In this document: positions 1 through 32,551 of the stretch, piece by piece
How positions within the stretch are numbered: the first letter of the stretch is position 1
How the letters are laid out: each line of letters begins with the position of its first letter
Source: Salinarchaeum sp.
GTDB lineage: Archaea; Halobacteriota; Halobacteria; Halobacteriales; QS-1-68-20
Reading direction: 5' to 3'
Assembly: GCA_007122875.1 (NCBI GenBank)
Contig: SKSS01000039.1
Coordinates: 1-32,551 of the forward strand
Length of the DNA: 32,551 nt
Program-made: the position numbers and the translations under genes
The notes under the pieces: model-generated
Database searches by the model: none
What the model saw: the letters and a program-made list of their open reading frames with translations, nothing else
What the model was told of the DNA's origin: nothing

Positions 1-106
1 ATGACAGGCCGACTCAGCATACGTGCCACAGATAAATCCACTCAACTGCAGGTAGAGACCATCTACCGGCAGGTTTATGCTCTCATCTCGCCTATATACT
101 TCGATT

Positions 107-703
107 ATGTCCGATCAACAAGTGGGTGAGAGCGGCATCGCTCGTCGTCGATTTCTCGCGGCAACCGGTGCCCTGGGACTGAGTTCGTTAGCCGGGTGCA
201 CGTCGTGGAACGTGCTGGCCTCGGAGGAGTACCTCGCTGCCGTCGGTGAGGCGCACGACGCCGGTGATCTTCGCATCGAGATCCCGTACCTCGAGGTGGC
301 CGAAGAAATCGTGGTTCACAGCCGCTTCAGCGGCGACGAGCGACATCACGAGGGGTACGTGTTCGTCATCCCGTGGCTCCGCATCGAGAACGTGGGCGAC
401 GATCCAGTTCCGACGTTCAACCCGGTCCGCGATGTCGACCTCTTCTACGAGGGGGAGGATCCGGACTATGAGGGCGGTCGCCACCACGAGATCACCGTTG
501 GCGGCAACACCGAACCGACGTACTACGCCGCCCGGCAGGACGTGGGTACCACCGTGCCACCGGGCGGGACCGTCGAGGGATTCGGCCCGGTCTACCGACT
601 GCCCACGGGGTTCGATCCGACGCAGTTGCACGTCCAGATCACCGTCGACGAGGAGGAGTACCGCTGGGTGTATGAGCGAGCGGACGATCCGGAAGACCGC
701 TGA
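107..703 (+). CDS. Tat-exported lipoprotein, function unknown
   Basis: ORF 77..703; internal Met at 107 precedes a Tat/lipobox signal (ARRRFLAATGALGLSSLAGC). The rest is a beta-rich, DUF4352-like extracellular domain (weak guess). Confidence 0.75.
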   Translation: MSDQQVGESGIARRRFLAATGALGLSSLAGCTSWNVLASEEYLAAVGEAHDAGDLRIEIPYLEVAEEIVVHSRFSGDERHHEGYVFVIPWLRIENVGDDPVPTFNPVRDVDLFYEGEDPDYEGGRHHEITVGGNTEPTYYAARQDVGTTVPPGGTVEGFGPVYRLPTGFDPTQLHVQITVDEEEYRWVYERADDPEDR

Positions 704-739
704 GTGTACGAGCAGGCGGACGATCCGGAAGACCGCTGA
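668..739 (+). repeat. 36-nt tandem direct duplication spanning the lipoprotein stop codon
   Basis: gtgtatgagcgagcggacgatccggaagaccgctga (668-703) followed directly by gtgtacgagcaggcggacgatccggaagaccgctga (704-739); 33/36 identical. Confidence 0.95.
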
Positions 740-760
740 TCGGTCTCGGCGTTCCACCCA

Positions 761-1000
761 TCAGCCGTTCTCGCTCTCGTCTGCGGTGACGATTCGCTCG
801 ACCCGCTGACGATCGCCGTTCTCGTAGACGAACACCCCGTCGTCGGGTTCGTCGTGCGTGTTCCGGTGTGAACCATCACAGAACGGAAACGTCTCCGACA
901 GTCCACACCGACAGATCGCCACGTCGCCGTAGCGCTCGTTGATGTCTTCCTCATCGATCCGGAGCGGACTCCGTTCGTCGTGTCGGATCAATCGGCTCAT
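761..1000 (-). CDS. CDGSH iron-sulfur domain protein
   Basis: CRCGLSETFPFCDGSH motif; start MSRLIRHDERSP at 1000 (ORF track extends to 1219, but the N-terminal part overlaps the divergent VOC gene). Confidence 0.85.
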   Translation of the reverse strand: MSRLIRHDERSPLRIDEEDINERYGDVAICRCGLSETFPFCDGSHRNTHDEPDDGVFVYENGDRQRVERIVTADESENG

Positions 1001-1096
1001 GATCGGGTGTCGGCCGCCTGAACCATGATCTTCACGGTGGCGGTCGGTGACTTCGTGGTCCCGAATCGTTAACCGCCCTCCGTCCGACCATCCGTC

Positions 1097-1450
1097 ATGG
1101 CAGGGCTGGTGTTCTTCGCCACCGAGAACCACGATGAACTCGTCCGGTTCTACTGTGACGAACTCGACTGTACGGTGTGGCTCGACCAACCGGGATGTAC
1201 GATTCTCCAGCACGGACACATGCTACTCGGATTCTGTGACCGTGACGAGACCGACGAGTGCGGGATCGTCACGTTCTACTACGACGACCGAGAGGCGGTC
1301 GATCGGATGTACGATCGGCTCCGTGGACGTGCCGACGGGGAACCGGTCGAAAACGAGGAGTACGACATCTACCAGTTCTTCGCGACCGATCCCGACGGAC
1401 GGACGCTCGAGTTCCAGACGTTTCTCCACCCGATCGATCCACCGGCGTGA
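1097..1450 (+). CDS. VOC/glyoxalase-fold protein
   Basis: VFFATENHDELVRFYCDELDC...DPDGRTLEFQTF pattern typical of VOC proteins. Confidence 0.8.
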   Translation: MAGLVFFATENHDELVRFYCDELDCTVWLDQPGCTILQHGHMLLGFCDRDETDECGIVTFYYDDREAVDRMYDRLRGRADGEPVENEEYDIYQFFATDPDGRTLEFQTFLHPIDPPA

Positions 1451-1528
1451 CGCTATCCGGTTGATCGACGTAGCTCCCTGTATTGCTGAAAGGCACACCC
1501 TCAAGGACCGTGGCAGTCAGTCACAGTC

Positions 1529-3589
1529 ATGTCCGATCCGATCCCCTTCGAAGCGCTCTACGAGCTGACCCAGCCGACCGCGCTGGAACTCTCTCCAGAT
1601 GGCGACCTCGTGGCCGTCACGATCGACGAGTTCGACGCCGAGGAGGACGAGCGACTCTCCTCGGTCCTCGTGGGTCCCACGGACGGGAGGCGGGAGCCAC
1701 ACCGCCTGACTCGCGCATCCGGCGCGTCGAGTCCGACGTGGAGTCCGGACGGCTCGAAACTCGCCGTCCTCGCCGCTCGTGACGAAGACATCGCGTTGCG
1801 AACGAGTCGGGACGTGGCCGATGAACGCGACAGGGACGATGAGCCGAAACGACAGGTGTGGATCTACGATCTCGACCTGGGGGGCGATCCCCGGCAGGTC
1901 ACCGACTTCGAGGAGGGCGTCCGGGAGGTGGCGTGGAGTCCGTGCGGGGAACGGATCGTCGTCTCCGCCCGCGATCCAACCGACGAGCAACGGGAGTACC
2001 TCGAACGAAAGCGCGACGGCGGACCGATCGAGGTCGAACGGCTCCAGCACAAAGCCGACGGCGTCGGGTGGCTCGACGACGTGACGACGTACCTGTTCGT
2101 CGTCGACCTCGACTCGGGAGAGACGACCCGCCTTGACGACGCCTATGGGGCCGGGGCCCGCGAACCGCTGATGGGGCTTCAGCCCGCGTGGAGTCCCGAC
2201 GGCAACCGGATCGCGTTCACGTCCAGTCGAGTCGACCGCCCGGACGACTCCTACGCGCTCGATGTCTGTACGATCGCCCCCGACGGATCGGAGTTCACCC
2301 GAATCACCGACGGCGACGTGACGCCGTACGATCCGTCGTGGAATCCATCGGGTGACCGTCTCGCGTTCGTCGTCCGCGATCCCGACAACGGCTATCGACC
2401 CCACGAGGTGTACGTCGCGGAGCCGGAACCGGGTGCTTACGAATCGGTCTCCGCAAGCCTCGACCGGACGGTCTCGGGCTATCGCGGGTTGCGGTGGCTC
2501 GACGACGACCGGATCGTCGGCTGTATCGGCGACGAGGGGCTGACCCGCCCCGTCGTCTTCGATGCGAACGAAGACGCACCCGAGCGAGCGTTCTCCGTAC
2601 AGGGACGGGATCGGGAACTCGCCCTGTTCGATTGCCGCGGCGGAACGGTCGCCGCTGGCCTGAGCGATTCACAGGACGGCGTTGATCTCTACGTGGCCAG
2701 GGAGGATGCGCTCTACGCGGGAGCCGACGGAAATACCACCGACGAGGACACCGACCTAACCCAGGTGACGGCGTTCAACGACGATCTTCTCAATGACCTC
2801 GACACGCCCCGATCTCATCGAATCACCTACCCGAACGGGGAGGGAGACGAGGTGGAGGCGATCGCGTACCTCCCCGACGATTTCGATCCGGACGACCCCG
2901 ACCCACGAGGGTTGATCCTGTCGATCCACGGCGGGCCGATGTCCTACGACGCGCCGTCGTTCACCTTCCCGATCGCGTGCTGGACGAGTCGGGGCTACCT
3001 CGTCGTGAAGCCGAACTACCGCGGGTCGACCTCCTACGGCCGCGACTTCTGTGAGACGCTCCGGGGACGGTGGGGGACTGACGAGACGGTCGATCAGGCG
3101 GCGGCGGTCGAGACGCTGATCGAGCGCGGGTGGGTCGATCCCGAGCGGACGTTCTCGACGGGCTTTTCCTACGGCGGCATCTCGACCGGCTTCCTGATCA
3201 CCCAGACGGATCTGTTCACCGCGGCAGCGGCCGAACACGGCACGTACAACGTGCGCTCGCTGCTCGGAACGCACGACCTACACGTCGGAATGGAGAACAA
3301 CTTCGGGCTGCCGTGGGAGAACCCGGAGACGTTCGACGCCGCGTCGAGCCTCACCGACGTTGGGAACGTCGACACGCCGTTGTTGGTCACGGCGGGCGAG
3401 GAGGACTGGCGCTGCCCACCGACACAGTCCGAACAGCTCTACGTCAGCGTCAAAAAGCAGGGCGTCCCCGCACGCCTGGTGACGTATCAGAACGAGAGCC
3501 ACGCGGTCACCGATCCCGACCGGGCGATTCACCGACTGGAGGAGCTAACCGGCTGGTTCGAACGGTTCGATCCCGAAGTCGAGGAGTAG
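1529..3589 (+). CDS. S9 family peptidase (prolyl oligopeptidase/acylaminoacyl-peptidase type)
   Basis: N-terminal TolB-like propeller repeats (WSPDGSKLA), GFSYGG nucleophile, AGEEDWRCPP Asp region, NESHAVTDPDR His. Confidence 0.92.
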   Translation: MSDPIPFEALYELTQPTALELSPDGDLVAVTIDEFDAEEDERLSSVLVGPTDGRREPHRLTRASGASSPTWSPDGSKLAVLAARDEDIALRTSRDVADERDRDDEPKRQVWIYDLDLGGDPRQVTDFEEGVREVAWSPCGERIVVSARDPTDEQREYLERKRDGGPIEVERLQHKADGVGWLDDVTTYLFVVDLDSGETTRLDDAYGAGAREPLMGLQPAWSPDGNRIAFTSSRVDRPDDSYALDVCTIAPDGSEFTRITDGDVTPYDPSWNPSGDRLAFVVRDPDNGYRPHEVYVAEPEPGAYESVSASLDRTVSGYRGLRWLDDDRIVGCIGDEGLTRPVVFDANEDAPERAFSVQGRDRELALFDCRGGTVAAGLSDSQDGVDLYVAREDALYAGADGNTTDEDTDLTQVTAFNDDLLNDLDTPRSHRITYPNGEGDEVEAIAYLPDDFDPDDPDPRGLILSIHGGPMSYDAPSFTFPIACWTSRGYLVVKPNYRGSTSYGRDFCETLRGRWGTDETVDQAAAVETLIERGWVDPERTFSTGFSYGGISTGFLITQTDLFTAAAAEHGTYNVRSLLGTHDLHVGMENNFGLPWENPETFDAASSLTDVGNVDTPLLVTAGEEDWRCPPTQSEQLYVSVKKQGVPARLVTYQNESHAVTDPDRAIHRLEELTGWFERFDPEVEE

Positions 3590-3658
3590 TACGGGAGCCG
3601 CTTTCCGTCCACTTGCTGAAATCCACACGCTGATAGTGTGTGAAAAACGAGTCGAACT

Positions 3659-5755
3659 ATGGCTGAGCCGATTCCATTCGAGAGATTCTACGACCTGACA
3701 CAACCGACCGAGCTGGAACTCTCTCCGGACGGCGAACTTGCCGCCGTCGTTGCTGCCGAGTTCGACGCCGAGGAGGACGAGCGACTCTCCTCGGTGTTCG
3801 TCGTCCCCACCGACGGGAGCCGCAAGCCCCACCGCCTGACTCGCGCATCCGGCGCGTCGAGTCCCCGATGGTCTCCGGACGGCTCGAAACTCGCCGTCCT
3901 TGCCGCTCGTGACGAGGATCTGGCGATTCGGGTCGACCGCGATCCCGAGACGGACGACGACGACGAGAACGGTGAGAACGCCGGATCGGACGACCCGAAA
4001 TCCCAGGTGTGGGTCTACGATCTCGACATGGGCGGCGATCCCCGCCAGGTCACCGACTTCGAGGAGGGTGTCCGGGAGTTCGACTGGTCGCCCGATGGCG
4101 ACCGGCTCGTCGTCTCCGCCCGCGACCCGACCGACGAGCAGCGCGAGTATCTCAAGCGCCTCCGAGAGAACGATGGCCCGATCGAGGTCGAACGGCTCCA
4201 GCACAAAGCCGATGGCGTCGGGTGGCTCGACGACGTGAGGACGTACCTGTTCGTCGTCGACCTCGGCTCGCGGGAGACGACCCGCCTCGACGACGCCTAC
4301 GGGGCTGGCGCGAGCGAGCCACAGTCCGGACTCAATCCGACGTGGAGTCCGGACGGAGAGCGGATCGCGTTCACGACGAACCGAACCGACCGGCCCGACG
4401 ACTCGAACGTCCTCGACCTCTACACGATCGCCCCGGACGGATCGGATCTCACAGCCGTCACCGACGCCGACGTGAGCGTCTTCTCGCCCGCCTGGGACCC
4501 GTCGGGCGACCGACTCGCGTTCGTCTCACGAAATCCCACCAACTGGTACGTCCCTTCGGAGGTGTACGTCGCGGACCTCGAATCGGGAACGTACGACTCT
4601 GTCTCCGCGAGCCTTGATCGGACGGCCTCGGGCTATCGCGGGCTTCGCTGGCTCGATGACGACCGACTCGTCGGCTGTATCGGCGACGAGGGGCTGACTC
4701 GCCCCGTCGTCTTCGACGCGAACGAAGACGCGCCCGAACGCGTCTTTCCCGTACAGGGACGGGATCGGGAACTCGCCCTGTTCGATTGCCGCGGCGGAAC
4801 GCTCGCCGCCGGCCTGAGCGATTCACAGAACGGCGTCGATCTCTACGTGGCCAGTGAGGACGCGCTACACGCGGGAGCCGACGGAACTACCACCGACGAA
4901 GATGCCGATCTGACGCGGGTGACGGCGTTCAACGACGATCTCCTCGATGATCTCGACACGCCCCGATCTCACCGGATCACCTACCCGAACGGGGAGGGTG
5001 ACGAGGTCGAAGCGATCGCGTACCTCCCCGACGACTTCGATCCCGAGGATCCCGACCCACGCGGACTGATCCTGTCGATCCACGGCGGGCCGATGTCCTA
5101 CGACGCGCCCTCGTTCGACTTCCCGATCGCGTGCTGGACGAGTCGGGGCTACCTCGTCGTGAAGCCGAACTACCGCGGGTCGACCTCTTACGGCCGCGAC
5201 TTCTGTGAGACGCTGGCCGGTCGATGGGGAACACAGGAAGTCGTCGACCAGGCGGCGGCGGTCGAGACATTGATCGAGCGCGGCTGGGTCGACCCCGAAC
5301 GGACGTTCTCGACCGGTTTCTCCTACGGCGGCATCTCGACGGGCTACCTCGTCACGCAGACGGACCTCTTTACGGCCGCCGCCGCCGAGCACGGTCTCTA
5401 CGACATGCGATCGTCGTTCGGAACCGACGACTGTCACCTCTGGTGGGAGGGCGAGTACGGGCTGCCGTGGGAGGAAGCGGAGGCGTTCGAAGCCATCTCC
5501 AGCATCACGGATGTCGGGAACGTCGACACGCCGCTTCTGATCACGGCCGGCGAGGACGACTGGCGCTGTCCGCCCACCCAGTCCGAACAGCTCTACGTCA
5601 GCGTCAAAAAGCAGGGCGTCCCCGCTCGACTCGTCGTCTATCGCAACGAGAGCCACGCGATCACCGATCCCGACCGGGCGATTCACCGACTGGAGGAACT
5701 TACGGGCTGGTTCGAGCGGTTCGATCCCGCCGTCGAAGCGGACAGTCGAGCGTGA
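3659..5755 (+). CDS. S9 family peptidase, tandem paralogue of 1529..3589
   Basis: Same architecture; intact GFSYGG, AGEDDWRCPP and NESHAITDPDR; long near-identical stretches to the upstream copy. Confidence 0.92.
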   Translation: MAEPIPFERFYDLTQPTELELSPDGELAAVVAAEFDAEEDERLSSVFVVPTDGSRKPHRLTRASGASSPRWSPDGSKLAVLAARDEDLAIRVDRDPETDDDDENGENAGSDDPKSQVWVYDLDMGGDPRQVTDFEEGVREFDWSPDGDRLVVSARDPTDEQREYLKRLRENDGPIEVERLQHKADGVGWLDDVRTYLFVVDLGSRETTRLDDAYGAGASEPQSGLNPTWSPDGERIAFTTNRTDRPDDSNVLDLYTIAPDGSDLTAVTDADVSVFSPAWDPSGDRLAFVSRNPTNWYVPSEVYVADLESGTYDSVSASLDRTASGYRGLRWLDDDRLVGCIGDEGLTRPVVFDANEDAPERVFPVQGRDRELALFDCRGGTLAAGLSDSQNGVDLYVASEDALHAGADGTTTDEDADLTRVTAFNDDLLDDLDTPRSHRITYPNGEGDEVEAIAYLPDDFDPEDPDPRGLILSIHGGPMSYDAPSFDFPIACWTSRGYLVVKPNYRGSTSYGRDFCETLAGRWGTQEVVDQAAAVETLIERGWVDPERTFSTGFSYGGISTGYLVTQTDLFTAAAAEHGLYDMRSSFGTDDCHLWWEGEYGLPWEEAEAFEAISSITDVGNVDTPLLITAGEDDWRCPPTQSEQLYVSVKKQGVPARLVVYRNESHAITDPDRAIHRLEELTGWFERFDPAVEADSRA

Positions 5756-6200
5756 GCGGTCCGCTCCTCGACGGCGTTTACGAGCGGATCAAGCGGCAGA
5801 AAGCCCCCGACGAAACGTTTTCGGAAGCGCGTTCCTGATCGATCTGATGAAGAACGATCTCGCTGCACACGGCCGACTGCGTGAACTGGAGAGCCGCCAC
5901 GAATCGATTCGGACTCCTGCGATGGCTGTACTCGAACTCGGAATTGGGATCGGGGCGGAACTCGACGAGGGAGAAGCGCGTGCCGTGCGGGCAGTGTTAG
6001 AGCCCCACCCAATCATTCCGATGGATGAGAACGTCGCGATGCGAGCCGGGATCAACATCGGCGAGATCGACGCTTCGACGTTAAAAAAACGCAAAGGGGA
6101 TGCAGCGATCGCTGCCACGGCCGAAATCGAAGGCGAACCCGTGCTCACCCGTAACGTCGACGACTTCGAGCGGTTGGATGTCGATGTCGTCTCGTACTAA
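5756..6200 (+). pseudogene. Decayed vapBC-like toxin-antitoxin locus (antitoxin fragment joined out of frame to a 5'-truncated PIN toxin)
   Basis: One frame reads GVYERIKRQKAPDETFSE (VapB-like), then stops. A second frame reads VFGSAFLIDLMKNDLAAHGRLRELE...ELGIGIGAEL...AIAATAEIEGEPVLTRNVDDFERL (PIN-like). First ATG in the PIN frame is 5847, after the expected PIN start. Confidence 0.7.
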
Positions 6201-6333
6201 CGTGACTACTCGAACGTCAGTACGATCCCCTTCTGCGAGTGATCCCGCTCCCCGTAAAGAGCGTCGCACCGACCACCGTTTGCCGCATCTCCCGGTTATT
6301 TGTCCGCTCTCGGGGTGCTAGCAACCGCCACGC

Positions 6334-7647
6334 ATGAACGAGATTCAGCGCGAAGTCTGTGAGGCGATTGACGATCGACGGGACGACATGGTCGAGTTCC
6401 TGGCGGATCTCGTCTCCCGGAAGTCGACGCCGGGCAACGAGCGGGTGGGACAGGAACTGATGATCGAGCGGTTCGAGGGGATGGGATTGGAGCCGGACGT
6501 GTGGGACGCCGATGTCGACGCGCTCCGGGATCATCCCGGGTTCTTCGAGACGACCCCGTATCTGGAGTACGGCTACGAGGATCGGCCGAACGTCGCCGCC
6601 GTAAGGGAGGGATCGGGCGACGGACGGTCACTCGCACTCTCCGGGCACATCGACGTGGTCCCGGTCGGCGACGAGGACGACTGGGAGTACGATCCCTGGG
6701 ACCCAACGATCGAGGACGGTCGGATGTACGGACGCGGGACCAACGACATGAAAAGCGGCATCGCGGCGATCGTCGGCGCTGCTGAAGCGCTCGACGACGT
6801 GGGGGTCGAACTCGACGGCGACTTCGTTCTCCAGACGACGATCGAAGAGGAGGCCGGTGGAGTCGGTGGCGTGCTGTCAGCGCTCGAACGCGGATACCAG
6901 CCGGACGGCGCGATCGTGACCGAACCCTCGGGTGTGCCGACGATCGGAGTCGCCAGCGCGGGCGTGATGTACTTCCGGGTCACCGTCGAGGGGCGGGCGG
7001 CTCACACCGCGACGAAGTTCCTCGGCAGGGACGCCGTTGGTCCCGCGCTGAAGATCTACGAGGCGCTGGAGGAGCTGGACCGAGCACGGAAGGAACGAAT
7101 CAGCTTCGAGCCAGCGGTCGATCAGTTTCCGGAGGCGGAGGGCAACGTGACGAACCTGGCGATCAGCTCGTTTCAGGCGGGTGAGTGGACCTCGACGGTC
7201 CCACCCGAGGCCGTCATGGAGTGGCGGATCGGCTGGCCACCGGGTGAGACGACCGAGGAAGTCAAAGCCGAAGTGCTGGAGACGATCGATGAGGTCGTCG
7301 AGAACGACGAGTGGCTCTCGGCACATCCACCGGAGATCGAGTGGTTCGGATGGCACACCGATCCCCACGAACTCGACCGTGAGTCGGAGATCGTCGAGAT
7401 CGCCGCCGGCCACGCCGAGGAGATCACTGGCGGCGAGCGCGGCTGGCGAGGGGGACTCGGCGGCAACGACGAGCGCTTCTACAACCGCTACTACGACATT
7501 CCCTGTCCGAGCGTCGGTGCCCGCGGTGCGAACAGTCACGGGGCGGACGAGTGGGTCGAACTCGACTCGCTCGTCGACGTCGCCCAGACGCTCGCACTCA
7601 CCGCCATGGACTGGTGCGGATACGACGAGTCATCGACCCACGACTGA
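6334..7647 (+). CDS. M20 family metallopeptidase (ArgE/DapE/acetylornithine deacetylase-like)
   Basis: LALSGHIDVVPVGD, YGRGTNDMKSG, TIEEEAGG motifs. Confidence 0.9.
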   Translation: MNEIQREVCEAIDDRRDDMVEFLADLVSRKSTPGNERVGQELMIERFEGMGLEPDVWDADVDALRDHPGFFETTPYLEYGYEDRPNVAAVREGSGDGRSLALSGHIDVVPVGDEDDWEYDPWDPTIEDGRMYGRGTNDMKSGIAAIVGAAEALDDVGVELDGDFVLQTTIEEEAGGVGGVLSALERGYQPDGAIVTEPSGVPTIGVASAGVMYFRVTVEGRAAHTATKFLGRDAVGPALKIYEALEELDRARKERISFEPAVDQFPEAEGNVTNLAISSFQAGEWTSTVPPEAVMEWRIGWPPGETTEEVKAEVLETIDEVVENDEWLSAHPPEIEWFGWHTDPHELDRESEIVEIAAGHAEEITGGERGWRGGLGGNDERFYNRYYDIPCPSVGARGANSHGADEWVELDSLVDVAQTLALTAMDWCGYDESSTHD

Positions 7648-7656
7648 AGTCGTGGG
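7637..7656. repeat. Perfect 8-bp hairpin with TGAA loop overlapping the M20 stop codon; possible IS200/IS605-type end
   Basis: cccacgac-tgaa-gtcgtggg followed by ggttcc; stop TGA (7645-7647) lies in the loop. Confidence 0.7.
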
Positions 7657-7735
7657 GTTCCGCCTCGAATACGTGTGAGTCGGGGTCGTTCGATCGCACG
7701 AAACCGTTAGGGTGGGGGGTTCCGAACGCTCTGCC

Positions 7736-8245
7736 ATGGAGTTCGATGCCGTCCACGGCGACATCGCCGCACAGGAGGCCGACGCGCTGGTGAACGCGGC
7801 CGGAACGAGCCTGCGGATGGGCTCGGGCGTCGCGGGGGCGCTCCGCCGGGCCGCCGGTGAGAAACTCAACGAGGAGGCGATGGCGAAGGGCCCCGTCGAT
7901 CTGGGCGAGGTGGCCGTCACCGACGCCTACGACCTCGATGCCGAATACGTGATCCACGCGGCGGCGATGCCACATTACGGGGATGGAAACGCGACCGAAG
8001 CGAGCATCCGGACGGCGACCCGAAACGCCCTGACGGCGGCCGAGGAACGAGGCTGCGAGTCGATCGTGATTCCCGTCCTCGGAACCGGAGTCGCTGGATT
8101 CGAGTTCGAGCAGGGTGCTCGGTTCGTCTGTGAAGAGATTTCGGTGTTCGAACCGGAGTCGCTCTCGGACGTGCGCGTGATCGCCTACGGAGAGGATTCA
8201 TACCGGATGCTCGAACGGGTGGCAGACGAACTTCACTCGCGGTGA
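7736..8245 (+). CDS. Macro domain protein (probable ADP-ribose/O-acetyl-ADP-ribose hydrolase)
   Basis: GDIAAQEADALVNAAGTSLRMGSGVAGALRRAAG and IPVLGTGVAGF motifs; start at Met 7736. Confidence 0.9.
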   Translation: MEFDAVHGDIAAQEADALVNAAGTSLRMGSGVAGALRRAAGEKLNEEAMAKGPVDLGEVAVTDAYDLDAEYVIHAAAMPHYGDGNATEASIRTATRNALTAAEERGCESIVIPVLGTGVAGFEFEQGARFVCEEISVFEPESLSDVRVIAYGEDSYRMLERVADELHSR

Positions 8246-8364
8246 ACATCGGTTCCGAGTGTCCGTCGAACTGGAACGTCGAATCACGGTGACGGCCGAC
8301 CGCTGAAGGTCGTCGAGATATTTCGCTTGCCCCGGAATTCTCCCCAGTCAGGTCGAAGGGGACG

Positions 8365-8955
8365 TTACCGACCTACTGTGCGTTTGATACCGGTCTCGCT
8401 CAGGCGGTCCTCAACCTCGATGAGGTCCGTTTGAAAGCTATCGAACCGGGGCTTCGCATCGTCGGGATAGAGCGATGTCGTACACGTCCGTTTGACTTCG
8501 ATGCGCGTGACGTCGAGTTCGTTTGCAACGATATCCATCGACCGCCGGAGCCTCGTTCGGGACCGTTCGGACGGGTCCGTCATCGTGAGAAACGCATACG
8601 AGACCCACTGAACGTACTGTTGGGTCTTCGCGTCGGATACCCATCGCTCGGGCAACACCGCATCGAGGTGTTCGACGACCGATTCCGGCATCGGATCGAT
8701 CACCTGTAGTTCCTCTGGAAGCTTCGATTCGCCGTCGATACGCCGCTCGGTCGATTCCCCCTTCCCGTCCGTTTCGGTGCTCGTCTCGCCGTCCTCAATG
8801 AGAACCTCGTCCCAACCCTGTTCGCTCTCCTTCCACTTCCGTTCCCCCTCGTCGGATTCCGTGTGCTGTTCGAGGATCTCATCCGCGCTCTCGCTGTTCT
8901 CGGTATCAACGTCGGGAAGCGGATCCGACGACGCGCTATTTCGGTTCGATACCAT
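8365..8955 (-). CDS. Uncharacterised protein; charged N-terminus, C-terminal domain shared with 11330..12106
   Basis: C-terminus VLPERW..D.KT..YVQWVSY...CTTSLY...DSF..D aligns with the second protein across about 100 aa. Confidence 0.8.
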   Translation of the reverse strand: MVSNRNSASSDPLPDVDTENSESADEILEQHTESDEGERKWKESEQGWDEVLIEDGETSTETDGKGESTERRIDGESKLPEELQVIDPMPESVVEHLDAVLPERWVSDAKTQQYVQWVSYAFLTMTDPSERSRTRLRRSMDIVANELDVTRIEVKRTCTTSLYPDDAKPRFDSFQTDLIEVEDRLSETGIKRTVGR

Positions 8956-9217
8956 TTGATACCCGATCGTTGGTAGCGTTTGTTCAAATATCTTGTTATA
9001 TGCCCATATTTCACTTCTGCTATTGCAGAATAGTACAACAGGGAGATGGAAGTCGTTCAGTGGGAGATCATCTTTCTGTACTTACCAGACAGTGGTATCA
9101 AGAACCGCACACAGGCGATGCAGGCCGGGTTCCTCGGGAATCGATCTTCAGGCTGTTCACTTCGGACGGCATCGCCGTGGGACGAACCGGGGACGATCGG
9201 TCGAAAACGTCCCTCGA

Positions 9218-10015
9218 TCAGTCGTCTGCGGGTGCGACGTCCGAGGCGTCCGGTTCGGAGCCGACGTGTGGCCGGAGGACGACCCGATCGTAGGTGATCG
9301 CGCCGGCGATCGCGCCCGCCGTCGGTGCGACGACGTAGATCCAGGCGTGAGCCCAGAGGCTCTCACCGCCGAACGCTGTGGTCGTGACGTACGGACCGAG
9401 CGTGCGGGCCGGGTTGAACGATCCGCCGGTGATGTTTCCGGTCGTAAGAACGCCGACGGCGACGATGCCGCCGATCGCGAGACCGGCGAAGCTATCGGGC
9501 GTTCGCTCGTCGACGGCCATCGCCACGACGGTGAGCATCAGGAAGAAGGTAATCACACCTTCGCTGAGTGCTGCCTGCCACTGTTCGACACCGGGGAACG
9601 GAGCTGTCGCCCCCATCGAGGCGATTTCAACAGCTTCCGGCCCGCGGATCAACGTGAACAGTACCCCGGCGACGATCGCTCCTGCCAACTGGGCGACGAT
9701 GTACACCGTCGCCGATTTTCCGTCGATGCGTCGTAAGACGAGAAAGCCGATCGTCACGGCCGGGTTGATGTGCTGACCGGAGACGTGTCCGAACAGGTAG
9801 ATCGGAATCGCCACCGCACCCCAAAACGCGAGCGCGATTCCGACCCATCCGAGCGTCCCCATTCCAAGTCCGTCGAGAACGAACTCCGTTCCCGCATCGG
9901 GTGGAGCGGTCATCAGATCGACGACCACCGCACCGGCCCCGATGAACACGATGCTGAACGTGCCCAGGAACTCAACGATGGCCTTCTGTGTCAGTGTGTA
10001 TTCTTCTTGACCCAT
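9218..10015 (-). CDS. MIP family channel (aquaporin/glycerol facilitator)
   Basis: Two NPA-type motifs (INPAVTIGFL and FNPARTLGPYV), six hydrophobic segments. Confidence 0.92.
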   Translation of the reverse strand: MGQEEYTLTQKAIVEFLGTFSIVFIGAGAVVVDLMTAPPDAGTEFVLDGLGMGTLGWVGIALAFWGAVAIPIYLFGHVSGQHINPAVTIGFLVLRRIDGKSATVYIVAQLAGAIVAGVLFTLIRGPEAVEIASMGATAPFPGVEQWQAALSEGVITFFLMLTVVAMAVDERTPDSFAGLAIGGIVAVGVLTTGNITGGSFNPARTLGPYVTTTAFGGESLWAHAWIYVVAPTAGAIAGAITYDRVVLRPHVGSEPDASDVAPADD

Positions 10016-10294
10016 CGTTTTGATGTATATTCCAGTTCTGATATATTTTTTGTTAGATACTTGTCTTTTGTGAGGAGTGAGAAATTATATAATTATGATT
10101 GGTTACATCCATATATTGTCATGAGGGGCTGGCAGACTCTGTCTAGTTAGCGCGACTTGAGAAGCGAGTGGGTCGTAGAGTTGGGTGGTATGACGCTCGT
10201 GACCGACCCCGCGAGTGCCACGCGACCGAAGGGAAGACCAGGCGGTGGGGCAGAAGTCTTCACACACCCTGAGCTGCACGATTTTACCTTCATT

Positions 10295-10330
10295 CTACAC
10301 CATCGTCCCTAAAAGTATAAGATGGTGTAG
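10295..10330. promoter_or_regulatory. Perfect 10-bp inverted repeat flanking a TATA-like sequence upstream of the CPBP gene
   Basis: ctacaccatc-gtccctaaaagtataa-gatggtgtag; 10330 is 17 nt before the ATG at 10348. Confidence 0.8.
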
Positions 10331-10347
10331 TAATCATCCGTTAGTAG

Positions 10348-11055
10348 ATGAACTTATCGCGGATGGCCGGGGATCAGTCAAATCGAACGTGGACAATTAC
10401 GATTATCGGAGTGCTCCTCGCTCTGTTTGGTTTTCTACTGCTCCGAGTCTGGGAACTCGCAACTGGAATCGCGGTCGGTCGAATTGGCACTTCTGTATTC
10501 AAATGGGTACTCGTCGGAGCAGTCGTGCTGATCGTTCTCCGATTTGAACGGGAGTCACTGGCTTCCATCGGTGTCGTCAAACCTGACCGATGGGACGTGC
10601 TCACCGGCATCGCGCTGTTCGTTTTCGGGTTGCTCTCGTTTCTGCTGGCTGCCCCACTCGTCGAGGCCCTCGGATTCGACATCGCCCCGTTTGATGGCGA
10701 CTCGAACGGGAGTGTGGACCGGACGATGACTGCGCTTCTCGTCGGACTCTTCGTCGGGGTGACAGCGGGGATAACCGAGGAAATGTTGTATCGAGGATAT
10801 GGACTCGAACGGTTGGAAGCGCTGTCCGGCTCGACGTGGGTCGCTGGAACCGTCACGGCATCCCTGTTTGTCGTGATTCACTTCGGCGGACACGCGTTCG
10901 GCGGGCTGCTTGTAATCACCCCCGTCGCGGTGTTATTGACGGTTGGATACGTTTGGCGACGAAATATCTTCGTGCCGATTATTGGGCACGTGTTGATCAA
11001 CAGTTTCGGGGGAATTATTTCGCTCTTCACGCTCCTTCTCGGATCACTATCTTGA
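10348..11055 (+). CDS. CPBP family intramembrane glutamic endopeptidase (Abi/CAAX-protease-like)
   Basis: TEEMLYRGYGLERL (EExxxR), FVVIHFGGHA, and FVPIIGHVLINSFGG; multiple TM segments. Confidence 0.88.
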   Translation: MNLSRMAGDQSNRTWTITIIGVLLALFGFLLLRVWELATGIAVGRIGTSVFKWVLVGAVVLIVLRFERESLASIGVVKPDRWDVLTGIALFVFGLLSFLLAAPLVEALGFDIAPFDGDSNGSVDRTMTALLVGLFVGVTAGITEEMLYRGYGLERLEALSGSTWVAGTVTASLFVVIHFGGHAFGGLLVITPVAVLLTVGYVWRRNIFVPIIGHVLINSFGGIISLFTLLLGSLS

Positions 11056-11071
11056 TTCAGCGAGAGAATCC

Positions 11072-11195
11072 CGCCGTTCACGGCGTTCGCAAGACCGACG
11101 GTCTTGTGTGCCACCCAGGAGTCAGTGACTTCTGGGGAGATTGACGAGACGCTTCGCGTCTCGTTCGCACATCAGAACGCTTTGCGTTCTGAGGA
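11072..11195. repeat. Cluster of five closely spaced noncoding hairpins
   Basis: cgccg-ttca-cggcg (11072-11085); aagacc-gac-ggtctt (11091-11105); ccaggagtc-agt-gacttctgg (11115-11135, one GU); acgagacgc-ttc-gcgtctcgt (11144-11164); tcagaacgc-ttt-gcgttctga (11172-11192). Confidence 0.75.
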
Positions 11196-11329
11196 CGGGC
11201 GTGAATCGCATAAGCTCCGTGTCACTAGGCGGTGCCGGCTGGCGTGATCTGGTACTTCCCGTGTCGGGTTCTGAACCCCCGAAGAATAGTTGAGATTCCG
11301 ATCACGGCAACCGCAACCGTACACGGCCG

Positions 11330-12106
11330 CTACTTGTACAGTTCGTAGATCATCCGGACGTCGTTCCGAAAGCTGTCCGCAGAGGCGTCAGTTTCGTCAC
11401 GGTAGAGGTGTGTCGTGCAGACTCGGCTGATCGCGTCGATGTCTGTCTCGAACCGATCGGCGGCCATGTCCATGGCGTTTCGCATGCGCTTTGCGGCCTC
11501 CTCGTCTTCGTCGGTCTCCTCGAAGAACAGATAGATGACCCACTGGACGATCTCCTCGGTCTTCTCGTCTTCACGCCACCGGTCCGGAAGGACGTGATCA
11601 ATGTGTGAAAGCAGGTCGTCCGGAATCGGTGCGATCGCCTTGATCGCGTCCGTTCCTGCGCCCTGCTCCGGAACGGCTCCCTGGTTTTGCACCGGTTGAC
11701 CCTGGGGTTGATTCTGGACCGGCTGACCCTGCGGCTGGTTCTGTGCGGGCTGACCTTGCGGCTGATTCTGGACCGGCTGACCCTGCGGCTGGTTCTGTGC
11801 GGGCTGACCTTGCGGCTGATTCTGGACCGGCTGACCCTGCGGCTGGTTCTGTGCGGGCTGACCCTGTGGCGGATTCTGTGCGGGCTGGCCCTGTGGCGGA
11901 TTCTGTGCGGGCTGACCCTGTGGCGGATTCTGTGCGGGTTGACCCTGTGGCGGGTTCTGTGCAGGCTGACCCTGCGGCTGGTTCTGTGCAGGCGGATTCT
12001 GCGGCGGATTCTGTGCGGGCTGGCCCCCCGAATCCTGTCGATTCGCTCTCTCATCGTCTCCCTGGCGGTCGTTCCGTTCGTCCCGTCTGTTCTGATTGTT
12101 TGCCAT
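11330..12106 (-). CDS. P/Q/G/N-repeat protein with C-terminal domain shared with 8365..8955
   Basis: Long 9-aa repeat region (GQP[AV]QN[PQ]PQ), then VLPDRWREDEKTEEIVQWVIY...CTTHLY...DSFRNDV. Confidence 0.8.
   Translation of the reverse strand: MANNQNRRDERNDRQGDDERANRQDSGGQPAQNPPQNPPAQNQPQGQPAQNPPQGQPAQNPPQGQPAQNPPQGQPAQNPPQGQPAQNQPQGQPVQNQPQGQPAQNQPQGQPVQNQPQGQPAQNQPQGQPVQNQPQGQPVQNQGAVPEQGAGTDAIKAIAPIPDDLLSHIDHVLPDRWREDEKTEEIVQWVIYLFFEETDEDEEAAKRMRNAMDMAADRFETDIDAISRVCTTHLYRDETDASADSFRNDVRMIYELYK
11681..12025 (-). repeat. 27-nt (9-aa) tandem coding repeat with exact 54-nt higher-order copies
   Basis: gattctggaccggctgaccctgcggctggttctgtgcgggctgaccttgcggct at 11710-11763 and identical at 11764-11817; a third copy starting at 11818 matches for most of its length. 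Confidence 0.95.
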
Positions 12107-12254
12107 CTACTGACCAATGGGGAATCTCATCACTTAAGCCTGATGTATGAGGTGTCGAACTCCCCGATGAATACCGGTGAGACGCCGTGCTAGGTAGCTG
12201 CCACCACTGCTCGATTGATCACGTAACGGTGCCGGGATAGCGCCACCCACCACA

Positions 12255-12719
12255 TCACGGTGGAGTGACGAACTCGCTTCCCGGTCGTTCGTCGTCGACC
12301 CTGAACCCCGGACCGGCCGTGGCGAACTCGATTACGAGACCGTCGGGATCGGTGAGATAGATGCTTTCGAAGTACGTGCGGTCACGCACCGGCGAGACAT
12401 CTACCCCCCGGTCGACGAGGTGGTTCCGCCAATCGTCGAGGGCGTCTCGGTCTTCGACGCCGATGGCGAAGTGGTGGCTTGCGCCCGGACCGGGTACGCC
12501 ACGCGACTCCGGATATTCGAAGTACGAGACCACGGTTCCAGGCTCGCCCGCTGGCGTGGACGAAAAGTAGTAGTGAAGCGTCCCCGGATCGTCGTAGTTT
12601 TCGGTCATCTTCACGGTGTGAAAGCCCAGTACGTCCTCGTAGAACTCGCGGGTCGCCTCCATGTCCGTACAGACGTTCGTGACGTGGTGCAGACCGGTAG
12701 TTGTCGGTGCGTCGGTCAT
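12255..12719 (-). CDS. VOC family protein (glyoxalase/ring-cleaving dioxygenase-like)
   Basis: GLHHVTNVCTDMEATREFYEDVLGF...SHHFAIGVED...YLTDPDGLVIEFAT. Confidence 0.88.
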   Translation of the reverse strand: MTDAPTTTGLHHVTNVCTDMEATREFYEDVLGFHTVKMTENYDDPGTLHYYFSSTPAGEPGTVVSYFEYPESRGVPGPGASHHFAIGVEDRDALDDWRNHLVDRGVDVSPVRDRTYFESIYLTDPDGLVIEFATAGPGFRVDDERPGSEFVTPP

Positions 12720-12767
12720 GAGTACCGGTAGGGTAGGGTCCGGTACCGGTAAAGTGAACGGGTAGCG

Positions 12768-15074
12768 CTACTGGAGCCGTTCGACGATGGCCTCGCGAAC
12801 CGATCGTGGGGTCGTATCCTGACCGCGGACGATAGCGACGGTTCCGCCGGCGGACTCGGCGATCGACTCGGGGACCGACCCGAACAGCACCTGTTCGACG
12901 GCGCTCGCGCGCGTCGCACCGATACAGACGGTGTCGTACTCGTCGGCCCGATCGTGGAGCGTCCCCTCGACATCGTCAGAAACGACGACCACGGCTTCGT
13001 AGTCGTCGGGAGTGAGTCCAGCCTCCTCGGCGACCTCGTCGATTCGTTCGCGCCCGACGGTCTCCGGATCGGCGACCGCCTCGTCGTCGATCGGTTCGTC
13101 CTCGTCGGGTGCGTCCGTCGGCGATTCGACGGTCAACAGCGTCAGCGTCGCGTCCGGTTCAGTGCGCACGAATTCGGCGGATCGGCGGACGGCAACCGGT
13201 GTGTGCGGTCCGCTCCCGACGAAGGTGACCGTGTCGCCGAGGCGGCCGTCCCGCCACGTCACGAGCGTCACCTCGCACGGGGCCTGGGTGACAACCGGAT
13301 CGATCGTCGACCCGAAGACGTGTTCACGGCGGTTCTTCCGTCCCGACCAGCCGAGGACGACCTCGTCCGCGTCTTCGTCTTCGATCACGTCGAGGATCAC
13401 TCGACCGGCGTCACGTCCGACGATCGCCCGCGTTCGCAGTCCCACGTCGAGTTCCTCGGCGCTCCGTCGAGCGCTGTCGAGAAGTGCTTGCTGCCGTTCG
13501 ATGCGCTCCTCCTCGAAGTCGAGCTTTTGAGCGAGCGCGGTCTGGGGTGGCACCTCGAGCACGTTTACGGCGACGATTTCGGCGTTCTCGTGGGCATGCG
13601 CGCTCGCTGCCGCAAGCCGAATCAGTCGCTCTTCCGTTTCGGGGTTCGCGACCGGAACGACCACGCGGTACGGCCGATCGGCGTCATCCTCGGTCTCCAC
13701 ACCGTGGATGATTGCCTCGCCGACGAGCGACTCCCGGACGCCGTGTTCTCTGGCGTAGACGAGATACCAGCCGATCCCGACCAGCACAATCACGCCACCG
13801 ATCAACAACACCACGGTGCTCATCTGCGTGATCACCGCGATGCATGCGAGAAAGCCGACGATCGGGACGGTTGGATACAGCGGTCCGGGAATGCGGAAGT
13901 CGGGGTCGTACCCCTCCGGATCGGAGCGTCGCATCACCACGACGGCGACGTGGACCAGCGCGTACGTGAACAGATACGTAAAGCTCGCCACTTCCGAGAG
14001 CGTCTCGATACCGACTTCGAGGGCGATCAACACAAGAATCACCGCGCCGGTGACGATGATCGCTCGGTACGGCGTCCGGTACGTGCCGTGAATCTGGTTG
14101 AGCCAATCCGAGAGGATCCGGTCCCGTCCCATCGCGAAGTTGACCCTGGCTGCCGAGAGGATCGACGCGTTCGCCGAGGAGACGGTCGCCAGCACCGCGC
14201 CGAGTACCATCACGAGCGCCCCGACCGTCCCCAGCGAAAGATCGTACCCGGCGATCGCGACGGACCCAAACAGCGACGCCAGCGCCGCTTCCGCCACGTC
14301 GGCGACCGGAATCCGTGAGCCGTCCAGCTCCGGAACCGGAAGGACGCCCGTCGAGACGCCCATCACGGCCACGTAGAGGATCGTCGGAACCAGCACGGCC
14401 GCGATCATCGAGAGCGGGAGGTTCCGACCGGGGTTCTTGATCTCCTCTGCGCTCGTGGCGATCACCTCGAAGCCGATGAACGCCACGTAGACGATTCCGG
14501 CCGTCGCGACGACCGAACCCCACCCATCCGGGTTGAACGGTCGGAACGTTTCCGCATCGACCGCGAACACGCTGACCGCGATGAACGCAATGATCACGCC
14601 AATCAGCGCGACGACGATGACGTTCTGGAGCTGGCCGGTCTCCTTGACCCCGCGATAGTTGACCAGGATCAGCAGCGTAGACATGAGGATGGCCGCTATC
14701 GCGATCGGGACCTCGGGGTGAAAGAACGTGAGGTACTCGGCGAAGCCGATCATGTAGAAGGCGGTCGCGAACATCAGCCCGGCCCACATCCCCCAACCGA
14801 CGATACTCCCGAAGAAGCTCCCCATCGCCCGGTTGACGTAGTAGTAGCTGCCGCCCGCTCTCGGCATCCCGGTGGCGAGTTCCGAAAGTGAAAGCGCCGC
14901 CAGCAGCGAGACGACCCCGCCGATGGCGAACGCCACCATGCTCGCCGGACCAGCCTCGGCGGCGGCGATACCGGGGAGGATGAAGATTCCCGCGCCGATC
15001 ATCGTCCCGACGCCGATCGTGAACGCCTCCAAGAAGCCGAGGTCGCGAGCGAGTTCCTGTTCCCGCTCGCTCAC
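12768..15074 (-). CDS. APC family amino acid permease fused to C-terminal universal stress protein domains
   Basis: N-terminus FTIGVGTMIGAGIFILPG and about 12 TM segments; C-terminus YRVVVPVANPETEERLIRLAAASA plus a second USP-like module. Confidence 0.92.
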   Translation of the reverse strand: MSEREQELARDLGFLEAFTIGVGTMIGAGIFILPGIAAAEAGPASMVAFAIGGVVSLLAALSLSELATGMPRAGGSYYYVNRAMGSFFGSIVGWGMWAGLMFATAFYMIGFAEYLTFFHPEVPIAIAAILMSTLLILVNYRGVKETGQLQNVIVVALIGVIIAFIAVSVFAVDAETFRPFNPDGWGSVVATAGIVYVAFIGFEVIATSAEEIKNPGRNLPLSMIAAVLVPTILYVAVMGVSTGVLPVPELDGSRIPVADVAEAALASLFGSVAIAGYDLSLGTVGALVMVLGAVLATVSSANASILSAARVNFAMGRDRILSDWLNQIHGTYRTPYRAIIVTGAVILVLIALEVGIETLSEVASFTYLFTYALVHVAVVVMRRSDPEGYDPDFRIPGPLYPTVPIVGFLACIAVITQMSTVVLLIGGVIVLVGIGWYLVYAREHGVRESLVGEAIIHGVETEDDADRPYRVVVPVANPETEERLIRLAAASAHAHENAEIVAVNVLEVPPQTALAQKLDFEEERIERQQALLDSARRSAEELDVGLRTRAIVGRDAGRVILDVIEDEDADEVVLGWSGRKNRREHVFGSTIDPVVTQAPCEVTLVTWRDGRLGDTVTFVGSGPHTPVAVRRSAEFVRTEPDATLTLLTVESPTDAPDEDEPIDDEAVADPETVGRERIDEVAEEAGLTPDDYEAVVVVSDDVEGTLHDRADEYDTVCIGATRASAVEQVLFGSVPESIAESAGGTVAIVRGQDTTPRSVREAIVERLQ

Positions 15075-15576
15075 TCCCGCTCACCACCGGACACAATCAC
15101 GGGCACCACCGAGTGTGTTCGTCTCGGCGAGCAGTTAGTGGACACGTCTGATAGCTCCTCGACGGTCATGAACGCAGCATCCCCATCGAAGCGTATAAAG
15201 ACATCGGCATTATTCCGGATTCAAAAATAATATGGGTATCTTTTCCCTTTCAACTCGTTCCGGGGCAAGAATATTACGCTATCAGGTCTACTCCGAACGC
15301 TCCGTTTCGAACCACCGGGACGTTCACTCGACCCGGTCACCATCGACCGCCAGTAGGATGGAGATGATCGCCACCCAGTACTAGTGCCAGACGTATCGCT
15401 ATCACTTTGCTAATATCTACACCGGGATAGGTGCGTCCACCATCGGTGGAATCATAATGGCCCCTTTCAATGAAGGCGACATGCACAATCGCTCTCGTCG
15501 AACGCGAGGGTACGTTCGCGAGAACGGGTCCGTTCTGCGATGTCACACCGAGCAGCTACAACGGAGGGGATAGCCC

Positions 15577-18021
15577 GTGAGCGACGAACTAGCCAAGGAC
15601 CTCGGATTGTTGTCGGCGATGACGATCGGTATCGGGACGATGATCGGGGCGGGTATCTTCGTCCTCCCTGGGGTGGCTGCCCAGGAGGCCGGTCCCATCG
15701 TCGTCCTCTCGTTCGTCATCGGCGGGATGATCGCGATGATCAACGCGCTCGCCGTGAGCGAACTCGGGACGGCGATGCCGCGAGCCGGCGGTGCGTACTA
15801 CTGGATCAACCGCTCGCTCGGGCCGTCGTTCGGCTCAATCGCCGGCATGGGAGATTGGATGGGGCTGGCGTTCGCATCGGCGTTCTACTGCATCGGTTTC
15901 GGTGGCTACCTGGCGGGGATGCTCGGGGGCACCGTCGTCACGATTCCGTTCGTCGGCGGGTCGATCGTCCTCCTTCCGTCGATCGACTTCTGGCTGTTCA
16001 CCCTGACCGACATCCAGATCGGGGCGCTGATCGCGGGGATCATCTTCGTCGGCGTCAACTACATCGGAGCGAAGGAGACCGGCGGCGTGCAGACGGTCAT
16101 CGTCCTGATCCTGCTCGGGATTCTCACCGTCTTCGCGGTCGCTGGATGGTTCCACTTCGACTGGTCGACCGTCGTCGGCAACGGTGGACTTGCCCCGACC
16201 GAACAGGGCTACGGAGCGGTTCTCCCCGCCACTGCGCTCGTGTTCGTCTCCTTTCTCGGCTACGCGAAGATTGCCACCGTCGCCGAGGAACTCAAGAACC
16301 CCGGACGGAACCTGCCGATCGCCGTCATCGGAAGCGTCGGAATCGTCACCGTCCTCTACGCGATTTTGGTGCTGGTGATGGTCGGCGTCATTCCGTGGAA
16401 CGAACTCGATGTCAACGTCCCCGTCTCGCAGGTCGCAGAGACGACCCTTGCCGGCCCGATCACCGTGGGCGAACTGGCGATCCCGATCGGCGGTGCGGGG
16501 GTTTTCGCGATCTCGATCGGTGCGCTCTTGGCGACCGCCTCCTCGGCGAACGCGTCGATCCTCTCGTCGGCCCGAATTAACTTCGCGATGGGCCGGGACA
16601 AGATCGTCTCCGACTGGCTCAATGAGATCCACCCTTCGTTCGCGACGCCGTATCGCTCGATTCTCGTCACCGGATCGCTCATCGTCGTCTTCATCGTCGC
16701 GCTCGGCCAGAATTTGGAGGTGCTCGCACAGGCCGCGAGCGTCCTCCACCTGATCGTCTACGCGCTGATGAACGCCGCGCTAATCGTCTTCCGCGAGACC
16801 AACCCGCCCGACTACGACCCGGTGTTCACGGTGCCGCTGTATCCCATCACGCCGATTCTCGGTGCGACGCTCTCGCTCGGACTGATCGCCTTTATGGCCC
16901 CGACTGAAATCGCACTGAGCGTGCTGTTCGTCGTCGGAGCGCTCCTCTGGTACTTCCTGTACGCACGGACGGAGACCGAACTCGAGGGGTTGCTTGCCAA
17001 GCACGTCCTCGACCGCGCCGAGGAGTACCCCGATCCCGCCGTGACCGCCGTGGAGGCGGCCAGCCCCGCCGAATCTGGCCCGTACCGTATTTTGGTCCCG
17101 GTGTCGAATCCCAACACAGAACGAGTTCTCATCGACCTCGCGTGTACGCTCGCCGCGGAACGGGAGGACGGCAGGGTTCACGCCGTCCACGTCGTGCAAG
17201 TACCGGATCAGATGGCGCTCGGTCACGCCGTCGAGCATCGTGAGGAGATCGACGCCGAATCCGACGCCCTGTTGGAGAGCGCCAGAGCGAGCGCCGCCGA
17301 CTACGATCTCGAATTCGAGACCTCAACGATCATCTCCCACCGCTCGCTTCCGGAGGTGTTCGATGCGGCCGAACGCCATCACGCCGACGCGATCGTGATG
17401 GGGTGGGGGGCCGAGCGACCGTGGAGCGCTGGACGGGCCCAGCGTGCCCTCGACGATCTCACCGAGCGGCTTCCCTGTGATGTGTTGGTCCTCAAGGACC
17501 GGGAGTTCGATCCCTCCCGAATCCTGCTTCCGACCGCGGGCGGCCACGACTCCGACCTCAGCGCCGAGGTGGCACGCACGCTCCGATCGGCGGTCGGATC
17601 GGAGATCACCCTCTTGCACGTCGTCGACGGTCCGGACGACCGCGAAGACGGCGAGCGGTTCCTTGCGGAGTGGGCTGCGGAACACGAGTTCGGCGACGCC
17701 GTCCTCAGCGTCGACGACACCGGAGACATCGAGGAGGCGATCGCCGCCGAGGCCGCAGACCACACCCTCATGCTGATCGGCGCGACCGAGCGAGGACTGC
17801 TCTCGCGGCTCCTATCCGACTCGCTGCACATGAACGTCGTCGACGAGGTGGACTGTTCGGTGCTGCTGGCCGAGCGTCCCTCCGAGCGGTCGCTCCGCGA
17901 GCGGCTGTTCGGGCGGCAGGTGACCGACGAGTCCGGTTCGACGAACGAGGACGGCGGTTCGGCGGTCGAAATCGACGGTGAACGCGACGTAGAAGCCGAA
18001 GGGAACCCGGACGGGGAGTGA
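15577..18021 (+). CDS. APC family permease fused to C-terminal USP domains
   Basis: GTG start; MTIGIGTMIGAGIFVLPGVAAQEAG; C-terminal YRILVPVSNPNTERVLIDLACTLA and ILLPTAGGHDSDLSAEVARTL. Confidence 0.92.
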   Translation: MSDELAKDLGLLSAMTIGIGTMIGAGIFVLPGVAAQEAGPIVVLSFVIGGMIAMINALAVSELGTAMPRAGGAYYWINRSLGPSFGSIAGMGDWMGLAFASAFYCIGFGGYLAGMLGGTVVTIPFVGGSIVLLPSIDFWLFTLTDIQIGALIAGIIFVGVNYIGAKETGGVQTVIVLILLGILTVFAVAGWFHFDWSTVVGNGGLAPTEQGYGAVLPATALVFVSFLGYAKIATVAEELKNPGRNLPIAVIGSVGIVTVLYAILVLVMVGVIPWNELDVNVPVSQVAETTLAGPITVGELAIPIGGAGVFAISIGALLATASSANASILSSARINFAMGRDKIVSDWLNEIHPSFATPYRSILVTGSLIVVFIVALGQNLEVLAQAASVLHLIVYALMNAALIVFRETNPPDYDPVFTVPLYPITPILGATLSLGLIAFMAPTEIALSVLFVVGALLWYFLYARTETELEGLLAKHVLDRAEEYPDPAVTAVEAASPAESGPYRILVPVSNPNTERVLIDLACTLAAEREDGRVHAVHVVQVPDQMALGHAVEHREEIDAESDALLESARASAADYDLEFETSTIISHRSLPEVFDAAERHHADAIVMGWGAERPWSAGRAQRALDDLTERLPCDVLVLKDREFDPSRILLPTAGGHDSDLSAEVARTLRSAVGSEITLLHVVDGPDDREDGERFLAEWAAEHEFGDAVLSVDDTGDIEEAIAAEAADHTLMLIGATERGLLSRLLSDSLHMNVVDEVDCSVLLAERPSERSLRERLFGRQVTDESGSTNEDGGSAVEIDGERDVEAEGNPDGE

Positions 18022-18068
18022 TCGTTACGGGCATCCGGCGGCGATTCGCTTCGTTCGCGGTCGACTCG

Positions 18069-18506
18069 CTACTCTGGACGCTCCCCTGCAGCGGGGAGGA
18101 CGATCACCGGAACGCGGTCGTTCGCCACCAGTTTGCGGGTGAGGTTGCCGGAGAGCAGCCGCTTGATCCGTCCGCTCGGTCGCGGGACGAACGCGATCTC
18201 CGCGTCGACCTCTTCGGCGGCGGCGACGATTTCGTCGACGACGTCCGTTCCGTATCGGAGTTCGGTCTCGATGTCGTGGCCGCCCCCGTCGAAGTGCGTG
18301 CGGACCGTCTCGAAGATGTTCTCTGCCTGTTCCTCTCGTGCCTCCCTCGGCGCTTTGTCGGGTGCGCCTCCAGCTTTCTCGACGACGTGGAGAATGTGGA
18401 TCCGAGCCTCGCCGTCGAGATAGGCATCCACCGCATCGCACGTCATCTGTGCGTCCGGTTCGTGCGCAATTGGGACGATCACCCGTCTGGACGTTCGTGA
18501 GGTCAT
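18069..18506 (-). CDS. Stand-alone universal stress protein (UspA family)
   Basis: VIVPIAHEPDAQMTCDAVDAYLDGEARIHILHVVEKAGG; C-terminal SGRIKRLLSGNLTRKLVANDRVPVIVLP. Confidence 0.88.
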   Translation of the reverse strand: MTSRTSRRVIVPIAHEPDAQMTCDAVDAYLDGEARIHILHVVEKAGGAPDKAPREAREEQAENIFETVRTHFDGGGHDIETELRYGTDVVDEIVAAAEEVDAEIAFVPRPSGRIKRLLSGNLTRKLVANDRVPVIVLPAAGERPE

Positions 18507-18584
18507 TGATCGGTCGTCGTCACGACGTGGACCCGGAGACGTAAAACCCCGACTGTTCGGTCACGACCGCCCGTGGAGCGTCCG

Positions 18585-20876
18585 TCAGCGATCGGTGGTC
18601 AGGCCCAGTCGCTCAAGGATGCCCTGGCGTACGGTTCTCGGCGTTCGGTCCGGTCCGCGTGCCATCACCACCGTCCCATCGACGTTCTCGACGATGTCGC
18701 TGGGCACCGTTCCGTAGAGCGCCCGTGCCACCATGCTCTCGCCGGTTGTCCCGACACAGACGGTGTCGTAGGTGGCGACGGCCGTTATCAGTTCACGACG
18801 GACATCGTCCGCGACGAGAACCGATGTCTCGTACTCGTCGGGCGATAGTTCGGCGGCCGACGCGACCTGTTCGATTGCCGCTTCGCCAGCACGCTGGGGA
18901 TCGATCCGTTCCTCCTCGTCGCTGCGCTCATCCTCGGCGTCGTCGGGATCCGGTCTCGGCTGAACGTTGAGCAGCGTCAGGGACGTATCGGGGAAGGTCC
19001 GGGAGAGTTCCGCAGCACGCCGGGCCGAGACGGGTGCGGTCGGCCCCCGACCGGCGAGCGTGACGATGTCGCCGGGCTGTTCGGTTGGGTCTTTGACGAG
19101 CGTCACCTCACACGGTGCCTGCTCTAAGATCGGATCGATGGTCGAACCGAACAGCACGTCACGACGGCGACGTGGACCGGCCCAGCCGAGCAGCACGTGA
19201 TCGGCGTCCTCGTCGTCGATGATCGAGAGTACTGCATCCCCCGCGTTTCGACCGACGATCGCCCGCGTCCGAAGGTTCACGTCGAGTTGTTCGGCCGTGT
19301 CGCGGGCGCTCTCGAGGAGTTCCTGCTGGCGCTGTACCCGTTCTTCTTCGAGATCGAGTTGGCTCGGGGCGGTCTGCTGGGGCACCTCGATGACGTTGAC
19401 GACGACGAGTTCTGCCCCGGAGTCCCGTCCGGACGCGCTCGCCGCCGCGTATCTGACGAGCGGCTGTTCGGTCTCCGGGTTCGACAGCGGAACCACGACG
19501 CGGTAGACATCGTCGTCCTCGTCGTCATCATCCTCGGGAGCGATCGCCTCCCCGAGCAGTCCGGTCGGATCAGCGTTGTCCTTCGCATAGAGAACATACC
19601 AGACGGCCCCGAACACGACGAACCCGACGCTCAGGAGGATCTCGATCGGAGCCATGAAGCCGATGAGCGCGAACGAGAGGAACGCACCCAGAATCGGGAC
19701 GATCGGGTAGAGGGGCACCGTAAAGTCCGGATCGTAGCCGGGCGCGTCGGTCTCGCGGTAGACGATCAGCGCGACGTTCAACAGTCCGTACACGATCAGG
19801 TGGAGGACGCTCCCGGCTTTCGCGAGAACCTCGATGTCGCCGATGAGAATGAACACCAGAATGAGCACGCCCGTGATCGCGATGGATCGGTACGGCGTCG
19901 TAAACTTCGGGTGTACCTCGTTGATCCAGTCGGTGATGATCCGATCGCGACCCATCGCGAAGTTGATCCGGGAGGACGCGAGGACGGACGCGTTCGCCGA
20001 GGACGCCGTCGCAAGCAGACCACCGAACGTCAACAGGGCGAGACCGGTCCAGCCCATCAACGACTCCGCGATTCGGGGGACGGCCTCCTCGCCGTGACCG
20101 GCAACGACCTCGTACGGTGCCACGCCCATCACGACGAGCATCACCAGCGCGTAGAAGGCGATGACGAACAGCAGGCTGCCGATCACCGCGAGCGGCAGGT
20201 TCCGTCCGGGGTTCTTGAGTTCCTCAGCCACGGTGTTGATCTCCGCGAAGCCCAGATACGTCACGAAGATCAGCCCAGCAGCGGGGAGGACCGCGCCCCA
20301 GCCGCCGGTTTCAGCGGGGGCGAACGGCTGGAGGTTCGCAGTATCGACGTGGAAAAGGCCGACAGCGGTGAACACCAGCAGTACAAATACGAGGATGATC
20401 ACGATGACTACCTGGATGCTTCCGGTCTCTTTCGTCCCGTAGTAATTGACGCCGATGAAGATCAGGCCAGCGACCAGCGCCCCCACCTGTGAGGGATTGA
20501 GAAACAGCAGTTCGGGAATCGGCAGAAAGATCGCCGCGTAGGTGCCGAAGCCGATCATGTAGAAGGCGGTCGCGAACGCCAACCCGAGCCAGTTGCCCCA
20601 GCCCGCGATCGAGCCGAACAGCGGTCCGAGCGCGTCGTTGATGTAGTAGTATCCGCCACCCGCCTTCGGCATCGCGGTCCCGAGTTCGCTGATCGACAGC
20701 GCGGTAAACAGGGCGATGAACCCGGCGACCACGAAGGCGAGTGCGGCCGCGGGACCGGCCGCGGCTGCTGCCTCACCCGGCAACACGAAGATGCCCGCGC
20801 CGATCATCGTCCCGACACCGATCGTAAGCGCGGCCAGCAACCCGAGATCCTTCGAAAGTTCTCTCTCCTCGGCCAT
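18585..20876 (-). CDS. APC family permease fused to C-terminal USP domains
   Basis: LTIGVGTMIGAGIFVLPGEAAAAAGP; C-terminal YRVVVPLSNPETEQPLVRYAAASA; closely similar to 12768..15074. Confidence 0.92.
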   Translation of the reverse strand: MAEERELSKDLGLLAALTIGVGTMIGAGIFVLPGEAAAAAGPAAALAFVVAGFIALFTALSISELGTAMPKAGGGYYYINDALGPLFGSIAGWGNWLGLAFATAFYMIGFGTYAAIFLPIPELLFLNPSQVGALVAGLIFIGVNYYGTKETGSIQVVIVIILVFVLLVFTAVGLFHVDTANLQPFAPAETGGWGAVLPAAGLIFVTYLGFAEINTVAEELKNPGRNLPLAVIGSLLFVIAFYALVMLVVMGVAPYEVVAGHGEEAVPRIAESLMGWTGLALLTFGGLLATASSANASVLASSRINFAMGRDRIITDWINEVHPKFTTPYRSIAITGVLILVFILIGDIEVLAKAGSVLHLIVYGLLNVALIVYRETDAPGYDPDFTVPLYPIVPILGAFLSFALIGFMAPIEILLSVGFVVFGAVWYVLYAKDNADPTGLLGEAIAPEDDDDEDDDVYRVVVPLSNPETEQPLVRYAAASASGRDSGAELVVVNVIEVPQQTAPSQLDLEEERVQRQQELLESARDTAEQLDVNLRTRAIVGRNAGDAVLSIIDDEDADHVLLGWAGPRRRRDVLFGSTIDPILEQAPCEVTLVKDPTEQPGDIVTLAGRGPTAPVSARRAAELSRTFPDTSLTLLNVQPRPDPDDAEDERSDEEERIDPQRAGEAAIEQVASAAELSPDEYETSVLVADDVRRELITAVATYDTVCVGTTGESMVARALYGTVPSDIVENVDGTVVMARGPDRTPRTVRQGILERLGLTTDR

Positions 20877-21084
20877 GTGTGACTGGTTCCTTGGACTGTC
20901 CGATTTCTGAGGAGGGGTAATGAGTCCTGCTATTGATTTCGGGAACAGGAAGATTGAATATCAGATCGGAGGAAATATCCATCCTCCTTTTAATAGCGTT
21001 CCGAGTTCGATACTTCTGTGGGGTGTATGACATTCGGTTCGAACTGCGAGTGGAGGCGATTCTCGGACCCACTACGAATACGCC

Positions 21085-22419
21085 TCAGATCGCCCTGCCG
21101 ACCGCTTCGAGCACCTCGGTATCGACGAAGACGATCACGTGATCGCCGGGGCGGACGACCGTCGATCCCCGCGGTGTCACGAGCTTACCGGCCCGCGAGA
21201 TTGCCCCGATCACGACGCCGTCGGGGAGGTCGGCGGTTGCCTCGACGATCTCCCGGTTCGCGAGCGTGCTGTCCTCGGTGATCTCCACTTCAATCACTTC
21301 GGCGCGATCGTGTTCGAGCATGGCGACCTTCTCGGAGCGGCCGGCGCGCGTGAATCGGACGATCTCCTCGGCAGCCTCCTCACGAGGGTTGATCGCGACG
21401 TCGACGCCGACGGTCTCGAATAGATCACCGTACTCCGGGGTTTCGGCGACTGTGACGGTTCGCTGGACACCGAGTTGACGGGCCAACAACGCAACCAGCA
21501 GGTTCTTTTCGTCGCTGTCCAGTGCCGCGATCACGACGTCAGCCTCGTCGACGTGTTCTCTGACGAGAAAGTCGGCGTCGGTCGCGTCGTGGTGTAACAC
21601 CAGCGTGTTTGGGAGCGCCTCGGCGATCGTGCGAGCGCGGTCCCGATCCTGCTCGATCACCCGCGGACGGTAGCCGTGCTCTTCGAACACCTGTGCGGCC
21701 AGAAACCCCACCTCGCTGCCGCCGACGATCACCACCTCGTCGGTGCTTCCGTGGCCGTCCTCGGCGACGTCCTCGGCGAACTCCCTGACGGCGTCGACGC
21801 TCCCAATGACGACGATCCGATCGCCGGGTCTGATGACGAGATCGCCACGGGCGACGATCATCTCGTCCTCTCGAAAGATCGCCGCGAACGTCAGCGAGTC
21901 GAATCGGTCGGCGTCGCTGATCGTCCGGTCGGCGACGGGGCTGGTCGCACCGATCTCGAACTCGGCCATCCGAACGAGTCCGCCCGCGAACGCCTCAACG
22001 TCGTGGGCGCTCGGCAGCCCAGAGATACGAAAGATCGCCTCGGCGGTCAGCAGGTCGGTGCTGATCATGAAATCAACGTTGAACGCGCCACGCGCCTCAC
22101 GCCAGGTGTCGAGCAGCCCCCGTCGTTTGACCCTGGCGATCGTGAACGCGTCGCCCGCGATCTTGGCGGTCCCACAGATGACGACGTTCGTCTCGTCGCC
22201 GTCGGTCGCCGCGATCACCATGCCCGCGTCCTCGATACCCGCCTCCTGAAGGACCGCGAGATCCGTTCCGTCGCCTTCGAGCGCGAGCACGTCGAGCGAA
22301 TAGGTAAGCTCCCTGACGGTGTCGCCGTCAGTGTCGATCACGACGACATCGTGTGTGTCCTGTAGACTGGCGGCGATCGACCGGCCAACTTCGCCTGCTC
22401 CGACGATGAGTACGCGCAT
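21085..22419 (-). CDS. trkA: TrkA-type potassium uptake regulator with two RCK modules
   Basis: MRVLIVGAGEVGRSIAASL...VVIDTDGD; second Rossmann VVIVGGSEVGFLAAQVFEE; two TrkA-C-like segments. Confidence 0.9.
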   Translation of the reverse strand: MRVLIVGAGEVGRSIAASLQDTHDVVVIDTDGDTVRELTYSLDVLALEGDGTDLAVLQEAGIEDAGMVIAATDGDETNVVICGTAKIAGDAFTIARVKRRGLLDTWREARGAFNVDFMISTDLLTAEAIFRISGLPSAHDVEAFAGGLVRMAEFEIGATSPVADRTISDADRFDSLTFAAIFREDEMIVARGDLVIRPGDRIVVIGSVDAVREFAEDVAEDGHGSTDEVVIVGGSEVGFLAAQVFEEHGYRPRVIEQDRDRARTIAEALPNTLVLHHDATDADFLVREHVDEADVVIAALDSDEKNLLVALLARQLGVQRTVTVAETPEYGDLFETVGVDVAINPREEAAEEIVRFTRAGRSEKVAMLEHDRAEVIEVEITEDSTLANREIVEATADLPDGVVIGAISRAGKLVTPRGSTVVRPGDHVIVFVDTEVLEAVGRAI

Positions 22420-22428
22420 GCGGCCCTC

Positions 22429-23109
22429 TCAGTAGATCAGCGCGTCGTCGTTTTCGACCATGTACAGCGTTCTCGCGGCGACGTTGACGGCATGGTCACC
22501 CACCCGTTCGAGGTCGCGGATCGTGAGCAGCAGCCGGGAGACATCCGCGAGCAGCCGTTCGATCTCCGCGTCGGTCGTGTCCTCCGTGAGTTCCGTCTCG
22601 ATGAGGTCGCGGACGACGAACCCGCTCGCACGCTCGCACATCGCGTCGAGTTCGTCGTCCCGCTCGTCGATCTCGTAACAGGCGTCGGTGTCCTCGGCCG
22701 CGTACGCCTCCATCGCGTCCTCGACCATCTCGAGGGCGAACGCACCGATTCCCTGTACGTCGACGTCAGGGTAGACGTCGCGCTCGGCCTGTTTCGTGTA
22801 CTTCCCGAGGTTGGTCGCGAGATCGCCAACCCGTTCGAGGTCGGTGATGATCTTAAAGGACGCCGCGATGAAGCGCAGGTCCCCCGCGACGGGCTGTTGA
22901 AGCGCAATCAGGTCCGTACACTCCCGTTCGAGCGCGAGATACAACTCGTTGATCTCGGCGTCGCGGGTGATGACCTCATCGGCGAGCGTTTCGTCCTTCG
23001 ATTCGAGCGCGGTCAAGCCCATCCGCATCCGCTCCTGTACGACCTCCCCCATGTAGAGGACGTCCTCCCGCAGTTCGTCGAGTCGCTTCTGGTACTCCTT
23101 CCGTGCCAT
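22429..23109 (-). CDS. phoU: Phosphate signalling complex protein PhoU
   Basis: YQKRLDELREDVLYMGEVVQERM...QQPVAGDLRFIAASFKIITDLERVGDLATN; directly after pstB. Confidence 0.92.
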   Translation of the reverse strand: MARKEYQKRLDELREDVLYMGEVVQERMRMGLTALESKDETLADEVITRDAEINELYLALERECTDLIALQQPVAGDLRFIAASFKIITDLERVGDLATNLGKYTKQAERDVYPDVDVQGIGAFALEMVEDAMEAYAAEDTDACYEIDERDDELDAMCERASGFVVRDLIETELTEDTTDAEIERLLADVSRLLLTIRDLERVGDHAVNVAARTLYMVENDDALIY

Positions 23110-23112
23110 CGC

Positions 23113-23997
23113 TCACCCGAACTTACCCGTGATGTAATCTTCAACCCGTTGGTTGTCCGGGTTCTCGAAGATGCGGCTGGTGTCACCGAACTCGACGAGT
23201 TCGCCGCCGGTGAGAAACACCATCGTCTTATCGGAGATTCGCGCCGCCTGCTGCATGTTGTGGGTGACGATCACGACCGTGTAATCGCGGGCGAGCTCCT
23301 CGATCAGATCCTCGATCTGGGAGGTCGCGACCGGATCGAGCGCGCTCGCCGGTTCGTCCATCAGAATCACCTCGGGATCGGGTGCGATTGCCCGGGCGAT
23401 ACACAGCCGCTGTTGCTGGCCGCCGGACATGTCGAGCGCGCTCTCGCCGAGTCGATCGCTGACCTCGTCCCAGAGCGCCGCCCGGCGGAGCGCTGACTCG
23501 ACCTGCTCGTCGAGGTCGTCGTCTTTACCCTGAATCCGCAAGCCGTACGCCACGTTGTCGTAGATCGACTTCGGAAACGGGTTCGGCTTCTGGAACACCA
23601 TTCCGATCGCCCGACGCAGCGCCACCGGATCGACAGCCTCGCCGTAGACGTTCGTGTCGCGGAACAGCAACTCGCCGTCGACCCGCGCGACATCGATCAT
23701 GTCGTTCATCCGGTTGATCGAGCGAAGAAAGGTCGACTTGCCACAGCCCGAGGGCCCGATGATCGCCGTCACCTGACGGTCGGGAATCTCGACGTTCACC
23801 GGCTGGAGCGCCCGCTCGTCGCCGTAGAACACCGAGAGATCCCGCGCTTCGATGACGGTTTCCTCCCCGATCGATTGGTCGTCCATACCGGCAACGTCGG
23901 CATCTGCCTCGCTCGCGGGCGAGCGGTCGTCGGTCGATTTGGCTTCGGTGTGCGTCTCGATGGTGGGTGTTTCGTTCATGGATGTATCGTCGCTCAT
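23113..23997 (-). CDS. pstB: Phosphate ABC transporter ATP-binding protein
   Basis: [59 protein letters not shown]; start MSDDTSMNE at 23997, 4-nt overlap with pstA. The longer ORF in the track is extended upstream in the pstA region. Confidence 0.94.
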
Positions 23998-24911
23998 AGT
24001 TCGGTCTCGAAGCGGTGGCGGATGTACACCGCGGTCGCGTTCATCGCCAGCAACACCGTCAACAGGACGACGATGCCGGCGGCCGCGACGTGCTGGAACG
24101 TCGCGTCCGGCATCGTCGCCCAGTCGAAGATCTGCATCGGCATCGCCGCGAACGGTCCCAGCGGGCTGTCCGGCGGGACGAACATCGACGTGGCCGCTCC
24201 AACCATGATCAGCGGAGCCGTCTCGCCGATCGCCCGCGACAGCGACAGGATCGTTCCGGTCATGATGCCGGGGAGCGCCGATGGCAACACGACATCGCGG
24301 ATCACCTCCCAGTCGGTCGCGCCGACGCCGTAGGCGGCGTGTCGCTGTGAGTCGGGTACCGCCCGGATCGCCTCCTGGCTGGCGACGATCACGATCGGCA
24401 GGATGAGCAGCGTGAGCGTCAGCGCGCCGGCTAACAGACTGCTTCCCAGTTGCATTGCGCGGACGAAGATCGCCAACCCGAGCAGCCCATAGACGATCGA
24501 CGGGACGCCGGCGAGGTTGGCGATGTTCGCCTCGATGAACGCCGTCAGCCGGCCCTCCGACGCGTACTCCTCTAGGTACACCGCCGCGCCGACGCCGAGG
24601 ACGATCGTGAACAGCGCGGTCAGCGCGATCAGGAAGATCGACCCCACGAGCGCGGGATAGATCCCCGCGCCGCGTCCGCCCGGAAGATAGCTCTCGGCGA
24701 ATTGAGATGGCGGATACGTCAGAAACTCCCACGTGACCCAGCCCCACGACTGGTACAGCACGTCCGCGATCAGCACCACGAGCGCGACGATCCCGACCAG
24801 CGCCGACGCCGCACACAGTCCCACGAAGATTCGCCCGATCGTCCGCTTGCGGTCGAGGTCGGACGTGCCGGCGAACGGATCGGACTCGGAAACGACCTCG
24901 GCGTCGCTCAT
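23994..24911 (-). CDS. pstA: Phosphate ABC transporter permease PstA
   Basis: Permease with EAA-like loop ([30 protein letters not shown]); order between pstB and pstC. Confidence 0.92.
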
Positions 24912-25825
24912 CGGTACTCCTCCCGATACCGCGACCTGATCCAGAGGCTACACAGGTTCATCCCGAGCGTCATGACGAACAGGGTCATCCCGACGGCGAA
25001 CAGGCTCTGATAGCCAACCGATCCGATCGAGACATCGCTGATCCCGACTTGCACCATGTACGCGGTCATCGTCTGGATCGGCTCGAACGGACTCGTGGTG
25101 AACTGCGGAGCCATCCCCGCGGCCAGCGTGACCGCCATCGTCTCGCCGATCGCCCGCGAGAGCGCGAGGACGTACGACGCGAGGATGCCCGAGAGTGACG
25201 CCGGCAACACGACGCCGGTCGAGACCTCGAAGCGGGTCGCTCCCAGTCCGTAGGCGGCCTCCCGGAGGTCGTCAGGGACGGCGTGCATCGCGTCCTCCGA
25301 GAGCGACGAGACCATCGGGATGATCATGATCCCAACGACGATCGCGCCCGCGGCGGCGTTGAACGTCCCGATGTCGTACGGCAAGAACCGCTGTAGTTGT
25401 GGGGTGATGAACGACAGCGCGAAGAAGCCGTAGACGATCGTCGGGATGCCCGCGAGGATCTCCAAAATCGGTTTGATCGTCGATCGAACTCGCGGCTCGG
25501 CGTACTCGCTGAGGTAGATCGCGGTCGCCGTGCCGACGGGAATGGCAATCATCGCCGATCCCACCGTGATCACGAGCGTTCCCCACACCAGCGGCAGGAC
25601 GCCGTACTCTCTGGGTTCGATCAACGGCGACCACTCGGTTCCGGTGAGAAACGCGACGAACGAGACGTCACGGAAGAAGTCGACCGATCCCTCCAGCAGT
25701 ACGACGACGATTCCGAGCGTCGTCAGCACCGACAGGAACGCACAGGCGAAGAAGATCCCGCGAATCGCTCGCTGTTTTGCGCCGTCGATCCCGCTCGCAT
25801 CCCGGGTGAGATCGGCGGCCGTCAT
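24908..25825 (-). CDS. pstC: Phosphate ABC transporter permease PstC
   Basis: [46 protein letters not shown]; 4-nt overlaps on both sides. Confidence 0.92.
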
Positions 25826-26892
25826 GTGCCCCCTCCGGTGGTCTCGTGTCCTTGCGCAATCGCCTCTTCGAGCGTCGCTGCGCTCTCTTCGACGGTCTCG
25901 TCCGGAATCGCGTAGAACCCAACCCGGCGTGCGGCGAGTTGCGTCCAGGTGAGCGACTCCCCCGGAGCGGCGTAGTCGAGTTCGACGGCGTCTTCGTGGG
26001 TCTCCTCGTCGACCTCCTCGAAGAAGAACCGCGTGAACGCACGCACCTCCTCGCGGTCGAACGTGTCGGTTCGGACGTAGACGTACATCGCTCGGGACAG
26101 CGGACTGTACGACCCGTCTTCGATCGTCTTCCGGCTCGGTTCGACCGCGCCGTCACCGTCGTCGATCCCGACGAGCTTGAGATCCTCCTCGTTCTCGAAG
26201 AAGTAGCCGGCCCCGCCCCAGCCAAGGGCGTGTTCGTCGCCACGGACCCCGCGGACGATCACATTGGTGTCCGCACTCGCGGAGTAATCCGGCCGAATTC
26301 TGGCGATCTCGCGGTTGATCGCCTCCGTGAAGTAGTCGAACGTCCCCGATCCGGAGTCGCGCCCGTAGAGTTCGATCTCCTCGTCGGGCCACTCCGCTCG
26401 GATGTCACGCCACGTCTCGACCTCGGAGTCGGCGTCCCAGATCGCGTGTAGCTCCTCGACGGTCAGCTCCTCACACCAGGTGTTGGCGGGATTGACGAAG
26501 ACGGCGATTCCGTCGAGAACGGCCTCCAGCGCGACGTACTCGATCCCGTGTTCGGCCGCGAGTTCGGCCTCCTCGTCGAGCATCGATCGGCTCGCGTTCT
26601 GGACGTGTGTCTCGCCGACGCAGAACCGCTGAAAGCCGGCTCCGGTTCCCGATCCTCGAACCGGAAGCTGGACCCGGTTGTTCAGCCACTGGAACTCCTC
26701 GGCGACCGCCGCCCCGTGTGGAAGCAAAGTGTTACTCCCGTCGATTCGGATCTCGCCCCGAAGGCCGCTGTCGTCTCCCCGAACGAGACAGCCGGAGAGG
26801 GCTCCGGCAGCTAGCCCACCGGTCGCGGCGAGAAGTCGTCGACGCGACCGATCGACTCGCGATCGACCGCCTCCCGCCGGATCACCAGCCAT
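25822..26892 (-). CDS. pstS: Phosphate-binding lipoprotein PstS
   Basis: Tat/lipobox start [54 protein letters not shown]; start placed at Met 26892. Confidence 0.92.
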
Positions 26893-26907
26893 TACTGGAA
26901 CGTGGTG

Positions 26908-27053
26908 CCTACTATGTAAGTACCCTACTATGATGTATATATAGTACACCATAGACATGGAGTGTCGAACCGATCTCCGCGACCAGTTCGCGGTTCGTCC
27001 TCCAGCGACACGTCGGCTGTACGCCGGATCGAAACGGTCAATAGAGTACTATG
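26908..27053. promoter_or_regulatory. Divergent pstS / AbrB-PhoU promoter region with repeated TACTATG motifs
   Basis: cctactatg at 26908-26916 and 26924-26932 (16-nt period), TATA-like tatatat at 26937-26943, third tactatg at 27047-27053. Confidence 0.6.
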
Positions 27054-27084
27054 GATTTATTGCCCTCGCTCCGTAGCCCCTCAC

Positions 27085-28083
27085 ATGGAAACCCGCAAGG
27101 TCCAGGTGACCGGCGGTTCGACGTACACCGTCTCCATCCCGAAGACGTGGGCGACGAACGCCGGTATCGAGGCGGGAAGCGAGGTCGAGTTCCACCCCGA
27201 AGGCGAATCGCTGTTGCTCTCACCGCGTACCGACGAGGGGCCGACCGAGGGCGTCCTCGACGTCGACGGTCTCCACGACGACGACCTCATGCGCGCCGTC
27301 GTCACCATGTACGTGAGCGGATTCGACGTGATCCGACTGGCAGCAGTCGAGGTGAACGCCGATCAGCGTCGGACGATCCGCGATGCAACCCGCGGACTCG
27401 TCGGATTGGAGGTCGTCGAGGAGACCACCGACTCGGTCGTTCTGCGTGACCTGCTCGATTCGCGTGAACTGTCGGTGTACAACGCCGTCACACGAATGCG
27501 CCTCATCGCGCTCACCATGCTCGACGACGCCGTCACCGCAATCGTCGAGAACGACAACGACCTCGCGACCGACGTGATCCAGCGCGACGACGACGTCGAC
27601 CGGCTGTGGTTTATGGTCTCGCGGGTGTTTCGATCGACGCTCAGAGATCCGAGCGCGGCCGCCGAGGTCGGCCTCGACCGGGAGACCTGCTTCGACTATC
27701 ATTCAAGCGCTCGTCAGCTCGAACGGATCGCCGATCACGCCGCCAAGATCGGGAGCCTGAGCCGTGACCTTGGGCCGGTTCCGGAGGACGTCGCGGAGGG
27801 CCTCATCGCGCTCTACGAGGACGCCATCGGCATCGTCGAGGGTGCGATGGACGCGCTGCTGGCTGAGGACGGCGATCACGCGACCGAACTGGCGAACGAC
27901 GTGCTCGACGACGTGCTCGACATCGACGAACACACCCGCGCTGTCGACGACAAGCTTCGAGACCTCGATCCGCTCGAAGCCCAGTTGCTCGGCTTGGTCG
28001 TCGACTCGCTGTCGCGATGTGCGGACTACGGCGGGAACGTCGCGGAGACAGCCCTCCAGAACGCCGCTCCGTCGCCCCGATAG
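27085..28083 (+). CDS. AbrB/SpoVT-like DNA-binding domain fused to PhoU domains; candidate phosphate regulator
   Basis: METRKVQVTGGSTYTVSIPKTWATNAGIEAGSEVEFHPEG (AbrB-like), then helical PhoU-like repeats. Confidence 0.88.
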   Translation: METRKVQVTGGSTYTVSIPKTWATNAGIEAGSEVEFHPEGESLLLSPRTDEGPTEGVLDVDGLHDDDLMRAVVTMYVSGFDVIRLAAVEVNADQRRTIRDATRGLVGLEVVEETTDSVVLRDLLDSRELSVYNAVTRMRLIALTMLDDAVTAIVENDNDLATDVIQRDDDVDRLWFMVSRVFRSTLRDPSAAAEVGLDRETCFDYHSSARQLERIADHAAKIGSLSRDLGPVPEDVAEGLIALYEDAIGIVEGAMDALLAEDGDHATELANDVLDDVLDIDEHTRAVDDKLRDLDPLEAQLLGLVVDSLSRCADYGGNVAETALQNAAPSPR

Positions 28084-28440
28084 TCCACCTTCCGTCACCG
28101 CGCTAGTCCGCCAGCCGTCGCTCCAATAGTCCGCCGCAGTTCGGCCTCGTTCGGCGAATCCCGACCGACATTTCGAAATCCAATCACGTCAGGTATACTA
28201 CTTCTTTGTCGTAGGTTGCCGCTACGTCAGCGACGACTGATCGAACACTCACGACGCGCTCGGCACTCGTCGAAAACGGACGAGAGCGCTCAATAAAGTT
28301 TATCCGGCCATCTCACCCGTTCGTGAAACGTTTTTTGACCCACATACGCGCGTGTGAAACGGGGCGAAACGCCTGAACCCTCTCACCGTATTAAGATGGT
28401 ATCCATCGTAGACGGATCCGTCCCCGGAGGTGTCACGAGC

Positions 28441-28710
28441 ATGAACCAGTCTCGCTCCATGAACGAACAGGGATCGACCGTTGCCGCCTCAACCGCGGAG
28501 GACGATCACACGACCACCGGCACGGAGACCGCTGGGTTTTCCACGCCGCTTCGATTCGCCGGCTTCTGGGCTGCCATTGCCCTCCCATTTCTGCATACAC
28601 CCCTCCTGATAACCGGTCTCGACACCAACGCGAAACTCGTCGCATACGTCGTCCTCCTCGGGCTCAACGTCGCCGCCCTCGTCGTGGGTCACAGCTACCG
28701 TCCGACGTGA
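28441..28710 (+). CDS. Small membrane protein, unknown function
   Basis: Two hydrophobic segments (FWAAIALPFLHTPLLITGL, LVAYVVLLGLNVAALVVG). ATG 28441 is preceded by ggaggtg (28426-28432), a good SD match; the ORF track starts at 28354. Confidence 0.65.
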   Translation: MNQSRSMNEQGSTVAASTAEDDHTTTGTETAGFSTPLRFAGFWAAIALPFLHTPLLITGLDTNAKLVAYVVLLGLNVAALVVGHSYRPT

Positions 28711-28750
28711 CATCCTCCGGCCGCCACGATCGCCCTCGATTTTCGTTCGC

Positions 28751-29680
28751 TCACGGCCGGCTGATCGCTCGTCGAACGGCTGGCAACTCGGCGGTGATCG
28801 CCCGACGCTTGATCAGTACGAATCCCGTAGCGATCAGCGCAAAGCCGGCGATCGTCGGCGGATCGAGTAGCGGTTCGCCGAGCCAGAGCCATCCGATGAC
28901 CGTCGCCACGACCGGGACGACGTACGAGACGAGATTGATCTCGACGGGACCGAGCGCCGACAGCAGCGCGAAGTAGAGCAGGAACCCGATCGCGCTCGCA
29001 CCGACCGCGAGATATGCGAGCGCGAAGATCGCCTCGCCGGTCCACTCGATCGACCGGAACGACTCGCCAGGAAGCGCGGCGCTGAGCAGGTGCAACAGCA
29101 CAGCACCGAGCAGCATCGACCACGCCTCCATCGTCTCGATCGGGAGTTCGTCGTCGATCAATCGGGTGAGGACGCTTCCGAGCGCGAATGAGAACGCGGC
29201 CACGAAGATCAGCGTCGCCGCCAGCGTGTCGCTGCCCAACAGGTCGGACCGGGACGGCCGTGCGAGGACGACGACGCCGGAGAACCCGAACATCATGCCC
29301 GCGATCCCGCCCCACGAGAGCCCGCCGGTGGGAAGCAACATCCGCGCGAACGCCGTGGTCAGAACCGGCGCGAGCGCGACGATCACCGCCGCCGTCGCGC
29401 TCGTCGTGTGGCTCTGGCCGACGAACAGGAAGGCGTGGTAGCCGGCGATCAGCATGACGCCGCCGATCCCGATCAGCGCGACCTCGCCCCGTGTTCGCGG
29501 AAGCAGGCGCTCGCCGACGTACCCGGCGTACGCGAGCATCAGCAGTCCTGCGATATCGTAGCGGATCGCGGCGAAGAGCACGGGCGGAATGTACGACAGG
29601 CCGGCCGTGATCGCCGGGAACGCGGTCCCCCACAGGATCGCCAGGAGGAGAAACAACAGGACGATCCGATACCGGTTCAC
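28751..29680 (-). CDS. EamA/DMT family transporter
   Basis: Ten TM-like segments; ILWGTAFPAITAGL near the N-terminus; GTG start inferred at 29680 (VNRYRIVLLFLLL). Confidence 0.85.
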   Translation of the reverse strand: MNRYRIVLLFLLLAILWGTAFPAITAGLSYIPPVLFAAIRYDIAGLLMLAYAGYVGERLLPRTRGEVALIGIGGVMLIAGYHAFLFVGQSHTTSATAAVIVALAPVLTTAFARMLLPTGGLSWGGIAGMMFGFSGVVVLARPSRSDLLGSDTLAATLIFVAAFSFALGSVLTRLIDDELPIETMEAWSMLLGAVLLHLLSAALPGESFRSIEWTGEAIFALAYLAVGASAIGFLLYFALLSALGPVEINLVSYVVPVVATVIGWLWLGEPLLDPPTIAGFALIATGFVLIKRRAITAELPAVRRAISRP

Positions 29681-29846
29681 GCCCGTCCTCGGACACCGGC
29701 CTCCGTGAGGGTTGCGGTTCTCGGATCGCCGTGAGATCGGTTGCCGGTCGCCACCGACCGCTGCCGGAACGTTCGCGTCGGAGACACCCGTCACGGGTCC
29801 GGGCCTCGGGCCATATATTTAAATTAGTGCGGCGACTATCGCCCTC

Positions 29847-30470
29847 ATGGCCGTTCACGGCCGCCCGGCTCTCCGAGACCTGTTCGACGACTCGCCCACT
29901 CCCCACATCGCTCACCCGCCGGAGACGCATCACCGGGACGTCTACGTCGCCACCGACGGGTCGTACCGCGAGTCCGGCGGTGGACTGGGCGCGATCATCG
30001 AAACCCGGTCGGGCGAACGCCTCGCGCGCGTCTCACTTCCCGATATCGCCCCGAACAACAACGTCGCGGAGTATCGGGCGCTCCACCTCGGACTGGACGT
30101 GCTGGCCGGGCACGTTCCGCGAAACTCACGGGTGGGAATCTTGCTTGATCACGACGACCTCGCCGCGAACGTGAACGCGACGATCCTCTCGCATCGATCC
30201 CCGAACGGCGACGTTCCCCACACCGTCTCGCTTCCAGCGAACGTCGAGAACCACTGGCGCGGCATCCGGGCACGCCTCGCCGGGTTCGACTCCGTCCGGG
30301 CCGCGCGAATCGCGAGCGAACAGAACCCTGCCCATCCGCTGGCGAACTCGCCCGAACACTACGCGCACCTCGATACGACCGACGACCGTCGAAACCGCCG
30401 CCCCGACCACCCCGACGGACGCACCCCGATCCCCCCACCGTCACGAGCGGACCGCCACGCGAGCGACTAG
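29847..30470 (+). CDS. RNase H-like protein
   Basis: VYVATDGSYRESGGGLGAII and NNNVAEYRALHLGLD resemble RNase HI D and E motifs; TATA-like tttaaat at 29818-29824 fits leaderless transcription. Confidence 0.75.
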   Translation: MAVHGRPALRDLFDDSPTPHIAHPPETHHRDVYVATDGSYRESGGGLGAIIETRSGERLARVSLPDIAPNNNVAEYRALHLGLDVLAGHVPRNSRVGILLDHDDLAANVNATILSHRSPNGDVPHTVSLPANVENHWRGIRARLAGFDSVRAARIASEQNPAHPLANSPEHYAHLDTTDDRRNRRPDHPDGRTPIPPPSRADRHASD

Positions 30471-30508
30471 CACATCCGAGTCGATACGGCGATCGAAGCT
30501 CAAGTTAC

Positions 30509-31588
30509 TTACAGTTTGAGGATTCCCGGCCGGTCGATCATCACCGCGCCGTCTCGACTCTCGACGGTCGCCGTCGGCCACTCGCCGGTTGACGTCAGCA
30601 CTTCGACCGCCGCCCCGTCGACGAGCACCGTGTCCTCGCTCTTCGCGCCCTCGACGGTCGGGTTCCACGCGTACGCCATCGGTGATGTGACCGGTTCGTC
30701 GAGCGTCGGCGTGGCGATCCACTCCCGTCCGGCGTATCCGGCCGCGCCACCCTGATGGTGTTCTCGCCACTCGTCCGGCCAGCCAACGTTTCCGTAGGCG
30801 TCCTGAATCGCGGCGAAGACATCTGCGGCGGTTCCACCGTCGAGTGCGGCCCGTCGGGTCGCGGCGATCGCTTCGGTCTCGACGCTCGCAGCCGCGCCGT
30901 GGCGCTCCGGTAACCAACTCGGCGGGTCAAATGCGACCGTTCGGCTGCAGCTCGCGTGGAGTCCGTCACGCTCTGCGGTCACCGATATGACCGCATAGCC
31001 TCCGAGTACCGTATCGGTCGGCACGCAGTGTCGATAGCGACTCGCCCGGTCCTCGCCACCGACTAAGACCACCGGCGCGTCGATCCCGCGGGCTCCGAGC
31101 GCGATCCGAAGCGCCGTGGCGACCTCCCGTTCGGTGTCCCCCGATTCCAGCTTCCGGCAGACGGTCTCGACGGCGGCGGCCGTCTCTCGACCGAGTTCAC
31201 GATACCGTTCGACCTCGTACGGTTCGAGCGGATGGCGGAGCGACGAGGGATCGACCCGTTCGAACCCCGGGACGTCGAAATCCGCCGCGGCGGGCGTTCG
31301 GGAGCGGTTGGCGACCGCGGTCGCGAGCGAGCCGTCGAACCAGTCGTATCGGTCGACCGGCACTCCGTCGAACTCCTCATCACGGAGGCGGTCAGCTTCG
31401 ATCGAGTCGGCAACGACGGTGAGTTCGAAGCCGTCGTACCCGACTGCGGCGAATCCGACGGGAGCACGCCGGTCGATAACGTTGCGTCCATCGGCGAGCC
31501 ACGCGAACGAGGCTGGCTGAGCGAACCACACGGCTTCCAGATCGTTCCCGGCAAGGAATTCGTCGAGGCGGTCGTGCTTCGAAGTCAT
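30509..31588 (-). CDS. M24 family (aminopeptidase P/prolidase-like) protein with atypical active site
   Basis: Creatinase-like N-terminal domain, then M24 fold with HHQGGAAGYAGREW and NPTVEGAKSEDTVLV; start MTSKHDRLDEF at 31588. Confidence 0.85.
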   Translation of the reverse strand: MTSKHDRLDEFLAGNDLEAVWFAQPASFAWLADGRNVIDRRAPVGFAAVGYDGFELTVVADSIEADRLRDEEFDGVPVDRYDWFDGSLATAVANRSRTPAAADFDVPGFERVDPSSLRHPLEPYEVERYRELGRETAAAVETVCRKLESGDTEREVATALRIALGARGIDAPVVLVGGEDRASRYRHCVPTDTVLGGYAVISVTAERDGLHASCSRTVAFDPPSWLPERHGAAASVETEAIAATRRAALDGGTAADVFAAIQDAYGNVGWPDEWREHHQGGAAGYAGREWIATPTLDEPVTSPMAYAWNPTVEGAKSEDTVLVDGAAVEVLTSTGEWPTATVESRDGAVMIDRPGILKL

Positions 31589-31817
31589 TACGTTCCGATG
31601 GGACCCCCTACGTTGAAAACCCTCCGGCCTGTGACAGTGGATCCCGACCGGATCCGTATCGTCCGTAAAACACCCGGAGAAGCCATACGTCACCATTTCC
31701 GCGTTGTCACACGAAGAGCCGACGTGGTCGATCACACCGTTGGATGGCCGATTCTCACGTCGTGGGAGCGAGCCGAGAGGAATTTAACCGACCAGTTCCG
31801 ACGTTCGGACGATATCC

Positions 31818-32551
31818 GTGACCCTCTCGCACTCCCGGTTCAGGCAGTTGCTGGTGACCACGACCGCCCTCGCGGTCGGTCTCGTCCTGCTCGGCGTGTA
31901 CACCGCGGCGGAGGGAGCCGGGTTGGCGTGTGACGGGCGATGGCCGCTGTGTGACGGCTGGATGGGGCTGTTCCCCGCGAACTGGCCGAGCTTCGTCGAG
32001 TGGTTCCACCGTCTCGTGGCGATGATCGTCGGCTTTCTGATCCTCGGGACGGCGCTCGCGGCGTGGCTGGCCGACGTCGATGGACGGATCAAGGGCGCGC
32101 TCGCCGCCGCCGTCGTCGCCCTGCCGATCCAGATCTGGCTCGGCGCGGAGACGGTGCTCGCGTACACCATCATCTCGCTGACTGCTCACTTCGTCGCGGC
32201 GCTCGTCATCCTCGCGTTGTTGACGGTCGCGGTCGCGTGGACGTATGGGCCGTCGGCGACCGATCCCGAACAGATTCGGCGCACGCTGGTCGCCACCCTC
32301 GCGCTTCTCCCGGTGTTCGTCGCGTTCGCCCCTGGGATGCTGTTCGTCCACACCTCGACCGTACAGGTCGTCTACTACGGGCTCGGCGTGTGCCTGTTCG
32401 TCGCGCTCGTCGCCGTGACGGCGTGGTCCGGGCTGCTCGACCGCCCCATGCTGTCGCGGGTTGGCATCCTCACGGCCACGGGGGCCGTCCTGATCGGCGC
32501 ACAACTCGTGATCGGTCGGCTGTACTACTCCGACCTGCTCAACCTGCTCGA
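31818..32551 (+). CDS. ctaA: COX15/CtaA family heme A synthase-like protein (3' truncated by window end)
   Basis: GTG start; open frame LLVTTTALAVGLVLLGVYTAAEGAGLACDGRWPLCDGW...EWFHRLVAMIVGFLIL...LTAHFVAALVIL. Confidence 0.85.
   Translation, partial: MTLSHSRFRQLLVTTTALAVGLVLLGVYTAAEGAGLACDGRWPLCDGWMGLFPANWPSFVEWFHRLVAMIVGFLILGTALAAWLADVDGRIKGALAAAVVALPIQIWLGAETVLAYTIISLTAHFVAALVILALLTVAVAWTYGPSATDPEQIRRTLVATLALLPVFVAFAPGMLFVHTSTVQVVYYGLGVCLFVALVAVTAWSGLLDRPMLSRVGILTATGAVLIGAQLVIGRLYYSDLLNLL

Follow-up and report, generated by a model that had tools for sequence, protein, structure and literature searches.

Two neighbouring genes of a haloarchaeal contig encode stand-alone copies of a protein domain, here termed X, whose sequence homology links it firmly to restriction-type proteins. 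The window analysed is the whole contig (C22, 32,551 nt) of a 1.9-Mb haloarchaeal assembly that is 60% complete. Both genes, P1 (8365..8955, 196 aa) and P2 (11330..12106, 258 aa), begin with ATG and lie on the reverse strand. The explanation we favour, to which we give an even chance, is that X is an uncatalogued haloarchaeal helix-turn-helix (HTH)-like DNA-binding module common to restriction systems and orphan proteins, and that P1 and P2 are orphan regulators or architectural proteins.

The initial annotation had described the two genes as paralogues of no named family, sharing a folded C-terminal domain of about 100 aa and differing in their low-complexity N-termini; all of this is borne out. 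Residues 73-178 of P1 align with residues 139-250 of P2 with 40/112 identities (36%, BLASTP E 1e-20), a similarity far above chance, and the consensus first quoted for the pair agrees with both sequences. The shared domain measures ~98 aa and occupies residues ~88-185 of P1 (8401..8694, reverse strand) and 160-258 of P2 (11333..11629, reverse strand). The N-termini of the two proteins are unrelated. P1 carries an acidic, disordered tail of low complexity (8695..8955, reverse strand), with a net charge of -17 over residues 1-80 and an enrichment in Glu, Ser and Asp. The tail of P2 is built largely on a 27-nt tandem repeat of 12.2 copies (11697..12026, reverse strand) coding for a 9-aa repeat of the PAQNPPQGQ type; Gln and Asn together account for 44% of residues 1-155, with Pro and Gly in addition. 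Neither protein has a meaningful match in Pfam, NCBIfam, PHROGs or PADLOC.

Comparison of the P2 domain with 394 class-level genomes returned weak, consistent matches within large AAA+ and other multi-domain proteins. Most of these large proteins contain an AAA_5 (McrB-like) domain, and one of the four scanned has MTaX1 on the N-terminal side of X. A profile of six X domains taken from AAA/restriction-type or large proteins, with P1 and P2 excluded, matched P1 and P2 (E 5.7e-12 and 7.3e-10) and no other ORF of the entire assembly, and a repeat search agreed. A profile of stand-alone members alone, in turn, retrieved AAA-fused proteins from genomes G347, G229, G125, G349 and G098 (E 1e-5 to 3e-7). 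The plain description of an unknown family was dropped because these restriction-type homologues turned up.

Two broader profiles detect X in 32 and 29 of the 394 haloarchaeal genomes. The union, counted from the two lists, comprises 48 genomes, about one-eighth of those sampled, yet X is without a Pfam, NCBIfam, PHROGs or PADLOC entry. The paralogy of P1 and P2 stands, but the family extends far beyond the pair to which it was first confined, X being a widespread haloarchaeal module. A phylum-wide sample added one marginal match outside class Halobacteria (G624, E 8e-4), with an unconfirmed reading of the locus, and X therefore looks essentially haloarchaeal. Close relatives of P1 and P2 were absent from the viral contigs, plasmids, phages and genome contigs searched, and the small stand-alone X relatives showed no family membership in Pfam. 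In a small tree with many long branches, P1 and P2 group with the stand-alone and RHH-like members and not with the AAA-fused ones (support 90/92). Both proteins keep the family core seen in an alignment of 26 sequences: P..W, V...F, R...A...VA, [TV][VI]...C....Y and F...L. The positions initially named as invariant are upheld in part, with P, W, hydrophobic V/F, R, C, Y and F recurring across the family, but VQW, CTT and DSF are specific to the pair.

The architectures and gene neighbourhoods of X elsewhere, as read from sequence, tie the domain to restriction. X precedes McrB-like AAA_5 ATPases, some of which also carry MTaX1 in the order MTaX1-X-AAA_5, and the genes of some such proteins adjoin a DUF1156 methylase (HmaB-like), a DUF499 ATPase (HmaC-like) or a DNA adenine methylase. 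MTaX1 has been proposed to discriminate modified DNA (PMC10853773), and loci with DUF499/DUF1156 genes have been classed as RM-like systems related to BREX (PMC12839542). An MTaX1-X-HNH_2 nuclease architecture also occurs. P1 and P2 share X with the MTaX1-X-AAA_5 proteins, such as HLAC_RS16305 (WP_237583099) of Halorubrum lacusprofundi pHLAC01, but have no MTaX1, no AAA_5 and no methylase neighbours. Pfam scans found no AAA_5 (McrB-like) domain in P1, P2 or the neighbours scanned, and no DUF1156 methylase, DUF499 ATPase or helicase among the window genes scanned; the pair does not belong to a McrB or BREX-related system. In a further group (L030, L032, L035) X is central, flanked by an ordered-looking, RHH-like strand-helix-helix N-terminus and a zinc-ribbon-like CxxC...CxxC C-terminus, neither of which is present in P1 or P2. 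The RHH-like and zinc-ribbon-like labels are our own reading of sequences that have no Pfam match. One RHH-like-X gene overlaps an HNH gene by 4 nt.

AlphaFold2, run on alignments of five sequences, predicts X to be an all-helical bundle both in P2 (five to six helices, pLDDT 79, pTM 0.72) and in the AAA-type protein L048 (pLDDT 86, pTM 0.81), in keeping with the folded domain first proposed. Helices 3 and 4 are parted by a tight turn of three to four residues in both models. The columns of the 26-sequence alignment that cover this bihelix, R..A...[VA]A...[DG][VI]....[TV][VI]...C, fit the HTH pattern, and in 21 of the 26 members the rest of the domain is more acidic than the bihelix (Wilcoxon p 1.4e-4, with relatives treated as independent). 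The HTH-like bihelix of P1, TRLRRSMDIVANELDVTRIEVKRTCTTSLY (8467..8556, reverse strand), was placed by alignment to the models; it is net positive within an otherwise acidic domain. Its counterpart in P2, KRMRNAMDMAADRFETDIDAISRVCTTHLY (11402..11491, reverse strand), was located from the P2 model and the family alignment, and is neutral, not basic.

Foldseek searches with both X models returned nothing reaching E 0.001, and hence no significant solved relative. The weak lists recurrently name HTH proteins (Spo0A_C, sigma region 4, Aca1), along with helical domains of tRNA synthetases and de novo designed bundles. The C-terminal effector domain of Spo0A (1fc3, 1lq1), which is all-helical and contains an HTH, resembles the predicted topology of X, with a TMq of 0.44-0.49 in these lists and 0.53 for a viral homologue. 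Sequence profiles did not uphold homology with Spo0A_C: an alignment of nine Spo0A_C sequences scored 15.0 in hhalign, against column-shuffled controls reaching 18.0. The HTH designation of X, itself a prediction, consequently rests on the modelled topology and the sequence pattern. P1 and P2 found nothing convincing in the PDB by sequence; a match to the lysozyme 5i8l (E 0.0016) had no passing stretch and was taken as chance.

P1 and P2 are probably DNA-binding regulators or architectural proteins. In the settings that are better understood, X accompanies readers of modified DNA in the half of McrB-like AAA+ restriction ATPases that reads DNA, or is fused or operon-linked to HNH nucleases. 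P1 and P2 represent X on its own, with disordered tails, acidic in one and rich in Pro, Gln, Gly and Asn in the other, in place of the missing effector or partner domains. By the likeliest mechanism, the domain would contact DNA through helices 3 and 4 as a dimer or oligomer, and the disordered tail would tune solubility, self-association or partner recruitment. Each protein would then act as an orphan regulator, a nucleoid or architectural factor, or a detached DNA-reader subunit.

A possible, though less probable, alternative is that X does not bind DNA at all but serves as a helical adaptor or oligomerisation domain joining readers (MTaX1, RHH-like) to effectors (AAA+, HNH), the stand-alone copies being adaptors or decoys in trans for restriction or another partner. 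In large proteins X always lies between or beside other domains, as an adaptor might; the domain is acidic overall, its bihelix in P2 reaches neutrality at most, and solved HTH structures give no significant match. The tight turn between helices 3 and 4, the agreement with the HTH pattern and the reduced acidity of the bihelix in most members speak instead for DNA binding. We regard as unlikely the more ambitious proposal that X is a DNA-recognition fold specific to haloarchaea, so far missing from every family library, and reused as a reader or licensing module in modification-dependent restriction (McrB/HNH, BREX-related), with copies of the P1 and P2 type acting in trans, as regulators or as competitors, to mark or shield those DNA targets.

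The remaining alternatives bear on the surroundings of the pair. P1 and P2 flank an aquaporin/glycerol facilitator (MIP, PF00230; 9218-10015, reverse strand) and a CPBP/Rce1-like membrane protease (PF02517; 10348-11055, forward strand), as was noted from the outset. A macro-domain protein (PF01661, E 5e-31; 7712-8245, forward strand) and a PIN-domain protein, possibly a toxin-like RNase (PF01850; 5847-6200, forward strand), lie on one side. On the other are three fusions of an amino-acid permease with USP within 12768-20876 (12768-15074, reverse; 15577-18021, forward; 18585-20876, reverse strand). The named flanking genes, which include S9 and M20 peptidases and TrkA besides the PIN, macro-domain and APC-USP permease genes, are ordinary chromosomal in character. 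Over roughly 9500-11500 the GC content falls to 0.53-0.58. A repeat of ~117 bp (11092-11208) recurs on two other contigs of the assembly, C16 (81%) and C92 (55 bp, 93%), and its copy on C16 immediately precedes an ORF read by us as TnpB-like. The repeat is therefore probably the remnant of an IS200/IS605-type end, located between the P1 and P2 genes. An Rfam scan around the locus gave no match. The accessory island suggested in the initial annotation is thus weakly supported: the GC dip and the IS605/TnpB-like remnant agree with it, but the named flanking genes are of chromosomal type, and neither an integrase nor a tRNA turned up.

It appears quite unlikely that P1 and P2 still work in anti-virus defence, as a dispersed reader or regulator subunit acting possibly with the nearby CPBP protease or macro-domain effector. 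X is frequent around restriction genes, and both candidate partners are neighbours of the pair. However, no recognised restriction or AAA/HNH defence protein was found among the neighbours scanned, P1 and P2 have no PADLOC match, and CPBP, macro-domain and aquaporin genes are commonly chromosomal. With the assembly 60% complete, a more distant partner is possible. Least probable in our estimate is that the two genes descend from a mobile or defence cassette since lost, and persist by chance as drifting, degenerate leftovers. The GC dip, the insertion-sequence remnant between the genes and the expanded minisatellite that forms the P2 N-terminus would suit such an origin. Both reading frames are intact, however, both X domains hold the core residues of the family, and the copies are still 36% identical with matching motifs.

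X occupies the part of archaeal restriction ATPases and nucleases that reads DNA. A family name for X would provide an annotation for many hypothetical proteins, and would offer a handle on the choice of DNA by haloarchaeal type IV-like and BREX-related systems, a matter open to testing in Haloferax volcanii.

Stand-alone X proteins of 110-160 aa are numerous in other genomes, and some adjoin Mrr, HsdR-N or TaqI-like genes. Examples are L090 (G087), L112 (G053) and L115 (WP_253484990), the last from a Halorussus salilacus plasmid. They are stand-alone like P1 and P2 and share with them the core R.(D)RA...VA...D.SE.TIR..C...Y...F..DL, but lack long tails of either the acidic or the PQGN kind. 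At another locus, L086 (G048:C19, 4431-13290), a stand-alone X protein lies between an Mrr-type endonuclease and a protein of 1668 aa with a weak, below cut-off match to a Sacsin domain; this locus is possibly a defence island.
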